Source of the DNA: Pedobacter sp. AK013
GTDB taxonomy: Bacteria; Bacteroidota; Bacteroidia; Sphingobacteriales; Sphingobacteriaceae
NCBI RefSeq assembly: GCF_014205835.1
Contig: NZ_JACHCQ010000003.1
Span: forward strand, 186,001 to 250,000
Direction: 5' to 3'
DNA: 64,000 nt
Numbering within the stretch: the stretch's first letter is position 1; the number at the start of each line of letters is the position of its first letter. Below, piece after piece: positions 1-64,000 of this stretch. A program made the translations under genes and the position numbers. The notes beneath the pieces were generated by a model. That model worked only from the letters and a program-made list of their open reading frames with translations, was not told the DNA's origin and searched no databases.

Positions 1-1512
1 ATAGGCATTATGTTTGTAATTATAAATTGTTTCCAATACATCAGGATCGATATACCTGGCATTCGAACCATCAATAATTACATCTGTTTCTTTTGGAATA
101 TTCGTCAAAACTACTTGTATTGCTGCTTTGTTAAGAAAAGAAACCTCTTCCGCCAGTTTAATCCTGATATGCTTTTTATCGCCTTCGTTCGAGATCCTAT
201 AAAAGAATGGGTTACGCATATTGGTACGGAGTAAATAGAAAATAGAAACCAACATACCAACGGCCACGCCTTTTAACAGATCGGTAAATAAAACCGCAAG
301 TACCGTAACTACAAATGGCACAAACTGGTCCCACCCTTTATGGTACATGTGTTTAAATAAACTAATGCGGGTTAGTTTATACCCTGTTACCAGAAGAATT
401 GCAGCCAAACACGATAGCGGAATCATGTTAATTACCCCAGGAATAAACAAAAGTGAAAGTAATAACCAACAACCATGAAAAATAGCCGACATTTTGGTCC
501 TTGCACCAGCATTAACATTTGCAGAACTACGAACAATTACCGATGTCATAGGTAAACCACCAACCATACCACTGGCGATGTTTCCTAAACCTTGGGCAAC
601 AAGCTCGCGGTTTGTAGGTGAAATACGTTTTATCGGATCTATTTTATCAATAGCTTCAATGCTTAATAAAGTTTCTAAACTTGCTACAACAGCAATAGTT
701 GCTGCTATAATATAAACATTCTTATTAGCCAACTGAGAGAAATCGGGCATGGTAAATAGACCTAAAAATTCGCCAAAACCACTTACCACCGGAATTTTCA
801 CCATCTGATCGGCACGTAGTGGATGATCGGTACCGGCAAAAAGTATAGTTCCAATAACCCCAAGCGTTACCACCAATAATGGTGCAGGTACAACTGCTAA
901 TTTTGGAAATTTAGGCCAAACGATCAGAATAGCTATAGATAATAAACTAATAACTACCGCAGCCAAACTAAAATGGCTTAATGCTGCAGTAATCGCAGAA
1001 AAAGTATTTTCGTGATCTTGCTGAAAGAATCCTTCGTCGCCACTAAAATCGCTATCAACACCCAACGCATGTGGCAACTGTTTTAAAATCAAAATCAGGC
1101 CGATTGCTGCAAGCATCCCCTCAATTACACTCGAAGGGAAGTAATTACCAATAGTTCCGGCTTTAACCAGACCTAAAATCATTTGGAATACCCCGGCCAA
1201 TACAACTGCAAGTAAAAAGGTCTGATAACTCCCCAATGATGTGATGGCACCTAATACAATAACGGTTAAACCTGCTGCAGGCCCACTCACACTTAATTGC
1301 GAGCCGCTAAAAGAGGCAACCACTACCCCGCCAATAATACCAGTGATTAAACCAGCAAATAACGGTGCTCCTGAGGCCAGTGCAATACCCAAACACAATG
1401 GCAAAGCCACCAAAAACACTACAATACTTGCAGGTAAATCTTTCTTTAAATTCTTTTTAAGAATATATTTCTTCACGTCCGAACCTGAAAAGGCCGGGTT
1501 AAACTTTTGCAT
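1..1512 (-). CDS. SulP family inorganic anion transporter (3' end cut by window edge)
   Basis: Inner-membrane anion carrier, probably for sulfate or bicarbonate. I translated the minus strand from an ATG at 1512: it stays open to the window edge (504 residues) and begins MQKFNPAFSGSDVKKYILK. A series of hydrophobic helices follows, with the SulP-type segment FSGSQLSVSGPAAGLTV near residue 70 and the conserved SLETLLSIEAIDK and NRELVAQGLGNIASGM region in the middle. The last visible part (about residues 450-504, EVSFLNKAAIQVVL, then VIIDGSNARYIDPDV) is the start of a cytoplasmic STAS domain. Substrate cannot be told from sequence; in this phylum many such proteins carry bicarbonate, and a carbonic anhydrase neighbour would lie outside the window. 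Confidence 0.93.
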   Translation of the reverse strand, partial: MQKFNPAFSGSDVKKYILKKNLKKDLPASIVVFLVALPLCLGIALASGAPLFAGLITGIIGGVVVASFSGSQLSVSGPAAGLTVIVLGAITSLGSYQTFLLAVVLAGVFQMILGLVKAGTIGNYFPSSVIEGMLAAIGLILILKQLPHALGVDSDFSGDEGFFQQDHENTFSAITAALSHFSLAAVVISLLSIAILIVWPKFPKLAVVPAPLLVVTLGVIGTILFAGTDHPLRADQMVKIPVVSGFGEFLGLFTMPDFSQLANKNVYIIAATIAVVASLETLLSIEAIDKIDPIKRISPTNRELVAQGLGNIASGMVGGLPMTSVIVRSSANVNAGARTKMSAIFHGCWLLLSLLFIPGVINMIPLSCLAAILLVTGYKLTRISLFKHMYHKGWDQFVPFVVTVLAVLFTDLLKGVAVGMLVSIFYLLRTNMRNPFFYRISNEGDKKHIRIKLAEEVSFLNKAAIQVVLTNIPKETDVIIDGSNARYIDPDVLETIYNYKHNAY

Positions 1513-1663
1513 AACGATATAATTATCTAGTAAATTTTAACGAATAAATCGTGGGGGAAATCTTAAAAGCGACCAAGGAACAGCATATCGTATAAATATT
1601 TAAACACGACATACCCGATCAAATCACTGATTGCGCATAATAAGGTTACCCCAATAAAAAAGA

Positions 1664-2008
1664 CTAAATAAAGTTAGGCGGCGGCGTGGGCACCGTAGGA
1701 TGATATGGATCTACATATCTTTTAAAATGTTCTATAAAACTGCTCTTCAGAAAGAAATGACTTGAAGAGAACTCGTAAGAAAAGATAGGATGATTAAGTT
1801 CAACAAGTTTGAAATCGGTAAACTTTGCAGTGTCTTTGGCAGTATCCTTACCGCCCTCATGCTCTAACTCAATTTGCATGATTACGGCGTTCATGATTTC
1901 CTTGTCAATACTCGTACAAAATACCGGCGCACCAGATATCCCCATCTTCGCCACGAAGATGAACATAAATGAGGCAACAATTAAATACTTGTATTTCCTT
2001 AAAAACAT
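1664..2008 (-). CDS. small exported or membrane-anchored protein of unknown function
   Basis: 114 residues. The N-terminus (residues 1-27) is a basic start followed by a hydrophobic stretch, YLIVASFMFIFVAKMGIS, which could be an uncleaved signal anchor or signal peptide. The middle is hydrophilic with a short repeat KDTAKDTAKF, and the C-terminus is proline-rich (VDPYHPTVPTPPPNF). I do not recognise a family. It lies alone between the SulP gene and the divergent carboxylase gene. The overlapping plus-strand frame looks like a shadow because it lacks a signal or other protein character. Confidence 0.6.
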   Translation of the reverse strand: MFLRKYKYLIVASFMFIFVAKMGISGAPVFCTSIDKEIMNAVIMQIELEHEGGKDTAKDTAKFTDFKLVELNHPIFSYEFSSSHFFLKSSFIEHFKRYVDPYHPTVPTPPPNFI

Positions 2009-2366
2009 CTAAAATTCTAATGTTGTTTTAATTCTTATGGCTACAAAAATAAACGGATTATTGGTTTTTCAATGTTTTAAGCTGTAAAAAAAATGTAATT
2101 TAAGTAAAATACAGGCATCGATGATGTAAAACAGGGTTCTTTATAGGTTTAGGAAACAGTTGGTTCCGTCATTATCGGTCAGTTCAGTCCCGCCATCCGC
2201 TAAATCTTTTTGGCAAAATTGGCTTTAATTCAAATCAACAAAAGCCAAAAAGGATGCCGCTACTGTCAGGTTTATAAACAAAGGTCGGGCTGCCTGGGTA
2301 AATAACATTCCGCCGGTCTTGCATTACCAATAGTAATTTTTAATTTTAAAATCTCATAGCATTGCA
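2009..2366. repeat. gene-free stretch with degenerate intergenic repeat
   Basis: No credible ORF. Positions about 2160-2310 hold GC-richer sequence than the surroundings, including CCCGCCATCCGCTAAATC and, as an imperfect inverted copy, GCCAAAAAGGATGCCGCTAC. The same style of sequence recurs at 25675-25725 (CCCGCTATCCGC) and 53880-53960, so I read it as a dispersed non-coding repeat family of this genome. Confidence 0.5.
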
Positions 2367-3908
2367 ATGGACAAAAAAATAGCACTACTTAAAGATAAAA
2401 TCAACCAGGCAAACCTTGGCGGCGGACAGGATCGAATCGATAATCAGCATAAAAAGGGTAAACTTACAGCCCGAGAGCGTATTCATTTTTTAATGGATGA
2501 AGGGAGCTTCGAAGAAATTGGTATGATGGTTACCCACCGAAGTACCGACTTTGGGATGGAACGCGAAAAATATCTGGGCGATGGTGTGGTAACGGGCTAT
2601 GGAACAATTAATGGCAGGTTAACCTACGTATTCTCTCAAGATTTCACCGTGTTTGGAGGTTCGCTATCTGAAACCCATGCAGAGAAAATTTGCAAACTTA
2701 TGGATATGGCCATGAAAAACGGGGCTCCGTTTATCGGCCTAAACGATAGCGGTGGTGCCCGCATTCAGGAAGGTGTTGTTTCTTTGGGCGGTTATGCCGA
2801 TATTTTTTATAAAAACGTTCAGGCTTCGGGTGTTATTCCGCAGCTATCGGCCATTATGGGCCCATGCGCAGGTGGGGCTGTTTATTCGCCAGCCATGACC
2901 GATTTTATTTTAATGGTAGAAAATACTTCTTATATGTTTGTTACCGGCCCAAATGTGGTTAAAACGGTAACACACGAAGAAGTAACTTCAGAAGAATTAG
3001 GAGGTGCAAGCACACATGCTACAAAATCGGGCGTTACCCATTTCGCCTGTGCCAATGAAATTGAAGCCATTAACCACGTAAAAAAACTACTGAGCTATAT
3101 GCCACAAAATTGTGAGGAGATAGCCGATCATTTACCTTACGAGGCAGCCGATGAAAGCCGGCCAGAACTAAACACTTTTATGCCCGAAAATGCTTCACAG
3201 CCTTATGATATACGTGAAGTGATTACTGCCGTAGCCGATATTGATAGCTTTTTAGAAGTGCATGCCGCTTATGCTGAAAATATTGTGGTGGGTTTTGCCC
3301 GTCTTGCAGGGAGAAGTATCGGTATAGTAGCCAATCAGCCCGCTTACTTGGCAGGTGTTTTAGATAGCAATTCTTCTACCAAGGCCGCTCGTTTTGTCCG
3401 CTTTTGCGATTGCTTTAATATTCCATTATTGGTATTTGAAGATGTTCCAGGTTTTTTACCGGGTACAGACCAGGAGTGGAATGGCATTATCACCAATGGT
3501 GCAAAATTATTATACGCTTTTAGCGAGGCTACTGTGCCACGCATTACTGTAATTACCCGAAAGGCTTATGGTGGTGCATATGATGTAATGAACAGCAAAC
3601 ATATTGGAGCAGATATGAACTATGCCTGGCCAAGTGCAGAAATTGCGGTAATGGGTGCAAAAGGTGCCGCAGAAATTATTTTTAAAAGAGAAATTACCTC
3701 AGCAGAAAACCCTGAAGAAAAATGGCTGGAGAAAGAAAAATTATATTCAGATATCTTTGCCAACCCTTATCGTGCTGCTGAACGCGGCTTTGTTGATGAG
3801 GTGATTGAGCCGGCCCAAACCCGTATAAAGTTGATAAAAGCGTTTAAAATGTTGGAAAATAAGGTGGTGAATAATCCAAGAAAGAAACATGGAAATATAC
3901 CTTTGTAG
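2367..3908 (+). CDS. acyl-CoA carboxylase beta (carboxyltransferase) subunit
   Basis: 513 residues, the usual length of propionyl-CoA carboxylase beta chains and methylmalonyl-CoA decarboxylase alpha chains. It transfers carboxyl from carboxybiotin to an acyl-CoA in the cytoplasm. The N-terminal crotonase-like half has [10 protein letters not shown] and the oxyanion-hole segment [13 protein letters not shown] (about residues 125-137) followed by [12 protein letters not shown]. The C-terminal half has [19 protein letters not shown] and [12 protein letters not shown]. These are hallmarks of the family. No biotin carboxylase or biotin carrier gene is adjacent, so its partners must be encoded elsewhere. 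The ATG lies 10 nt after TAGCATTGCA; no strong Shine-Dalgarno, as is normal for this phylum. Confidence 0.95.
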
Positions 3909-3998
3909 AAAATAGTCCGTAGTCATTAGTCCTGAGTCAATAGGATATTAACTCTTGTCTTAAGACTGGTGACTATGGACTTCCGACTCAAAACTCAC
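3909..3998. repeat. permuted GTCCTGAGTC / AAGACT / GACTC intergenic repeat
   Basis: The spacer between the carboxylase and the MFS gene is made of near-repeats such as AGTCCGTAGTCATTAGTCC and its loose inverse GACTATGGACTTCCGACTC. The words recur at 23467-23503. This low-information sequence is why the GTG at 3969 is rejected as the start of the next gene. Confidence 0.6.
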
Positions 3999-5171
3999 AT
4001 GCAGATTACTCAGAAATTATCACGCGCCGATATCCTCCTCATGGCTTTTTGCACAGGCCTAATTGTTGCAAATATTTATTACTGCCAACCTTTGGTAATC
4101 TTAATAGCAAAAGATTTTAACCTTACCGAAACCGATGCCGGAAAGATTACCTACCTTACGCAGATTGGTTATGCTTTAGGTCTTTTCCTGCTGGTGCCAC
4201 TGGGTGATATGTTTGAACGTAAAAAACAGATCCTCGTCATTACCGGACTCGCAATCTTTGCCTTACTGGTTGCTGCATTTTCAAACACCTTTTTTGTACT
4301 GGAAGTTGCATCAATTTTAATTGGCACCTGTTCTATCGTACCTCAATTGATTTTACCCTTAGCGGCTAACCTAAGTACCGATGAGAATCGCGGGGCTAAT
4401 ATTGGGATGATTATGAGTGGTTTGCTGGTTGGAATTTTAGCCTCACGTGCTGTAAGTGGCAGTATTGGCTTTTGGCTAGGCTGGAGAGCCGTTTATTATA
4501 TCGCAGCAGCAATATGCGGATTGCTGATCTTTTTAATGGCCAAACGTTTTCCACAGAGCTATCCCGCTTTTAAAGGCACCTATAAAGAACTCATGCGTTC
4601 TATGTTCAGTTACATTAAAACTCAACCTGCCTTAAGGGAGACTTCGATTATTAACTTCCTGGCTTTCGCCATAATTAGTGCATTTTGGACTACCATGGTA
4701 TTGTTTCTAGCTAACCCGCCTTTTAATTTCCAGACTTTACAGATCGGGTTATTTGGAATTGCAGGAGCAGCGGGCGCATTGGCAGCACCACTGGTTGGAA
4801 AATTAAGCGATGGTAATAATCCACGCAAAAACTTAATGATTGGTTTTATATTACAAATCGTTAGTATTGCCCTGTTTTATTTTACAGGCAGCCACTTATT
4901 TCTATTTGTAATCGGCATAGTACTTATAGACATCGGTCAGCAAGCCATACATGTAACCAACCAAACCCGAATTTATACCTTAATACCAGAAGCCAGAAAC
5001 AGACTGAACACCATTTTTATGTCGGTAAGTTTTATCGGCGCCAGTTGTGGCTCTGCTTTGGGCTTATGGCTTTGGGACCAAGGTGGATGGACATTGTTCT
5101 GCTATGGAATGACAGGTATAATTGTCCTTAATATTTTAATTTATCAGTTTTACGGAAGAAAAAACAAATAA
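3999..5171 (+). CDS. MFS transporter
   Basis: 390 residues from the ATG at 3999; an in-frame GTG 30 nt upstream lies in repeat DNA and is unlikely. The protein has about 12 hydrophobic segments. The loop 2-3 signature is clear as GDMFERKKQILV (about residues 70-81), and a second copy of the same loop pattern appears as GKLSDGNNPRKNLM in the second half, as expected of a duplicated six-helix fold. It is probably a proton-coupled exporter of small molecules in the inner membrane. Substrate unknown. Confidence 0.9.
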   Translation: MQITQKLSRADILLMAFCTGLIVANIYYCQPLVILIAKDFNLTETDAGKITYLTQIGYALGLFLLVPLGDMFERKKQILVITGLAIFALLVAAFSNTFFVLEVASILIGTCSIVPQLILPLAANLSTDENRGANIGMIMSGLLVGILASRAVSGSIGFWLGWRAVYYIAAAICGLLIFLMAKRFPQSYPAFKGTYKELMRSMFSYIKTQPALRETSIINFLAFAIISAFWTTMVLFLANPPFNFQTLQIGLFGIAGAAGALAAPLVGKLSDGNNPRKNLMIGFILQIVSIALFYFTGSHLFLFVIGIVLIDIGQQAIHVTNQTRIYTLIPEARNRLNTIFMSVSFIGASCGSALGLWLWDQGGWTLFCYGMTGIIVLNILIYQFYGRKNK

Positions 5172-5188
5172 CTAATCAATAAAATTTC

Positions 5189-5782
5189 ATGAAATCTAAA
5201 AACGCAATTAAAACACTTTCAATCTTATTTATTTGCCTGGCCATTTTGGGTAAAGCAAAAGCGCAAGACAGTACAAAAGTAGAACAGCCAAATGAAGTAA
5301 AATCATTAAACAAAATCAGGCTAACTTTATTGGGCCTTAGTTACGAAAGAGAGCAAAAAGTGGGTAAAACAACTTCGGTTTATTTTGGTGCAGGGGCCGA
5401 AGGTGCTTTTATTTATCAAACCGAGATTACAATTGATAACAATTATAATTTCAGTGCCCACACAGAAACAAATTTCAAGGTTTACCCTGCATTAAATGCG
5501 GGATTTAGACACTATTACAATTTTAACCGAAGGATTAAAAAGGGTAAGAAAACCTTAAATAACAGTGCTGGTTATGTAGGTCTTGATGTATTAGCAATTA
5601 TCCCGACCCAAAGTAACACTTTGTACGGTTCCCAGATCAATATTATGCCGCAATGGGGATTTCAGACCTATGCTGGCAGAAAAGTTAACTTCGAATTGGC
5701 ATTAGGCCCTTTAGCTGCAATTAACAAAATCGATACCTATTTTGGAATTGGTGGAAAAATAGGCTTTAGCTTTTTATTATAA
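5189..5782 (+). CDS. secreted or outer-membrane beta-barrel-like protein, unknown function
   Basis: 197 residues with a clear signal peptide (residues 1-25, hydrophobic core LSILFICLAILG, cleavage after KAKAQ). The mature part alternates hydrophobic and polar residues (SVYFGAGAEGAFIYQT, VGLDVLAI, GFQTYAGRKVNFELALGP) and ends with hydrophobic GFSFLL, the pattern of a small outer-membrane beta-barrel. It starts 17 nt after the MFS gene and ends 2 nt before the acetyltransferase gene, so the three may be co-transcribed. Confidence 0.8.
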   Translation: MKSKNAIKTLSILFICLAILGKAKAQDSTKVEQPNEVKSLNKIRLTLLGLSYEREQKVGKTTSVYFGAGAEGAFIYQTEITIDNNYNFSAHTETNFKVYPALNAGFRHYYNFNRRIKKGKKTLNNSAGYVGLDVLAIIPTQSNTLYGSQINIMPQWGFQTYAGRKVNFELALGPLAAINKIDTYFGIGGKIGFSFLL

Positions 5783-5784
5783 TT

Positions 5785-6192
5785 ATGGTTCAAATTGAGC
5801 AAATATTTCCCTCTTTAACCTGGCGGATCAGGCATGAGGCTATGTATCCAGAATTACCTTTTGATAGCGTAAAGCTTCCGGATGATTTTGACGGCATCCA
5901 TTTTGGGTTATATCTCGATCATAAGTTAACAGGGGTGGTTTCGCTATTTCATGATGGAGATGTTTATCAATTCCGGAAACTTGCCATTCTGCCCGGTACT
6001 CAAAAAGCAGGTTATGGCTCACAACTAATGGCCTATATCCTTGATTTTTGTAAAATTCAAAAAGCGACAAAACTATGGTGCAATGCACGTGTAAATGCTA
6101 AGGAATTTTATTTTAAATTTGGCTTCCACGAAACCGATAAAACCTTTTTTAAAGATGGTTACGATTTTGTAGTAATGGAAAAAGAACTTTAA
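5785..6192 (+). CDS. GNAT family N-acetyltransferase
   Basis: 135 residues. It would transfer an acetyl group from acetyl-CoA to an amine. Motif A, which binds the CoA pyrophosphate, is visible as RKLAILPGTQKAGYGSQLM (about residues 68-86, with Q-x-x-G-x-G), and the family's C-terminal NARVNAKEFYFKFGFHETD segment follows. Substrate unknown. It begins 2 nt after the beta-barrel gene. Confidence 0.88.
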   Translation: MVQIEQIFPSLTWRIRHEAMYPELPFDSVKLPDDFDGIHFGLYLDHKLTGVVSLFHDGDVYQFRKLAILPGTQKAGYGSQLMAYILDFCKIQKATKLWCNARVNAKEFYFKFGFHETDKTFFKDGYDFVVMEKEL

Positions 6193-6201
6193 ATCACCAA
6201 T

Positions 6202-6262
6202 CGTCATGCTGAATTTATTTCAGCATCTTATTAACAGATCCTGAATCAAGTTCAGGATGACG
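6202..6262. repeat. REP-like palindromic repeat
   Basis: Begins CGTCATGCTGAATTTATTTC and ends AAGTTCAGGATGACG; the outer arms are inverted copies of one another and there are two nested hairpins. Similar units are listed at 14890, 22973, 30932, 34143 and 60975. Confidence 0.8.
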
Positions 6263-6283
6263 AATAATTATAGAACGAATATT

Positions 6284-7399
6284 ATGGCTAAGAAAAAAGA
6301 CGACGAAAAGAAAAAACACGTTGCTGTGGTTACTAAAAAATCGCTGCAGTTCCTTGAAGAATACATCAACAATCCTGCTCCTACTGGTTATGAATGGGAA
6401 GGACAAAAACTTTGGTTAAATTATTTAAAACCATATATCGACGAACATTTTATCGATAATTACGGCACGGCTGTAGGTGTTATTAATCCTAAAGCTGATT
6501 TTAAAGTAGTTATAGAAGCACATGCCGATGAAATTTCGTGGTATGTAAATTACATCACCGCAGATGGTTTAATTTATGTAATCCGAAATGGGGGTTCAGA
6601 TCATCAAATTGCACCTTCGAAACGTGTAAATATCCATACGGAGAAGGGCTTGGTTAAAGCGGTATTCGGTTGGCCAGCAATCCATACCCGCCATGGCGAA
6701 AAAGAACAGGCACCAGAATTAAAAAATATTTTTTTAGACTGTGGCTGTACTACAAAAGAAGAAGTAGAAAAATTAGGTGTCCATGTAGGCTGTGTAATTA
6801 CCTATGAAGATGAGTTTATGGTTTTGAACGACCGTTACTATGTTGGCCGTGCCTTAGATAACCGTGTGGGTGGCTTTATGATTGCCGAAGTAGCGCGTTT
6901 ATTAAAAGAGAACAAGAAAAAACTTCCTTTTGGCTTATACATTGTAAACTCTGTACAGGAAGAAATTGGTTTACGCGGTGCCGAGATGATTGCCCATCGC
7001 ATTAAGCCAAATGTGGCCATTATTACCGATGTAACACACGATACCACTACGCCAATGATTAATAAAAACATTCAAGGCGATTTATCGGCAGGTAAAGGTC
7101 CTGTGGTTTCGTATGCCCCAGCTGTGCAAACCAATTTAAATAAATTATTGATTAAAACGGCTGAGAAAAACCATATTCCATTTCAACGCCAGGCATCTTC
7201 GCGTTCTACCGGAACCGACACCGATGCTTTTGCCTATTCGAATGGTGGCGTACCATCAGCTTTAATTTCGCTACCGCTACGCTATATGCATACTACTGTA
7301 GAAATGGTACACAAAGAGGATGTTGACAACGTAATCAGTCTCATTTATGAAAGCTTATTGAACATTACCAACGGTCAGGATTTCAGAGCGTTTAAATAA
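6284..7399 (+). CDS. M42 family metallopeptidase (glutamyl aminopeptidase/endoglucanase-like)
   Basis: 371 residues from ATG 6284 (MAKKKDDEKK). A longer in-frame start at 6257 lies inside the REP-like repeat and is rejected. M42 enzymes are cytoplasmic, usually dodecameric, two-metal aminopeptidases. Metal ligands are visible in order: HADEISWY (His-x-Asp), RALDNRVGG (bridging Asp), SVQEEIGLRGA (catalytic Glu pair), DVTHDTTTP (Asp) and RYMHTTVEMVH (His). Its stop overlaps the next start as TAATG, which suggests translational coupling. Confidence 0.94.
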   Translation: MAKKKDDEKKKHVAVVTKKSLQFLEEYINNPAPTGYEWEGQKLWLNYLKPYIDEHFIDNYGTAVGVINPKADFKVVIEAHADEISWYVNYITADGLIYVIRNGGSDHQIAPSKRVNIHTEKGLVKAVFGWPAIHTRHGEKEQAPELKNIFLDCGCTTKEEVEKLGVHVGCVITYEDEFMVLNDRYYVGRALDNRVGGFMIAEVARLLKENKKKLPFGLYIVNSVQEEIGLRGAEMIAHRIKPNVAIITDVTHDTTTPMINKNIQGDLSAGKGPVVSYAPAVQTNLNKLLIKTAEKNHIPFQRQASSRSTGTDTDAFAYSNGGVPSALISLPLRYMHTTVEMVHKEDVDNVISLIYESLLNITNGQDFRAFK

Positions 7400-7683
7400 T
7401 GGAAAAAGTAAACTACCAAAAAATAATCATCAGCACCTTTTTAAAGGTTTTGCTGATGATTGTTATTATTTTTATTCTTAACTCCTGGCCAAACATTAAA
7501 CAAAGTTTTAATGGTAATGTACCACCATTTAATTATTGGCTTGATCATAGTTTCAAAATCAGTAATATCATCCTCATCTTAGGGTTTGGTGGTTATTTCT
7601 ATTATAAAGATTTAACAGCTCAAAAAGAGGCGATTGAAAAGGCAAAAAAAATAAACGAGAAGCGGGACAATATAGAGGTTTGA
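7399..7683 (+). CDS. small membrane protein, unknown function
   Basis: 94 residues with two hydrophobic segments (about 12-28, VLLMIVIIFILNSWP, and about 51-66, ISNIILILGFGGYFYY) and a charged, probably helical C-terminus rich in Lys and Glu. The start overlaps the stop of the M42 peptidase by one base. No family recognised. Confidence 0.75.
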   Translation: MEKVNYQKIIISTFLKVLLMIVIIFILNSWPNIKQSFNGNVPPFNYWLDHSFKISNIILILGFGGYFYYKDLTAQKEAIEKAKKINEKRDNIEV

Positions 7684-7740
7684 GGATTTATCTTCAAACC
7701 TTTTTAATTTAAAACCGAGCTTCCATATAAAGATAAATAA

Positions 7741-8430
7741 ATGAAAAAAATCGTACTCATTCGCCATGGACAGAGTGTTTGGAATCAGGAAAACCGTTTT
7801 ACAGGTTGGACTGATGTTGATTTATCAGAAAATGGCTATCAGGAGGCTAGAAAGGCTGGAGAAATTTTAAAAAAGCATCATTACAATTTTGATATCGCAT
7901 TTACATCTTTATTAAAAAGAGCAATAAAAACCCTTCATATTATCCTTGAAGGCCTTGATCATTTATGGATTCCCGAACATAAGAGCTGGCACTTGAATGA
8001 GCGCTTTTATGGAGCCTTACAAGGTTTAAATAAAGCCGAAACGGCTGAAAAATATGGCACAGAGCAGGTTTATAAATGGAGAAGGGACCCTGATGAAGAA
8101 CCACCTCGAATTACAAGAGATGATGAACGGTTTCCGGGAAACGACCCTCGCTATCAGCTTTTAAAACCAGAAGAATTACCGCTAACTGAAAACTTGAGCG
8201 ATACCATCGCCAGAGTTCTCCCCTATTGGAACGAATCCATAGTTCCAGCTATAAGTAGAAATGAAAAAGTAATTATATCCGCACATGGAAATAGTTTAAG
8301 AGCGCTGATAAAATACATCGATAATTTGTCAAACGAAGAAGTTACAGCTTTAGAAATACCCACAGGTATTCCATTGGTTTACGAGCTAGACGATGATCTC
8401 AAAAAAATCAGACACTATTACTTAAGCTAA
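7741..8430 (+). CDS. gpmA: 2,3-bisphosphoglycerate-dependent phosphoglycerate mutase
   Basis: 229 residues. It interconverts 3- and 2-phosphoglycerate in glycolysis and gluconeogenesis through a phosphohistidine. The catalytic RHG motif is at residues 8-10 (His9), followed by the specificity segment [28 protein letters not shown] and the second histidine in [10 protein letters not shown] (His182) are present. The [10 protein letters not shown] insertion is typical of the dPGM branch rather than other histidine phosphatases. It is slightly shorter than the E. coli enzyme, at the C-terminal tail. It has 57 bp of upstream spacer and is probably monocistronic. Confidence 0.95.
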
Positions 8431-8609
8431 AGTAATTTAAAACGAAACCTTCTTTTTACTTTCCTCTGTTATAAAACCAAAGTATATTCTCAAAAAAAAT
8501 TACGCTCACCTTTTAACTTAAACATCTGATTACCAGCTTTATTTTTATTAATATTCAAAATATCTTTACATTGTTTGTGTAATTTACCCAAATAGTTTAT
8601 CCTTTATTT

Positions 8610-9011
8610 ATGAGTACAAATAAAAAAAATATTGATCTATCCATTATTTGCGATGGTCATTGGGATGTGGTATTCGACCATCTTGGTCTTGGTTTTTGGG
8701 AGTTGAGTATAGCAACGGGCATACTCCGCTCAACCCGGTCATTTAAAAAAACCTTAGGTTGCCATCCAGATCAGGTTTTAACTTATGAAACCGTTTTAGG
8801 TTTAATCTTACCAGAAGATCTAGATCATGTTCAGGATGAAATCGAACTTACGGTTTCGAGAGAAAAAAACAGTTACCACTCGGTATATAGAATTTGTCGG
8901 CCTGACGGAAAAGTTAGATGGATTAAAGCCGATGGAATACTATCTCAACAGGATGGCGAAAGCTTAAAATTAATCGGAACAATTTTAGATGTAACCGATT
9001 TAAAAGAATAA
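8610..9011 (+). CDS. single PAS-domain protein
   Basis: 133 residues containing one PAS fold and nothing else: the core runs from GFWELSIATGILRSTRSFKK to the PAC-type end SYHSVYRICRPDGKVRWIKADG and IGTILDVTDLKE. There is no kinase, cyclase or DNA-binding output, so it would have to act by binding a partner, or is a sensor separated from its output. It ends 11 bp from the convergent exonuclease III gene. Confidence 0.82.
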   Translation: MSTNKKNIDLSIICDGHWDVVFDHLGLGFWELSIATGILRSTRSFKKTLGCHPDQVLTYETVLGLILPEDLDHVQDEIELTVSREKNSYHSVYRICRPDGKVRWIKADGILSQQDGESLKLIGTILDVTDLKE

Positions 9012-9022
9012 ACCATTATCGT

Positions 9023-9799
9023 TTATACCTCGCTTAGTTCAATCCATACCGGACCGTGATCGCTTGTTTTTTCCCAGCCCCTTACTTGCTTATCTACTCC
9101 CGCAGATATTAAGCGATCACTAACCTGAGGACTTAATAAAAAATGATCAATTCTTAATCCGGCATCTCTACCATAAGCATTTCTGAAATAATCCCAAAAA
9201 GTATATATCGTTTCAGTTGGATATAATTTTCTGATTGCATCTGTCCAACCTTGCGCCATTAAATTTTGAAATGCCAGGCGGGTTTCCGGACGAAATAAAG
9301 CATCCTCAACCCAACGTTCTGGTTTATAAGCATCCAGCTCAGTAGGTATTACATTATAATCGCCACATAAAACTACTGGTAAATTATATTCCAATAGTTT
9401 TGCAGCATGGGCTGTAAAACGTTTAAACCATCGTAACTTATACTCAAATTTAGGACCTGGCGCCGGGTTGCCATTCGGAAGGTAAAGGCAACCAATGATC
9501 ACATTATTAACCATTGTCTCGATGTACCGGCTATGCAGATCTTCCGGATCACCATCCAGATTTCTCTTTAACTCCTTTATTTCCAGATTTCGAGCTAATA
9601 TAGCAACGCCATTCCAACTTTTCTGTCCATGCCATATGGCATTATAACCAACATCTTTAATAGCCTGCTCAGGAAATTTTTCCTGTGGTGCTTTTAATTC
9701 TTGTAAACACACTACATCGGGTTGGGTTTCTTCCAGCCAGCGCAACAGAACAGGTAAGCGCCCGTTTATTCCATTTACATTATATGTTGCTATTTTCAT
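9023..9799 (-). CDS. xth: exodeoxyribonuclease III / AP endonuclease
   Basis: 258 residues from the ATG at 9799; an upstream TTG at 9808 adds only three residues. It cleaves DNA 5' to abasic sites and removes 3' blocking groups in base-excision repair. Motifs in order: MKIATYNVNGINGR (Asn), VVCLQELKAPQEKFP (metal-binding Glu), LYLPNGN, LCGDYNVIP (Asp-x-Asn), GRDAGLRIDHFLLS and TSDHGPVWIEL (catalytic Asp-His). Full length for the family. Confidence 0.95.
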   Translation of the reverse strand: MKIATYNVNGINGRLPVLLRWLEETQPDVVCLQELKAPQEKFPEQAIKDVGYNAIWHGQKSWNGVAILARNLEIKELKRNLDGDPEDLHSRYIETMVNNVIIGCLYLPNGNPAPGPKFEYKLRWFKRFTAHAAKLLEYNLPVVLCGDYNVIPTELDAYKPERWVEDALFRPETRLAFQNLMAQGWTDAIRKLYPTETIYTFWDYFRNAYGRDAGLRIDHFLLSPQVSDRLISAGVDKQVRGWEKTSDHGPVWIELSEV

Positions 9800-9835
9800 C
9801 TGTATCAATATGTTTTTAGGTAATGAAGCCCCGAA

Positions 9836-9979
9836 GCTGTATCATCAATATAAATTGTCACCCTATCCAAAGGACTCCTACGGAGCACTTGTCGAAAGAC
9901 CTCTTTTAATTTGTCTTAAAGGCGTTTCGACTGGCTCAATGTGACAAATCAGAAGTGAAATTACACCTTATGATATAGC
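9836..9979. repeat. ~144-bp element with terminal inverted repeats (copy 1)
   Basis: Left end GCTGTATCATCAATATAA and right end ATGATATAGC are inverted copies; the middle contains GGCGTTTCGACTGGCTCA, a REP-type core. A second copy with the same ends lies at 23284-23416. No ORF inside. It fits a miniature non-autonomous mobile element (MITE/REPIN type). The rest of the 9800-10249 spacer also holds a 10-bp inverted repeat (10023-10032 with 10056-10065) and the candidate transcript listed next. Confidence 0.65.
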
Positions 9980-10152
9980 CTCATCATAATTATCTGCAAT
10001 AAGATTTTTGAAAATCATGACCGTTTCATTTTATAAATCTCAGCAATAAAACTCAAAAATGAAACTAAGTATTTCACGTGGTAAATTAAAAATGGCGAAA
10101 ATGTACTTATAACAATCATTTCCACAATTTTTAAAACTAATAACAAACTAAA

Positions 10153-10236
10153 ATGTTTAATTTTGGAGATTCATTCATGTTTGAGCGCATGTTTGAGTTT
10201 AGATATAGGGATAGGCTGCTAGTCTATCCCTTTTTT
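10153..10236 (+). ncRNA. candidate short transcript or small ORF ending in an intrinsic terminator
   Basis: An ATG at 10153 opens a frame that runs through a direct repeat (CATGTTTGAG twice, about 10176-10198) into the terminator hairpin at 10208. Because the frame has no stop before the hairpin and continues antisense into the response-regulator gene (stop near 10296), a coding role is doubtful. A non-coding RNA ending at the T-run is at least as likely. No promoter with both consensus boxes was found. Confidence 0.25.
10208..10236 (+). terminator. intrinsic terminator hairpin
   Basis: GGGATAG (10208-10214) pairs with CTATCCC (10224-10230) and is followed by six T residues on the plus strand. 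On the minus strand the hairpin sits 20 nt after the response-regulator stop but is followed by TATATC, so it is weaker there. It may serve both directions. Confidence 0.6.
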
Positions 10237-10249
10237 GTTCAAACAAGCT

Positions 10250-10618
10250 TTAAGATTTATTCAGCAATGCCTTCACTTTCTGTTGGAGTTCTATAATATC
10301 GAAAGGTTTTTCGATGGTATCATTAGGGGAGCAGCCTAAATTATCCATGTTCATGGCCGAAAGCAATATAACAGGCAAGTATGCTGTTTTAGGATTATGC
10401 TTCAATTTATTGCAAATATCTCGACCATCATACTTACCAATAAGTATATCCAATAAAATAATATCTGGCAGAAAATTAGCTATTGTTGCTTCTAAATCGC
10501 AGGCATCAAAAACACCTTTTATTTGATAATGTTCTTCCTCAAAAATTAAGCTTATGATGTCAGGAATATTCTCATCATCATCAACCACAAGAATTTTCTT
10601 AACTAGCGTATTGCTCAT
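10250..10618 (-). CDS. CheY-like single-domain response regulator
   Basis: 122 residues from the ATG at 10618; a TTG three codons upstream is less likely. It is a receiver domain only. The acidic pocket is VVDDDE (residues 12-17), the phosphoacceptor is Asp57 in IILLDIL, the switch residue is Ser87 in VILLSAM, and the conserved Lys104 is in IEKPFD. With no output domain it must signal by protein contact, probably within the regulatory block that follows on the same strand. Confidence 0.92.
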   Translation of the reverse strand: MSNTLVKKILVVDDDENIPDIISLIFEEEHYQIKGVFDACDLEATIANFLPDIILLDILIGKYDGRDICNKLKHNPKTAYLPVILLSAMNMDNLGCSPNDTIEKPFDIIELQQKVKALLNKS

Positions 10619-10696
10619 TTGCAGCAAATCTAATTAAAGTTAATTAGCCCAGATGAGGTATTTATACCTGAATTTACCGAATAAATGATAACAATG

Positions 10697-11215
10697 TTAG
10701 GCAGCCAAACCAGATTTATAATTTTTAAGCATCTTTTTCAGAAGACCTCTTGCTACGTGTATTTTGGTTTTTACGGTACCTAGCGGGATATCGAGCTCGG
10801 CAGCAATTTCATGATATTTATAACCTTCAAAGTAACGGCAAAAGCAAAAACGGCAATCTTCTGGTAAAGCATTTAATGATTTTTGGATGTCCTCCATCAT
10901 AAACTTAGCAGCACCGCCATTCGAAGATGCACTTGAAACCAGTTGGACAGATGTTAAATCTTCTTCCTGCTGGATTATTTCATTTTTGCGCTTTACTTTA
11001 TAGTAATGATTAAGAAAGGTATTTTTTAGGATGGTAAAAAGCCAGGCACGCACATTGCTTCCCATTTCAAAATTAGCAGAAAACCTAAACGCCTTCATAA
11101 AGGTATCTTGAACTAAATCGGCTGCATCGTCCTCATCACGCGTATATGCTAATGCACGATCGAAAAGTGGTTGTCTGTATTGGTATATGTCGCAATTAAA
11201 ATTTAATGTATCCAT
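10697..11215 (-). CDS. ECF-type RNA polymerase sigma factor
   Basis: 172 residues. Region 2 is visible as LFDRALAYTRDEDDAADLVQ with QDTFMKAFR (about residues 17-46), and the promoter -10 contacting part follows. Region 4 is LNALPEDCRFCFCRYFEGY and the helix-turn-helix YHEIAAELDIPLGTVKTKIH (about 113-155). No anti-sigma factor gene is next to it, which is unusual. It lies between two response regulators. In other bacteria some ECF factors are controlled by response-regulator-like anti-anti-sigma proteins, so a link is possible but only inferred. Confidence 0.92.
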   Translation of the reverse strand: MDTLNFNCDIYQYRQPLFDRALAYTRDEDDAADLVQDTFMKAFRFSANFEMGSNVRAWLFTILKNTFLNHYYKVKRKNEIIQQEEDLTSVQLVSSASSNGGAAKFMMEDIQKSLNALPEDCRFCFCRYFEGYKYHEIAAELDIPLGTVKTKIHVARGLLKKMLKNYKSGLAA

Positions 11216-11340
11216 GATTCGTTTTAGGGCTAATGTATATATTCAACAAGTAGCAGCGCCCAATGTTATTTGTAGAAATACGCGATTTTTTACGGTTTAT
11301 TTAAAACGCCCTAAAAAGCACCATAAAACGACCCAAAATA

Positions 11341-11991
11341 CTAGCTTACATAACCATTTCGCATGGCAAAACGAACTAAAGATGCAGAGTTTTTTGTGCC
11401 GGTTTTGCTAATTAAAGCTTCTCTTTGGCTCTCTACCGTTCGCCTGCTTAAGTACAATTTATCAGCTATTTCTTGATTCGTCAACCCATCAGCGATAAGT
11501 TTTAACACGTTAATTTCGCGCTCCGAAAAGTTAATTTCGGTATTCATTTTTCTTGAAAGCATATTCAACTGCGTATTAAAACGCTCTAAAATGGAAATGC
11601 ATAAATTAGAAGAAAGGTACCGTTTTCCCTTCATTACATGTTTTAAGCAAAACAGCAATTCATCTTCTTCAATATCCTTCGACAAGTAAGCAAAAGCTCC
11701 TGATATAAAGGAATTTGACGCATACTTTTCATCATCTAAAATAGATAAAACAACTACCTTTGTGGTGTATCCACGCTCTTTAATAGTGCTGGCTAAAGCT
11801 ACCCCATCAAGTCTTGGCATTACAATATCTGATAAAATGATATCAGCTTTTACTCCTTTTTCCAGAAGTTCCAAAACCGCTAAACCGTCTGATACTTCTG
11901 CAACAACTTTGATGCCTTCGTGTTTTTCTATAAGTGCTTTAAGTGAGCTCCGTATAATGTGGTGATCGTCGGCAAGAATAATGTTAATCAT
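11341..11991 (-). CDS. NarL/FixJ-family response regulator
   Basis: 216 residues: an N-terminal receiver with acidic pair DD at residues 8-9, phosphoacceptor Asp55 (ILSDIVMPRLDG) and a LuxR-type helix-turn-helix at about 153-216 (FSEREINVLKLIADGLTNQ and IADKLYLSRRTVESQRE). It is a DNA-binding transcription factor. The start is 40 bp after the stop of the histidine kinase on the same strand, so the two are probably an operon and a cognate pair. Confidence 0.93.
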   Translation of the reverse strand: MINIILADDHHIIRSSLKALIEKHEGIKVVAEVSDGLAVLELLEKGVKADIILSDIVMPRLDGVALASTIKERGYTTKVVVLSILDDEKYASNSFISGAFAYLSKDIEEDELLFCLKHVMKGKRYLSSNLCISILERFNTQLNMLSRKMNTEINFSEREINVLKLIADGLTNQEIADKLYLSRRTVESQREALISKTGTKNSASLVRFAMRNGYVS

Positions 11992-12031
11992 AATTCAAAT
12001 ATAACTTACGCCATTTTAAAATTAAAAACGG

Positions 12032-13111
12032 CTACTTAGGTAGCTCAATATAGAAGGTAGTTCCAACACCGATTTTGCTCTTAAACCAGATTTTTCCCCG
12101 ATGTAAGTCAACAATAGCTTTGATTATGCCCATACCAAACCCTCCCGATTCTTCCCCCTTAAGACCTGGCCTTAAGGTTTCGGGCAAATGGTTAAAAAGC
12201 CCCGCTTGTAGCTCATCCGGGATTCCGATCCCATTATCAGCCACTGTAATTAAAACGGTACTTTCATATTCTTCGGCATGTAAAGTAATATTTCCATAAT
12301 CGGCAGTAAATTTTATAGCGTTTGAGATCAGGTTATTTATAACCTGCAAAAACTTCATACTATCAAGGTGCAGATAAATATATTCAGCAGAGCTTGTAAA
12401 TTTAATGTTCTTCATTTTACCTAGCTTCGATCGTTTATAAAAACGAACCACATCTCTAAGCTCCCAAACCAAATCGGCTCGCTCCTTGCCAATTTCTATG
12501 ATTGATGATTTTAAGAACTCGCGGTTAATCATGCTGCGCACCAGAAGCAGATTACGTTCGCACATCTCCTTAATAAAGGCTAATGAATTCATCATTTGTT
12601 CATCGCCTGTTAGTGCTATACCATCTTCCATCGATGAAGCTGTTAATTTCATCATGCCAAGTGGTTCTTTTAAATCATGCGCCAATACCTCTAAGGTTAT
12701 GTTTTTCCGGGCGTTTATTTGTTCGATATGGATTTTATTATGGCGCATTACTGTAGTATCTTCTACCGTACCTACTAAATACTTTATTTCGCCATCTGCA
12801 ACTACAAAAACAATTACCCGCACATATTTCTCTCTATCAGCAAAGAGCAAACGGAATTCATATTTTTTCTCCGTACTATCTTCTTCAACACATTCTTGGT
12901 AACAGGATATTACATGTGTCAAATCTTCAGTGTGTACCTGCTCTGTCAGTAGCCGTGGATTGGCCATAATTTCATCTAGGCCGAGTTCCCAGATATTACT
13001 GATAGATTTATTGAGGTACGAGAAATTTTGCGCCGTGTAGTTAAAAATAAAATAACCATCAACAGAACGGTCGCCAAGATTACAAAAAAGTTCTTTATTC
13101 AATTCGACCAT
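12032..13111 (-). CDS. PAS-domain sensor histidine kinase
   Basis: 359 residues without membrane segments, so it senses a cytoplasmic signal. A PAS domain fills residues ~15-125 (ending KYLVGTVEDTTVMRHN). The H-box is EVLAHDLKEPLG with His145. The ATPase domain shows the N-box NNLISNAIKFT (about 259-269), the G1 box ADNGIGIPDE (291-300) and the G2 box GGFGMGI (323-329). A linker in the ATP lid, LPETLRPGLKGEES, is longer than usual. Probably phosphorylates the NarL-type regulator encoded immediately downstream. Confidence 0.93.
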   Translation of the reverse strand: MVELNKELFCNLGDRSVDGYFIFNYTAQNFSYLNKSISNIWELGLDEIMANPRLLTEQVHTEDLTHVISCYQECVEEDSTEKKYEFRLLFADREKYVRVIVFVVADGEIKYLVGTVEDTTVMRHNKIHIEQINARKNITLEVLAHDLKEPLGMMKLTASSMEDGIALTGDEQMMNSLAFIKEMCERNLLLVRSMINREFLKSSIIEIGKERADLVWELRDVVRFYKRSKLGKMKNIKFTSSAEYIYLHLDSMKFLQVINNLISNAIKFTADYGNITLHAEEYESTVLITVADNGIGIPDELQAGLFNHLPETLRPGLKGEESGGFGMGIIKAIVDLHRGKIWFKSKIGVGTTFYIELPK

Positions 13112-13356
13112 AACCTAATGTTTGATAATTTGCCATTAAACGATATAAATAATGAATCAGGAGTCAGATCTCAAACAGTATAGGAGTTAAAAAGTTTTAT
13201 ACAAAAAATGCATTTAACTATTTAGCATACGGGCATGTGGATAGCTGCTAATCTACTTTCAGAGATATTAACATTTTCCACACGATGTGCAAAATTATTT
13301 TGCGAATAAAAACCAACTATTGCCTAAATTGTTAAGCATAAAAGAAAGATAAAAAA

Positions 13357-13450
13357 GTCCTGTGAGCGGGAGATCCGCGGAGGGCAGGCACACCATAGAG
13401 AGGACAGTATCCCTCTTACCAATAGCCATCGCACAGGTGGCTATTTTGTT
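13357..13450. ncRNA. strongly structured intergenic element, candidate RNA of unknown class
   Basis: About 95 nt, far more GC-rich than its surroundings. Pairings seen (plus strand): GTCCT 13357-13361 with AGGAC 13401-13405; TGTG 13361-13364 with CACA 13389-13392; GCGG 13366-13369 with CCGC 13375-13378; AGAGG 13399-13403 with CCTCT 13412-13416; AATAGCCATC 13421-13430 with GGTGGCTATT 13436-13445, which is followed by TTGTT like a terminator. CCTGTG 13359-13364 can also pair with CACAGG 13432-13437, giving a pseudoknot or a switch. On the minus strand the outer stem is followed by six T residues, so orientation is open. I do not recognise a known RNA class. No ORF. Confidence 0.45.
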
Positions 13451-13544
13451 ATACGGGTTATTTTAAAAACAAATAACCAATTTAATGGGTATAGAAAAAT
13501 CTAACGGGATGATTTATCGTATTTATTTTAGTTAAAAATTAGGT

Positions 13545-13970
13545 TTATTGATATAAAAATGTTTCAGTTTTTTTATTTCTGAGTGGAAATTCCTTATTAA
13601 TTGGATCGAGCTCTTGATGCTCTTCTGTAATTAGAAGGTCGTTGTATTTTTCTAACAGATGAATATATTTATTCATCCAGAAATATACAGAATTATTATC
13701 CGAACCAATTTGCTTACCAGGATCTGCAGTTTGATTGACGGATTCGGGGTTATACTTAGGGAAAGCTTCCGGAAATGCCGAAGAAAGATCCTGACCTAAT
13801 AACTTGCCTATCTGCCAAATTACTTCATGCCCAATTCTATCTTGACCAAACCAGTTGTAAATTGTTCTGCGGCTTACATGAAGCTTCCTCGAAAGCTCAC
13901 TGATGCCCATGCGATCTCTGCGCACTAAGCGCTCAAGAATTTCTCCTTGTTTTAGTTGTTGTGTTGTCAT
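13545..13970 (-). CDS. helix-turn-helix DNA-binding protein
   Basis: 141 residues. The N-terminal part (about 5-60) is a helix-turn-helix: LERLVRRDRMGISELSRKL then HVSRRTIYNWFGQDRIG, similar to Cro/phage-regulator domains. The remainder, with YFWMNKYIHLLEKYNDLLI, is probably a helical oligomerisation segment. Such proteins are common regulators in this phylum and their targets are not known. Palindromes in the divergent spacer (14031-14043 and 14084-14097) could be its operator sites. Confidence 0.82.
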   Translation of the reverse strand: MTTQQLKQGEILERLVRRDRMGISELSRKLHVSRRTIYNWFGQDRIGHEVIWQIGKLLGQDLSSAFPEAFPKYNPESVNQTADPGKQIGSDNNSVYFWMNKYIHLLEKYNDLLITEEHQELDPINKEFPLRNKKTETFLYQ

Positions 13971-14030
13971 TGAGATAATTAATTTTTAAAAAATGAAAAA
14001 AATAATTAAATCAGCTATCGGGGACGATTG

Positions 14031-14043
14031 ACATTTCAAATGT
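14031..14043. promoter_or_regulatory. palindrome ACATTTCAAATGT, candidate operator
   Basis: A 13-bp palindrome with a central C, preceded by TTG, in the divergent spacer 61 bp before the helix-turn-helix gene start. It resembles the left half of the larger palindrome at 14084. Confidence 0.3.
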
Positions 14044-14083
14044 AAGAATAAGTGTAAAAGGTTGTGTAAAAACGCCTACTTTT

Positions 14084-14097
14084 TTGACATATGTCAA
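14084..14097. promoter_or_regulatory. perfect 14-bp palindrome TTGACATATGTCAA, candidate operator
   Basis: A fully symmetrical site in the spacer between the divergent helix-turn-helix gene and the DUF1801 gene. A one-mismatch copy (TTGACATATATCAA) occurs at 56187-56200. Symmetry of this kind is typical of dimeric repressor sites. Confidence 0.4.
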
Positions 14098-14243
14098 GAT
14101 ACATTAACGAATTATTGTAAACAACCTCGAAAACAGGCTATTTTAGCCTTATTTTTTTTAAGAAATAACGTATCACTTTAAATACAAATGTCACCAAAAT
14201 TGAAATTATTTTATTAAACTTCTATATTCATAATAAAAAAGAT

Positions 14244-14660
14244 ATGGCACAGAATAAAACTACAGAAAACGATTTAAGAGTTCTAGCCTTTCTAAATACC
14301 ATTCCCGAAGAAAATAAAAGGGCCGATTGTTTTAATCTGTCGGACATTCTGAGCCAAACCACAGGCTTTAAAGCTAAAATGTGGGGAAATGCCATTATTG
14401 GTTTTGGAAGTTACCATTACAAATATGAAAGCGGCCGAGAAGGTGATGCTCCCCTTGTCGGTTTCTCGCCACGTAAAGAGGCCATTGCACTTTATCTCTC
14501 TTCCCAGTTTAAAAACCGCGATGAATTGCTGGCCAAATTCGGTAAACATAAAACCGCCAAAGCCTGTATTTATGTAAAAAAAATGAGCGATATCGATGTA
14601 GAGGTATTAAGAGAAATGGTTACAAATTCTGTCGCAAGGATTAGTAGTTTGTATCCATAG
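14244..14660 (+). CDS. DUF1801 domain-containing protein
   Basis: 138 residues. The DUF1801 (YdhG-like) fold is recognisable from KMWGNAIIGFGSYHYKYESG, GDAPLVGFSPRKEAIALYL and KHKTAKACIYVKKMSDID, with a final helix EVLREMVTNSV. Function in the cell is unknown. It is divergent from the helix-turn-helix gene and may be its target. No downstream partner. Confidence 0.85.
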   Translation: MAQNKTTENDLRVLAFLNTIPEENKRADCFNLSDILSQTTGFKAKMWGNAIIGFGSYHYKYESGREGDAPLVGFSPRKEAIALYLSSQFKNRDELLAKFGKHKTAKACIYVKKMSDIDVEVLREMVTNSVARISSLYP

Positions 14661-14889
14661 GGCCGAATAGTGAGGAAGCAGGAGTCTGAAGGTTATATTA
14701 CAAATATTATAAGGTTCTATATAGTCGACACCATATCTCTGTTTTTTATGTGGTACAAGCTATAAATTTTTCACGCACAAAGCTTTATGGTTAATCTTAC
14801 AACTATTGCGATTAAATCACGACGGTTTGTCAGTCTGAGGGATAATTTATGATATAAAAATCAATATGGATGACAGCCCTCTCCAGGGT
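14661..14889. other. gene-free stretch, nothing recognised
   Basis: AT-rich spacer without a convincing ORF, promoter or hairpin; it runs into the REP-like unit at 14890. The remaining spacer to 15165 holds CTGTCAATGGTAG (15005-15017), whose reverse complement recurs at 53735-53747. Confidence 0.4.
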
Positions 14890-14989
14890 CGTCATTTCGA
14901 GCGGAGTGCAACGCAGTCGAGAAATCTGTCTCTATAGATTTCTCCATTTCGCTGCCGAAAAAAAACGGCTGGCTTCAGTCGAAATGACG
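14890..14989. repeat. REP-like palindromic repeat
   Basis: Starts CGTCATTTCGAGCGGAGTGC and ends CAGTCGAAATGACG; the arms are inverted copies with an inner AGAAATCTGT/ATAGATTTCT hairpin. Same family as 22973-23056 and 30932-31015. Confidence 0.85.
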
Positions 14990-15165
14990 ATTTTTCTATA
15001 AGATCTGTCAATGGTAGCGGAGTCGAAGCCTGGATAGATAAATCAACAAAAGATTTTTCATTGCATTCAGAATAACAGAAATAAATGCCTCACTAAGAAG
15101 TTACGCAGCAATAATTTAAATTTTACAATATTTGATTATTCCTTATTTCTAACAAAAAACCGGAA

Positions 15166-17583
15166 ATGATTAAAAAACTACACTTTTATTTATTGATAGC
15201 AGGCGCTTGTATTTCGCTTCATTCGGCCGCACAAGATGCAATAAGCTATCAAACACCGCCAAAAGAAATTGCCGATTTACTACTTGCAAAACCAACCCCC
15301 GGTGTAAGTATAGATGGCAAAGCAGAATGGATCTTATTTAGTGAGCGCAATTCCTATCCTTCGGTAGAAGAGCTGGCTATGCCCGAATATAGAATTGCAG
15401 GCTTAAGGTTAAATCCTAATAATTACTCGCCTAGCAGACAAACCTACATTAACAACTTTAGTTTAAAAAACATCAAATCCAACCAAACGTTTCAGGTTGC
15501 AGGATTACCAACACCCTTATACGCCAGCAATATCAGTTGGAACCCATCAGAAAACAAAATTGCCTTTACTCATACTACGCAGAAAGGAGTAGATCTTTAT
15601 ATCATTGATCTGGCTACAAAAAAAGCAGTTAAAACCAACAAGGCTTTTTTAAATGTGGTTTTAGGTAGTGGCCTTACCTGGTTAAATGATAATACTATTA
15701 TTTACCGCACGGTAACTAAACCAGCAAGTGCCGCACCTACAAAACCATTAATGCCTAAAGGGCCTACTATTCAGCAAAACTTAGGTAAAGCTGCACCTAG
15801 TGCCACTTTTCAAGATCTAATTAAATCACCATTTGATGAACAGTTGTTTGAGTTTTTTGCAACCTCGCAATTGGTAAAAAACACAGCCGGTATAGAAACA
15901 GCTATTGGTAAACCGGCTATTTATGGTTCAGTAAGTTTATCACCTGATAAAAATTACCTGATGATCGAAACCATACGCAAGCCTTTTTCTTATCTGGTTA
16001 CGGCAAACGGTTTTCCATCCACGGTAAGCATTATCGATTTAACCGGTAAAACCATTAAAGTTATTGCCGAGTTACCTTCATCAGAGGGTACCCCATCTGG
16101 TTATGATAATACGCAAAATGTAGCACGTGGTTTCAATTGGAGGGATGATGAACCTGCTACACTGATTTGGAGCAAGCCATTAGACAGTGGGTTAATTAAA
16201 AAAGATGTTCCCTTCCATGATGCAGTTTATGCACTAAGTGCACCTTTTACAGGGTCAGAAAAAGAATTATTTAAAACCACTACCCGTTACCGCGGTGTAC
16301 AATGGGGCGATGCCAACCTTGCCCTGATTATGGAAGGTTTACGTAGCAAACAAACCAACAAAGTGAGCCGTTACAACCCTACAACGGGTGCAGTAGAAGA
16401 ATTGTACAGCCGTAACCAAACAGACGCATACGGTAACCCAGGCGTGCCAGTTACTACAAAAAACAAATATGGCAGGCAGGTAATCAAAACGGTTGACAAT
16501 GGCACTAAACTGTTAATGAATAATACAGTAGGCTCATCTGAAAAAGGAGATTTGCCTTTCTTAGCCAAATTCGACTTAAGCACGAAAAAGAACGAAATTA
16601 TCTGGCGCAGCGCCGAAGGAACCTTCGAATATGTAAGCGATATAATTAATCCTGATAAACTGGTTTTGCTTACCCGTAAAGAGAGTCAAAAATTAGTACC
16701 TAACTACTTTATTAAAAACCTGATACTCCGCATCGCCGATCAACCGATTACTAATTTCACCAATCCATACCCATCTTTAGAAGGCATTACCAAACAGAAA
16801 ATTTCTTACAAACGTGCGGATGGTGTAGATTTAACAGGCGATCTTTATTTACCTAAAGGCTATAATAAAGATAAAGACGGGCCATTACCTACATTAATTT
16901 GGGCTTACCCACGAGAGTTTAACTCTGCAGCTGATGCCGCACAGATCAGAGGCTCGAAAGATAAATTTACGACCATTAGCTGGGCCTCTCCTATTTTCTG
17001 GGTTACCCGCGGTTATGCTGTGTTAGATAATGCAGAAATGCCAATTGTAGCTAAAGATGGTAAAAAACCTAACGATACCTTTGTAGATCAATTACAGCTT
17101 AATGCTGAAGCCGCTATTAATAAACTGGCAGACTTAGGCGTGGGTGATAAAAAACGTATGGCCGTTGGAGGACACAGTTATGGCGCATTTATGACCGCAA
17201 ACCTATTGGCCCATACCAATCTTTTTGCTGCCGGTATTGCACGTAGCGGAGCTTATAACCGTACGCTTACGCCCTTTGGTTTTCAAAATGAAGAACGTAC
17301 ATACTGGCAAGTACCTCAGTTGTATTATGAAATGAGTCCTTTCAGTTATGCCGATAAAATTAAAACTCCGCTGTTGTTAATCCATGGCGATTCAGACGAT
17401 AATCCGGGCACCTTCCCTATTAATAGCGAACGCTTGTTCAACGCCATTAAAGGAGCCGGTGGTACTACCCGTTTTGTATTTTTACCGTACGAAGCACACA
17501 GCTATCGTGGCAAAGAAAACTTGTTGCATATGCTTTGGGAGCAAGACCAATGGTTAGAAAAATATGTAAAAAACAAAAAATAA
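15166..17583 (+). CDS. S9 family serine peptidase (prolyl oligopeptidase/glutamyl endopeptidase-like)
   Basis: 805 residues with a signal peptide (1-23, ending HSAAQ). The first ~540 residues form a beta-propeller-like region; the C-terminal alpha/beta-hydrolase domain carries the nucleophile Ser671 in GGHSYGAFM, the acid at Asp744/745 in IHGDSDDNPG and His778 in YEAHSYRG. The arrangement fits the S9D (glutamyl endopeptidase) branch. It acts in the periplasm or outside the cell, degrading peptides. It has its own terminator and no operon partners. Confidence 0.93.
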   Translation: MIKKLHFYLLIAGACISLHSAAQDAISYQTPPKEIADLLLAKPTPGVSIDGKAEWILFSERNSYPSVEELAMPEYRIAGLRLNPNNYSPSRQTYINNFSLKNIKSNQTFQVAGLPTPLYASNISWNPSENKIAFTHTTQKGVDLYIIDLATKKAVKTNKAFLNVVLGSGLTWLNDNTIIYRTVTKPASAAPTKPLMPKGPTIQQNLGKAAPSATFQDLIKSPFDEQLFEFFATSQLVKNTAGIETAIGKPAIYGSVSLSPDKNYLMIETIRKPFSYLVTANGFPSTVSIIDLTGKTIKVIAELPSSEGTPSGYDNTQNVARGFNWRDDEPATLIWSKPLDSGLIKKDVPFHDAVYALSAPFTGSEKELFKTTTRYRGVQWGDANLALIMEGLRSKQTNKVSRYNPTTGAVEELYSRNQTDAYGNPGVPVTTKNKYGRQVIKTVDNGTKLLMNNTVGSSEKGDLPFLAKFDLSTKKNEIIWRSAEGTFEYVSDIINPDKLVLLTRKESQKLVPNYFIKNLILRIADQPITNFTNPYPSLEGITKQKISYKRADGVDLTGDLYLPKGYNKDKDGPLPTLIWAYPREFNSAADAAQIRGSKDKFTTISWASPIFWVTRGYAVLDNAEMPIVAKDGKKPNDTFVDQLQLNAEAAINKLADLGVGDKKRMAVGGHSYGAFMTANLLAHTNLFAAGIARSGAYNRTLTPFGFQNEERTYWQVPQLYYEMSPFSYADKIKTPLLLIHGDSDDNPGTFPINSERLFNAIKGAGGTTRFVFLPYEAHSYRGKENLLHMLWEQDQWLEKYVKNKK

Positions 17584-17605
17584 TCTCTCTCTACCTTCAT
17601 CGATT

Positions 17606-17634
17606 AAAGTGCCTCAGTTTGGGGCACTTTTTTT
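17606..17634 (+). terminator. intrinsic terminator of the S9 peptidase gene
   Basis: AAAGTGCCTC (17606-17615) pairs with GGGGCACTTT (17621-17630, one G-T pair), then a run of T. It lies 23 bp after the stop codon. The rest of the spacer up to 17906 holds only the cbpA promoter. Confidence 0.85.
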
Positions 17635-17831
17635 GTTTAAGCATTGAGCTATTATCACGCTCTTGCTAGCTGATATTTCTCTGCAACCATAAAAATCACT
17701 TATTTTCTGGCTATTATCTTTATTTTAAACTATGAATTAGTCAAAAAGCAACATCTGACAACGCATTAGTTCTAATGAAATTAGCTTGAAGGATCATAAA
17801 AAAGGTCATTCTATTTTGCAATTAGAGTTGA

Positions 17832-17862
17832 TTGAAAAACACCATTATAAAACCTACATTTA
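17832..17862 (+). promoter_or_regulatory. candidate Bacteroidetes-type promoter for cbpA
   Basis: TTG at 17832-17834, 20 nt spacer, TACATTTA at 17855-17862 (consensus TAnnTTTG with a final A). The ATG of cbpA is 45 bp further on. Confidence 0.45.
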
Positions 17863-17906
17863 TACAATTAAATTGAACATTCCCTTTATTTATTTGTTAA
17901 GCCATT

Positions 17907-18803
17907 ATGGACTACATAGACTATTATAAAATCCTCGATTTAAAAAAAGATGCAACAACTGAGGATATTAAAAAAGCTTATAGAAAATTAGCCCGAAAAC
18001 ACCATCCCGATCTTAATCCCAACAACGAAGAAGCCAATAAAAAATTTCAGCAAATTAATGAGGCTAATGAGGTTTTAAGTGATCCTGAGAAACGGAAGAA
18101 ATATGACAAATATGGTAAAGACTGGCAACATGCCGATCAGTTAGATGCCCAGCAACAGCGGCAAAGGCAATACGAATCGCAAGGTGGCGGTTATGGTGGA
18201 GGCAACAGCTACTCAGGAGGTTTTGGTGGCGAAGATTTTTCTGATTTCTTTTCTTCAATGTTTGGTGGCGGAGGCAGAAGCAGTAGAAACTCTCCTTTTA
18301 AAGGTCAGGATTATAATGCCGATTTGCAGCTGAACTTACTTGATGCTTATACTACCCACAAACAAACGCTTACGGTAAATGGCAAGCAGGTACGTATTAC
18401 CATCCCGGCAGGTGTAGAAAACGGACAAAAAATTAAACTGCCCGGTTATGGTGCCCCTGGCGTAAATAATGGACCTCCTGGAGATTTATTTATCAAATTT
18501 AATATTAAAGATGACTCTAAATTTAAACGTAAAGGAAACGATATCTACATAGAGGAAGAAATAGATGTTTATAAGGCTGTATTAGGTGGAGAAAAAATTG
18601 TTGAAACCTTAAACGGCAAGGTTAAACTTAAAGTACCGGAAGGTACGCAGCCCGGTGCCACTTTACGTTTAAAAGGAAAAGGGTTTCCTGTTTATAAAAA
18701 AGAAAACCAGTTTGGCGATTTATATATCAAGTGGCAGGTAAAATTACCAACCAATCTAAACGTCGAACAAAAAGAACTATTCGAAAAACTTTCCAAATTC
18801 TAA
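17907..18803 (+). CDS. cbpA: DnaJ-class co-chaperone (curved-DNA-binding protein type)
   Basis: 298 residues. The J domain (1-~68) has [20 protein letters not shown] and the HPD motif in [13 protein letters not shown] Gly/Phe-rich linker follows (~85-130, [20 protein letters not shown]), then the two C-terminal substrate-binding domains ([39 protein letters not shown]). The cysteine zinc-finger of DnaJ is absent, so it is class II (CbpA). It stimulates DnaK ATPase. The next gene, 5 bp downstream, encodes its modulator. Confidence 0.93.
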
Positions 18804-18808
18804 CCATT

Positions 18809-19114
18809 ATGGGAACTAATCTAATACCTGTAGAAGACATATGTGCTTATCACCATGTGGAGATTAACTTTATTCAATCGTTGGAGGATTTTGGTCTGAT
18901 CCATACAATAATTAAAAGACAATCGCTCTTTTTGCCAGTTGATGAATTGACCAAATTGGAGCAGTATCTTCGTTTGGCACAAGACCTAGAAATCAACTTA
19001 GAAGGTATCCATGCTGTTTCGCATCTGCTTAATCAATTGCAAAATATGCAGGAAAAAATAACCGCACTACAAAACGAGCTAAATTATTATAAGCAATTTA
19101 ACCAGCACCATTAA
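18809..19114 (+). CDS. cbpM: chaperone modulator CbpM
   Basis: 101 residues from ATG 18809. An upstream in-frame start at 18731 overlaps cbpA and encodes implausible basic sequence, so it is rejected. N-terminal MerR-like helix-turn-helix segment (LIPVEDICAYHHVEINFIQ, EDFGLI) and a C-terminal coiled coil (LLNQLQNMQEKITALQNEL). In E. coli CbpM binds the J domain of CbpA and inhibits it; the tight pairing here implies the same job. Confidence 0.85.
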   Translation: MGTNLIPVEDICAYHHVEINFIQSLEDFGLIHTIIKRQSLFLPVDELTKLEQYLRLAQDLEINLEGIHAVSHLLNQLQNMQEKITALQNELNYYKQFNQHH

Positions 19115-19208
19115 ACAATCGTTTGTGCATACTTTTGCGTCAAAACTAGAAACAAAAAAGCAGCCTTTTTAAGATTTGTTTCTTAAATTGGCAATCTAAT
19201 TTTAAAAA

Positions 19209-20783
19209 ATGAGTGATCTTTCTTCAAAATTCATCGAAAAAATAAAATCATCCTATGCCCCTACGGGCTCATATATTTATTTAGGCGCCGGAATTTTAGA
19301 CGGTCAGGTTTATAGCGAAGCTGAAGTTAATTTGTCTTTAAAAATGATGAACAGACACGGCTTAATTGCAGGGGCAACTGGAACAGGTAAAACACGCACC
19401 CTTCAATTATTGGCAGAGCAACTGTCAGATGCCAGCGTTCCTGTTTTTATGTTAGATGTTAAAGGTGATTTATCAGGTTTAAACCAACCAGGTTCTGTTA
19501 ATCCAAAAATAGAAGAAAGAGCACAACAGCTCAACAAACCTTTTTCTCCTTCCGGTTTCCCTGTCGAAATTTATTCACTTTCGGGCAAAATGGGTGCCCA
19601 GATGCGAGCAACAGTATTGGAGTTCGGTCCAATAATTTTATCGAAAGTGTTAGATTTAAACGATACCCAGGCAGGTGTTATGGCAGTAATATTCAAATAT
19701 GCCGATGATAACAAAATGCCGATTATTGATCTAAATGATTTAAAGAAACTGGTTTCTTATCTATCAGAAGGTGCTGGTGCAGCCGAAATAAAAAGCAGTT
19801 ATGGTACCATTTCAACCGCTACTTCTGGCACTATATTAAGAAAAATTGTAGCCATAGAGCAGCAGGGATTAGCAGGTATGTTTGGCGAAAAGTCTTTTGA
19901 TATTGAAGATCTTTTCGAACGTGTTGATGGCAAAGGAACCATAAGTTTATTAAACATTGCCGATGTTCAAAATCAACCCGTACTGTATTCTACATTTTTG
20001 CTAAGCTTACTGGCAGAGTTATTTAATACCATGCCTGAGGTTGGCGATTTAGATAAGCCAAAACTAATCTTCTTTTTTGACGAGGCACATTTATTGTTCA
20101 AAAACTCTTCGAAAGCGTTCTTAGAGCAGATCGAAACGATCATCAGGTTAATCCGTTCGAAAGGAATTGGTGTTTTCTTCTGTACCCAGGCACCTACCGA
20201 CGTGCCTGAAAGTGTTTTAGGACAGCTTGGTAACCGTGTGCAGCACGCATTAAGAGCATTTACGCCAAATGATGTAGATGCTTTGAAAAAAACAGTTAAT
20301 ACCTATCCGAAATCAGATTTTTATGAGATCGATAAAATATTAACCTCATTGGGAACAGGTCAGGCATTGGTTACCGTATTAAATGAAAAAGGTATTCCAA
20401 CGGAAGTATCTGCTACCATGCTTACCCCGCCAAGGGCTGTAATGGGGCCGCTTACAGCAGCAGATTTCGATCAGCTTGTTCACGCCAGCCCAATGTATAC
20501 CAAATATAAAGACCCAATCGATCCAGAAAGTGCTTATGATATTTTAACTAAGCGCATTAATGACCAAATTGCAGCAGCAGAACAGGAAAAACAGGCAGCT
20601 GAAGCTCAAAAACAAGCCGAACAAGAAAGCAAACCTAAACCGGGCGAAAAGAGCCTTGTTGAACAGGTAATGGGAGCAACAATAACCCGTCAAATTGGTA
20701 AAGAAATTGTAAGAGGTATATTTGGCATGCTTACAGGAAAGAAAACACGTTCAAAAACCGGTGGTGGTTTATTTGGATTTTAA
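19209..20783 (+). CDS. HerA-like helicase domain protein (DUF853 family)
   Basis: 524 residues. Walker A is GATGTGKTRT (about residues 55-64), Walker B is IFFFDEAHLLF, and the arginine-finger region follows as GIGVFFCTQAPTDVPESVL. These match the DUF853 branch of the HerA/FtsK ATPases. The C-terminus has a Gln/Ala/Glu-rich coil (AAAEQEKQAAEAQKQAEQ), then GGGLFGF. Family members are proposed DNA translocases but their substrate is unknown. It is not next to a NurA-like nuclease. Confidence 0.9.
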   Translation: MSDLSSKFIEKIKSSYAPTGSYIYLGAGILDGQVYSEAEVNLSLKMMNRHGLIAGATGTGKTRTLQLLAEQLSDASVPVFMLDVKGDLSGLNQPGSVNPKIEERAQQLNKPFSPSGFPVEIYSLSGKMGAQMRATVLEFGPIILSKVLDLNDTQAGVMAVIFKYADDNKMPIIDLNDLKKLVSYLSEGAGAAEIKSSYGTISTATSGTILRKIVAIEQQGLAGMFGEKSFDIEDLFERVDGKGTISLLNIADVQNQPVLYSTFLLSLLAELFNTMPEVGDLDKPKLIFFFDEAHLLFKNSSKAFLEQIETIIRLIRSKGIGVFFCTQAPTDVPESVLGQLGNRVQHALRAFTPNDVDALKKTVNTYPKSDFYEIDKILTSLGTGQALVTVLNEKGIPTEVSATMLTPPRAVMGPLTAADFDQLVHASPMYTKYKDPIDPESAYDILTKRINDQIAAAEQEKQAAEAQKQAEQESKPKPGEKSLVEQVMGATITRQIGKEIVRGIFGMLTGKKTRSKTGGGLFGF

Positions 20784-20905
20784 AAAAACTTATTAATTAA
20801 CATAATAAATACTCAAATAACTAATTTCGCAAGATGAAACCAAGATGATGAATTAATAGTTCCATCATCGAGGTCTTCACACCCACAAAAAATAATAAAT
20901 AATAG

Positions 20906-21805
20906 ATGAAACCCACCCTATTAATATTGGCTGCTGGTATGGCAAGCCGTTATGGAAGTATGAAACAGATTGATGGTTTTGGCCCAAATGGCGAAACTAT
21001 TATCGATTATTCAATATATGATGCAATTAATGCTGGCTTTGGCAAAGTTGTATTTATTATAAAAGAAGAATTTGTAAAAGAATTCAAAGCCATTTTCGAG
21101 CCTAAACTTGAGGGAAGAATTGAAACAGAATATGTTTATCAAAATTTCGACTTAAAACAATTTGGTATAGAAGAAGAAATATACAGAGAAAAACCTTGGG
21201 GTACAGCACACGCAATCCTTTCGGGCAGAAACGTAATTAAAGAACCATTCTGTGTAATTAACGCCGATGATTACTATGGTTTTGATGCCTTTAAAAAAAT
21301 GGTTGATTTTTTAACTACAGAGGTGTCTGACAGCAACTATGCCATTATCGGTTATGAGGTTGGCAAAACTTTATCAGAATTTGGTGCAGTTTCGCGTGGC
21401 GTCTGCAAAGTAGATGCATCAGGCAATCTTGAAGAGATTGTAGAACGTACAAAAGTTTATCCTAAAGACGGTAATATTTTTTACGAAGAAAATGGCGAAG
21501 AATTTCCCTTAGCTTATGAAACTCCGGTTTCAATGAATTTCTGGGGATTTACACCAGCGGTTTTTAAAATTACAGAAGAATTGTTCAGAGAATTTGCTGA
21601 AGCAAACAAAGATAAACCTAAGGCAGAATTCTTCATTCCGTTAATTGGCGAGAACCTCGTAAAAAGTAATATTGCAAGCTTTAAAGTAGTGCCAACCGCT
21701 AACAAATGGTTCGGTGTAACCTATAAAGAAGATAAACCGTATGTTCAGGATAGTATTGACCAATTGGTTAAAAATGGAACATATCCAGAAAAACTATGGG
21801 ACTAA
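20906..21805 (+). CDS. sugar-phosphate nucleotidyltransferase
   Basis: 299 residues. The NTP-binding signature is at the N-terminus, LILAAGMASRYGSMKQID (residues 5-22), followed by FGPNGETIIDYSIYDA; INADDYYGFDAF supplies the metal-binding Asp. It should form an NDP-sugar from a sugar-1-phosphate. It overlaps the next gene by 10 bp, so the two are co-translated, and the product of that kinase is probably its substrate. The exact base and sugar are not determined by sequence. Confidence 0.9.
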   Translation: MKPTLLILAAGMASRYGSMKQIDGFGPNGETIIDYSIYDAINAGFGKVVFIIKEEFVKEFKAIFEPKLEGRIETEYVYQNFDLKQFGIEEEIYREKPWGTAHAILSGRNVIKEPFCVINADDYYGFDAFKKMVDFLTTEVSDSNYAIIGYEVGKTLSEFGAVSRGVCKVDASGNLEEIVERTKVYPKDGNIFYEENGEEFPLAYETPVSMNFWGFTPAVFKITEELFREFAEANKDKPKAEFFIPLIGENLVKSNIASFKVVPTANKWFGVTYKEDKPYVQDSIDQLVKNGTYPEKLWD

Positions 21806-22872
21806 ATTTAGATTCCGAAGTTTTAAAAGCCTACGGATACGCTAAAGAAAACACAAAAATTACACAAATAGGTACGGGTTTAATTAACCGTACTTATTTG
21901 CTTTCGCCTCTATCAGAAGAAAAAAAATATATTCTTCAAAACATTAATACATCGGTTTTTAAACAACCACAAGCCATTGCAAATAATCTTCGTGCAATTG
22001 CCGACTATCTTAATTTTGCTTACCCTGAGTATCTTTTCATAAAGCCAGTTTCTACCACCAATGGTGAAGAAATGGCTCATATACACAATGAATATTGGCG
22101 GATGCTTCCTTTTGTGCCCAATACCATTTCGTTAGATGTGCTGGCCGACCCAAAACAAGCTTACGAAGCCGCTAAACAATTTGGGAAACTGAGCAGGCTG
22201 TTAGATAACTTTGACGCGAAAACGCTTCAACCCACAATTCCGGGCTTTCACGATTTAGGCTTAAGGTATGAACAGTTTACATTGGCACTGAACAAAACTG
22301 TAGAAGCATTAAAAGAACAGGCAAAATCAGAAATTGAAGATGCTTTAGCGCACAAGTATATCCTAGATTATTATACTTCCTATGTACACAGAAAAGATTT
22401 CCCAGACCGGGTAATGCACCACGACACCAAGATCAGTAATGTGTTGCTGGATGATGAAACCTACGAAGGGATTTGCGTAATAGATCTGGACACCGTTATG
22501 CCTGGCAAGTTTATTTCCGATCTAGGTGATATGATGCGTACTTATCTATGTGCCTTTTCAGAAAATGAGACCGATCTTGATAAGATAAAAATACGCTTGC
22601 CTTACTTCGAAGCGATGATAAAAGGTTATTTATCAGAAATGAAAAGTATTTTGACAGAAACAGAAAAAGAGCTTATTCTATTTTCTGGTAAGTATATGAT
22701 TTATATGCAGGCACTACGTTTTTTAACCGATTTTTTAAGTGGCAATAATTATTATCCTACAAATTACCCCACGCAAAATTTAGATCGGACCAAGAATCAA
22801 TTTAAGCTATTGCATGAAATATCGGTAAACGAAAAAGAATTACAGGATGTTATTGAAGAGCATTTGGTTTAG
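21796..22872 (+). CDS. phosphotransferase, N-acetylhexosamine 1-kinase (NahK)-like
   Basis: 358 residues, aminoglycoside-phosphotransferase fold. The catalytic motif is MHHDTKISNVLLDD (His-x-Asp-x5-Asn), the metal-binding segment VIDLDTVMPGKFISDLGD. From memory these, and YILQNINTSVF and LFSGKYMIY, align closely with bifidobacterial NahK, which is also ~359 residues. It would phosphorylate GlcNAc/GalNAc or a related sugar at C1 for the overlapping nucleotidyltransferase. MurNAc/GlcNAc kinase AmgK is the alternative. Confidence 0.82.
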   Translation: MGLNLDSEVLKAYGYAKENTKITQIGTGLINRTYLLSPLSEEKKYILQNINTSVFKQPQAIANNLRAIADYLNFAYPEYLFIKPVSTTNGEEMAHIHNEYWRMLPFVPNTISLDVLADPKQAYEAAKQFGKLSRLLDNFDAKTLQPTIPGFHDLGLRYEQFTLALNKTVEALKEQAKSEIEDALAHKYILDYYTSYVHRKDFPDRVMHHDTKISNVLLDDETYEGICVIDLDTVMPGKFISDLGDMMRTYLCAFSENETDLDKIKIRLPYFEAMIKGYLSEMKSILTETEKELILFSGKYMIYMQALRFLTDFLSGNNYYPTNYPTQNLDRTKNQFKLLHEISVNEKELQDVIEEHLV

Positions 22873-22972
22873 ATTTTATCATTCATCATCCTGGTCCAAT
22901 AGTTATCGGATTTATTTCAGAGGTCCAAGCTAGTTTGCACTCTGCTACTATTGATAGTTTAATAAAAAGAGG

Positions 22973-23056
22973 CGTCATCTCAACTGAAACGCAGTGGAAT
23001 GGAGAGATCTATCCCGATAGATTTCTCGACTACGCTTCACTCTGCTCGAAATGACG
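22973..23056. repeat. REP-like palindromic repeat
   Basis: Starts CGTCATCTCAACTGAAACGC, ends TCTGCTCGAAATGACG, with inner GAGAGATCTATC / GATAGATTTCTC pairing. Third member of the family seen at 14890 and 30932. Confidence 0.8.
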
Positions 23057-23167
23057 ACCTATATTAAAACCCATCCGTAAAACACAAGCCCTCCTCCATA
23101 AACAGCAGCGAAAATACTTTTTAAAAGCATTGACTTTAATACAAAGTAACAGCGACGGTTAGAAAAG

Positions 23168-23299
23168 ATGTTTCGTACCTCAGCATCACAGTTATTGCTT
23201 AAAAAGATTGTAGCAAATGATGGAACTATAGTTCCCGAAAAGTACAGAACCGTCCGTTTTCAAAAAACAAAAAAAATCATTTCAAGAACTGTATCATAA
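23168..23299 (+). CDS. possible 43-residue basic peptide
   Basis: ATG at 23168 preceded by GTTAGAAAAG; ends TAA at 23299 inside the left end of the repeat element at 23284. The product is Lys/Arg-rich (begins MFRTSASQLLLKKIVANDG). No family recognised and no promoter; it could be a chance ORF. The remainder of the 22873-23505 spacer is repeats and the dnaK terminator. Confidence 0.2.
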   Translation: MFRTSASQLLLKKIVANDGTIVPEKYRTVRFQKTKKIISRTVS

Positions 23300-23416
23300 G
23301 TATAAGATTGTTATCCTGAGCTTGTAGAAAGAGCTCTTTTAAATGTTTTAAAGGCGTTTCGACAGGCTCAACATGACAAACTAGAGGTAGAATTACTACT
23401 TGTGATACAGCCTCTT
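23284..23416. repeat. ~133-bp element with terminal inverted repeats (copy 2)
   Basis: Left end AAGAACTGTATCATAAGTA is an inverted copy of the right end (reverse complement AAGAGGCTGTATCACAAGTA). Internal GGCGTTTCGACAGGCTCA is shared with copy 1 at 9836-9979. No ORF. Confidence 0.65.
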
Positions 23417-23421
23417 AACGC

Positions 23422-23456
23422 AAAAAAGCGCTCCTGAATTTAATCAGGAACGCTTT
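23422..23456 (-). terminator. intrinsic terminator of dnaK
   Basis: Stem of 13 bp with one G-U pair: 23425-23437 with 23444-23456, loop ATTTAA; on the minus strand it is followed by a T-run (TTTTTTG). 49 bp after the dnaK stop. Confidence 0.85.
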
Positions 23457-23466
23457 CTATTTTTAT

Positions 23467-23503
23467 CCTCCCAAGACTTTCGACTCAGGACCGAAGACTC
23501 AAG
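23467..23503. repeat. permuted AAGACTT/GACTC repeat
   Basis: CCAAGACTTTCGACTCAGG then ACCGAAGACTCAAGACTT; the same short words fill the spacer at 3909-3998. Non-coding. Confidence 0.5.
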
Positions 23504-23505
23504 AC

Positions 23506-25407
23506 TTATTTCTCTTCTTTCACTTCTTCAAAGTCAACATCAGTAACGTTATCGCCACCTTGAGGCTGACCATCAGCTTGTGCTTGTTCGCCACCTTGAG
23601 GCTGCTCGCCAGCTTTGTACATCTCTTCAGAAGCAACATTCCATGCAGCTTGCAATTCAGCCGAAGCTGCATCGATATCTCCAAAGTTACGCGCTGAGTG
23701 AGCTGCTTTCAATTTCTCTAAACCAGCTTCGATTGGTGCTTTTTTATCAGCAGATAATTTATCACCAAACTCTTTTAATTGTTTCTCAGTAGAGAAGATT
23801 AAAGCATCAGCTCCGTTAATTTTATCAGCTTCTTCTTTTTGTTTTGCATCATCTGCCGCATTAGCTTCAGCTTCTTCTTTCATTTTTTTGATCTCAGCAT
23901 CAGTTAAACCTGAAGATGCTTCGATACGGATTTTTTGCTCTTTACCAGTAGCTTTATCTTTAGCACTTACGTGTAAGATACCGTTGGCATCAATATCAAA
24001 TGATACTTCTACCTGAGGAACACCACGAGGTGCTGGTGGAATACCATCTAAAATGAAACGACCGATAGTACGGTTTTGAGCAGCCATAGGGCGCTCACCT
24101 TGTAAAATATGGATCTCTACTGAAGGCTGGTTATCAGCTGCAGTTGAGAAAGTTTCCGATTTTTTAGTTGGGATAGTTGTGTTAGACTCGATTAATTTAG
24201 TCATTACACCACCCATAGTTTCGATACCTAATGATAAAGGTGTAACGTCTAACAACAATACATCTTTTACGTCACCAGTTAATACACCGCCTTGAATAGC
24301 AGCACCGATAGCTACAACCTCATCAGGGTTAACACCTTTACTTGGCTCTTTACCGAAGAAAGCTTTAACCGCCTCCTGGATAGCAGGGATACGTGTAGAA
24401 CCACCTACTAAGATAATTTCGTCGATATCGCTTGTGCTTAAACCAGCATTTTTCAAAGCAGATTTACAAGGATCGATAGTACGTTTGATTAAGCTATCAG
24501 CTAATTGCTCAAATTTAGCACGTGTTAATGTACGTACTAAGTGTTTAGGGCCGCTAGCATCAGCAGTAATGTATGGTAAGTTAATTTCAGTTGAAGTTGT
24601 GCTCGATAACTCAATTTTAGCTTTCTCAGCAGCTTCTTTTAAACGTTGCAAAGCCATCGGATCTTTAGAAAGATCCATGTTGTTTTCTGCTTTAAACTCT
24701 GCTGTTAACCAGTCGATAATAATGTGGTCAAAATCATCACCACCCAAGTGTGTATCACCGTCAGTAGATTTTACTTCGAAAACGCCATCACCTAATTCCA
24801 ATACAGAAACGTCATGTGTACCACCACCGCAATCGAACACAACAATTTTCATGTCTTTGTGTGCTTTATCTAAACCATAAGCTAAAGCAGCTGCAGTTGG
24901 CTCGTTAATGATACGTTTTACAGATAAACCTGCAATTTCTCCTGCTTCTTTAGTAGCCTGACGTTGTGCGTCGTTAAAATAAGCTGGTACGGTAATTACC
25001 GCTTCAGTTACTTCCTGGCCTAAGAAATCTTCAGCAGTTTTTTTCATTTTCTGCAAAATCATTGCAGAAATCTCCTGTGGAGTGTATTTTCTGTCGTCGA
25101 TTTCAACACGTGGTGTATTGTTATCACCTTTTACTACTTTATAAGGTACGCGTGCAATTTCTTTAGCACATTCATCGTAGCTGTTACCCATAAAGCGTTT
25201 AATCGAATATATCGTTTTTGTTGGGTTGGTTATAGCCTGACGTTTAGCAGGCTCGCCAACTTTACGCTCACCGTTTTCTGCAAAAGCAACAATAGACGGT
25301 GTAGTACGTTTACCCTCACTGTTTGCGATAACTACAGGCTCATTGCCCTCCATTACGCTCACGCATGAGTTTGTTGTTCCTAAGTCTATTCCAATAATTT
25401 TTCCCAT
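23506..25407 (-). CDS. dnaK: molecular chaperone DnaK (Hsp70)
   Basis: 633 residues from the ATG at 25407 ([16 protein letters not shown]); an upstream in-frame start at 25500 would add 31 residues that no Hsp70 has and is rejected. ATPase signatures are present ([37 protein letters not shown]), as is the linker/substrate-binding start [19 protein letters not shown]. The C-terminus is the usual Gly/Gln-rich tail ending acidic EEVKEEK. It folds nascent and stress-damaged proteins with DnaJ/CbpA and GrpE, none of which adjoin it. A sigma54-like box precedes it. Confidence 0.97.
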
Positions 25408-25455
25408 TGTATTTTTAATTTCTCTTTTTAAAGTATTATAATTTCTACTGCTATT

Positions 25456-25473
25456 AAACAATGCTTGTGCCAA
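25456..25473 (-). promoter_or_regulatory. sigma54-like promoter upstream of dnaK
   Basis: Minus strand reads TTGGCACAAGCATTGTTT: a good -24 box (TGGCAC) and a -12 box one base off (TTGT for TTGC) at the correct spacing. Predicted start of transcription lies about 40 bp before the dnaK ATG. Not supported by anything else in the window; a housekeeping promoter is not evident. Confidence 0.35.
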
Positions 25474-25849
25474 TTGGTTTTTGGCAGATAATATGGACAA
25501 AAGACTGATAAAATGTAAAAAACAACGAGACCTGATACTGACAGCATGACAGAAAAGGCATCAGGAAGACCAAAGCTGAAAGACGGAAAGCTAAAGCTTA
25601 AAGAGCAAAACGGGCAATGTGTTTGAAAGGATTTGGAAATGAAAGTTCAGATCCCTTCGGAAACAGCAGCCCCGCTATCCGCTTTACTTCGTTGCACTCG
25701 TGCTCGCTCCTATCGGGTTTATTGAACAACAGTCAGTGCAAAAAAGACTAACAGAGTAAAACATACCTCATATAATAATCCTCAAAGTTTTATATCTTTA
25801 AATCACAGTTAATCTGTGCAATCATTTAAATCAGTGTAATCAAGTATAT
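25474..25849. repeat. gene-free stretch with degenerate repeat
   Basis: Around 25670-25725 it contains CCCGCTATCCGC and GCTCGCTCCTATCGGG, an imperfect inverted pair related to 2160-2310 and 53880-53960. At 25802-25847 there is an AATCTGTGCAATCA/AATCAGTGTAATCA direct repeat like the one at 59735-59835. No ORF. Confidence 0.5.
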
Positions 25850-26209
25850 ATGCAAGTAGCAGCACAAATCGTGATCGGCTTAGTAGCCTTCATCCACATT
25901 TATATCCTTTGGTTAGAAATGTTCGCCTGGACAACCAAAGCACCTAAGGTATTTAAAACCATACCTAAAGACCTATTCGTTCCGACTAAAACATTGGCCG
26001 CAAACCAGGGTTTGTACAATGGTTTTTTAGCAGCCGGCTTAATCTGGTCGCTATGTATAACCGACCATCACTGGCGCTTGTATGTAGCCATATTCTTTTT
26101 AACCTGCGTAATTATTGCGGGTATTTATGGTGCAGCAACAGCCAGCAAGAAAATTCTTTATGTACAGTCTATACCTGCATTGGTAGCCTTAATTTTGTTA
26201 CACTTGTAA
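25850..26209 (+). CDS. DUF1304 family membrane protein
   Basis: 119 residues with four hydrophobic helices and the characteristic early segment HIYILWLEMFAW, then NQGLYNGFLAAGLIW and AGIYGAATASKKILYVQSIP. These identify DUF1304. It is a small inner-membrane protein of unknown function. It stands alone; no terminator with a T-run was found. Confidence 0.9.
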   Translation: MQVAAQIVIGLVAFIHIYILWLEMFAWTTKAPKVFKTIPKDLFVPTKTLAANQGLYNGFLAAGLIWSLCITDHHWRLYVAIFFLTCVIIAGIYGAATASKKILYVQSIPALVALILLHL

Positions 26210-26351
26210 ACCTGTTCGTTTTGGTTAATTACCGATGAATTTATCAAAAGCCCTGTTTAGGCAAAGTGCCGGTTGTCTGGTATGATCAGACACCACTATG
26301 TGAGTAAATATTTTACGGAAGAACAAGCCCAGGTTTGCTTTGGACATATGT

Positions 26352-27074
26352 TTAGTTAAATGGAGAAGTAATCATTTTATTGGCATCATGTAAATAGGGT
26401 GTACTATAATCATTTGAAATTTTCCACTGTTCAGCATATTTTTCCAAAAGTTCTTCATGATCAATATTAAAAACATATGCAAAAATCTTTGCAACATGAT
26501 CCTTTTCATAATTATCAGTTTTAAGAAATCCTCCATCAGGATTTAAAAAGCCATCTTTTGAATTCTTATCATTTTCATAGTCAGGAATCATTTCACCATT
26601 TATTTGAATAATTCTATCAGATAACCTCCATGTAAATGTAGTAAAACCACTAATATGCTGAATAACTTTTGGTTTCCCATATTCTGCCATTAATTGTTTA
26701 ATAAGGCTCATTTGTTGCTTAAAGTCAGCATTTCCTTCAGCCGAAACCATCATCAGATTTTCTTTTGCATCGGTTACCGATTCCATCTTAAAAAAATAAA
26801 CATTTTTAAGTTTTGCTAGTGTGTCTGCCTCTTTATTAATATTGATGATATAATGAATTCCTAGAACATTTTTATGATCATCCCCAGCGTTAAAGCTAGT
26901 ATCAACCTGTGCAAAATAATTGTCGTTAATTTCTCTTTTTAACGATTTTTCATACAGATGTGCTGCATTTAAATTAAAAGAGAAATCATTTAGATCAAAA
27001 ATCTCATCCCCTAATGGCTTAGGCTTACAAGAAATAAAAAAAAGTAATATGATGATGATAAAGCGCAATTTCAT
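26352..27074 (-). CDS. predicted lipoprotein, unknown function
   Basis: 240 residues. The N-terminus is a lipoprotein signal: MKLRF, hydrophobic IIIILLFF, lipobox ISC with Cys16. The rest is soluble and hydrophilic with no motif I recognise. It is 28 bp downstream of the methyltransferase gene on the same strand, so could be co-transcribed. Confidence 0.75.
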   Translation of the reverse strand: MKLRFIIIILLFFISCKPKPLGDEIFDLNDFSFNLNAAHLYEKSLKREINDNYFAQVDTSFNAGDDHKNVLGIHYIININKEADTLAKLKNVYFFKMESVTDAKENLMMVSAEGNADFKQQMSLIKQLMAEYGKPKVIQHISGFTTFTWRLSDRIIQINGEMIPDYENDKNSKDGFLNPDGGFLKTDNYEKDHVAKIFAYVFNIDHEELLEKYAEQWKISNDYSTPYLHDANKMITSPFN

Positions 27075-27102
27075 AAGATGTTCAGTCTTTCAATAAAATA
27101 AT

Positions 27103-28290
27103 TTACAACTCCAACAACCGTTCCAAATGATGGTAATCAATTCCAAAATATGCTTTACTCGCTTTAATCTTCTCTAAAATTTCCGCTCTGCGTGCTGCAC
27201 TTAACACTTTTCCCTTTATACCAACCACAAGCACATTTTTCGGCGTGTGTGCATCAGAAATAAATTCGAACACCTTAGTTTTATAGCCAAAATATTCTAA
27301 AATCAAAGCCCGTATGCCGTCTGTAACCATCTCAGCCTGACGTTCTAAGAAAATGCCATATTTAGTTAAAAAAGAAACATCATTCTTCACTTTGTTATGC
27401 TCAATCTCCCTGCGGATCTGTTTGTGACAACAGGGTGCAACTACAATCAGTTCGGAGTTGGCTTTAATTCCTTTAAAAATGGCATCATCAGTTGCCGTAT
27501 CACAGGCATGCAATGCAATTAAAAGGTTTACATCATCTGCCCGGTAATCCTCGATCGTTCCCTGTACAAAGTTCAGTTGAGAAAAATCAGATTTAACCGC
27601 AACCTGGTTACATAAATCCACCATGTCCTGTCTATACTCTACCCCAACTACCTCAGTTTCCAACTTTAAAACCGAATGGAGGTAATCGTACAATGCAAAA
27701 GTTAAATAACCTTTACCCGAGCCCATATCGGCAACTTTTTTAATTGTCCCTTCTGGCAGCTCTTTAATTAAAGCACTTAAAATCTCAATGTAGTGGTTAA
27801 TTTGTCTGAATTTATCCTGCGCATTTTTAAAAACCTGACCTTCTGCATCAGTAATTTTCAATTCCGTCAAATACGACTTCGAATCAGGTTTAATCAACCT
27901 GGCTTTTTCTTTATCGTGACTGGCCGATGGGGCTGCTGAACTTGATGCTTTGCTTTCTCTAAAAACAACCTTTCCATTGTTCAGTTCCTCCAAAATCAGA
28001 TCCTTTTCTGTGGTAAACAAAGTAGCAATTTTAAAACCTTTATTCAGATAATCAGAAATCAAATCTATAGCTTCATCAATGGTATAGTTTTTCACTACAT
28101 CGCGGGTTTTGTAGCGATAGGTAAAGGCCAGTTTATCCTCACGTTTAATCACAACTTTGCGGATAAGAATTTGCTTTAATGCTTCTTCTTCACCTTTGTA
28201 GTTCCCTAAAGATACTTTTACAAAAGTTGCTGCATCAACACTTTCTTTTAAAACTGAAGTAAATTGTTTTATGTATTCTAGCACTGGCAT
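27103..28290 (-). CDS. SAM-dependent methyltransferase
   Basis: 395 residues. The N-terminal ~130 residues form a separate lysine-rich domain; the Rossmann methyltransferase domain starts with motif I VADMGSGKGYLTFALYDYL, then VVGVEYRQDMVDLC, IALHACDTATDDAIF and VAPCCHKQIRREI. This is the PF13679-type fold. In that group the substrate may be an RNA or protein, unknown here. A near-consensus promoter lies just upstream, giving a very short leader. Confidence 0.88.
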   Translation of the reverse strand: MPVLEYIKQFTSVLKESVDAATFVKVSLGNYKGEEEALKQILIRKVVIKREDKLAFTYRYKTRDVVKNYTIDEAIDLISDYLNKGFKIATLFTTEKDLILEELNNGKVVFRESKASSSAAPSASHDKEKARLIKPDSKSYLTELKITDAEGQVFKNAQDKFRQINHYIEILSALIKELPEGTIKKVADMGSGKGYLTFALYDYLHSVLKLETEVVGVEYRQDMVDLCNQVAVKSDFSQLNFVQGTIEDYRADDVNLLIALHACDTATDDAIFKGIKANSELIVVAPCCHKQIRREIEHNKVKNDVSFLTKYGIFLERQAEMVTDGIRALILEYFGYKTKVFEFISDAHTPKNVLVVGIKGKVLSAARRAEILEKIKASKAYFGIDYHHLERLLEL

Positions 28291-28306
28291 TGATAAATTT
28301 TAGCGA

Positions 28307-28336
28307 CAAAGATAATCAAGTTTATCCGGAGCAGAA
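28307..28336 (-). promoter_or_regulatory. promoter of the methyltransferase gene
   Basis: TATCTTTG (28314-28307) is an exact -7 box; 19 nt upstream the -33 box is TTC instead of TTG (28336-28334). Predicted leader is roughly 10 nt. Confidence 0.5.
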
Positions 28337-28535
28337 CATATTTATGATAATGTAACAATAGAGCGACTATGCAAAGATTTATTTTATTAAAAAACGGCTC
28401 ATGTTGTATTGACGTAATACGATTTAGAAATACACACGGGCAATATTATCTATATTGATTCCAAAATAGCCGAACACTTTTTTTTCAAAAAATTAAGCTT
28501 TAGATTAGAGCATATAAAACATCTAACCATAATCA

Positions 28536-30272
28536 ATGAGTGACTTTCAGATAAAAAAATCGCCTACCGTTTATGACGCCATTATTGTTGGCTCAGGAGC
28601 TGGTGGCGGAATGGCAGCCTATGTTTTGGCACACGCTGGTCAAAAGGTTTTAATGCTAGAGGCTGGTCAAAATTTCGATCCAAGATTAGATTCCCACCAG
28701 TTAAAATGGCCTTGGGAATCTCCTCGTCGTGGCGCCAGTACTACGCGTCCATTTGGAGATTTCGATGCTTCTTATGGAGGCTGGGAATTAGAAGGCGAAC
28801 CATATACCCAGAAAAACAAAAGCGAATTTGAATGGTTCCGTTCGCGCATGCTCGGTGGCCGTACCAATCATTGGGGAAGGATTTCTTTGCGCATGGGACC
28901 AGAAGATTTTAAACCTAAGGATGGTTTAACCGATAGCTGGCCTATTACCTATGCGGATGTAAAGCCATTTTATGATAAGGTTGACCGTATGATTGGTATT
29001 TATGGTACCGTTGAGGGGATCGAAAGTGAACCCGATGGAATTTTCATGAAACCGCCCAAACCACGGTTAAATGAACTATTTATTAAAAAAGGGGCAGAAA
29101 AAGCCGGCGTAAAAGTAATTGCCGGCCGTGGATCGGTACTTACCGAAGCTTTACCCAATAACAGCGACCGTGCACCTTGTTTCTATTGTGGCCAATGCGG
29201 AAGGAGCTGCAAGGTTTACGGCGATTTTTCTTCTTCTTCGTGCTTGGTAAATCCTGCCGTAAAAACAGGAAACCTGACTGTAATTACCGATGCGATGGTG
29301 CGAGAAGTAATTACCGATAAAGATGGTACTGCAAAAGGCGTTTCATATGTAAACCGAAAAGACTTACAAGAATATCAGGTAAACGGCAAACTGATCATTT
29401 TAGGTGCCAGTGCATGCGAATCAGCACGCATTTTATTGAATTCAAAATCTACCTCACATCCTAATGGCCTGGCTAATAGCAGTGGTGTAGTTGGAAAATA
29501 CCTACACGATTCTACCGGAGCAAGTGTTTCAGGCTTTCTACCACAGTTAATGGATAGAAAACGTTATAATGAAGATGGCCTGGGCAGCGTACATATCTAT
29601 TCGCCCTGGTGGTTAGATAACAGGAAATTGAATTTCCCACGTGGTTATCATATCGAATATTGGGGTGGAATGGGCATGCCAGCTTACGGTTTTGGTGGGG
29701 GTGTAGCCCAAATGAACGGGATGGTACCTGGCAGAGATGGCAAAATGAAAGAAGCCGGAGGTTATGGAAAATCGCTAAAAGATGATTATCGCCGATTTTA
29801 TGGAACTGGCGTTGGTATGGCTGGTCGTGGTACGGCAATTGCAAGAGAAAGTAACTATTGCGAAATCGACCCGAATACTGTAGATAAATACGGCATCCCG
29901 GTTTTAAGATTTAATTACAAATGGGACAAAGATGAGATTCTGCAGGCTAAACATATGCAGGAAACCTTTCTTTCAATTATGAAAGAAATGGGCGCCGTAG
30001 TGACTTCCGAAATTCAGGGCGCAGATACCAATTATGGTTTACTTAACCCTGGAAAAATTATCCACGAAGTTGGAACTATCCGCATGGGCGACGATCCTAA
30101 AAAATCAGCATTAAACAAATACTGCCAGGCACACGATTGTAAAAACCTATTTGTGGTTGATGCAGGCCCGTTTGTTCAACAAGGCGATAAAAATGCTACC
30201 TGGACAATCATGGCACTATCCATGCGTACGGCCGAATATATTTTAGCTCAAAAGAAAAAACAAAATATTTAA
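28536..30272 (+). CDS. GMC family oxidoreductase with cysteine cluster
   Basis: 578 residues. FAD-binding N-terminus AIIVGSGAGGGMAAYVLAH and the segment MLGGRTNHWGRISLRM; C-terminal GMC signature VGTIRMGDDPKKSALN then VVDAGPFVQQGDKNATWTI. It oxidises an alcohol or sugar. Cysteines 215, 218, 221, 225 (CFYCGQCGRSC) sit where the related sugar dehydrogenases carry a 3Fe-4S cluster. The gene is 11 bp before the subunit-3 gene, the usual pair. Confidence 0.92.
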   Translation: MSDFQIKKSPTVYDAIIVGSGAGGGMAAYVLAHAGQKVLMLEAGQNFDPRLDSHQLKWPWESPRRGASTTRPFGDFDASYGGWELEGEPYTQKNKSEFEWFRSRMLGGRTNHWGRISLRMGPEDFKPKDGLTDSWPITYADVKPFYDKVDRMIGIYGTVEGIESEPDGIFMKPPKPRLNELFIKKGAEKAGVKVIAGRGSVLTEALPNNSDRAPCFYCGQCGRSCKVYGDFSSSSCLVNPAVKTGNLTVITDAMVREVITDKDGTAKGVSYVNRKDLQEYQVNGKLIILGASACESARILLNSKSTSHPNGLANSSGVVGKYLHDSTGASVSGFLPQLMDRKRYNEDGLGSVHIYSPWWLDNRKLNFPRGYHIEYWGGMGMPAYGFGGGVAQMNGMVPGRDGKMKEAGGYGKSLKDDYRRFYGTGVGMAGRGTAIARESNYCEIDPNTVDKYGIPVLRFNYKWDKDEILQAKHMQETFLSIMKEMGAVVTSEIQGADTNYGLLNPGKIIHEVGTIRMGDDPKKSALNKYCQAHDCKNLFVVDAGPFVQQGDKNATWTIMALSMRTAEYILAQKKKQNI

Positions 30273-30283
30273 AGAATTGCCAT

Positions 30284-30916
30284 ATGAACAGACGTGATTC
30301 ACTAAAAGCATTGGGCTTAACAGCCATAAGCACAACTGTACTACTCGATGCTTGTAAGCAACCTGAAACAAAAACCGAAGCTGCTGCACCAGAAGAGAGT
30401 ACAAAAGAAGCGGGAAGAGAGCAATGGGAAATAGACCGTGATAAGAAATTAAAAGCTGAAAACTTTTTCACTAAACATGAAATGGCTACGATTACTGTTT
30501 TGGCGGATATTATTATTCCTAAGGATGATGTATCGGGCAGTGCATCTGATGCTAAAGTGCCTGAGTTTATCGAATTTATTGTAAAAGATATTCCTGAGCA
30601 TAAAGTACCGATGCGCGGTGGCCTGAAATGGCTGGATGTGTACTGTTTCAATAAATTCCAAAAACCATTTGTTGAGGCATCAGCAGATCAACAGATTTCG
30701 ATTGTAGATGAAATTGCCTACCCTAAAAAAGCCAGACCAGAAATGCAGGCGGGAGTAACTTTTTTCAATAGAATGAGAAATCTGACTGCATCAGGCTTTT
30801 ACACCACCGAAATGGGTGTAAAAGATATTGGTTATGTAGGTAATGCCCCAAACCAGTGGGCTGGTGTACCCGCCGATGTATTAAAGCAATACGGTATGGA
30901 AAACGTGAAGATATAA
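30284..30916 (+). CDS. gluconate 2-dehydrogenase subunit 3 family protein (Tat lipoprotein)
   Basis: 210 residues. It starts with a twin-arginine motif (MNRRDSLKALGL) and a lipobox-like LLDAC at Cys24, so it is exported folded and probably lipid-anchored. The body (FFTKHEMATITVLADIIIP, YPKKARPEMQAGVTFFNRM) matches the small subunit family that escorts GMC dehydrogenases through the Tat pathway. No cytochrome c subunit gene follows, so the electron acceptor is encoded elsewhere. Confidence 0.9.
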   Translation: MNRRDSLKALGLTAISTTVLLDACKQPETKTEAAAPEESTKEAGREQWEIDRDKKLKAENFFTKHEMATITVLADIIIPKDDVSGSASDAKVPEFIEFIVKDIPEHKVPMRGGLKWLDVYCFNKFQKPFVEASADQQISIVDEIAYPKKARPEMQAGVTFFNRMRNLTASGFYTTEMGVKDIGYVGNAPNQWAGVPADVLKQYGMENVKI

Positions 30917-30931
30917 TTTCTAAAAAAAAAT

Positions 30932-31015
30932 CGTCATCTCGACTGGAGCACAGCGGAATGGAGAGATCTATCTAGACAGATTTCTCGACTGCGTTGCACT
31001 CCGCTCGAAATGACG
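30932..31015. repeat. REP-like palindromic repeat
   Basis: Starts CGTCATCTCGACTGGAGCAC, ends CTCCGCTCGAAATGACG, with ATCTATCTAGACAGAT inside. Between two convergent genes; same family as 14890 and 22973. Confidence 0.85.
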
Positions 31016-31072
31016 GTAAAATATTATCTTTAACAGAAATTATGTGGCTCATGAGAACGACGGCACATGAAA

Positions 31073-34042
31073 TTATTCCACAATCAAAATCAAACCTTTT
31101 CCCTTTTCAACTGGAACTGATTTTCCATTAGGGTAACTTCCAGAAGTTTGAAACTTATCAATTGCAGGGGCTGTTATTTTTACTTTACTCGCATCTAAAC
31201 CCAGTTTCGCCCAGTCGATGGTTAAATTAACTTGAGTATCGCCTTCTGCCCAGCTTGCTAATGCAATCATTGTTTTACCTTTTTGTTTGTAAACAGTTGC
31301 CAATACTTTAGGGTTATCGGTTTTAACCGGACAGTTTTCGCTCCAATAACCGATCATCTCAGATCCTTTTATACCAAAATTATCCCAAGCGGCCCATAAA
31401 GGTTTTGGATCACTTTTGTCAGACCAGCCCAAGCGACTTGTCATGCCATAAATCATACCACGCCAAGGGTTTCCATCATCTTGCAGCATCTCTCCCATTA
31501 ATCCAAAAGGAATTCCGCTTACCTCAGTTAAAAAGAAATCGGGATTGTTTTTCTGATAATCGAAATATTCGCCAAACCATAAGCGGTTCAGGTAAGGGAA
31601 ATGCTCCATATATAAAATGGCGCTATTGTTAAAACCATCACTTTTGTTGTATTGATTTGCTGAATGCAGATCGATAATACCCGGGTGGTTATTTTGCGTT
31701 AATACGCGTTTAATCCGTTTCATGGTTACGCGATCAAAAGCCACGTCATCTAAATAAACGCCATCAATACCTACGTTATTTACCAACCAGTTCATCCCCT
31801 CCACATAGTAATTGTGCCAGCGGTTCATTCCACTGTTAATTACGGCCGCATCTTTAATTTCTGGTACAAACCAGGCCGCAATATAATTCGAATCTAAATG
31901 TTCCTGCAACCAGCTAAAGCCCCCTCCTTTACCTGGAGAATACACTTCAGTACCTAAACTTCTTAAAGCTGGCCACTCGTAAGCATGGTTAGAAAGCTCG
32001 CGAACAGTATTGTAAATTTTAACTTTTAAACCTTTAGAGTGTGCATTACTAATATAATTTTTCATCTTTTTCCATTCAATAAATGGATAGTTGATCCAAG
32101 GGTTAATCGGGGTGGCATGGTGAATGTTTACTACGGTTGCACCCTTAGCTTTAATTGTATCTAAATCACCATATTTATGATAGAAACGGTTATCCCATTG
32201 AAAATCGGTGCTAAGTAAATGGAAAGGTGTAATCAATAAATTGAAATTGTAGTATAACACATCCCCCTTTTTCATACTCCTTGCACCCGTAAAGTTATCA
32301 GCCAGCATCGAGCTGCCTTTCACATTGATCTGGATACCACCCTTATCTCCATTACCCCAGGATTTAGGCAATAATAAAGGTTTCTGAAGGTAGAAATTCG
32401 TATTCAGTGGACGAATATAGTTCTCATCTCTTAAATTGTAATATAGGCCCGCATTTACATTGCCAATCCAAACGGCATCCTGGTTCTTATTCGCCACATC
32501 CCATTTCCATTTTACGGTATCGGGCCTAACTCCACCTTTCTCACCTAAGCCCATTAAATACTTAGTTGAACCTTTATCAAAAGGGATATGAAAATCGACA
32601 TTGCTGAAATCGACATCTTTTAGCGCCGTAACCTTAACTACGTAATGTACATAACCATCAAACTCTAAAGCACCTTCCAAATCCATTTTCAGGTTTTCAG
32701 AAGTATTCGTGGCAGTCCATTTTACAGTTCCAGCTTCTTTACTCGTAATTTGAAAATTACCTGGTGAAAATTTCTCTTGCGTTTTCGGGGTATTAAAAAA
32801 ATGAAAGTGGATAGGCTCTGCCAGAATATTATTAGGTTTTTCGCTATAAGCCGTCATTTCAGTATTAAAAAATGTTTGAATCTGCTTAGGAAAACCATCC
32901 GTATTAATTTCGAACTTTCTACCTAAAAGAGAGATTACATTCCCATCAACTCTTAGTGGTGTATATGGTGCCACAACCGTATTCGCCTGCGCCAAGGTAG
33001 AATTTAACCAGGTTAAGCGTGTCTGTTTATCTGGAGTTCCTACACCAGCATCGGCTAGTACTTCGTTTCCTACTGTAATTTTAGCTGTTATTATTTTTGT
33101 TTTTCCATTCGCTTTAACTGTAAAATTACCTGTATATGTGCCCGCGGAAGTATTTTTAGGAATATCAACCGTAATCCACATCGGCTGAATTTTGCCTGAG
33201 GCTACATTTACCGTTTCAACCAAAGATTTGTTATCATAACTTATTCCATTGGTGTTTAAACAATTGATATATTTTGAAGAAATTACTTTTCCGGTTACCG
33301 TTTTTAAATCGCCGAAGTTAACCACTACATTTTTCAAATCTTTCAAAGCAAATACCCCTAGTTGAAAAGCATAATTTTCACCTTTGCTCGCCGAGCCTGT
33401 AAAAGTATTTATAGCCCCTTTTTGTACCCAACGATAAGGTAAATCTTGCTGCATTTTGATCGGGAACATCCTGTCTTCTGGAAAAATGATAAAAGCTTCT
33501 GAAGCATATTTGGCCTTTATTGCGGCTGTTTCTTTAACAGTTGCAATAATTTCCATCGGGTAGAAAGTGTTGAAAGCGTCAATAGATTGGATTTCAACAG
33601 CAAAAGTATTCACTTTAACCTGTTTTGCAGCTGTTAACCATGCTTGGTCAGCCTGTTTGGCTTTTAAGTAAACGCCTTTCGGATAATTGCTTCTACCTTC
33701 ATTTTTATAAGGGAGATAATACACATAATATTTTCCTGAACCGGATGCTTCGAAATAAACATCGGCACTTTCTCTCGTCAATTTATCTGTGCCTACAGCT
33801 GAAACAGTTCTACCATTTGCATCTTGAACGATGATTCCTTTTAATTCTGGATGTGTATCCCTCCTACGCCAATCGATTTTAGCATGTGCTATTTTATTGG
33901 TCCCATCAAATTGTACAACAACACGGTGGTTACCTAGTGAGTCAGGATTCCAGGCATTATTACCATTAGTATATTTTAATATTTGAGCATTAAGAGATAG
34001 CTGCCCTAATAGACAGAGCAATAGAAAAAGCCTAAATTTCAT
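31073..34042 (-). CDS. large secreted glycoside hydrolase-type protein (DUF6067-like)
   Basis: 989 residues from the ATG at 34042, where the signal peptide MKFRLFLLLCLLGQLSLNAQ begins. The ten residues added by an upstream start are rejected. The N-terminal half is beta-rich; the C-terminal ~350 residues look like a TIM barrel with NNVGIDGVYLDDVAFDR and MEHFPYLNRLWFGEYF, typical of glycosidases. I assign it to the DUF6067/glycoside-hydrolase-like group from overall architecture. Substrate unknown; it is probably periplasmic or on the cell surface. Confidence 0.78.
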   Translation of the reverse strand: MKFRLFLLLCLLGQLSLNAQILKYTNGNNAWNPDSLGNHRVVVQFDGTNKIAHAKIDWRRRDTHPELKGIIVQDANGRTVSAVGTDKLTRESADVYFEASGSGKYYVYYLPYKNEGRSNYPKGVYLKAKQADQAWLTAAKQVKVNTFAVEIQSIDAFNTFYPMEIIATVKETAAIKAKYASEAFIIFPEDRMFPIKMQQDLPYRWVQKGAINTFTGSASKGENYAFQLGVFALKDLKNVVVNFGDLKTVTGKVISSKYINCLNTNGISYDNKSLVETVNVASGKIQPMWITVDIPKNTSAGTYTGNFTVKANGKTKIITAKITVGNEVLADAGVGTPDKQTRLTWLNSTLAQANTVVAPYTPLRVDGNVISLLGRKFEINTDGFPKQIQTFFNTEMTAYSEKPNNILAEPIHFHFFNTPKTQEKFSPGNFQITSKEAGTVKWTATNTSENLKMDLEGALEFDGYVHYVVKVTALKDVDFSNVDFHIPFDKGSTKYLMGLGEKGGVRPDTVKWKWDVANKNQDAVWIGNVNAGLYYNLRDENYIRPLNTNFYLQKPLLLPKSWGNGDKGGIQINVKGSSMLADNFTGARSMKKGDVLYYNFNLLITPFHLLSTDFQWDNRFYHKYGDLDTIKAKGATVVNIHHATPINPWINYPFIEWKKMKNYISNAHSKGLKVKIYNTVRELSNHAYEWPALRSLGTEVYSPGKGGGFSWLQEHLDSNYIAAWFVPEIKDAAVINSGMNRWHNYYVEGMNWLVNNVGIDGVYLDDVAFDRVTMKRIKRVLTQNNHPGIIDLHSANQYNKSDGFNNSAILYMEHFPYLNRLWFGEYFDYQKNNPDFFLTEVSGIPFGLMGEMLQDDGNPWRGMIYGMTSRLGWSDKSDPKPLWAAWDNFGIKGSEMIGYWSENCPVKTDNPKVLATVYKQKGKTMIALASWAEGDTQVNLTIDWAKLGLDASKVKITAPAIDKFQTSGSYPNGKSVPVEKGKGLILIVE

Positions 34043-34142
34043 TTTTAATTTGTTTGAGGCTAATTTATGCATAGCTTATTACAATAAAGCCATGTAATGA
34101 AAAAATGAGACAAACGTTTGATTGTTTTGGTTCTTTGGTAGT

Positions 34143-34283
34143 GTCATTCTGAACGCAGTGAAGAATCGTCTGCCTATTGCCACAGAAACCAGATATACTA
34201 CAGCGCTCAATTAAGCTAGGTTCTACTTCTCGATTCTGAATAGGATTTTTTACTTTAGGATTCTTCACTGCATTCAGAATGAC
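34143..34283. repeat. REP-like palindromic repeat
   Basis: GTCATTCTGAACGCAGTGAA at one end and its inverted copy TTCACTGCATTCAGAATGAC at the other, ~140 bp in total with an AGGTTCTACTTCTCGA core. Its translation gives a false 87-residue ORF, listed under rejected items. Confidence 0.85.
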
Positions 34284-34291
34284 AAGAAAAC

Positions 34292-34325
34292 AAAAAAAGT
34301 CCTGCTCTTTCGAACAGGACTTTTT
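34292..34325 (-). terminator. intrinsic terminator at the end of the alpha operon
   Basis: AAAAAGTCCTG (34294-34304) with CAGGACTTTTT (34315-34325); T-runs on both sides so it works on either strand. 22 bp after the rplQ stop. Confidence 0.9.
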
Positions 34326-34346
34326 CAAATCTTAAGGTGAATAAAA

Positions 34347-34868
34347 TTATTCTCCTTTTGGTTCTTCAGTAGCAGGAGCTTCTTCTGCAGGAGCAACTTC
34401 TTCAGCAACTTCAGCTTTCGCTTCAGCAGCTTTAGGCGCAGCAGCTTTGCTTCTACCACGACGAGTTGTTTTCTTCTCTTCTTTAACTTCTACATCTTTA
34501 CCGTAAACTGTATTGTAGTCTACCAATTCAATTAAAGCCATCTCAGCGTTATCACCTTGACGATTGTTTAATTTAATGATACGAGTGTAACCACCTGGAC
34601 GGTTAGCAACTTTCTCAGCTACTTCGCGGAACAAAATAGTGATTACTTCTTTATCCTGTAGGTAAGAGAAAACTGTACGACGTGAGTGAGTAGTGTCATT
34701 TTTCGCTTTAGTGATTAATGGCTCAACATAAGTACGTAAAGCTTTAGCTTTAGCTAAAGTTGTAGTAATTCTTTTTGCTTTAATAAGTGAAGTAGCCATG
34801 TTAGCTAACATCGCTTTTCTGTGGCTGTCGGTTCTGCCTAAGTGATTAACTTTTTTACCGTGTCTCAT
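34347..34868 (-). CDS. rplQ: 50S ribosomal protein L17
   Basis: 173 residues. The L17 core (residues 1-~120) is intact ([35 protein letters not shown]). Compared with the ~120-residue E. coli protein it has a ~50-residue tail rich in Ala, Glu, Lys and Pro ([20 protein letters not shown]), probably disordered. It is the last gene of the alpha operon, 122 bp after rpoA, with a hairpin in that gap. Confidence 0.97.
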
Positions 34869-34881
34869 TGTTCTTTGATTA

Positions 34882-34919
34882 AGTGTATACCGTCTCTATC
34901 TCAGAGGGAATTATACACT
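34882..34919 (-). promoter_or_regulatory. two-tier hairpin in the rplQ leader
   Basis: AGTGTATA (34882-34889) with TATACACT (34912-34919) encloses CTCT/AGAG. It lies 13 bp before the rplQ ATG in the rpoA-rplQ gap and has no T-run, so it looks like a translational element rather than a terminator. Confidence 0.4.
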
Positions 34920-34990
34920 GTTATAAATTATTTAATTTTCAAATTTCAACATGCAATTTCCAAACTGAAAACTGTCAATTAAAACATGAA

Positions 34991-35983
34991 TTATTCTTCG
35001 TCTAATTTAAATTTAGACAGGTTCATACCAAATGATAAACCTTTTGATTTTACTAATTCTTGGATCTCTGTTAAAGATTTTTTACCGAAGTTTCTGAATT
35101 TTAACATATCAGCAACATCGTAAGAAACTAAATCAGCTAAGGTACGGATATCAGCAGCTTTTAAGCAGTTTAATGCTCTCACTGAAAGGTCCATATCAAC
35201 TAATTCAGTTTTAAGGATTTTACGCATGTGTAAAATTTCCTCGTCTACTTCTTTAGTTTCTTCTTTTGCCTGAGATTCTAATACCAAATTCTCATCAGAG
35301 AATAACATAAAGTGTTGGATAAGGATCTTAGCCGCCTCCTTTAATGCTTCTTCTGGATGAATTGAACCGTCGGTAGAGATATCTAAAACCAATTTTTCAT
35401 AATCCGTTTTTTGCTCAACACGAAAGTTTTCGATCGTGTATTTTACATTTTTCATTGGAGTATAAATCGAATCGATTGCGATTACACCTACAACAGCATC
35501 AGCAACTTTATTTTCTTCAGCAGGTACATAACCACGTCCTTTATTGATGGTTAATTCCACTTCCAAAGTAACAGATTTATCCATATTGCAAATTACATGC
35601 TCAGGGTTTAAAACTGTAAAGTTGTTAGAGAATTTAGTGATATCACCAGCTTTAAACTGGTCTTGACCATTAACGATGATGAAAACTTTTTCAGAATCAC
35701 CTGAATCACCTGTTTTCTTAAAACGAACTTGTTTTAAGTTTAAGATAATATCAGTTAAATCTTCTACAACACCTTTTATGGTAGAAAATTCGTGAGAAAC
35801 GCCTGAAAAACGAATAGTAGTAATAGCATAACCTTCTAACGAAGAAAGTAAAATTCTTCTTAAGGCATTACCAATTGTTACACCGAAACCGGGCTCTAAA
35901 GGACGAAATTCAAATGTGCCATCGAAATCTGTTGATTTCTGCATGATCACTTTGTCTGGTTTCTGAAATGCTAAAATTGCCAT
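34991..35983 (-). CDS. rpoA: DNA-directed RNA polymerase alpha subunit
   Basis: 330 residues. The N-terminal dimerisation domain shows [20 protein letters not shown] and [18 protein letters not shown]. The C-terminal domain (about 255-320) has the helix-hairpin-helix [19 protein letters not shown] and [16 protein letters not shown] that contacts DNA and activators. Normal length. An attenuator-like hairpin lies between rpsD and this gene. Confidence 0.98.
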
Positions 35984-36029
35984 TTATATTTTTTTAAATT
36001 CGTTATTGAATATATAGTAACATGAAAAA

Positions 36030-36058
36030 AGTTAATTACCCTTTTGAGGTAATTAACT
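36030..36058 (-). terminator. terminator-like hairpin between rpsD and rpoA
   Basis: Perfect 11-bp stem AGTTAATTACC (36030-36040) with GGTAATTAACT (36048-36058), loop of 7; on the minus (transcribed) strand it is followed by TTTTTTC. It lies inside the operon, so it should be partial or regulated. Confidence 0.6.
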
Positions 36059-36068
36059 AGCTCATTTA

Positions 36069-36677
36069 TTACTTTGAGTACAACTCGATGATTAAATTTT
36101 CCTTGATGTTTTCAGGAATCTCATCACGTTGAGGGTAGGTTAAGAATTTACCAGTTAATTCACTAGCATTCCACTCTAACCAAGCAAACTTATTAATAGT
36201 TCTACCTGCAACTGAGTTACTAATTGATTCTAAAGATTTAGATTTTTCACGAACAGCAACCACATCACCAGCTTTTAACTGATATGAAGGGATATTTACA
36301 ACTTCACCATTCACGGTAACGTGTTTATGGCTAACTAACTGGCGTGCACCAGAACGGGTTGTTGAAATACCTAAACGGTAAACTGTATTATCTAAACGTG
36401 CTTCTAATAACTGAAGTAAGTTATCACCGGTAATACCAGCACGTGAAGATGCTTTTTTAAACAAGTTACTGAATTGTTTTTCTAATACACCATAAGTATA
36501 CTTTACTTTTTGTTTCTCCATTAACTGGATAGCATATTCAGATTGTTTTCCTCTTCTTTTTGATGAGCCATGTTGCCCAGGAGGATAATTTTTTCTGTCT
36601 AACACTTTATCAGGACCGAAGATTGGTTCTCTGAATTTACGTGCAATTTTTGATTTTGGGCCTGTATATCTTGCCAT
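36069..36677 (-). CDS. rpsD: 30S ribosomal protein S4
   Basis: 202 residues from the ATG at 36677 ([18 protein letters not shown]). It binds 16S rRNA early in assembly; in E. coli it is the repressor of the alpha operon. The S4 RNA-binding domain is visible ([40 protein letters not shown]). 60 bp before is rpsK. An attenuator-like hairpin follows the gene. Confidence 0.97.
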
Positions 36678-36737
36678 TTTTTTCTGTTTTAAAGTATCAT
36701 CCAACCTCAAGCTGGAGATTCTTAGCTTTAAAATTAA

Positions 36738-37127
36738 TTAAACTCTTCTCTTTTTAGGAGGACGACATCCGTTGTGAGGAAGTGGAGTAATATCTTTAAT
36801 AGATGTTACTTCGATACCTGCTACTTGCAAAGTTCTGATTGCAGATTCACGACCTGAACCCGGACCTTTTACAAATACTTCAACTTTACGTAAACCTAAA
36901 TCAAACGCAACTTTACCGCAATCTGAAGCTGCTTGACCAGCTGCATACGGCGTGTTCTTTTTAGAACCTTTAAAGCCCATTTTACCAGCAGAAGACCATG
37001 AAATAGTCTGTCCGTTGTTGTTTGTTAAGGTAACGATAATGTTGTTGAAGGTAGCATTGATATGGGCCTGACCAACAGGCTCAATTACAACGATACGTTT
37101 TTTTGTTACTTTTTTACTTTTAGCCAT
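36738..37127 (-). CDS. rpsK: 30S ribosomal protein S11
   Basis: 129 residues; platform protein of the small subunit near the decoding site. Recognised from [30 protein letters not shown]-type region ([20 protein letters not shown]) and the C-terminal [15 protein letters not shown]. It is 154 bp after rpsM, a gap filled with low-information repeat. Confidence 0.98.
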
Positions 37128-37139
37128 TTTATCTTTTAG

Positions 37140-37277
37140 ATTCTAGATATGAGACTTGAGATATGAGATTTTCTCTACCCCGATACTCAGTATCCTAATT
37201 TTCTCTTTTATTCCAGATTTGAGCAGATTTTAAAGACATGGTGCTCACATCTAAAATCTCACATCTCATATCTATCA
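37140..37277. repeat. permuted ATATGAGA/ACTTGAGA repeat inside the alpha operon
   Basis: TAGATATGAGACTTGAGATA at one end and ATCTCACATCTCATATCTA at the other form a long imperfect inverted repeat; between them are further variants (CCAGATTTGAGCAGA). It occupies the whole rpsM-rpsK gap. Related low-information spacers: 42969-43030 and 57525-57597. Confidence 0.6.
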
Positions 37278-37281
37278 ATTT

Positions 37282-37659
37282 CTATTTAGTAGCTTTTTTC
37301 TTGTTAGCAACTGTTTTTCTCTTACCCTTACGAGTACGTGAGTTATTCTTAGTACGCTGACCACGAGAAGGTAAACCTTTTCTGTGACGTAAACCGCGGT
37401 AACAACCGATATCCATTAAACGTTTGATGTTTAACTGAACCTCTGAGCGTAAAGCACCTTCTACTTTAATCTCATCGTTAATCATTGTACGGATTGCTGA
37501 TAATTCATCATCAGACCAGTCTTGTACTTTTTTGTTCAAATCGATTCCTGCAGTAGTTAAAATACGTTGTGCAGTTGTTCTACCGATACCATAGATATAG
37601 GTTAAACCAATCTCTCCTCTTTTGTTTCTTGGTAAATCAATACCTGAAATCCTTGCCAT
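37282..37659 (-). CDS. rpsM: 30S ribosomal protein S13
   Basis: 125 residues; head protein contacting the 50S subunit. [20 protein letters not shown] at the N-terminus, helix-two-turn-helix [14 protein letters not shown], and the basic RNA-binding tail [20 protein letters not shown]. Follows rpmJ by 69 bp. Confidence 0.98.
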
Positions 37660-37728
37660 ATTTATTAATGTTTTGAAGTAATTCCGAACGGCGGGCCACC
37701 GTTGTGCGGTTGATTACAATATTCTTAA

Positions 37729-37845
37729 TTACCCTTGACGTTGCTTGTATTTAGGATTTTTCTTGTTGATTACGTAAAGTTTTCCTTTACGGCGAATAAT
37801 CTTACAATCAGCGCTACGTTTTTTAATTGATGATCTAACTTTCAT
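37729..37845 (-). CDS. rpmJ: 50S ribosomal protein L36
   Basis: 38 residues, found by reading the gap between infA and rpsM. Begins [20 protein letters not shown] and ends NPKYKQRQG. It lacks the zinc ligands of the classical form (only one Cys left; Tyr in place of His), so it is the Zn-independent type. The start is 1 bp from the infA stop. Confidence 0.95.
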
Positions 37846-37846
37846 T

Positions 37847-38065
37847 TTATTTGTATCTATAAGTAATGCGTCCTTTTGTTAAATCATAAGGAGACATTTC
37901 CAATTTAACTTTATCTCCAGGAAGGATTTTGATGTAGTGCATCCGCATCTTTCCTGAAATATGCGCAATAATCTCATGCCCGTTCTCGAGTTCTACCCGG
38001 AACATCGCATTAGATAACGCTTCTCTTATTACTCCGTCTTGTTCAATTGAGGCTTGTTTAGCCAT
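37847..38065 (-). CDS. infA: translation initiation factor IF-1
   Basis: 72 residues; OB-fold protein occupying the ribosomal A site at initiation. Hallmarks: [38 protein letters not shown] and [11 protein letters not shown]. It lies 71 bp after map, with a -7-like box in that gap. Confidence 0.97.
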
Positions 38066-38109
38066 ATTTTATTGATTGTTACTTAATTAGCTGCTTCTAA
38101 ACAGGGTTG

Positions 38110-38117
38110 CAAAATTA
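38110..38117 (-). promoter_or_regulatory. -7 box (TAATTTTG) before infA
   Basis: An exact TAnnTTTG match 45 bp before the infA ATG, but no TTG at -33. It could give an internal promoter for infA-rpmJ-rpsM and later genes. Confidence 0.3.
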
Positions 38118-38136
38118 AATAAAAAATTTTAATTAT

Positions 38137-38922
38137 TTATTTTTTTTGTTGTAAAACTTCTTCTATTATAGAAAACGTTGATAAAACATCTGCTTTGCCC
38201 TTTTTTACGGCTACTGTATGTTCAAAATGTGCCGATGGTTTATTGTCTTTACTGGTTACCGTCCATCCATCGTTATGGAATTTAACACCGGCTACGCCTG
38301 CATTGATCATGGGTTCTATCGCAATAACCATTCCCTCTTCAAGTTTTGGTCCTACGCCACGTTTCCCATAATTCGGAACTTCCGGTTTCTCGTGAAGTTT
38401 TATACCAACACCATGCCCTACGAGCTCTCTTACTACACCAAATCCATTAGCTTCTGCATATTGCTGAACAGCGAAACCGATATCACCGATACGCATACCA
38501 ACAACAGCTTTTTCTATACCCAATTCCAGACAGCGTTTAGTAACCTCAACCAATTTCTGTTTTTCCGCATCTATTTCCCCGATAGAGAAAGTGTAAGCCG
38601 AATCGCCGAAATAATTATTTTTAATCACTCCACAATCAACTGAAATCAGATCTCCCTCCTGGATTACATACTCGCTTGGAAAACCGTGAACAACTTGCTC
38701 ATTTGGCGAAATACATAAAGAATTAGGGAAACCATTATAGTTTAAAAATGCCGGAATCGCTCCGTGATCACTGATAAACTCGTAAGCTAGTTTATCTAAC
38801 TGGATAGTAGTCATGCCTGCTTTTATCACCTTGGCCACTTCGGCTAAAGTTTTAGAAACAAGCATGGAACTTTCTCTTATTAACTCGATCTCTTCAAGAG
38901 ATTTGTAATAAATTTTAGACAT
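38137..38922 (-). CDS. map: type I methionine aminopeptidase
   Basis: 261 residues, M24 family. Removes the initiator Met from nascent proteins. Metal ligands: Asp in SVDCGVIKNN and Asp in FGDSAYTF, His in GHGVGIKLHE, Glu in AIEPMINAG and Glu in HFEHTVAV. Starts 8 bp after secY. Confidence 0.96.
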   Translation of the reverse strand: MSKIYYKSLEEIELIRESSMLVSKTLAEVAKVIKAGMTTIQLDKLAYEFISDHGAIPAFLNYNGFPNSLCISPNEQVVHGFPSEYVIQEGDLISVDCGVIKNNYFGDSAYTFSIGEIDAEKQKLVEVTKRCLELGIEKAVVGMRIGDIGFAVQQYAEANGFGVVRELVGHGVGIKLHEKPEVPNYGKRGVGPKLEEGMVIAIEPMINAGVAGVKFHNDGWTVTSKDNKPSAHFEHTVAVKKGKADVLSTFSIIEEVLQQKK

Positions 38923-38930
38923 CCGTTACA

Positions 38931-40271
38931 CTACAACGCTGCGTTGCTACTTGCAGCAGGAACACCTGTTCTGCCAGTAACTCTACCCGTTTTCATCAAA
39001 CCATCATAATGGCGCATCAATAAATAACTTTCGATCTGTTGCAAGGTATCCAATACAACACCAACCAAAATCAATAAAGAAGTACCACCGAAGAAGTGCG
39101 CAAACTCTTGTTTAATGCCAAACTTAACAGCTAATGAAGGTAAAATAGCAATGATCGCCAAAAATACTGCACCCGGAAAAGTGATTTTAGAGATTACATC
39201 ATCAATAAAAGTCGATGTTGCAAAACCCGGCTTAATACCTGGGATAAAACCACCGTTTTTCTTCATATCATCGCTCATTTGAGTTGGATTAACTGTAATT
39301 GCAGTATAGAAGAAAGTAAATGCGATAATTAAAAATGCGAATGTTAAGCTATAAGCCAACGAAGTTGTGTTGCTGAACTGGATTAACCAAGAACCTTGTA
39401 ATGAAGGAACAAACTGCATTAAAGCACCTGGAATAAACATTAACGCCTGAGCAAAAATGATCGGCATAACACCCGCAGCATTAACCTTTAAAGGAATGTA
39501 CTGACGGACACCACCAAACTGGCGGTTACCAACAATTTTCTTAGCGTATTGTACAGGTACTTTACGTACACCTTGAACAATTAAAATGGTAAACATTACC
39601 ACTGCAAATAAGGCAACGATCTCTAAAACCAATGCAACAGGGCCTCCACCTTCACTAGATGAGCCAACACGTGCACTAAATTCTTGAGAAATTGCAACTG
39701 GTAAACGGGCAATAATACCAACCATGATGATTAGTGATGTACCGTTACCAATACCTTTATCCGTAATTTTTTCACCTAACCACATTACAAATAATGTACC
39801 TGCCGTTAATACAAACGTAGATAATATTAAGAATAAGGTATTTGGCAATAAAATAGCTTCTGCAGGAACTTGCGTTTTAACGTAACCAACAGATTGAACG
39901 ATTGTGATCGCTACCGTTAGGTAACGGGTAATCTGGTTCATTTTTTTTCTACCACTTTCGCCCTCTTTCTGCATTTTTTGGAAAGAAGGAACAGCAATAC
40001 CCAATAGTTGCACCACAATCGATGCAGAGATATAAGGCATTACCCCCAACGCTAAAATAGACACACGAGAGAAAGAACCTCCGGCAAACATATCTAGTAA
40101 GCCTAAGATTCCTGATTTTTCGTTATTGCCTAAAGCAGTTGGATCCACACCTGGTAAAACCACGTGAGATACGAAACGGTATACCAAAAGAATTAAGAGC
40201 GTAAACAATATACGCTCTTTTAATTCCTGAATTTTCCAGATATTACTTAAAGTAGTAAATAGCTTCTTCAT
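38931..40271 (-). CDS. secY: preprotein translocase subunit SecY
   Basis: 446 residues, about ten membrane helices; channel of the Sec translocon. LGVMPYISASIVVQLLGIAV (plug/TM2 region), FPGAVFLAIIAILPSL and LMRHYDGLMKTGRVTGR are as expected. Located 7 bp after rplO in the spc operon. Confidence 0.97.
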   Translation of the reverse strand: MKKLFTTLSNIWKIQELKERILFTLLILLVYRFVSHVVLPGVDPTALGNNEKSGILGLLDMFAGGSFSRVSILALGVMPYISASIVVQLLGIAVPSFQKMQKEGESGRKKMNQITRYLTVAITIVQSVGYVKTQVPAEAILLPNTLFLILSTFVLTAGTLFVMWLGEKITDKGIGNGTSLIIMVGIIARLPVAISQEFSARVGSSSEGGGPVALVLEIVALFAVVMFTILIVQGVRKVPVQYAKKIVGNRQFGGVRQYIPLKVNAAGVMPIIFAQALMFIPGALMQFVPSLQGSWLIQFSNTTSLAYSLTFAFLIIAFTFFYTAITVNPTQMSDDMKKNGGFIPGIKPGFATSTFIDDVISKITFPGAVFLAIIAILPSLAVKFGIKQEFAHFFGGTSLLILVGVVLDTLQQIESYLLMRHYDGLMKTGRVTGRTGVPAASSNAAL

Positions 40272-40278
40272 TTAATAA

Positions 40279-40725
40279 TTACAATTTTACAATAGAACCA
40301 CCTGCAGCTTCAATAGCTTTTTGTGCGGTTGCAGAGAACGCATGTGCTGTAATTTCTAGCTTTGCTTTAACTTCACCGCGACCTAAAATTTTAACTAAGT
40401 CGTTTTTAGAAGCTAAACCATGTGCTTGTAAAGCAGCAAAATCGATAGTTGTTAAGCTGTGTTTTTCAGCTAAAGCTTGTAAAACATCTAAGTTTACACC
40501 AACATATTCTGTACGGTTAATTGGTTTGAAACCAACTTTAGGCACACGACGTTGTAAAGGCATTTGACCACCTTCGAAACCGATTTTGGTTTTGTGACCT
40601 GAACGAGAACCCGCACCTTTGTGACCACGGGTTGAAGTACCGCCACGACCAGAACCTGTACCACGACCAATTCTTTTGCTGTTTTTTGTAGAACCTACTG
40701 CAGGTTTTAAATTACTTAAATTCAT
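40279..40725 (-). CDS. rplO: 50S ribosomal protein L15
   Basis: 148 residues from the ATG at 40725 ([12 protein letters not shown]); a longer upstream start runs into the rpmD spacer and is rejected. The Gly/Arg-rich N-terminus [19 protein letters not shown] and the [15 protein letters not shown] motif are typical. 104 bp after rpmD. Confidence 0.97.
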
Positions 40726-40829
40726 TTTTTTGAATTTGTGTTGCCCTTCGCTTTCACTAAACAGGTACAACGATTAAACATATATAAAGGTAGTACCGGC
40801 TTTTACCCATACTACCTTTAAAACTTTTA

Positions 40830-41009
40830 CTAGATTGCTTCGATTGCTACTAAATGGTTCACTTTGCGAACCATACCGATAATTTGTGGAGTAGCTTCAA
40901 CCTCAACACTTTGGTTCATTTTAGATAAACCCAAAGCCTGAACGGTTCTTTTTTGGCGCTCGCTTCTGTCGATAACGCTTTTTACTTGTGTTATTTTGAT
41001 CTTAGCCAT
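40830..41009 (-). CDS. rpmD: 50S ribosomal protein L30
   Basis: 59 residues, read directly from the gap between rpsE and rplO: it begins MAKIKITQVKSVIDRSERQK and includes TVQALGLSKMNQSVEVEA and VRKVNHLVAIEAI. Starts 4 bp after rpsE, as in the canonical spc order. Confidence 0.95.
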   Translation of the reverse strand: MAKIKITQVKSVIDRSERQKRTVQALGLSKMNQSVEVEATPQIIGMVRKVNHLVAIEAI

Positions 41010-41013
41010 GATA

Positions 41014-41532
41014 TTATCCGTTAAATACTTTGTTTAAATCTATACCACGGGTTTGAGCTACTGAATAAGCATCACGCATTTTAGTTAATGCATCAACAGT
41101 TGCTTTTACCACGTTGTGTGGGTTAGATGATCCTTTAGATTTTGCTAATACGTTATGCACGCCAGCACTCTCTAATACAGCACGCATCGCACCACCAGCA
41201 ATTACTCCGGTACCTACTGCAGCTGGTTTGATTAAAACAAAACCACCTGAGAATTTACCGATTTGCTCGTGAGGAACGGTACCATTTAAAATTGGAACTT
41301 TTACCAAGTTCTTTTTAGCATCATCCACACCTTTAGCGATTGCTTCAGTTACCTCTTTCGCTTTACCTAAACCGAAACCAACAACACCGTTTTCATCACC
41401 TACAACAACAATTGCTGAGAAGCTGAAAGTACGGCCACCTTTGGTTACTTTGGCAACGCGTTGTATACTAACCAAACGATCCTTTAATTCGATATCGGTG
41501 GTTTTTACTCTTTTTATATTAATAGTTGACAT
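41014..41532 (-). CDS. rpsE: 30S ribosomal protein S5
   Basis: 172 residues; needed for decoding accuracy. S5 RNA-binding domain [20 protein letters not shown] and [20 protein letters not shown], then [20 protein letters not shown]. 17 bp after rplR. Confidence 0.98.
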
Positions 41533-41549
41533 CTTACTTTTTCTTCAGA

Positions 41550-41903
41550 TTAAAATACTAAACCAGCTTCGCGGGCACCCTCTGCCAACGATTTTACACG
41601 ACCGTGGTATAAATAGCCATTTCTATCGAAAACAACTTCTTTAACACCTGCAGCAATTGCTTTTTCGGCAACTAATTTGCCTACTGCAACTGACTGATCG
41701 CTTTTGTTTCCAGTACCAGTAAAATCTTTCGATAATGATGATGCTGATGCTATTGTTTTACCGGTTACATCGTTAATTACCTGCGCATAAATCCCTTTAT
41801 TGCTTCTATATACAGATAACCTTGGACGTTCTTCCGAACCGGTAAGTCTTTTTCTGATCCCTTTTTTAATACGATCTCTTCTTGATAATTTTTTACCTGC
41901 CAT
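41550..41903 (-). CDS. rplR: 50S ribosomal protein L18
   Basis: 117 residues; binds 5S r[43 protein letters not shown] and the C-terminal [19 protein letters not shown] are characteristic. 5 bp after rplF. Confidence 0.98.
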
Positions 41904-41908
41904 GATTA

Positions 41909-42466
41909 CTATTTTTTAGATGCTGATTTACCTGCTTTTCTTCTTAACACTTCACCTACAAACTTGATACCTTTACCTTTATATGGCTCTGGTGCACGTA
42001 ACGAACGGATTTTCGCTGCTACCTGACCGATCAATTGTTTGTCAATACTTTCTAAAATGATTTTAGGAGTCTGACCTTTTTCTGATTGTGTAGTTACTTT
42101 AATCTCTTCTGGTAATTGGAATACATAGTGGTGAGAATAACCTAGAACTAAATCTAATGTATTACCTGTGTTTGTAGCACGGTAACCAACACCTACTAAT
42201 TCTTGAGTTAATTTATAACCATCTGTAACACCAACAACCATGTTGTTAAGCAATGAGCGATATAAACCGTGTAATGCTTTGTGTTTCTTTTGATCTGATG
42301 GACGTTGAACTGTTAAAATTCCATCTTCTTGACTTACAGTGATATCTGAATCTACTGCTTGTGTTAATTCACCTTTAGGACCTTTTACAGTTACTACGTT
42401 ATCTTTTGATACGGTAATTGTAACACCTGCAGGGATTGTAATTGGGGCTTTTCCTATTCTTGACAT
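41909..42466 (-). CDS. rplF: 50S ribosomal protein L6
   Basis: 185 residues. [40 protein letters not shown] and the C-terminal [20 protein letters not shown] match L6. 18 bp after rpsH. Confidence 0.98.
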
Positions 42467-42484
42467 TGTGCTGTTCTCCTAATA

Positions 42485-42883
42485 TTAATAAACGTGACAC
42501 AATACCTCACCACCAATGTTTAATTTGGCTGCTTCTTTATCAGTCATTACACCTTTAGAAGTAGATAAGATTGCGATACCTAAACCGTTTAATACTCTTG
42601 GCATATTTTCAACACCAGCATAGTTTCTCAAACCTGGTTTACTTACTCGCACTAATGTACGAATAGCAGGAACTTTAGTAATTGGATTGTACTTCAAAGC
42701 AATTTTAATCGTGCCTTGAACTGTAGTATCTTCAAACTTGTAGTTCGCGATGTAACCTTTGTCAAAAAGAACTTTGGTAATTTCTTTTTTAAGGTTTGAT
42801 GCAGGAATTTCTACAACACGGTGGTTGGCCTTAATGGCATTCCTTACTCTTGTTAAATAATCTGCTATTGGATCTGTATTCAT
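42485..42883 (-). CDS. rpsH: 30S ribosomal protein S8
   Basis: 132 residues. MNTDPIADYLTRVRNAIKAN and the C-terminal GIAILSTSKGVMTDKEAAK-type segment (RVLNGLGIAILSTSKGVMT) identify S8, which in E. coli represses the spc operon. Unusually far (161 bp) from rpsN; the gap holds repeat DNA. Confidence 0.98.
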   Translation of the reverse strand: MNTDPIADYLTRVRNAIKANHRVVEIPASNLKKEITKVLFDKGYIANYKFEDTTVQGTIKIALKYNPITKVPAIRTLVRVSKPGLRNYAGVENMPRVLNGLGIAILSTSKGVMTDKEAAKLNIGGEVLCHVY

Positions 42884-42904
42884 TTTTTATTGTTTTTGAT
42901 AGTG

Positions 42905-43030
42905 GTTTCCTTTCCCGATCTCACATCGGGATGGGACCTTCTATCGGTTAAAATTCTTTTTTTAGTATATAGATATAAGTATCAAGTATCGAGACACAAT
43001 TTGGTCTTGATACCTGATACTACAGGACTC
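42905..43030. repeat. spacer repeats between rpsN and rpsH
   Basis: CCCGATCTCACATCGGG (42914-42930) is a short hairpin; 42969-43030 has ATAAGTATCAAGTATCGAGA and its loose inverse GTCTTGATACCTGATACT. The same TATCAAG/CTTGATA words are at 57525-57597. Confidence 0.5.
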
Positions 43031-43044
43031 AAATACTATTTATA

Positions 43045-43314
43045 TTACCAAGATGCTTTTTTAACACCTGGTATTTTACCGTCTAGTGCCATTTGGCGGA
43101 ACGTTACCCTTGAAATACCAAAGGTACGCATATATCCACGAGGGCGACCAGTTAATTTACAACGGTTGTGTAAACGTACCGGAGATGAGTTTTTAGGTAA
43201 TTTATCTAAACCCTCGAAATCTCCTGCAGCTTTTAATACTGCACGTTTTTCAGCGTATCTAGCTACCAATTTTTGGCGCTTAACTTCGCGTGCTTTTACA
43301 CCTTCTTTTGCCAT
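43045..43314 (-). CDS. rpsN: 30S ribosomal protein S14
   Basis: 89 residues: the longer, zinc-free form, with a single Cys ([20 protein letters not shown]) and no CxxC pairs. C-terminus [17 protein letters not shown]. Start overlaps the rplE stop by one base. Confidence 0.97.
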
Positions 43315-43877
43315 TATTCTGCTGTTTTTTGATTTTTAAATGGTAATCCGAATTGTTTCAATAACTCAAGCGCCTCAATGTCAGATTTTGCCGAAGTTAC
43401 GAAAGTTATATCCATACCTAAAATTTTATTGATTTTATCGATATTAATCTCAGGGAAGATGATTTGCTCAGTAACACCTAATGTATAGTTACCTTTTCCA
43501 TCAAATCCTTTATCATTAATACCTTTGAAATCGCGGATACGAGGCAAAGCTACAGAGATCAAACGATCTAAGAACTCGTACATGTTGTTATCGCGTAATG
43601 TAACACGTACACCTACTGGCATACCTTTACGTAATTTAAAGTTAGAGATATCTTTCTTTGAATTAGCCGGAACCGCCTGCTGACCAGTAATGGTAGTCAA
43701 CTCAACGATAGTGGTATCCATAATTTTCTTATCAGTAACAGAAAAACGACCAACACCCTGATTGATACAGATTTTTTCCAATTTAGGAACCTGCATTACA
43801 GTTTTGTACTGAAATTTTTCTTTTAGTGCATTTACAACTTCTTCTTTGTATTTGCTTTTTAATCTAGGTGTAGCCAT
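43314..43877 (-). CDS. rplE: 50S ribosomal protein L5
   Basis: 187 residues; 5S rRNA-binding protein. [40 protein letters not shown] and [19 protein letters not shown] are the family's conserved blocks. Both ends overlap neighbours by one base. Confidence 0.98.
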
Positions 43878-44218
43878 TATTTAATCTCCTCTCCTGAAAT
43901 TTTAGCAACTCTAACTAATTTACCATCTGCGTTAAGTTTACGACCTACGCGGGTAGCTTTACCAGATTTTGGATCAACCAACATCAAGTTAGAAATGTGA
44001 AGAGCAGCTTCTTTTTTAATAATACCACCGTTTGGATTAGCAGCATTTGGTTTAGTATGTTTAGATACTAAGTTGATGCCTTCCACAATGGCTCTGTTTT
44101 TATCTGTAAGTACTGAAAGTACTTTTCCTTGTTGACCTTTTGAATCGCCAGCAATGACTTTAACTAAATCTCCTGTGCGGATTTTAAGTTTTGATGGTGT
44201 ATTTACTTTGTTTCCCAT
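43877..44218 (-). CDS. rplX: 50S ribosomal protein L24
   Basis: 113 residues; KOW motif [20 protein letters not shown] and [20 protein letters not shown]. Initiates 50S assembly. 1 bp after rplN. Confidence 0.97.
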
Positions 44219-44219
44219 T

Positions 44220-44588
44220 TTATAATACCTCCGGTGCTAATGATACAATTTTCATGAATTGTTTTTCACGTAGTTCTCTCGCAACCGGGCCAAAGATACG
44301 TGTACCTCTTGGCTCATCCTGTGCGTTCAATAATACAGCAGCATTATCGTCAAAACGGATATAAGAACCATCTTTACGACGGATTTCTTTTTTAGTTCTT
44401 ACAACAACTGCTTTAGAAACTGTACCTTTTTTAATGTTACCAGAAGGTAACGCGCTTTTTACGGTAACAACTACTTTATCACCAATTGAAGCATAACGTT
44501 TGCCGGTTCCACCTAGCACACGAATTACTAATACTTCTTTTGCGCCGCTGTTATCAGCAACGTTTAATCTCGATTCCTGTTGTACCAT
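44220..44588 (-). CDS. rplN: 50S ribosomal protein L14
   Basis: 122 residues, exact family length. [40 protein letters not shown] and [20 protein letters not shown]. 1 bp after rpsQ. Confidence 0.98.
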
Positions 44589-44589
44589 C

Positions 44590-44844
44590 TTATTTAGCTC
44601 TTTCTAAAATTTGTACCAATCTCCAGTTCTTGTTTTTACTCAAAGGACGAGTTTCCATAATCAATACTGTATCACCGATACCGCATTCATTTTTCTCGTC
44701 GTGAGCCATAAATTTGGTAGTTTTCTTTACGAACTTACCATAAATCGGGTGTTTTACTTTACGTTCCACGCTCACTACAACAGATTTATCCATCTTGTTG
44801 CTTACCACTAACCCGGTTCTTGTTTTTCTTAATTGTCTTTCCAT
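44590..44844 (-). CDS. rpsQ: 30S ribosomal protein S17
   Basis: 84 residues from the ATG at 44844 ([20 protein letters not shown]); the longer start at 44856 adds four residues and abuts rpmC. OB-fold with [20 protein letters not shown] and [20 protein letters not shown]. 13 bp after rpmC. Confidence 0.97.
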
Positions 44845-44857
44845 GTCGACTCTCAAA

Positions 44858-45070
44858 TTATTTAGTTTCAGTAGCTGACTCAGTGTTTTTCACTTTAGTC
44901 AACTCAGTGTTTAAACGGGCTATGTCTTTCCTTACTTTTGCAATACGCGAAGGATTTTCGATAGCTGAAATAGTGTGAGCGAACTTCAATTTTGATAAGT
45001 TCTCTTTTTCTTCCGCAATCTTAGCTACTAATTCTTCTTTTGAAAGCCCTGTGATTTCTGAATTTTTCAT
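44858..45070 (-). CDS. rpmC: 50S ribosomal protein L29
   Basis: 70 residues; helical hairpin near the exit tunnel. [20 protein letters not shown] and [11 protein letters not shown]. 73 bp after rplP. In the gap, short GTTGAG/CTCAAC inverted copies flank an AT-rich stretch. Confidence 0.96.
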
Positions 45071-45143
45071 TTTTCTTTTTCTTTTACGTTGAGTGTAGCG
45101 GTTATAATAAACAAGTATTTACAACATTCACCTCAACACTTTA

Positions 45144-45566
45144 CTATGCTTCTACGTAATCTCTACGTACTACGAATTTGGTTTGGATCGGTAATTTCTG
45201 AGCTGCTAAACGCAATGCTTCTTTAGCAACTTCTAAAGGCACGCCTTCAGCTTCGAAAATTACACGTCCAGGTCTTACAACTGCTACCCAATACTCAGGA
45301 GCACCTTTACCTTTACCCATACGTACCTCAGCAGGTTTTTTAGTTACCGGTTTGTCCGGGAAGATCCTGATCCATACTTGGCCTTCACGTTTCATGAAAC
45401 GAGTTACGGCAATACGGGCAGCCTCTATCTGACGACTTGTGATCCAAGTAGCTTCTAGAGATTTGATACCGAAAGATCCGAATGCTAACTCAGCTCCACG
45501 AGAAGCTAAACCCTTCATTCTGCCTTTTTGCATCTTCCTGAACTTCGTTCTTTTTGGCTGTAACAT
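45144..45566 (-). CDS. rplP: 50S ribosomal protein L16
   Basis: 140 residues. [40 protein letters not shown] and [20 protein letters not shown]. Organises the A-site tRNA region. 40 bp after rpsC. Confidence 0.98.
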
Positions 45567-45606
45567 TTTATTTTGTTCTAATCGTTAAACGATGTTAATA
45601 AATCAA

Positions 45607-46452
45607 TTATTTACGAGGACCTCTGTTAGCGCCTGCGCCACCACCTCTGTTTGCACCACCTTGGCCTGGACCACGACCGCCACCTTGGTTTCCACCACGT
45701 CTGTCGTTACCACCGCCGCGGTTATCTCTTCCGCCACCACGGTTATCTCTTCCACCGAAAGCTGGTTTATCTGATGCGCCTTTTGGACCGTTGTTTGCTG
45801 CACCAATGTTTGGAGACAAATCACGTTTTCCATAAACCTCACCTTTGCAGATCCAAACTTTAACACCTATTTTACCATAAGTAGTTAAGGCTTCAGCTAA
45901 AGCGTAATCGATATCAGCACGGAATGTATGCAAAGGCACTCTTCCTTCTTTGTACTGCTCAGTACGTGCCATCTCAGCACCACCTAAACGACCAGAAGTC
46001 ATGATTTTGATACCTTCAGCACCCATACGCATGGTTGATGCGATAGAAGATTTCATTGCTCTACGGAATGAGATCCTTGCTTCTAATTGTTTTGCAACAC
46101 CTTCTGCAACTAATTGTGCATCAAGCTCTGGGCGTTTAATTTCGAAGATGTTAATTTGAATTTCCTTTTTAGTCAATTTCTTTAACTCTTCTTTGATTTT
46201 ATCAACCTCAGCACCTGCTTTACCGATTACGATACCTGGACGAGCTGTGTGGATAGTTACAGTGATACGTTTTAAAGTACGCTCGATAACTACTTTTGCA
46301 ACACCGCCTTTTGCGATACGGGCAGAAAGGTATTTTCTTATTTTCTCATCTTCAACTAATTTATCGGAGTAGTTGTTGCCACCGAACCAGTTAGAATCCC
46401 ATCCTTTGATAATTCCTAACCTGGCACCTATTGGATTTGCTTTTTGTCCCAT
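45607..46452 (-). CDS. rpsC: 30S ribosomal protein S3 with long Gly/Arg-rich tail
   Basis: 281 residues; the S3 core ends near residue 225 ([18 protein letters not shown]). KH domain [20 protein letters not shown] is intact. The last ~50 residues consist of repeated [15 protein letters not shown] and GGANRGG units, an RGG-type disordered tail absent from E. coli S3 (233 residues). Low-complexity DNA there also produces long shadow ORFs on both strands. 7 bp after rplV. Confidence 0.97.
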
Positions 46453-46459
46453 TTCCTAA

Positions 46460-46819
46460 TTAGTTTTGAGTTTCTGTGTTTTTACTATCTACAATCAGCG
46501 TTACGTGGTTAGAACGTTTACGAATTCTATATCCACGGCCTTGAGGAGCTGGACGTAAGCGTTTTAACTGACGGCCACCATCAACCATAACTGTTTTTAC
46601 AAAAAGTTGGTTTTCTTCAGGGCGGGCACCTTCATTTTTAGATTCCCAGTTTTTGATAGCAGATAATAATAATTTCTCAACTCTTATTGCTGCTTCTTTA
46701 TTGGTAAACTTTAAAATGCTTAATGCTTTTTCTACACGTTCACCTCTGATAAGATCTACAACCAAACGCATCTTACGCGGTGAGGTTGGACAATTGTTTA
46801 ATTTTGCTATTGCTTCCAT
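46460..46819 (-). CDS. rplV: 50S ribosomal protein L22
   Basis: 119 residues; lines the exit tunnel. [30 protein letters not shown] and the tip/C-terminal [20 protein letters not shown]. 7 bp after rpsS. Confidence 0.98.
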
Positions 46820-46826
46820 TGTCTAA

Positions 46827-47093
46827 TTATTTTTTCTTTTCAGCGTGTCCTCTGAATGTTCTGGTTGGAGCAAATTCTCCCAACTTGTGACCAACCATGT
46901 TTTCTGTAACGTACACAGGGATAAATTTATTTCCGTTGTGTACAGCAAATGTATGATTCACGAAATCTGGTGATATCATTGATCTGCGAGACCAAGTTTT
47001 GATTACAGACTTTTTGCCTGAATCATTCATAGAGTTTACTTTTTTCTCTACGTTATGGTCAATATAAGGTCCTTTTTTTATCGAACGAGCCAT
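46827..47093 (-). CDS. rpsS: 30S ribosomal protein S19
   Basis: 88 residues. [40 protein letters not shown] and [20 protein letters not shown]. Start overlaps the rplB stop by one base. Confidence 0.98.
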
Positions 47094-47917
47094 TATTTCT
47101 TCCTTCTCTCTATGATGTAACGATTAGAATATTTTTTAAGTTCTCTGGTTTTGTAGCCTTTAGCTAAAACGCCATTTCTTGAACGTGGGTGACCACCTGA
47201 TGATCTACCTTCACCACCACCCATTGGGTGATCTACTGGGTTCATCGCTACCGGTCTAGTTCTCGGACGACGGCCCAACCAACGTTTACGACCTGCTTTA
47301 CCTAATACTTCGTTTGCGTGATCTGAGTTAGATACAGCACCGATAGTAGCAAGACAAGTAGTCAAGATTAAACGGGTTTCGCCTGAAGGCATTTTTAAAG
47401 TAGCATATTTACCATCGCGGGCAGCTAATTGTGCATAAGCACCTGCACTACGAGCTAATTGTGCTCCTTTTCCAGGGTGAATCTCCACGTTGTGGATGAT
47501 AGAACCTAATGGAATGTTCGATAATTTTAAAGTGTTACCTACTTCTGGTGCTGCTTTATCGCCCGATAATAATACCGAACCAACTTGCAATCCTTCAGGA
47601 GCGATGATATAACGCTTCTCGCCATCTGCATAATGTAATAATGCGATGCGGGCAGTACGGTTTGGATCGTATTCAACAGTAGCTACTGTTGCAGGAATAT
47701 CAAATTTATCGCGTTTGAAGTCGATTAAACGATATGATTTTTTGTGACCACCGCCCATGTAGCGCATAGTCATTTTTCCTGTGTTGTTACGTCCACCAGA
47801 CTTTTTTGATGATACAACCAATGATTTTTCGGGCTTGGTTGCTGTAATCTCCGTAAAACTAGCACCAACTCTGAAGCGGGTACCTGGAGTAACTGGTTTA
47901 AATTTTCTTAAGCCCAT
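47093..47917 (-). CDS. rplB: 50S ribosomal protein L2
   Basis: 274 residues; needed for peptidyl transfer. [40 protein letters not shown], and the catalytic-site loop [20 protein letters not shown] with the conserved His. 20 bp after rplW. Confidence 0.98.
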
Positions 47918-47937
47918 AGTTATAATGAATTATTAAA

Positions 47938-48228
47938 TTAAAGGGTTGCGTAATAATCTATTGTTTCGCCGTCTTTTAACGTTACGATAGCTTTTTTGTA
48001 TTTCGGGCTACGGCCAGATACAAAACCCGCTTTAGTGTAACGAGATTTAGCTTTTCCATCAACAACCATAGTGTTAACTGCAACGATGGTTACACCGTAC
48101 AATTTCTCAATAGCTGCTTTAATTTGGATTTTGTTAGCCTTATGGTTAACGCTAAAAGTGAAACGGTTAGATTTCTCAGTTAAAGCTGAAGCTTTTTCGG
48201 TTAATATTGGTTTTTTTAAAATTTCCAT
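47938..48228 (-). CDS. rplW: 50S ribosomal protein L23
   Basis: 96 residues from the ATG at 48228 (MEILKKPILTEKASALTEKS); four residues added by a longer start at 48240 would overlap rplD. Exit-tunnel protein that docks trigger factor and SRP. Ends VTLKDGETIDYYATL. 1 bp after rplD. Confidence 0.97.
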   Translation of the reverse strand: MEILKKPILTEKASALTEKSNRFTFSVNHKANKIQIKAAIEKLYGVTIVAVNTMVVDGKAKSRYTKAGFVSGRSPKYKKAIVTLKDGETIDYYATL

Positions 48229-48229
48229 A

Positions 48230-48859
48230 TTACTTGGCAAACGCCTCCTCCAAAGTTTTAACAGAATCAGCAGTTAACACAAGTACACCAGCGTTTAATA
48301 CATCATAAGTATTTAAATCTGCTGCCGAGATTACTTTAGTTTTCTGAACGTTTCTGCTTGATAAATAGATATTATTATTTTGTGCAGGTAAAACCAATAA
48401 AGTTTTTTGAGTATCTACTTTTAAAGCAGCCAATAAACTTGTATAGTTTTTAGTTTTAATGGTATCGAAGTTGAAATCTTCTAAAACTACCACGTTGTTG
48501 TCTTTTGCTTTATAAGCCAAAGCAGATTTACGTGCTAATGATTTTAATTTCTTGTTCAATTTAAAACTGTAATCACGTGGCTGAGGACCGAAAACACGAC
48601 CACCACCGTTAAATAACGGAGATTTAATGCTACCAGCACGGGCACCACCTGTACCTTTTTGTTTGTATAGTTTGCGAGTTGAACCAGCAATCTCATTACG
48701 TTGTTTAGATTTGTGCGTACCTTGACGTTGGTTAGCCAAATACTGCTTAACATCTAAATAAATCGCGTGGTCGTTAGGCTCGATACCAAATACCGATTCA
48801 GGAAGTTGCACCTTGGCACCTGTTTCTTTACCCGAAATGTTTAATACTTTAACTTCCAT
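48230..48859 (-). CDS. rplD: 50S ribosomal protein L4
   Basis: 209 residues. The tunnel loop [19 protein letters not shown] and [20 protein letters not shown] are clear. In E. coli L4 represses the S10 operon. 4 bp after rplC. Confidence 0.98.
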
Positions 48860-48863
48860 CTGA

Positions 48864-49481
48864 TTATTTGTCTAAGATTACGTAAGAACCTTTAGCTCCT
48901 GGAATGGAACCACTAACTACTAATAAGTTTTGCTCAGCATAAACTTTCAAAACCTGTAAGTTTTGAATTTTTACCCTGTCTCCACCTGTTCTTCCAGCCA
49001 TGCGCATTCCTTTGAATACACGTGAAGGGAATGATGATGCTCCCAATGAACCTGGGGCACGTAAACGGTTATGCTGACCGTGAGTCTGCATACCAACACC
49101 GGCAAATCCGTGGCGTTTTACAACACCTTGAAAACCTTTACCTTTTGAGGTACCTACAACATCAACAAAATCGCCTTCTGCGAATGCGTCAACGGTTACT
49201 ACATCACCTAAATTAAGTGAAGTTGTAAACGAATCGAATTCTACCAGCTTGCGTTTCGGAGTTGTGTTTGCTTTCGCGAAATGGCCTTTTAACGGTTGAG
49301 TTGTGTTTTTCTCTTTTTTCTCATCATAACCCAATTGGATTGATGAATACCCGTCTTTTTCTTCGGTCTTTACTTGTGTAACTACACAAGGCCCAGCCTC
49401 GATTACCGTACAAGGAATGTTTCTTCCTTCGGCATCAAAGATACTGGTCATTCCTACTTTTTTTCCAATAATTCCTGACAT
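48864..49481 (-). CDS. rplC: 50S ribosomal protein L3
   Basis: 205 residues from the ATG at 49481 ([20 protein letters not shown]); a 30-residue upstream extension in frame is leader sequence and is rejected. [20 protein letters not shown] and [20 protein letters not shown] confirm L3. Unusually it is the first gene of its transcription unit, because rpsJ lies 7.7 kb away; it has its own promoter and leader. Confidence 0.98.
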
Positions 49482-49553
49482 TTTATCTTTTCTTTTTAAC
49501 ACCCATCGAAGCAGTAGGGCTTCGTTCAAGGTGGTTGTACATCCCCCGAAAGG
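49482..49553 (-). promoter_or_regulatory. foldable 5' leader of rplC
   Basis: About 70 nt from the predicted start to the ATG. Inner stem CGAAGC (49507-49512) with GCTTCG (49519-49524), extended by CACC (49500-49503) with GGTG (49530-49533); a second small hairpin CCC-CGAAA-GGG lies at 49545-49554. Position and shape fit a ribosomal-protein autoregulatory leader, but no known class is recognised. Confidence 0.4.
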
Positions 49554-49558
49554 GACGG

Positions 49559-49588
49559 CAAAGATAGACAAGAATTATTAATTTTCAA
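49559..49588 (-). promoter_or_regulatory. consensus promoter for the rplC operon
   Basis: TTG (49588-49586), exactly 19 nt, then TATCTTTG (49566-49559): a full match to the Bacteroidetes sigma-A consensus TTG-N19-TAnnTTTG. Confidence 0.85.
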
Positions 49589-49653
49589 ATAGTTAGCCAA
49601 ATATTTTTTCAAATAAATTGCTGATATGATGGGATTTAACTAAAAAAGAGATG

Positions 49654-50049
49654 TTAATGTGCCAAACCACCATTTAAACTGATGGTTATGATCGCTAAAA
49701 TAATAAATCCAATGAGTACATATAGGTAATCGCGCTCAATTAAAAAGCTGAAAATAGCGAAAACAATGCGGGCAATCGGCGTAAAAATCAACATCAGGAT
49801 GCCAAACTGCACAATTGCATCTCCCTGAAAAGTAGATACTCCTTTAAATATAGCCAGTATAGAAGAAAACTTGCTCAGCTCAGGTTTAAAAACTTTATAA
49901 TCGGTAATGGTCCAACTATTATGGATCAGGAAAATGGCGCCACCTATTAAAACAATGCTCATCGAAATAATTACACCTGCGCGCAGAAGCGTGCCTAAAA
50001 TTACCTGAATATCCTTATCGTTTAAGTTTTCTTTTCCTATTGTACTCAT
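49654..50049 (-). CDS. DUF1634 family membrane protein
   Basis: 131 residues, three hydrophobic segments (VIISMSIVLIGGAIFLI; FGILMLIFTPIARIVFAIF; LYVLIGFIILAIITISL). DUF1634 proteins are routinely encoded next to TauE/SafE exporters, as here: its ATG overlaps the TauE stop (TAATG). Presumed accessory subunit. First gene of the insert that separates rplC from rpsJ. Confidence 0.88.
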   Translation of the reverse strand: MSTIGKENLNDKDIQVILGTLLRAGVIISMSIVLIGGAIFLIHNSWTITDYKVFKPELSKFSSILAIFKGVSTFQGDAIVQFGILMLIFTPIARIVFAIFSFLIERDYLYVLIGFIILAIITISLNGGLAH

Positions 50050-50882
50050 TATAATCCGCTTATTCCTTTATAAATCATCTGCAATGCCAAGAATACAACA
50101 ACTACGGCAAATATCATTTTGAGCTTATCGGTTTTGGCTCGTAATAAAATTTTTGAGCCAATAGTTGCGCCTGTTAGCACCCCAACACAAACGGGCATGG
50201 CAATGCCCGGATCGATCTGGCCGCGATGTAAGTAAACCACTGCACTTGCAGCAGCAGTAACACCCATCATAAAATTACTTGTTGTGGTTGATACCTTAAA
50301 GGGCAAACGCATAATATTATCCATCGCGATTACTTTTAATGCCCCACTCCCAATACCCAGCAAGCCCGATAATGTTCCGGCAAAAAGCATCATTAAAAAA
50401 CCTCCCGGAACATGTTTTACCGCATATGGATGATCTATACCTTTATCTGGATAAGATCCATTGAGCTTAAAAAAATTGGCCCATTTATCGGTGTTATCCA
50501 AAGTAGTATGATCTACCTTTTTCTTTAGTGTCATGATGGCCGAAAAAATCAGGATACAGCCAAATAGAATAGCAATATAGTTGGCGTTTAGATAAACAGC
50601 TACAATTGCACCGCACACCGCACCTATTGTGGTCGCGATTTCTAAAAACATTCCAATCCGGATATTGGTAATCCCTTCTTTTACATAAGCCGCTGCAGAA
50701 CCCGAAGAGGTTGCAATAACAGAAACAATCGATGCACCTATAGCATAATGGATATCAACCCCTAAAGCTAAAGTGAGCAATGGAATAATAATTACTCCCC
50801 CACCCAAGCCCGTTAGTGAACCCAATAATCCGGCTAAAAAAGCACCTAATAAAATGATAATGGTAAACAGCAATACCGACAT
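50049..50882 (-). CDS. TauE/SafE family anion exporter
   Basis: 277 residues, about eight membrane helices in two repeats, beginning with the family motif AGLLGSLTGLGGGVIIIPLL and its second copy GTLSGLLGIGSGALKVIAMD. It probably exports sulfite, sulfoacetate or a related anion. A -7 box TATATTTG lies 4 bp before the ATG on the minus strand, so the message may be almost leaderless. Confidence 0.9.
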   Translation of the reverse strand: MSVLLFTIIILLGAFLAGLLGSLTGLGGGVIIIPLLTLALGVDIHYAIGASIVSVIATSSGSAAAYVKEGITNIRIGMFLEIATTIGAVCGAIVAVYLNANYIAILFGCILIFSAIMTLKKKVDHTTLDNTDKWANFFKLNGSYPDKGIDHPYAVKHVPGGFLMMLFAGTLSGLLGIGSGALKVIAMDNIMRLPFKVSTTTSNFMMGVTAAASAVVYLHRGQIDPGIAMPVCVGVLTGATIGSKILLRAKTDKLKMIFAVVVVFLALQMIYKGISGL

Positions 50883-51075
50883 GCGGGCAAATATAATGCA
50901 CTCTTTTTGGGTAAACGAAGAATTAAGGGAATAAAATAAAGTCTATATGTTATATCGATGATGTAAGATCGGAGGCGGAAAATGGAAGTTTACAGCATCG
51001 TAATTTTGAATGGGTGAATTATGAATGTGTAAATATAGCACCTGTCCTTTAGATCATTCAAAATTCAATCATTAA

Positions 51076-51669
51076 CTATGACTTATAATGAAGTTTACTT
51101 TCCTTATTCAAATCAACATCCCGAAAACTTTCAAGTAGTTCGAAAGCAATTTGCCGAACGATTTCAGGAATTGGGTTAATGGCCGATTTGTTGCCTTCAG
51201 CATCTTTAATCGTCCAGCCCGAAGTATTTAGCACCAAGGGCTCGGTATTAGCTAATGATTTAATTATTTTAGCTCTTGTAAAAGCAATCCCGTCCGAATC
51301 GACGATTATTTTTTTATTGTTCCACCAGTTTTCTTGTGTTACTGCGTTTAAAGCAGAACGGTCTAACCTGGCAGCATACCCCCACCCCGTTCCAGTATGA
51401 TGCGCCAGTTTCAATAATCCGATAAAATTAGTGAGGCTTTTGGAATTATAAATCTCCGAACTGCAATACATATCGAGATGGCTTAATTTAAGCTGGCTCA
51501 CCAATGCTTTTGCATGATCGGAGTTATGGAAAATCACAACGATTTTTTCGGCAATTGACGGAATAGCAGCATCAGTTCCTTTATCGTACTCCCTACAAAG
51601 TATTTCTATCTCTATTAATTGTTGTTGCAACAGCGAAACCAGTTCAGGTTTAGGCAGCGTGGTCTTCAT
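51076..51669 (-). CDS. hypothetical protein next to prephenate dehydrogenase
   Basis: 197 residues, soluble, no signal peptide and no motif I recognise. Segments such as LHLDMYCSS-like (LKLSHLDMYCSSEIYNSK) and LAHHTGTGWGYAARLDRSAL look enzyme-like or structural but are not diagnostic. It begins 9 bp after the prephenate dehydrogenase stop, so the two are probably one operon. Confidence 0.75.
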   Translation of the reverse strand: MKTTLPKPELVSLLQQQLIEIEILCREYDKGTDAAIPSIAEKIVVIFHNSDHAKALVSQLKLSHLDMYCSSEIYNSKSLTNFIGLLKLAHHTGTGWGYAARLDRSALNAVTQENWWNNKKIIVDSDGIAFTRAKIIKSLANTEPLVLNTSGWTIKDAEGNKSAINPIPEIVRQIAFELLESFRDVDLNKESKLHYKS

Positions 51670-51678
51670 TCCTGATGG

Positions 51679-52935
51679 TTACTTCCCTAACCGCTTAATC
51701 ATCTCGGCACTCAAATCCCTACCATCATTTAAACGGTTGGCAAAAAATGATTTTGCTGCTTCAAAATGTTCTTTGTAGCCCTTTAAATCGCCATAACCTA
51801 TAATAGAAGCCCATTCATGTACAGCAGTATGGAATTCTAAATCATCACCACGGATCGATTTATCATACAAAGCAGTGTTGATCGATTCCTCTAACATGGC
51901 TTCGTTTTTGAAAAGATATTCGGCAATACCCAACCTCAATTTAAAAGGTGGTGTTTGGCAGATCAGGTTATCATAAGGATTTACCCCCATTTTATACCAG
52001 GCATATACCATACTCAGCAAACTTAAATGCGAATTTGGTTTCTGTTTATGACTGGCGTCTGATAGGCTGAATTCTTTCATAATATTATCATCCAATAGCA
52101 AAAGTGAACGGCTCTCATGAAAGACAAAATCACGTGCCGCATAGATCTTTTCTCTAAACGCTGCCTCATTTTCGCAGATCATCAGTTTAAACAGCTCAGA
52201 TTCTGCCTGGGCATAATATTTTACCTGTTTCTGTGCATAAGGATTTAAAATGGCTAAACCGGCATAAATGTGCGATTTGTAACTAAAAATCCTCAGTGTG
52301 GTCAAAATTTTCACATTATCGATTCCACCCGCATAAGCAGGATTATCCCAGGGGAAGAAACCTGCATTTTTCCATGCTGAGCCCATACTTTCGAAACCCA
52401 TGTGTGTTACCGCCTGTGTATCGGCCACAATGCGATCGTGCTCCCTGTAATCGTCCATTTCTATAATGTTCGATTTTAAAGATTTATAAATTTCTAAAGC
52501 TTTAGCATAAACAGCATCGGTAGCACGGTGACGTACCACCACAAGTGTTTGCCCCTCCGGGCTAAATGCCGGACCATGCAAAGAATGGCAGGTTACAATC
52601 TGCGTATCTTCTGGAAGGTGTTTTTCGAAAGCAGCAATTTCAGGATGTTTAACCGAGGTTTGCCCGGCAACTATGGCACCATATTTTGTTGAACGGGCAA
52701 AAGTAGCCACTACCTCATCAATTTTTTCAGCTTCAACACAATAGATAATAAAGTCTGATTTACGGGCAACCTCATGACCATCGATTAAGACTTCGATTCC
52801 TTTAGGTTCCAGCTCATTTTTTAAATCTGTAAAACGTAAGGGCATATCTGCCCCACATACCTTATAACCCGCGTTTACAAAAGATAGTGCATACAATTTG
52901 CCCATATCTCCTAAACCAATAATTCCTATTTGCAT
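51679..52935 (-). CDS. prephenate dehydrogenase, fungal Tyr1-like
   Basis: 418 residues. Tyrosine biosynthesis: oxidative decarboxylation of prephenate to 4-hydroxyphenylpyruvate. The Rossmann start is IGIIGLGDMGKLYALSF. From memory, blocks GGIDNVKILTTLRIFSYKSH, HDRIVADTQAVTH, SMGSAWKNAG, GQTSVKHPEIAAFEKHLP and PNSHLSLLSMVYAWYKMG match yeast Tyr1 closely over the whole length (~450 residues there). Standard bacterial TyrA is ~280-370 residues and does not carry this long C-terminal region. A -7-like TACATTTG is just upstream of the ATG. Confidence 0.85.
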   Translation of the reverse strand: MQIGIIGLGDMGKLYALSFVNAGYKVCGADMPLRFTDLKNELEPKGIEVLIDGHEVARKSDFIIYCVEAEKIDEVVATFARSTKYGAIVAGQTSVKHPEIAAFEKHLPEDTQIVTCHSLHGPAFSPEGQTLVVVRHRATDAVYAKALEIYKSLKSNIIEMDDYREHDRIVADTQAVTHMGFESMGSAWKNAGFFPWDNPAYAGGIDNVKILTTLRIFSYKSHIYAGLAILNPYAQKQVKYYAQAESELFKLMICENEAAFREKIYAARDFVFHESRSLLLLDDNIMKEFSLSDASHKQKPNSHLSLLSMVYAWYKMGVNPYDNLICQTPPFKLRLGIAEYLFKNEAMLEESINTALYDKSIRGDDLEFHTAVHEWASIIGYGDLKGYKEHFEAAKSFFANRLNDGRDLSAEMIKRLGK

Positions 52936-53105
52936 GAAACAAATGTAACCTATCGCAAATAAATTTATAATAAAACTTAGATAAAATTGTTATTTAGAAT
53001 GTTAAACCAAAACAATTTTATCGATTTGCCAAAACCTTAAACAAATTTACTAACCGGGAAATAGATAAAAATGTAGTTTTACATTCTAACACCTATATTT
53101 AAACT

Positions 53106-53717
53106 ATGCAGAAAATTAAACACACCCTATTGTTTTTAGGCGCTATGCTATTTTTAAACGTTGCGTTTGGGCAAACTTTGCCTGACACTACAAAAAATAC
53201 TGATCCATCTCTAAATGGCCAGTACCAATTCATGTTAAAGAAATCCAAGAGCTTCAACGGCGCAAGGCTGATTAACCCAAACCGGTTATCATCTTTATGG
53301 AAAAGTGTTAACGATACGCTAAGAAAGGAACGCAAGCAATTGCAGGAGGCCAGGCAGGAAATTAAAGCGCAGGCTGGTAATATTTTGAGCTTAAAAGGTG
53401 AAGTAACCGGAAAAGAAAGCTCGCTGGCCAATGCTACTGCTTCGGTTAATGAAATTAAGTTTTTAGGTATTGCCTTTGATAAAGGAACCTACAACACCAT
53501 TGTATGGTCGATAATTATTATACTGGCCATTGGCTTGGCTTTTATTATTTTCCAATCTGGCAAATTAAGGCACGAGGCTAAGTATCGTACAGAACTTTAC
53601 CAGGAAGTGGCCGACGAGTTTCAGGCACACAAAGTAAAGGCAAAAGATAAAGAAATGAAACTTGCACGTGAGCTGCAGGATGAGCGTAATAAATGGGACG
53701 ATGGCCGGGGAAGATAA
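53106..53717 (+). CDS. exported coiled-coil membrane protein, unknown function
   Basis: 203 residues: signal peptide 1-23 (LLFLGAMLFLNVAFGQ), a region with RKERKQLQEARQEIKAQAGN predicted as coiled coil, one membrane helix (about 136-152, IVWSIIIILAIGLAFIIF), then a charged helical tail (EMKLARELQDERNKWDDGRG). Relatives in this phylum are sometimes labelled tRNA (guanine-N1)-methyltransferase, which this sequence does not support. Stand-alone gene. Confidence 0.82.
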   Translation: MQKIKHTLLFLGAMLFLNVAFGQTLPDTTKNTDPSLNGQYQFMLKKSKSFNGARLINPNRLSSLWKSVNDTLRKERKQLQEARQEIKAQAGNILSLKGEVTGKESSLANATASVNEIKFLGIAFDKGTYNTIVWSIIIILAIGLAFIIFQSGKLRHEAKYRTELYQEVADEFQAHKVKAKDKEMKLARELQDERNKWDDGRGR

Positions 53718-54100
53718 CTTAATCTTTCGGCAGGCTACCATTGACAGACTTCAATAGAAAAATCATCATCTCGGACCGAAGCAATACGGAGCGCAGAGAT
53801 CTTTAAAACTATTGATTTATGCTATAAATTAAAATTCAGGACGACAATACTTTTTTATTATAAGTAAAGCAGGGCTTGTGGCACTTCGGTTCTGCTAGCC
53901 CCGTCATTCGCTACTTCCGATGAAGAATCGGAATCGCTACTGGTTAATTCCACTTACGGTAGTACCATTTGGCCAACTAAACCCCAATCAGGATGCCAAC
54001 TCCTTTAATTGGCAGAAGCAAGAGCGGGAATACTCTTCCCTAAAAGCTACCACAACTTCATTCAAAAAAATGACGATTTTTAAAAAACATGTTAAAACAG
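53718..54100. repeat. gene-free spacer with several degenerate repeats
   Basis: Half a REP-like unit at about 53764-53800 (TCATCTCGGACCGAAGC); CTACCATTGACAG at 53735-53747 (reverse complement at 15005); and GC-rich repeat text at 53880-53960 with TTCCGATGAAGAATCGGAA hairpin. An open frame 53920-54132 crosses it and the dGTPase end; it is rejected as a gene. Confidence 0.5.
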
Positions 54101-55444
54101 CTACGTTTCTGAAGGAAAAGATATTCCCTTAATATTCCGATATAAATCTACAGCATAAAGATCTGTCATACCCGAAACAAAATCCAATACACTCTGTATA
54201 ATAGAATAAATATCGGTTAAATCGGTATGATATTGTTTAGGAATAAGTTTAACCAGTTTCTTGTAATAGTGTGTATTGTTATGAATAAGTGCAGGAACAA
54301 ACTCTTCTAATAAACCAGCCATAATTTTGTAACCAGCTACCTCTTTTTGTATAACCGACGAGAAATTGTAGATACGCTCAACTGAGATTTTTTCTACGGC
54401 TTTCCAGGCTGAAATATAGGGTTCGGGCAGTAAATCGGTTAAACTTTGATTAAGCTCCCCTTTCAATAATTTTTCTTGTTCTCTAAAAAATATGGCTGCA
54501 CATTGGTTAGTTAACGTGTTAATTGCTTTTGCCCTTAACAAACCGATTTTTGCATCGTCGTCTTCATAATCATTTTTTAAACGATCTTCTATGGTGCTAG
54601 AATTGGCAAATGGCAACAGATAACTTTTTACTTCTTCGTATGAAAGTATCTTTAATCGGTGTGCATCTTCCAAATCAATGATGCTATAGCAGATATCATC
54701 GGCAGCTTCTACCAGATAAACCAAAGGATGGCGTTTATAAATGAGATATTCGCCTTCTTCTTTCTCCAAATGAAGTTCGGCTGCGATCTTTTGAAAAGTT
54801 TCTTCTTCTGACTGAAAAAAACCGTATTTCTTACGGTGCAATAACCCCTTTTGTTTACCCGCAATTGAAGCGCAGGGATACTTTGCAATCGACGCCAGAG
54901 TAGAATAAGTTAAGGCATAGGCATCGTTGCCTTTTCCTTTTAAAGGATGGGTAAGAATCCGGATGGCATTTGCATTACCTTCAAAATTAATTAAATCGTG
55001 CCACTGCGATTCGTTCATTTCTTTCTGATAAACTTTCCCATCACCATCGGTAAAATATCGTGAAATAGCTGCTTCTCCTGAGTGCCCAAAGGCTGGGTTT
55101 CCTAAATCATGCGCTAATGCAGCCGCGGCCACTATATTACCTACTTCATTAATTAAAGGAACATCTTTAATCAGTTGCAGCTGATGTTCTTCCACACTTT
55201 TTAAAAATATATTTGCCATTGAGCGGGCTACGCTGGCAACCTCTAAACTATGTGTTAAGCGGTTGTGTACAAAAACACTTCCAGGTAATGGGAAAACCTG
55301 GGTTTTATTCTGCAATCTTCTAAAAGGAGATGAAAAAATCAACCGGTCGTAATCACGCTGAAAATCTGAACGTGCCCGATCTGTGCTGGCACCATATTGC
55401 TCTTGTCCGTATCTCCTATTCGAAAGTAAATATTTCCACTCCAT
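54101..55444 (-). CDS. dgt: deoxyguanosinetriphosphate triphosphohydrolase (dGTPase)
   Basis: 447 residues, HD-domain phosphohydrolase. Hydrolyses dGTP to deoxyguanosine and triphosphate. Metal ligands: His in NRLTHSLEVASVARSMA, HD in AAALAHDLGNPAFGHSGE, and Asp in YLVEAADDICYSIIDLED. Length and motifs fit the Dgt subfamily. Stand-alone, divergent from the small 55588 gene. Confidence 0.94.
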   Translation of the reverse strand: MEWKYLLSNRRYGQEQYGASTDRARSDFQRDYDRLIFSSPFRRLQNKTQVFPLPGSVFVHNRLTHSLEVASVARSMANIFLKSVEEHQLQLIKDVPLINEVGNIVAAAALAHDLGNPAFGHSGEAAISRYFTDGDGKVYQKEMNESQWHDLINFEGNANAIRILTHPLKGKGNDAYALTYSTLASIAKYPCASIAGKQKGLLHRKKYGFFQSEEETFQKIAAELHLEKEEGEYLIYKRHPLVYLVEAADDICYSIIDLEDAHRLKILSYEEVKSYLLPFANSSTIEDRLKNDYEDDDAKIGLLRAKAINTLTNQCAAIFFREQEKLLKGELNQSLTDLLPEPYISAWKAVEKISVERIYNFSSVIQKEVAGYKIMAGLLEEFVPALIHNNTHYYKKLVKLIPKQYHTDLTDIYSIIQSVLDFVSGMTDLYAVDLYRNIKGISFPSET

Positions 55445-55587
55445 TTATCCCGTTGGCATTTAAAATTTGGCGCAAGTTAAACAAAACGCGAAAATGGTTA
55501 AGCATAAAAATTTAGGTAAATTTTACCATTAAAATTGTGCTTCAAACTATTTCTAACCTCATCTGTTTAGTATAAATAGATAATACT

Positions 55588-55950
55588 ATGAAAACGAATA
55601 TATATAACAAGAAAGAGCATATTGAAGGTTATGTAGGATCGGGTGATGGGCAATCAGAAAAATCTGATGTACAAAAAGCTTACGATGCAGGTAACAACAC
55701 CGATATAGTAACCAGTTATGGAAAAGAACCGAGCGAGTTGATTAAAGGAAATCCTTTAGCCAAAGACGGCCTGGATAATTCTGGCACACAAGGCAAAGAT
55801 TCGCTTAGCGATGACGCATATAATAGCGCTGATAAAAACCCAACCATAAAGAGCGCCGCAAGCCATACCGGAAGTTCATCTGAAGATTTTAAAACAAATA
55901 CTGGCATTAATGAGGCGGATGAAAACCATGCATTAAATACAGGAATATAA
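55588..55950 (+). CDS. small, very hydrophilic, probably disordered protein
   Basis: 120 residues, no hydrophobic core, rich in Asp, Ser, Asn, Gly and Lys (DGQSEKSDVQKAYDAGNNTD; SADKNPTIKSAASHTGSSSE). No signal peptide. One of four such genes in the insert between rpsJ and rplC. Probably a stress-type protein; no family recognised. Starts after a spacer of 143 bp and is followed 10 bp later by a partner on the same strand. Confidence 0.7.
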   Translation: MKTNIYNKKEHIEGYVGSGDGQSEKSDVQKAYDAGNNTDIVTSYGKEPSELIKGNPLAKDGLDNSGTQGKDSLSDDAYNSADKNPTIKSAASHTGSSSEDFKTNTGINEADENHALNTGI

Positions 55951-55960
55951 ACAGGCAATT

Positions 55961-56155
55961 ATGGGAATATTAAAATATGCTGTTTTAGGGGCAGCAGCCA
56001 TATATGGTTTTAAGTATGCCACAAAAAAGCGGGCAGCTGATGGAAAATCATTAATTGACGACTTAAAGGAAAAAGTTCCAGCATACATAGATAAGATTAA
56101 GAATTATTCTGAAAAAATAAGACAGGATTATCGGCAAACAAGTGATTTATACTGA
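55961..56155 (+). CDS. small YtxH-like protein with membrane segment
   Basis: 64 residues: a short Gly/Ala-rich hydrophobic start (ILKYAVLGAAAIYGFKYA) followed by a charged amphipathic helix (SLIDDLKEKVPAYIDKIKNY). This layout resembles YtxH-type stress proteins but the match is weak. 10 bp after the disordered protein gene, likely same operon. Confidence 0.65.
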   Translation: MGILKYAVLGAAAIYGFKYATKKRAADGKSLIDDLKEKVPAYIDKIKNYSEKIRQDYRQTSDLY

Positions 56156-56186
56156 CAGTTAACCTAGTACAGAAATACACATTAGC

Positions 56187-56200
56187 TTGACATATATCAA
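56187..56200. promoter_or_regulatory. near-palindrome TTGACATATATCAA
   Basis: One base away from the perfect palindrome at 14084-14097, in the spacer (56156-56426) between convergent small genes. Nothing else is seen in this spacer. Confidence 0.25.
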
Positions 56201-56426
56201 TATATTAATACCAAAGGTCTTGTAAATTGACGATAAGTTCTTGAAATTTGCAGCGCTGTAGGATTCGCGACAAAGATTAAAAAAAAATCAGAGACTAACG
56301 ATTTAAGGGCATTTGTTCTTGATTAACGCATTTCAGTTGTGGAATCCTAATTAATTTCCATCTACCGGAAAATGCATAAATTTTATAAAGGGATTATTCT
56401 ATATGGATAGTCTCTTTATAACCAGA

Positions 56427-56699
56427 TTATAAATCTTTCCCTTTCAAACCTTTCTCCTTATTCTTATTTCTATTTCCAATGTCTTCACTCTGACTTAAAT
56501 TCAAATTTTCATTTACGGCATGTGTAGGATCATTTTCAGCTTTCGATAAATGCGACGCTGCTGGTTCATCTTTACGTTTAAAATCGGCGCGTTTATGCCC
56601 ATAAGTAGCCTCTCCATTATCCCATTCTATATCTTCCTCATTGTGGTTAATCTCCTCATTAGGATCGACATTTTTATTTTCATTACTTTCCATAGCCAT
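56427..56699 (-). CDS. small, highly charged, probably disordered protein
   Basis: 90 residues (or 88 from the second ATG at 56693), full of Asn, Glu, Asp and Lys, no hydrophobic stretch: EINHNEEDIEWDNGEATYGH, KRADFKRKDEPAASHLSKAE. No family recognised. Same strand as the next gene and the ribosomal operons. Confidence 0.65.
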   Translation of the reverse strand: MAMESNENKNVDPNEEINHNEEDIEWDNGEATYGHKRADFKRKDEPAASHLSKAENDPTHAVNENLNLSQSEDIGNRNKNKEKGLKGKDL

Positions 56700-56806
56700 T
56701 CTTTTGTAGATGCTTCTGTTATAACAACAATTGGTACAATAAAAAGTTTAATTGTATACCAGCTGGTCTTTTCGTCTCATCTTACCCATCCTGCAATCAA
56801 TTGCTG

Positions 56807-57052
56807 CTATTGTATGCCTTTACTTTGATCAATCTCTCTACTACTGTCCAAATCATCTTTAGTGGATCCATTTTCATCACGATGTTTTGGTGGATTTTCC
56901 ATTCTGCTTTCTTCTAGTTCAGAAAAATCACCATCTTTTTGATTAACCACTTCGCCATGAGCGGAAGGTTTATCTTTCAGTTCTTCTTTAGGATCGGCAA
57001 AATCCTGTCCCTCAACAGGTAATCCTTCTCGTCTCTTTTCTTTATTAGTCAT
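56807..57052 (-). CDS. small, highly charged, probably disordered protein
   Basis: 81 residues, again lacking hydrophobic residues (LPVEGQDFADPKEELKDKPS; ENPPKHRDENGSTKDDLDSS). Close in composition to its neighbour and to the 55588 protein, without clear alignment. 51 bp upstream of it is the rpsJ terminator. Confidence 0.6.
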   Translation of the reverse strand: MTNKEKRREGLPVEGQDFADPKEELKDKPSAHGEVVNQKDGDFSELEESRMENPPKHRDENGSTKDDLDSSREIDQSKGIQ

Positions 57053-57102
57053 ACCAATACAACCAGCCAGTTCAGCTTTTGTTTTGGAATTTGGGGCATA
57101 TA

Positions 57103-57135
57103 AAAAAAGGCCTCGATTTGCATCGAGACCTTTTC
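57103..57135 (-). terminator. intrinsic terminator after rpsJ
   Basis: AAAGGCCTCGAT (57106-57117) with ATCGAGACCTTTT (57122-57134), loop TTGC. T-runs on both sides. 18 bp after the rpsJ stop, so the str unit ends here instead of continuing into rplC. Confidence 0.9.
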
Positions 57136-57152
57136 TGTTCTTTTAAAATCAA

Positions 57153-57458
57153 TTAAACTTTGATTTCAACTTCAACACCACTAGGTAATTCAAGTTTCAT
57201 TAAAGCATCAACCGTTTTAGAGTTAGAGCTATAAATATCCAATAAACGTTTGTAAGCGCACAATTGGAATTGCTCTCTAGCTTTTTTGTTTACGTGTGGA
57301 GAACGTAAAACAGTAAAGATTTTTTTCTCTGTAGGAAGTGGAATCGGACCACTTACCACTGCACCCGTAGGTTTAACAGTTTTTACGATTTTCTCAGCAG
57401 ATTTATCTACCAAGTTGTAATCGTAAGATTTTAATTTAATTCTGATTCTTTGGCTCAT
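57153..57458 (-). CDS. rpsJ: 30S ribosomal protein S10
   Basis: 101 residues. [40 protein letters not shown] and the NusE loop [17 protein letters not shown]. Normally the first gene of the S10 operon directly before rplC; here it ends the str unit and is followed by a terminator. 138 bp after fusA. Confidence 0.98.
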
Positions 57459-57524
57459 CTTATTTTTAATTATGGTTTCCTGTTAGAGCTATTAACAACA
57501 GAAACCGGATTTATCTTTTTTAGA

Positions 57525-57597
57525 AGCAAGTATTTAGAAGCAAGTATCAAGATTGATAGTTCGTCTTAATACTTGCTACTTTTATCTTGATACTAAC
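57525..57597. repeat. permuted AAGCAAGTAT/TATCAAG repeat between fusA and rpsJ
   Basis: AGAAGCAAGTATTTAGAAGC and AAGTATCAAGATTGATAG face a loose inverse CTTAATACTTGCTACTTTTA. Non-coding; cf. 42969-43030. Confidence 0.5.
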
Positions 57598-59711
57598 TAG
57601 TCTTCAGATTTTACTCTTCCTTTAGATTTAGCTACTACTTCATCCTGAACGTTTTTAGGCGCTGGCTCGTAGTGGTCGAATTCCATTGTAGAAGTTGCAC
57701 GGCCTGAAGTGATGGTACGTAACTGGGTTACATAACCGAACATTTCAGAAAGTGGTACCAATGCTTTAATTACCTGAGCACCGTTACGGGTATCCATACC
57801 TTGTAACTGACCACGACGACGGTTCATATCACCGATTACATCACCCATGTTTTCTTCAGGGGTTAAGATTTCGATTTTCATGATTGGCTCCATCAAAGCA
57901 GGTCTACATTTAGGTAAAGCCTCACGATATGCCATACGGGCAGCAAGCTCGAATGATAAAGCATCCGAATCGACTGCGTGGAATGAACCATCAATCAAAC
58001 GTACTTTCATATCAGGAAGCGGATAACCAGCTAATACACCATTTGTCATTGCAGATGCAAAACCTTTCTCAACTGAAGGGATAAACTCACGAGGAATAGC
58101 ACCACCCACAATTTCGTTTACGAATTGCAAACCACCTTTTTCAAAATCAGCATCAATTGGTGAAATCACAACTTTGATATCGGCAAATTTACCACGACCA
58201 CCTGATTGTTTTTTGTAAACTTCGCGGTGTTCAGTAGTACCGAAGATTGCCTCTTTGTAAGCTACTTGTGGCGCACCTTGGTTAACCTCTACTTTAAATT
58301 CACGTTTTAAACGGTCAATTAAGATATCTAAGTGAAGCTCGCCCATACCAGAAATTACAGTCTGACCAGTTTCCTGATCGGTTTGAACTCTGAATGTAGG
58401 ATCTTCTTCAGCCAGTTTAGATAAGCCCATACCTAATTTATCAACGTCAGCCTGAGTTTTAGGCTCAATAGCTAAACCGATAACCGGATCAGGGAATACC
58501 ATCGATTCAAGAACGATTGGGTTTTTCTCATCACAAAGGGTATCACCAGTTTTGATATCTTTAAATCCAACTACAGCAGCAATATCACCAGCAGCCACAT
58601 TAGGCACAGGATTTTGCTTGTTTGCGTGCATTTGGAAGATACGTGAAATACGCTCTTTGCTTTCTGAACGTGTGTTGTAAACGTAAGAACCAGCTTCTAA
58701 ATTACCCGAGTAAACACGGATAAAACATAAACGGCCTACAAATGGGTCAGTTGCAATTTTAAATGCTAAAGCTGCAAATGGCTCATTGATGCTTGGTTTT
58801 AATAAAACTTCAGCACCTGTATCTGGGTTAGTACCTGTTACACCTTCTGAATCAAGAGGCGAAGGCAATAACTCCATCACGTAATCTAACATGGTTTGAA
58901 CACCTTTGTTTTTGAAAGATGAACCACATACCATAGGAACGATTTTAGCATCTAAAACAGCTGCACGTAAAGCGTCTAAAACTTCGCGCTCAGTGATGGT
59001 TTCAGGAGCATCGAAGAATTTCTCCATTAGAGACTCATCATAATCAGCAACTGATTCCAATAATTTCTCTCTCCACTCAGCAACCTCATCAATCATATCT
59101 TCTGGGATTGGCACTTCAGTAAAAGTCATACCTTTATCGTGCTCATTCCAAACGATACCACGGTTGTTGATCAAATCAACCACACCTTTGAAGTTATCTT
59201 CAGAACCGATAGGTAATTGCAAAGGAACTGCATTACTACCCAACATGTCTTTAACTTGCTTAACAACTTTTAAGAAGTCAGCACCAGAACGGTCCATTTT
59301 GTTAACGAAACCGATACGGGCAACATTATAGTTGTTAGCTAAACGCCAGTTAGTTTCTGATTGAGGCTCAACACCATCAACAGCAGAAAACAAGAACACT
59401 AAACCATCCAATACACGTAACGAGCGGTTTACCTCTACGGTAAAATCCACGTGTCCTGGTGTATCGATAATGTTCATGTGATAGTTCTGGTTTCTGTATT
59501 TCCAGTTAACTGTAGTTGCAGCAGAAGTAATGGTAATACCACGCTCTTGCTCTTGTGCCATCCAGTCCATTGTTGCAGCACCTTCGTGCACCTCACCAAT
59601 TTTATGACTTACACCAGCATAATAAAGGATACGCTCAGTTGTTGTAGTTTTACCCGCATCAATGTGAGCAGCAATTCCAATATTTCTTGTAAATTTTAAA
59701 TCTCTTGCCAT
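57597..59711 (-). CDS. fusA: elongation factor G
   Basis: 704 residues, full length. GTP-binding P-loop [20 protein letters not shown]3 [10 protein letters not shown]4 NKMDRSG. Domain IV/V near the C-terminus ([28 protein letters not shown]-like [20 protein letters not shown]) are intact. Drives translocation. 129 bp after rpsG, with an ATCTGTGTAATC-type repeat in the gap. Confidence 0.98.
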
Positions 59712-59734
59712 GTTATGTTTTTGATTTATCTGAT

Positions 59735-59835
59735 TTTAAATGATTACACCGATTATGTTAAAACAAATCGGTGTAATTTATCTAATCAGTATAATCTTCT
59801 AATTAAATCTGTGTAATCTTACTAATCTGTTAATC
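59735..59835. repeat. ATCTGTGTAATC-type repeat between rpsG and fusA
   Basis: GATTACACCGATTATGTTAA, then AATCGGTGTAATTTATCTAA, AATCAGTATAATCTTC, AAATCTGTGTAATC and ACTAATCTGTTAATCC: variants of one 12-bp word. Also seen at 25802-25847. Confidence 0.5.
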
Positions 59836-59840
59836 CTAAA

Positions 59841-60308
59841 TTAGAATCTGAAGTGAGAGAACGCTTTGTTAGCCTCAGCCATTTTGTGCGTATCTTCTTT
59901 CTTCTTAACAGCAGCACCTTCACCTTTAGCAGCAGCTACGATTTCACCAGCTAATTTCTCTTTCATGGTTTTTTCGCCACGTTTACGAGCGTATAAAATT
60001 AACCATTTCATACCTAAAGCTGTTTTACGCTCTGGTCTAACCTCAGTTGGAACCTGGAAGTTAGCACCACCAACACGACGAGATTTAACCTCTACAGCTG
60101 GCATAATGTTAGTTAATGCACGTTTGAATACCTCTAAACCGTTTTCACCTGCTTTTTTCTCAGCAATTTCAACAGCATCGTAAAAAATTGAGTAAGCGAT
60201 AGATTTTTTTCCATCGTACATCATATTGTTTACAAAACGAGTTACCTGAACATCATTGAATTTTGGATCAGGAAGAATAATTCTCTTTTTTGGTTTTGAC
60301 TTTCTCAT
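59841..60308 (-). CDS. rpsG: 30S ribosomal protein S7
   Basis: 155 residues. [40 protein letters not shown] and [20 protein letters not shown]. Nucleates the 30S head. 17 bp after rpsL. Confidence 0.98.
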
Positions 60309-60325
60309 TTCTTATTTCCTCCCGA

Positions 60326-60739
60326 TTATTTCTTTTTACCTTTTGTTGGCGCCGCAGCTACTTGTCCTGGTTTAGGGCGTTTAGTACCATATTTAGAACG
60401 ACGTTGGTTACGACCAGCTACACCTGATGTATCTAATGCACCACGGATGATGTGGTAACGTACACCTGGTAAATCTTTAACACGACCACCACGGATCAAT
60501 ACGATTGAGTGCTCCTGTAAGTTGTGACCTTCTCCAGGGATGTAAGCATTCACCTCTTTACCGTTTGTTAAACGAACACGGGCTACTTTACGCATTGCTG
60601 AGTTTGGTTTTTTAGGGGTAGTGGTGTACACACGTGTACATACACCTCTTCGCTGTGGACAGCTGTCCAACGCTGGAGACTTACTCTTGAACTCCAGTGC
60701 TACTCTACCTTTTCTAACTAATTGTTGAATGGTTGGCAT
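60326..60739 (-). CDS. rpsL: 30S ribosomal protein S12
   Basis: 137 residues; decoding-site protein. [36 protein letters not shown] and [20 protein letters not shown] are conserved, with the wild-type lysines at the positions linked to streptomycin resistance in other bacteria. The C-terminal [12 protein letters not shown] is a short extension. First gene of the str unit. Confidence 0.98.
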
Positions 60740-60816
60740 TGTGCTTTTTTATGTTTTTTTATTAAAAAATTTACCGCTCCCCCGGCATCTTTACAGATAG
60801 CCCATAAAACGGACTG

Positions 60817-60847
60817 CAAAAGTAGAACAATTCTTTTTAAAAATCAA
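60817..60847 (-). promoter_or_regulatory. consensus promoter for the str operon
   Basis: TTG (60847-60845), 20 nt, TACTTTTG (60824-60817). A full consensus match 78 bp before the rpsL ATG. Confidence 0.8.
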
Positions 60848-60974
60848 GGGGTTAGCGCAAAAAGTTTTCTACCGGCAATTGTCAGTTTTGAGTTGAGCAT
60901 TAAGGAGTTGCGGGTCAATTTGCAGTTGAAGTTTGTTAATTATCGGTTTTCTACCTAAAATCGGCTAATACAAG

Positions 60975-61000
60975 CGTCATGCTGAACTGTTTCAGCACCT
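60975..61000. repeat. REP-like half-unit
   Basis: CGTCATGCTGAACTGTTTCA, matching one arm of 6202-6262. The rest of the spacer (61001-61144) has a CCCTAA/TTAGGG hairpin at 61022-61043 and no gene. Confidence 0.6.
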
Positions 61001-61144
61001 CATTTGCCGTTTAAATTACTTCCCTAAGGTGTTTCCGTTAGGGCGCGGAGTTTTGTAACCATAAATATTGCAAGCCTAAGGGAGGAGCTTAAATTCATAA
61101 AAAATTGTTCGAAATATCATATCTTTAATAAAAACCTAAACGCT

Positions 61145-61273
61145 ATGTTCTCAAATATCATCGGCATAATTATTGAATTTGGAATATCAATTAAACAAAA
61201 TATAGCCGATTACCAATCCCTTCTTTCTTTGGGGTTAAGCGATCGTCAGTTACTATATGAATCAATTAAGTAG
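61145..61273 (+). CDS. possible 42-residue small protein
   Basis: ATG at 61145, TAG at 61273, 30 bp before the rhodanese-like gene. It begins MFSNIIGIIIEFGISIKQNI and ends LGLSDRQLLYESIK: a hydrophobic N-terminus and a polar helical end. TATCTTTA (a near -7 box) lies about 25 bp upstream. No family recognised; may be a small membrane peptide in the same transcript as the next gene. Confidence 0.4.
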   Translation: MFSNIIGIIIEFGISIKQNIADYQSLLSLGLSDRQLLYESIK

Positions 61274-61303
61274 AAATTATTAATCTTTTAAAGGTTCGGA
61301 AAA

Positions 61304-61861
61304 ATGAAAATAAAAATCTTCACAATCATACTTTGTAGCCTTGCATCTTTATGTAATGCACAAACTACTTCCACTATTAAAAGTAAAAGAAAAGCCATTG
61401 TAGATTTTGATGCCTACGAGAAACTCATACCAGAGGTTAAAGCCCATCGTAAAAATAAGCTTATTGATTTACCAACATTTTTAAAAATGGCGAAAGAGAA
61501 AGGCGCCGTTATTTTAGATACACGTTCCGATAGCCTATTTAAACGAAAACATGTTAAGGGGGCTATTCATTTAAATTTTGCTGATTTCACGCAGCAAAAC
61601 CTGTTAAGGATTATACCCAATGCAGATACCAAAATATTAATCTATTGCAATAACAATTTTATAGATGACCAGGCAAATTTTGCCAGCAAAGTAGTTGTAC
61701 CTGTTTTAGTAAAGAAAAAAATAGCGCCTATTTCATTGGCCTTAAATATCCCTACCTACATTAACCTGTATGGTTATGGATACAGAAATGTTTATGAACT
61801 TTCTGAACTGGTTAGCATATTAGATAAAAGAATAACTTTTGAGGGTACCTACGCTAATTAA
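61304..61861 (+). CDS. secreted rhodanese-like domain protein
   Basis: 185 residues with a signal peptide (1-20, ILCSLASLCNAQ). One rhodanese fold: DLPTFLKMAKEKGAVILDTR, KRKHVKGAIHLNFADFTQQN and the active-site loop ILIYCNNNFIDDQ with the expected Cys. Periplasmic sulfur transfer is possible but the substrate is unknown. Confidence 0.88.
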   Translation: MKIKIFTIILCSLASLCNAQTTSTIKSKRKAIVDFDAYEKLIPEVKAHRKNKLIDLPTFLKMAKEKGAVILDTRSDSLFKRKHVKGAIHLNFADFTQQNLLRIIPNADTKILIYCNNNFIDDQANFASKVVVPVLVKKKIAPISLALNIPTYINLYGYGYRNVYELSELVSILDKRITFEGTYAN

Positions 61862-61881
61862 AGCTCAACCATTAAAACAAC

Positions 61882-62340
61882 TTAATTACAATCCTTAAAG
61901 CTATCTCTAAGTACTTTTAACCGTGCAACTGCCGCTTCTAGTTCTTTTGGTGCTTTACCATATTCGTAGGTAATTTTGTACTGTTTACCATCAGCATTAA
62001 TAGCAATCCACTCTGCACCTCCATCAGCACAATCAGGGCAGCCAATTACTTCTGGCAGGGCCGAAATCTTTTCCAAATTCAATTCGCTTTTGATCGCGTT
62101 TATATCTGCTTCAGAAATTGTTTTGCTACAGATTTTGGTATCGGCCGTTTGCCCATTTTTCGATTTGGAAAAAGTAAGTTTCAGATCACTAATGAGCAGA
62201 TTATTGGAACAATAGCCTACACACATCCCAAATGATGATCCATAACCAATGCTGTTTAGGTTTTTGATATTGCCTTTTTTGCAACTAAAAATAGTCGTAA
62301 TTAAAGCTAACGTAAGGATGAATTTTAGAAATTTCTTCAT
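61882..62340 (-). CDS. cysteine-rich lipoprotein, unknown function
   Basis: 152 residues. Lipoprotein signal MKKFLKFILTLALITTIFSC (lipobox IFSC, Cys20). Pairs of Cys follow (MCVGYC; VIGCPDCADGG; final DC), perhaps disulfides. It resembles small uncharacterised Bacteroidetes lipoproteins. Convergent with the rhodanese gene. Confidence 0.78.
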   Translation of the reverse strand: MKKFLKFILTLALITTIFSCKKGNIKNLNSIGYGSSFGMCVGYCSNNLLISDLKLTFSKSKNGQTADTKICSKTISEADINAIKSELNLEKISALPEVIGCPDCADGGAEWIAINADGKQYKITYEYGKAPKELEAAVARLKVLRDSFKDCN

Positions 62341-62411
62341 AGTTAAGAGACAAAATACAACCTCAAAGATATTGTTTATCAGTTAAGAACTTATACAAAA
62401 GCCCCGTAAAC

Positions 62412-62445
62412 AAAGAAAGCGATCTTAATTTTGATCGCTTTCTTT
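62412..62445 (-). terminator. intrinsic terminator after the discoidin lipoprotein
   Basis: AAAGAAAGCGATC (62412-62424) with GATCGCTTTCTTT (62433-62445): a perfect 13-bp stem, 15 bp after the stop. Confidence 0.85.
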
Positions 62446-62459
62446 AAATTACCATAATT

Positions 62460-63461
62460 TTAGAGTTTCACATATCCCTCAAAATTCGCCAGGCAAGGAT
62501 AACTTGCACCTTCGAGCAACGTAATTTTCACATAACGGATTGGGGCTGTTGGCGAAACAGCAAATTTCTGCTCACTCACTGTAGTTGGATTGAAAATCCG
62601 TTCATCGCCCAATTGAGAAAAAGTAACGCCATCTACACTCCCCGAAATGGAAAATTTGCTAAAACCTTGTTTTGGATCGGTATGGGCGTTAAGGCCGATG
62701 TAAGAAAGTAAACTTGCCTTTTTCATATCAACAACAATCCAATGCGGATATGGATGCAGCACATCGTAATCAGCTTGCCAGAATGATGGGACTGTTGGTG
62801 CTGTTGGACTTTTGGCCGAAATTACATCAACCACATATGCGGCTAAATTGGTTTCATCGCCAGGATAATTTACTTCGCTCGAAGCTGTTGCTGTCCATCC
62901 TGTTTTGCTCAACGCAATATCGGTAAGTGGCTTCCTTTGCTGCAAACCGGTAACAGTAAATTCAGACAGAAAGGTAACGTTGCCCGTTTGTGTTGTTGCT
63001 TTTTCGAGGGTAGTTAATCTAAGATAACGTACATTCCTGGCAGGCGAGAAAGTAAATGCCTGTTCGGTATAAGTGGCAGGATTAAATGTAAGCTCGCCAA
63101 TAGTTGTAAAACTCGTTCCATCATTACTACCTTCCAGTCTGAATTTGGTAAAACCTTTCGGGTCGCCCTGTTTTGTGGTTAAACCAATTTTTGTTACTAC
63201 CGTCTGTTTTTTCATATCGATTAATAACCAATGTGGAAATGTAGCGGTAGCATTAGAACTCCAAAAAGTATTCGTATTGCCATCTAAAACAGTTGCGGGT
63301 AAATTAGCCGTTCCCTGACTAGAAGCTGTTGCACTCCAGCCCGAACGGTCTAACGCAACCTCTTCTAAATTGGACGTAAGCTCAGCACTTTTGTCCTTTT
63401 TACAACCTATTGCCAAACCTACAAAAAGGAGGCAAACGGTATATATTTTTATATTTTTCAT
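62460..63461 (-). CDS. lipoprotein with two discoidin (F5/8 type C) domains
   Basis: 333 residues. Lipobox LAIGC with Cys20. Two repeats of the discoidin fold follow: ~38-170 (DRSGWSATASSQ, TNTFWSSN, FPHWLLIDMKKQ, VRYLRLTTLEKA) and ~185-333 (SKTGWTATASSE, YPHWIVVDMKKA, IRYVKITLLEGA). The domain binds sugars or surfaces. Just downstream of a susD gene (56 bp), so part of a polysaccharide-utilisation locus, as a surface glycan-binding protein. Confidence 0.9.
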   Translation of the reverse strand: MKNIKIYTVCLLFVGLAIGCKKDKSAELTSNLEEVALDRSGWSATASSQGTANLPATVLDGNTNTFWSSNATATFPHWLLIDMKKQTVVTKIGLTTKQGDPKGFTKFRLEGSNDGTSFTTIGELTFNPATYTEQAFTFSPARNVRYLRLTTLEKATTQTGNVTFLSEFTVTGLQQRKPLTDIALSKTGWTATASSEVNYPGDETNLAAYVVDVISAKSPTAPTVPSFWQADYDVLHPYPHWIVVDMKKASLLSYIGLNAHTDPKQGFSKFSISGSVDGVTFSQLGDERIFNPTTVSEQKFAVSPTAPIRYVKITLLEGASYPCLANFEGYVKL

Positions 63462-63517
63462 CTCTTTAATTTTGATTTCAATGGTGATAAAGCCCTCATT
63501 ATTTTATCACGGATGAG

Positions 63518-64000
63518 CTAAGGGTTTTGAGTTAGATTTTTGTTATTGTCTATCTCATACTGTGGAACATAAAAAATAACACGTGCATCGGTAGGCAAAA
63601 TGGTTTGCGTGATGTTTGTATTTGGCGTGTTATTTAAGGCATGTGTCCCCGGATAGTTTCTTGTCATCGATCTGTTGTTCCTGAACAGATCATAAGCACG
63701 CTGTCCTTCAAAAGCAAATTCGAGTCTACGTTCTTCTAAAACTACATCCAAAGCCGTTTTATTTTCTGCAGCAATGCCTGCAAGCGTTAAAACCGGAATT
63801 CCGGCCCTGGTACGGATCAGGTTTACATCATCGAGTGCCAATTGTGCATTGCCGAGTTTGGCATTTGCCTCGGCTTTGTTCAAATACATCTCAGCCAAAC
63901 GCAGGTAAACCGGTGAGCTTAAATTTGCAATCCCTTCCTGCAAATTGTATTTGGTTACATAATACATCGGTACATTTGGAGCTATTTTAGTATTTACCTG
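63518..64000 (-). CDS. SusD/RagB family outer-membrane lipoprotein (5' part beyond the window)
   Basis: Visible 160 C-terminal residues; the frame is open to the edge. SSPVYLRLAEMYLNKAEANA and VLEERRLEFAFEGQRAYDLF are SusD hallmarks, and the ending FYVPQYEIDNNKNLTQNP is the usual C-terminus. SusD caps a SusC TonB-dependent porin, expected to the right. Its substrate is unknown. Confidence 0.93.
   Translation of the reverse strand, partial: QVNTKIAPNVPMYYVTKYNLQEGIANLSSPVYLRLAEMYLNKAEANAKLGNAQLALDDVNLIRTRAGIPVLTLAGIAAENKTALDVVLEERRLEFAFEGQRAYDLFRNNRSMTRNYPGTHALNNTPNTNITQTILPTDARVIFYVPQYEIDNNKNLTQNP

Follow-up and report, generated by a model that had tools for sequence, protein, structure and literature searches.

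Genomic Locus and Strand

The window is the whole 64,000-nucleotide stretch of Pedobacter sp. AK013 DNA that was analysed. It contains a small structured element between a sensor kinase gene (12032-13111) and a helix-turn-helix (HTH) gene (13545-13970). The kinase belongs to a cluster on the minus strand (10697-13111), made up of the sensor kinase, a LuxR-type response regulator, and an ECF sigma factor, that lies immediately upstream of the element. The kinase has a HATPase_c domain and a weak PAS domain, and it neighbors the element in some branches only. A second intrinsic-terminator-like hairpin, AGGCTATTTTAGCCT followed by T8, is found at 14135-14157 on the plus strand, in the divergent region between the HTH gene and a DUF1801 gene.

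The plus strand of 13340-13470 folds at -37.8 kcal/mol, compared to -27.2 +/- 3.5 kcal/mol for dinucleotide shuffles (z -3.06; none of the 200 shuffles was as stable). Folding of the minus strand over the same interval is unexceptional in the shuffle test (z -1.26). The plus strand is the correct strand of the RNA. Since a 44-nt core is conserved genus-wide, the structure is far beyond chance.

An initial annotation had placed a structured RNA at 13357-13450. The main hairpins and arms that it described are present in the window sequence. Its T-run after the last hairpin on the plus strand is the T-rich tail 3' of 13421-13445, and its six T at the end of the outer stem on the minus strand correspond to six A that precede the core on the plus strand. 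The element is real. The span, however, was too short: the gene is longer, with promoter-like sequence from 13286, a predicted start near 13337, and a 3' end near 13448.

Promoter-like Region and Predicted Transcript

Among 99 distinct promoters, the upstream region has a conserved promoter-like order: TGTG..AAAA..TTT, then AAACC, 10 nt, and TAnnTTGTTA. The most distal block, TGTGcAAAATTATTTT (13286-13300, +), was identified by column conservation in these homologous promoters and is likely an activator or UP-like element. The AAACC block (13310-13314, +) is located 10 nt upstream of the -7 box, and its A, A, A, and C are found in 88-92 of the 99 promoters. The -7 box, TAAATTGTTA (TAnnTTGTTA; 13325-13334, +), is represented by a TAnnTTGT-type box in 103 of 108 loci; this count is partly a product of the search pattern, and the subsequent TT and A columns are independent of it.

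The box does not have the usual TAnnTTTG spacing. The motif it resembles is instead TAnnTTGY, the "SM5" box of Flavobacterium psychrophilum. The SM5 box was ascribed by its authors to an alternative sigma factor (PMC9723704), and by analogy the Pedobacter box may also be read by one. A promoter regulon defined by AAACY-N9-11-TANNTTGTT was rejected, with 17 matches compared to 21 in the control.

The promoter box and the terminator together predict a small RNA of ~110 nt (13337-13448, +). The predicted start at ~13337 is set by the position of the box at -12 to -5, and the transcript would end at ~13448.

The Conserved Core and Its Alternative Pairings

The near-invariant core, AAAAAAGUCCUGUGARYGGGnnAUCCRYGnAGGGCAGGCAnnnCAUA, occupies 13351-13397 on the plus strand and was defined by two alignments and per-position identity. 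The consensus of aligned distinct homologues is AAAAGUCCUGUGARYGGGnnAUCCRYGnAGGGCAGGCAnnnCAUA. Most positions between -2 and +40 are 100% identical; outside this range, identity falls to 30-75%. The leader, linker, and terminator drift, whereas the core stays near-invariant.

Within the core, the inner hairpin P2 (RYGG:CCRY, loop GNNAU; 13366-13378, +) carries compensatory changes of the types GC/AU/GU and CG/UG/UA. There are 13 double-changed cells where 4.5 are expected, and none of 500 shuffles scored as high. Homologues with compensatory changes in related genomes, the test that the initial annotation had set, thus exist. The conserved part is a bulged hairpin, and these changes hold its inner stem. 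For the full structure in 26 close relatives, covariation was not above that of shuffles; the changes are too few to be informative.

The outer strands, GUCCUGUGA and GGGCAGGCA, show almost no variation. By computation, they have two possible pairing registers that exclude each other and differ little in energy. In conformer A, GUCCU (13357-13361) pairs with AGGGC (13381-13385) on the plus strand; this helix comes from the RNAalifold consensus and energies and has no covariation. In conformer B, CCUGU (13359-13363) pairs with GCAGG (13384-13388), also on the plus strand. The two are mutually exclusive because they use the same bases. In the window, the core has an energy of -13.9 kcal/mol as conformer A and -14.6 kcal/mol as conformer B extended by GU:AC.

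Conformer B is supported by compensatory changes in the diverged genome G064 (locus L158) and by its retention in a second copy in G007. In G064, G18-C41 is replaced by A-U and U19-G40 by G-C (alignment A1 numbering). These double changes are compensatory for B and break one pair of A in that register. The extended conformer B has 4 double-changed pairs compared to 1.2 expected. Comparison of the homologues therefore favors conformer B over A, on few independent events: one diverged genome and one degenerate paralogue.

A competing CCTGTG/CACAGG pairing between the 5' arm and the loop of the terminator hairpin had also been proposed. The two motifs are complementary in the window, but the pairing is kept in only 12 of 108 homologous loci. 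As CACAGG is missing from the terminator loop in the other 96, the complementarity is incidental, and a switch or pseudoknot of this kind is unsupported. What is conserved instead is the two-state pairing within the core, GUCCU:AGGGC versus CCUGU:GCAGG.

Linker and Terminator

The linker forms hairpin P3 (GAGAGG:CCUCUU; 13398-13417, +), whose structure is retained within the related clade while its sequence drifts. Across 35 distinct linkers, the mean folding energy is -3.9 kcal/mol, compared to -0.6 kcal/mol for shuffles.

The linker is followed by an intrinsic terminator, AATAGCCATCGCACAGGTGGCTATT plus a T tail (13421-13448, +), in which the hairpin (13421-13445) precedes the T-rich tail. 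By rule, a terminator is found in 84 of 108 loci, compared to 21 of 429 flanking control pieces (5%) and 2 of 108 shuffles. In many of the remaining loci, a hairpin is visible by eye at the terminator position. In three loci from a few Pedobacter species (L082, L099, and L316), the terminator hairpin itself includes AAAGUCCUG, a repeat of the core start.

Distribution

The RNA is restricted to Pedobacter, where it is found in about four fifths of the species and genomes. BLASTN against 146 Pedobacter genomes gave 119 matches. One of these (G120) sits within an open coding frame and was rejected as a homologue, leaving 118 of 146 genomes as carriers. Among genomes at least 90% complete, 111 of 133 are carriers. 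The window's genome has a single copy, and BLASTN found one copy per genome except in G134, which has two; these are on short contigs, share their flanks, and seem to be an assembly duplicate. A second, shortened and degenerate copy is present in G007 (L155:1073-1111, -), ~5.5 kb from the full copy. It has lost the inner stem and retains CCUGU-GAAGG-GCAGG, CACACCAUA, and a terminator.

Other genera were searched using a covariance model of the core and a degenerate pattern (up to 3 mismatches). No element was found in 401 family, 395 phylum, and 401 order genomes. More distant candidates in other genera and in RNA-less Pedobacter (covariance model E 0.003-1) were rejected, being mostly coding sequence or lacking promoter and terminator. 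Scanning 84,980 species genomes for the exact pattern returned 95 stretches. The record titles shown among them are Pedobacter, Sphingobacteriaceae or Sphingobacteriales MAGs, and one labelled Flavobacteriaceae; the last is apparently G121, which is assigned to Pedobacter in the genome collection.

A search of plasmids and phages gave no match, and the three matches on viral contigs seem to be coincidental similarities within coding sequence. A mobile element was rejected on the grounds of the single copy and the lack of plasmid or phage matches. About 21 well-assembled Pedobacter genomes do not have the RNA. One of them, G063, retains the neighboring kinase gene at 60% identity and has lost both the promoter and the RNA, so the absence there is real.

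Genomic Context

Forty-one wide loci (~9 kb on each side) contain 23 kinds of upstream and 27 kinds of downstream neighbor, and 70 of 107 loci have a convergent downstream gene. Varied neighbors and mostly convergent downstream genes are as expected for a trans-acting gene. In single-contig genomes, the RNA occurs in either orientation, at relative positions from about 0.2 to 0.97 along the contig. The varied neighbors and positions point to an independent gene rather than an operon leader or a fixed chromosomal site.

In 22 of the 41 wide loci, a sigma-like gene lies no more than 5 kb from the RNA. Three families are represented, two ECF-like and one RpoD-like. The genes fall in a few independent arrangements, and their proximity is possibly chance synteny.

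Comparison with Known RNA Families

No Rfam 15 family scores above its gathering threshold at the element, whether the window's copy or those of eight divergent homologous loci are scanned. The RNA thus has no match to a known class, as had been noted from the sequence. When the locus was scanned permissively against Rfam, nothing but sub-threshold resemblances to the terminator emerged. isrD (RF01388; 18.7 bits against a cut-off of 37, E 0.31) and psRNA14 (RF02351; 16.5 bits against a cut-off of 60, E 4.8) resemble the terminator hairpin alone. The one match in the whole window is Flavo-1 (RF01705) at 2182-2277 on the minus strand (54.8 bits against a cut-off of 42). Flavo-1 is likewise a structured RNA whose function is unknown; it occurs in the same genomes, with one copy in the window. 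It differs in sequence, folds into one long stem with internal loops, and scores as its own family.

FopS and GibS are Bacteroides sRNAs bound by the RRM-1 protein RbpB, and they repress mRNAs in trans near start codons (PMC11697453). FopS has an unpaired 5' seed (R1) and is present in up to 14 copies per genome (PMC11697453). Like these sRNAs, the Pedobacter RNA is an intergenic RNA of Bacteroidota, predicted at ~100 nt, with a conserved 5' part ahead of an intrinsic terminator, in a genome that does not encode Hfq. By description, it is set apart by its structured conserved hairpin, its single copy, and its occurrence in another class of the phylum.

Rfp18 of F. psychrophilum is a genus-wide conserved, strongly structured trans-acting sRNA that affects protease mRNAs (PMC9723704). 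Compared by description, both are genus-wide, strongly structured RNAs of environmental Bacteroidota, from different orders. Membership in Rfp18 or FopS/GibS is not established, as there is no Rfam match and the conserved part is a hairpin, not an open seed. The Pedobacter RNA is a new family that behaves like the genus-level sRNAs of other Bacteroidota and has an unusual two-state core.

Proposed Mode of Action

On balance, the ~110-nt RNA is likely a stand-alone, trans-acting regulator that works by base-pairing, a reading in which we place moderate confidence. We infer its transcription from sequence, and likewise its mode of action, targets, and trigger. The RNA would be transcribed from its own conserved promoter on the plus strand and end at the intrinsic terminator. 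Exchange between conformers A and B would open the invariant strands GUCCUGUGA and GGGCAGGCA. The opened strands could then base-pair in trans with one or a few conserved mRNAs, altering their translation or stability.

Base-pairing probably takes place without Hfq. Hfq (PF17209) is absent from the window's genome, and the control genomes gave matches. Action could be aided by the single RRM_1 protein of the genome, the class to which RbpB of Bacteroides belongs (PMC11697453). Pairing of CAUA with start codons was considered and rejected. There are 49 near-matches in the genome compared to 4 for the reversed control, yet most of the hits examined lie inside genes, on either strand, and none sets AUG at a gene start. 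A further 780 kb of Pedobacter DNA likewise had no excess.

The bases under the strongest conservation lie mainly in helices. A binding site for a protein or ligand would account for this at least as well as an antisense seed would, and for this reason the protein-binding and ligand-switch readings retain some weight. An RNA following 6S-like or CsrB-like logic would dock a dedicated protein on the invariant bulged hairpin and sequester it, scaffold it, or form a small housekeeping RNP, with no mRNA pairing. This is a credible though rather unlikely account. It agrees with the placing of the invariance, which falls on helix strands and bases of the internal loop and not on an open stretch, with the free drift of leader and linker, with one copy per genome, and with the one RRM_1 protein. 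A genus-restricted and occasionally lost RNA is at odds with an essential RNP, however, and one short site per RNA makes a poor sponge. A riboswitch-like two-state aptamer, acting as an attenuator or a stand-alone sensor with the A/B exchange as its switch, is improbable. Two nearly isoenergetic, exclusive pairings do coincide exactly at the invariant bases, and a terminator comes after the core. Against this, a riboswitch or attenuator has a fixed place upstream of a co-directional gene, and here the convergent downstream genes (70 of 107) and their 27 kinds in 41 loci leave no common regulated gene; the variable linker also separates the terminator hairpin from the core, and the two have no sequence in common. 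A related idea, doubtful and somewhat speculative, is that the core is a free-standing two-state switch in which a metabolite, protein, or target RNA drives GUCCU:AGGGC to CCUGU:GCAGG and back and thereby sets activity. If true, it would be a stand-alone switch RNA tied to no downstream gene, and we know of no described example in Pedobacter.

The remaining explanations fit the locus poorly. Regulation of either neighbor in cis, the sensor kinase or the HTH gene, had been suggested and is unsupported given how many kinds of neighbor the 41 wide loci have (23 upstream, 27 downstream). The kinase family is near the RNA in about half of the narrow loci and, in another arrangement, downstream in two more; a cis element of one neighbor is nonetheless very unlikely. 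The kinase is divergent here, placing the RNA outside its mRNA, G063 keeps its kinase without the RNA, and most other loci have unrelated neighbors. We give slightly less credence still to a passive DNA-level element, either a terminator that serves convergent genes in both directions or a chromosomal site, such as one for recombination or segregation, present in single copy. The six A before the core, which on the minus strand read as a run of T following the hairpin, and the one copy per chromosome would suit it, but terminators need no 40-nt invariant sequence or conserved promoter, and the scattered contig positions and orientations are unlike those of dif or ori. It is extremely improbable that the RNA is a short protein-coding gene or has a dual function. 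Stop codons interrupt frame 0 in every case and frame 2 in 47 of 98 distinct sequences. Frame 1 is open in 97 of 98, but in 74 no start codon yields an ORF across the core in this frame, changes fall at non-synonymous positions and follow stem pairing, and a 1-nt deletion shifts the frame in two genomes. No frame is consistently translatable in the distinct core sequences, which bears out the lack of coding potential reported initially.

Significance

To our knowledge, few descriptions exist of regulatory RNAs from environmental Bacteroidota. An RNA that four fifths of a soil and water genus carry in single copy, with its core near-invariant, offers a clean entry point. One carrier is a tractable species with a known genome, and RNA-less sister species are natural knock-outs. 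With the covariance model, the RNA can be annotated directly. The conservation of paired rather than unpaired bases is unusual and makes the working mode of this RNA a testable question.
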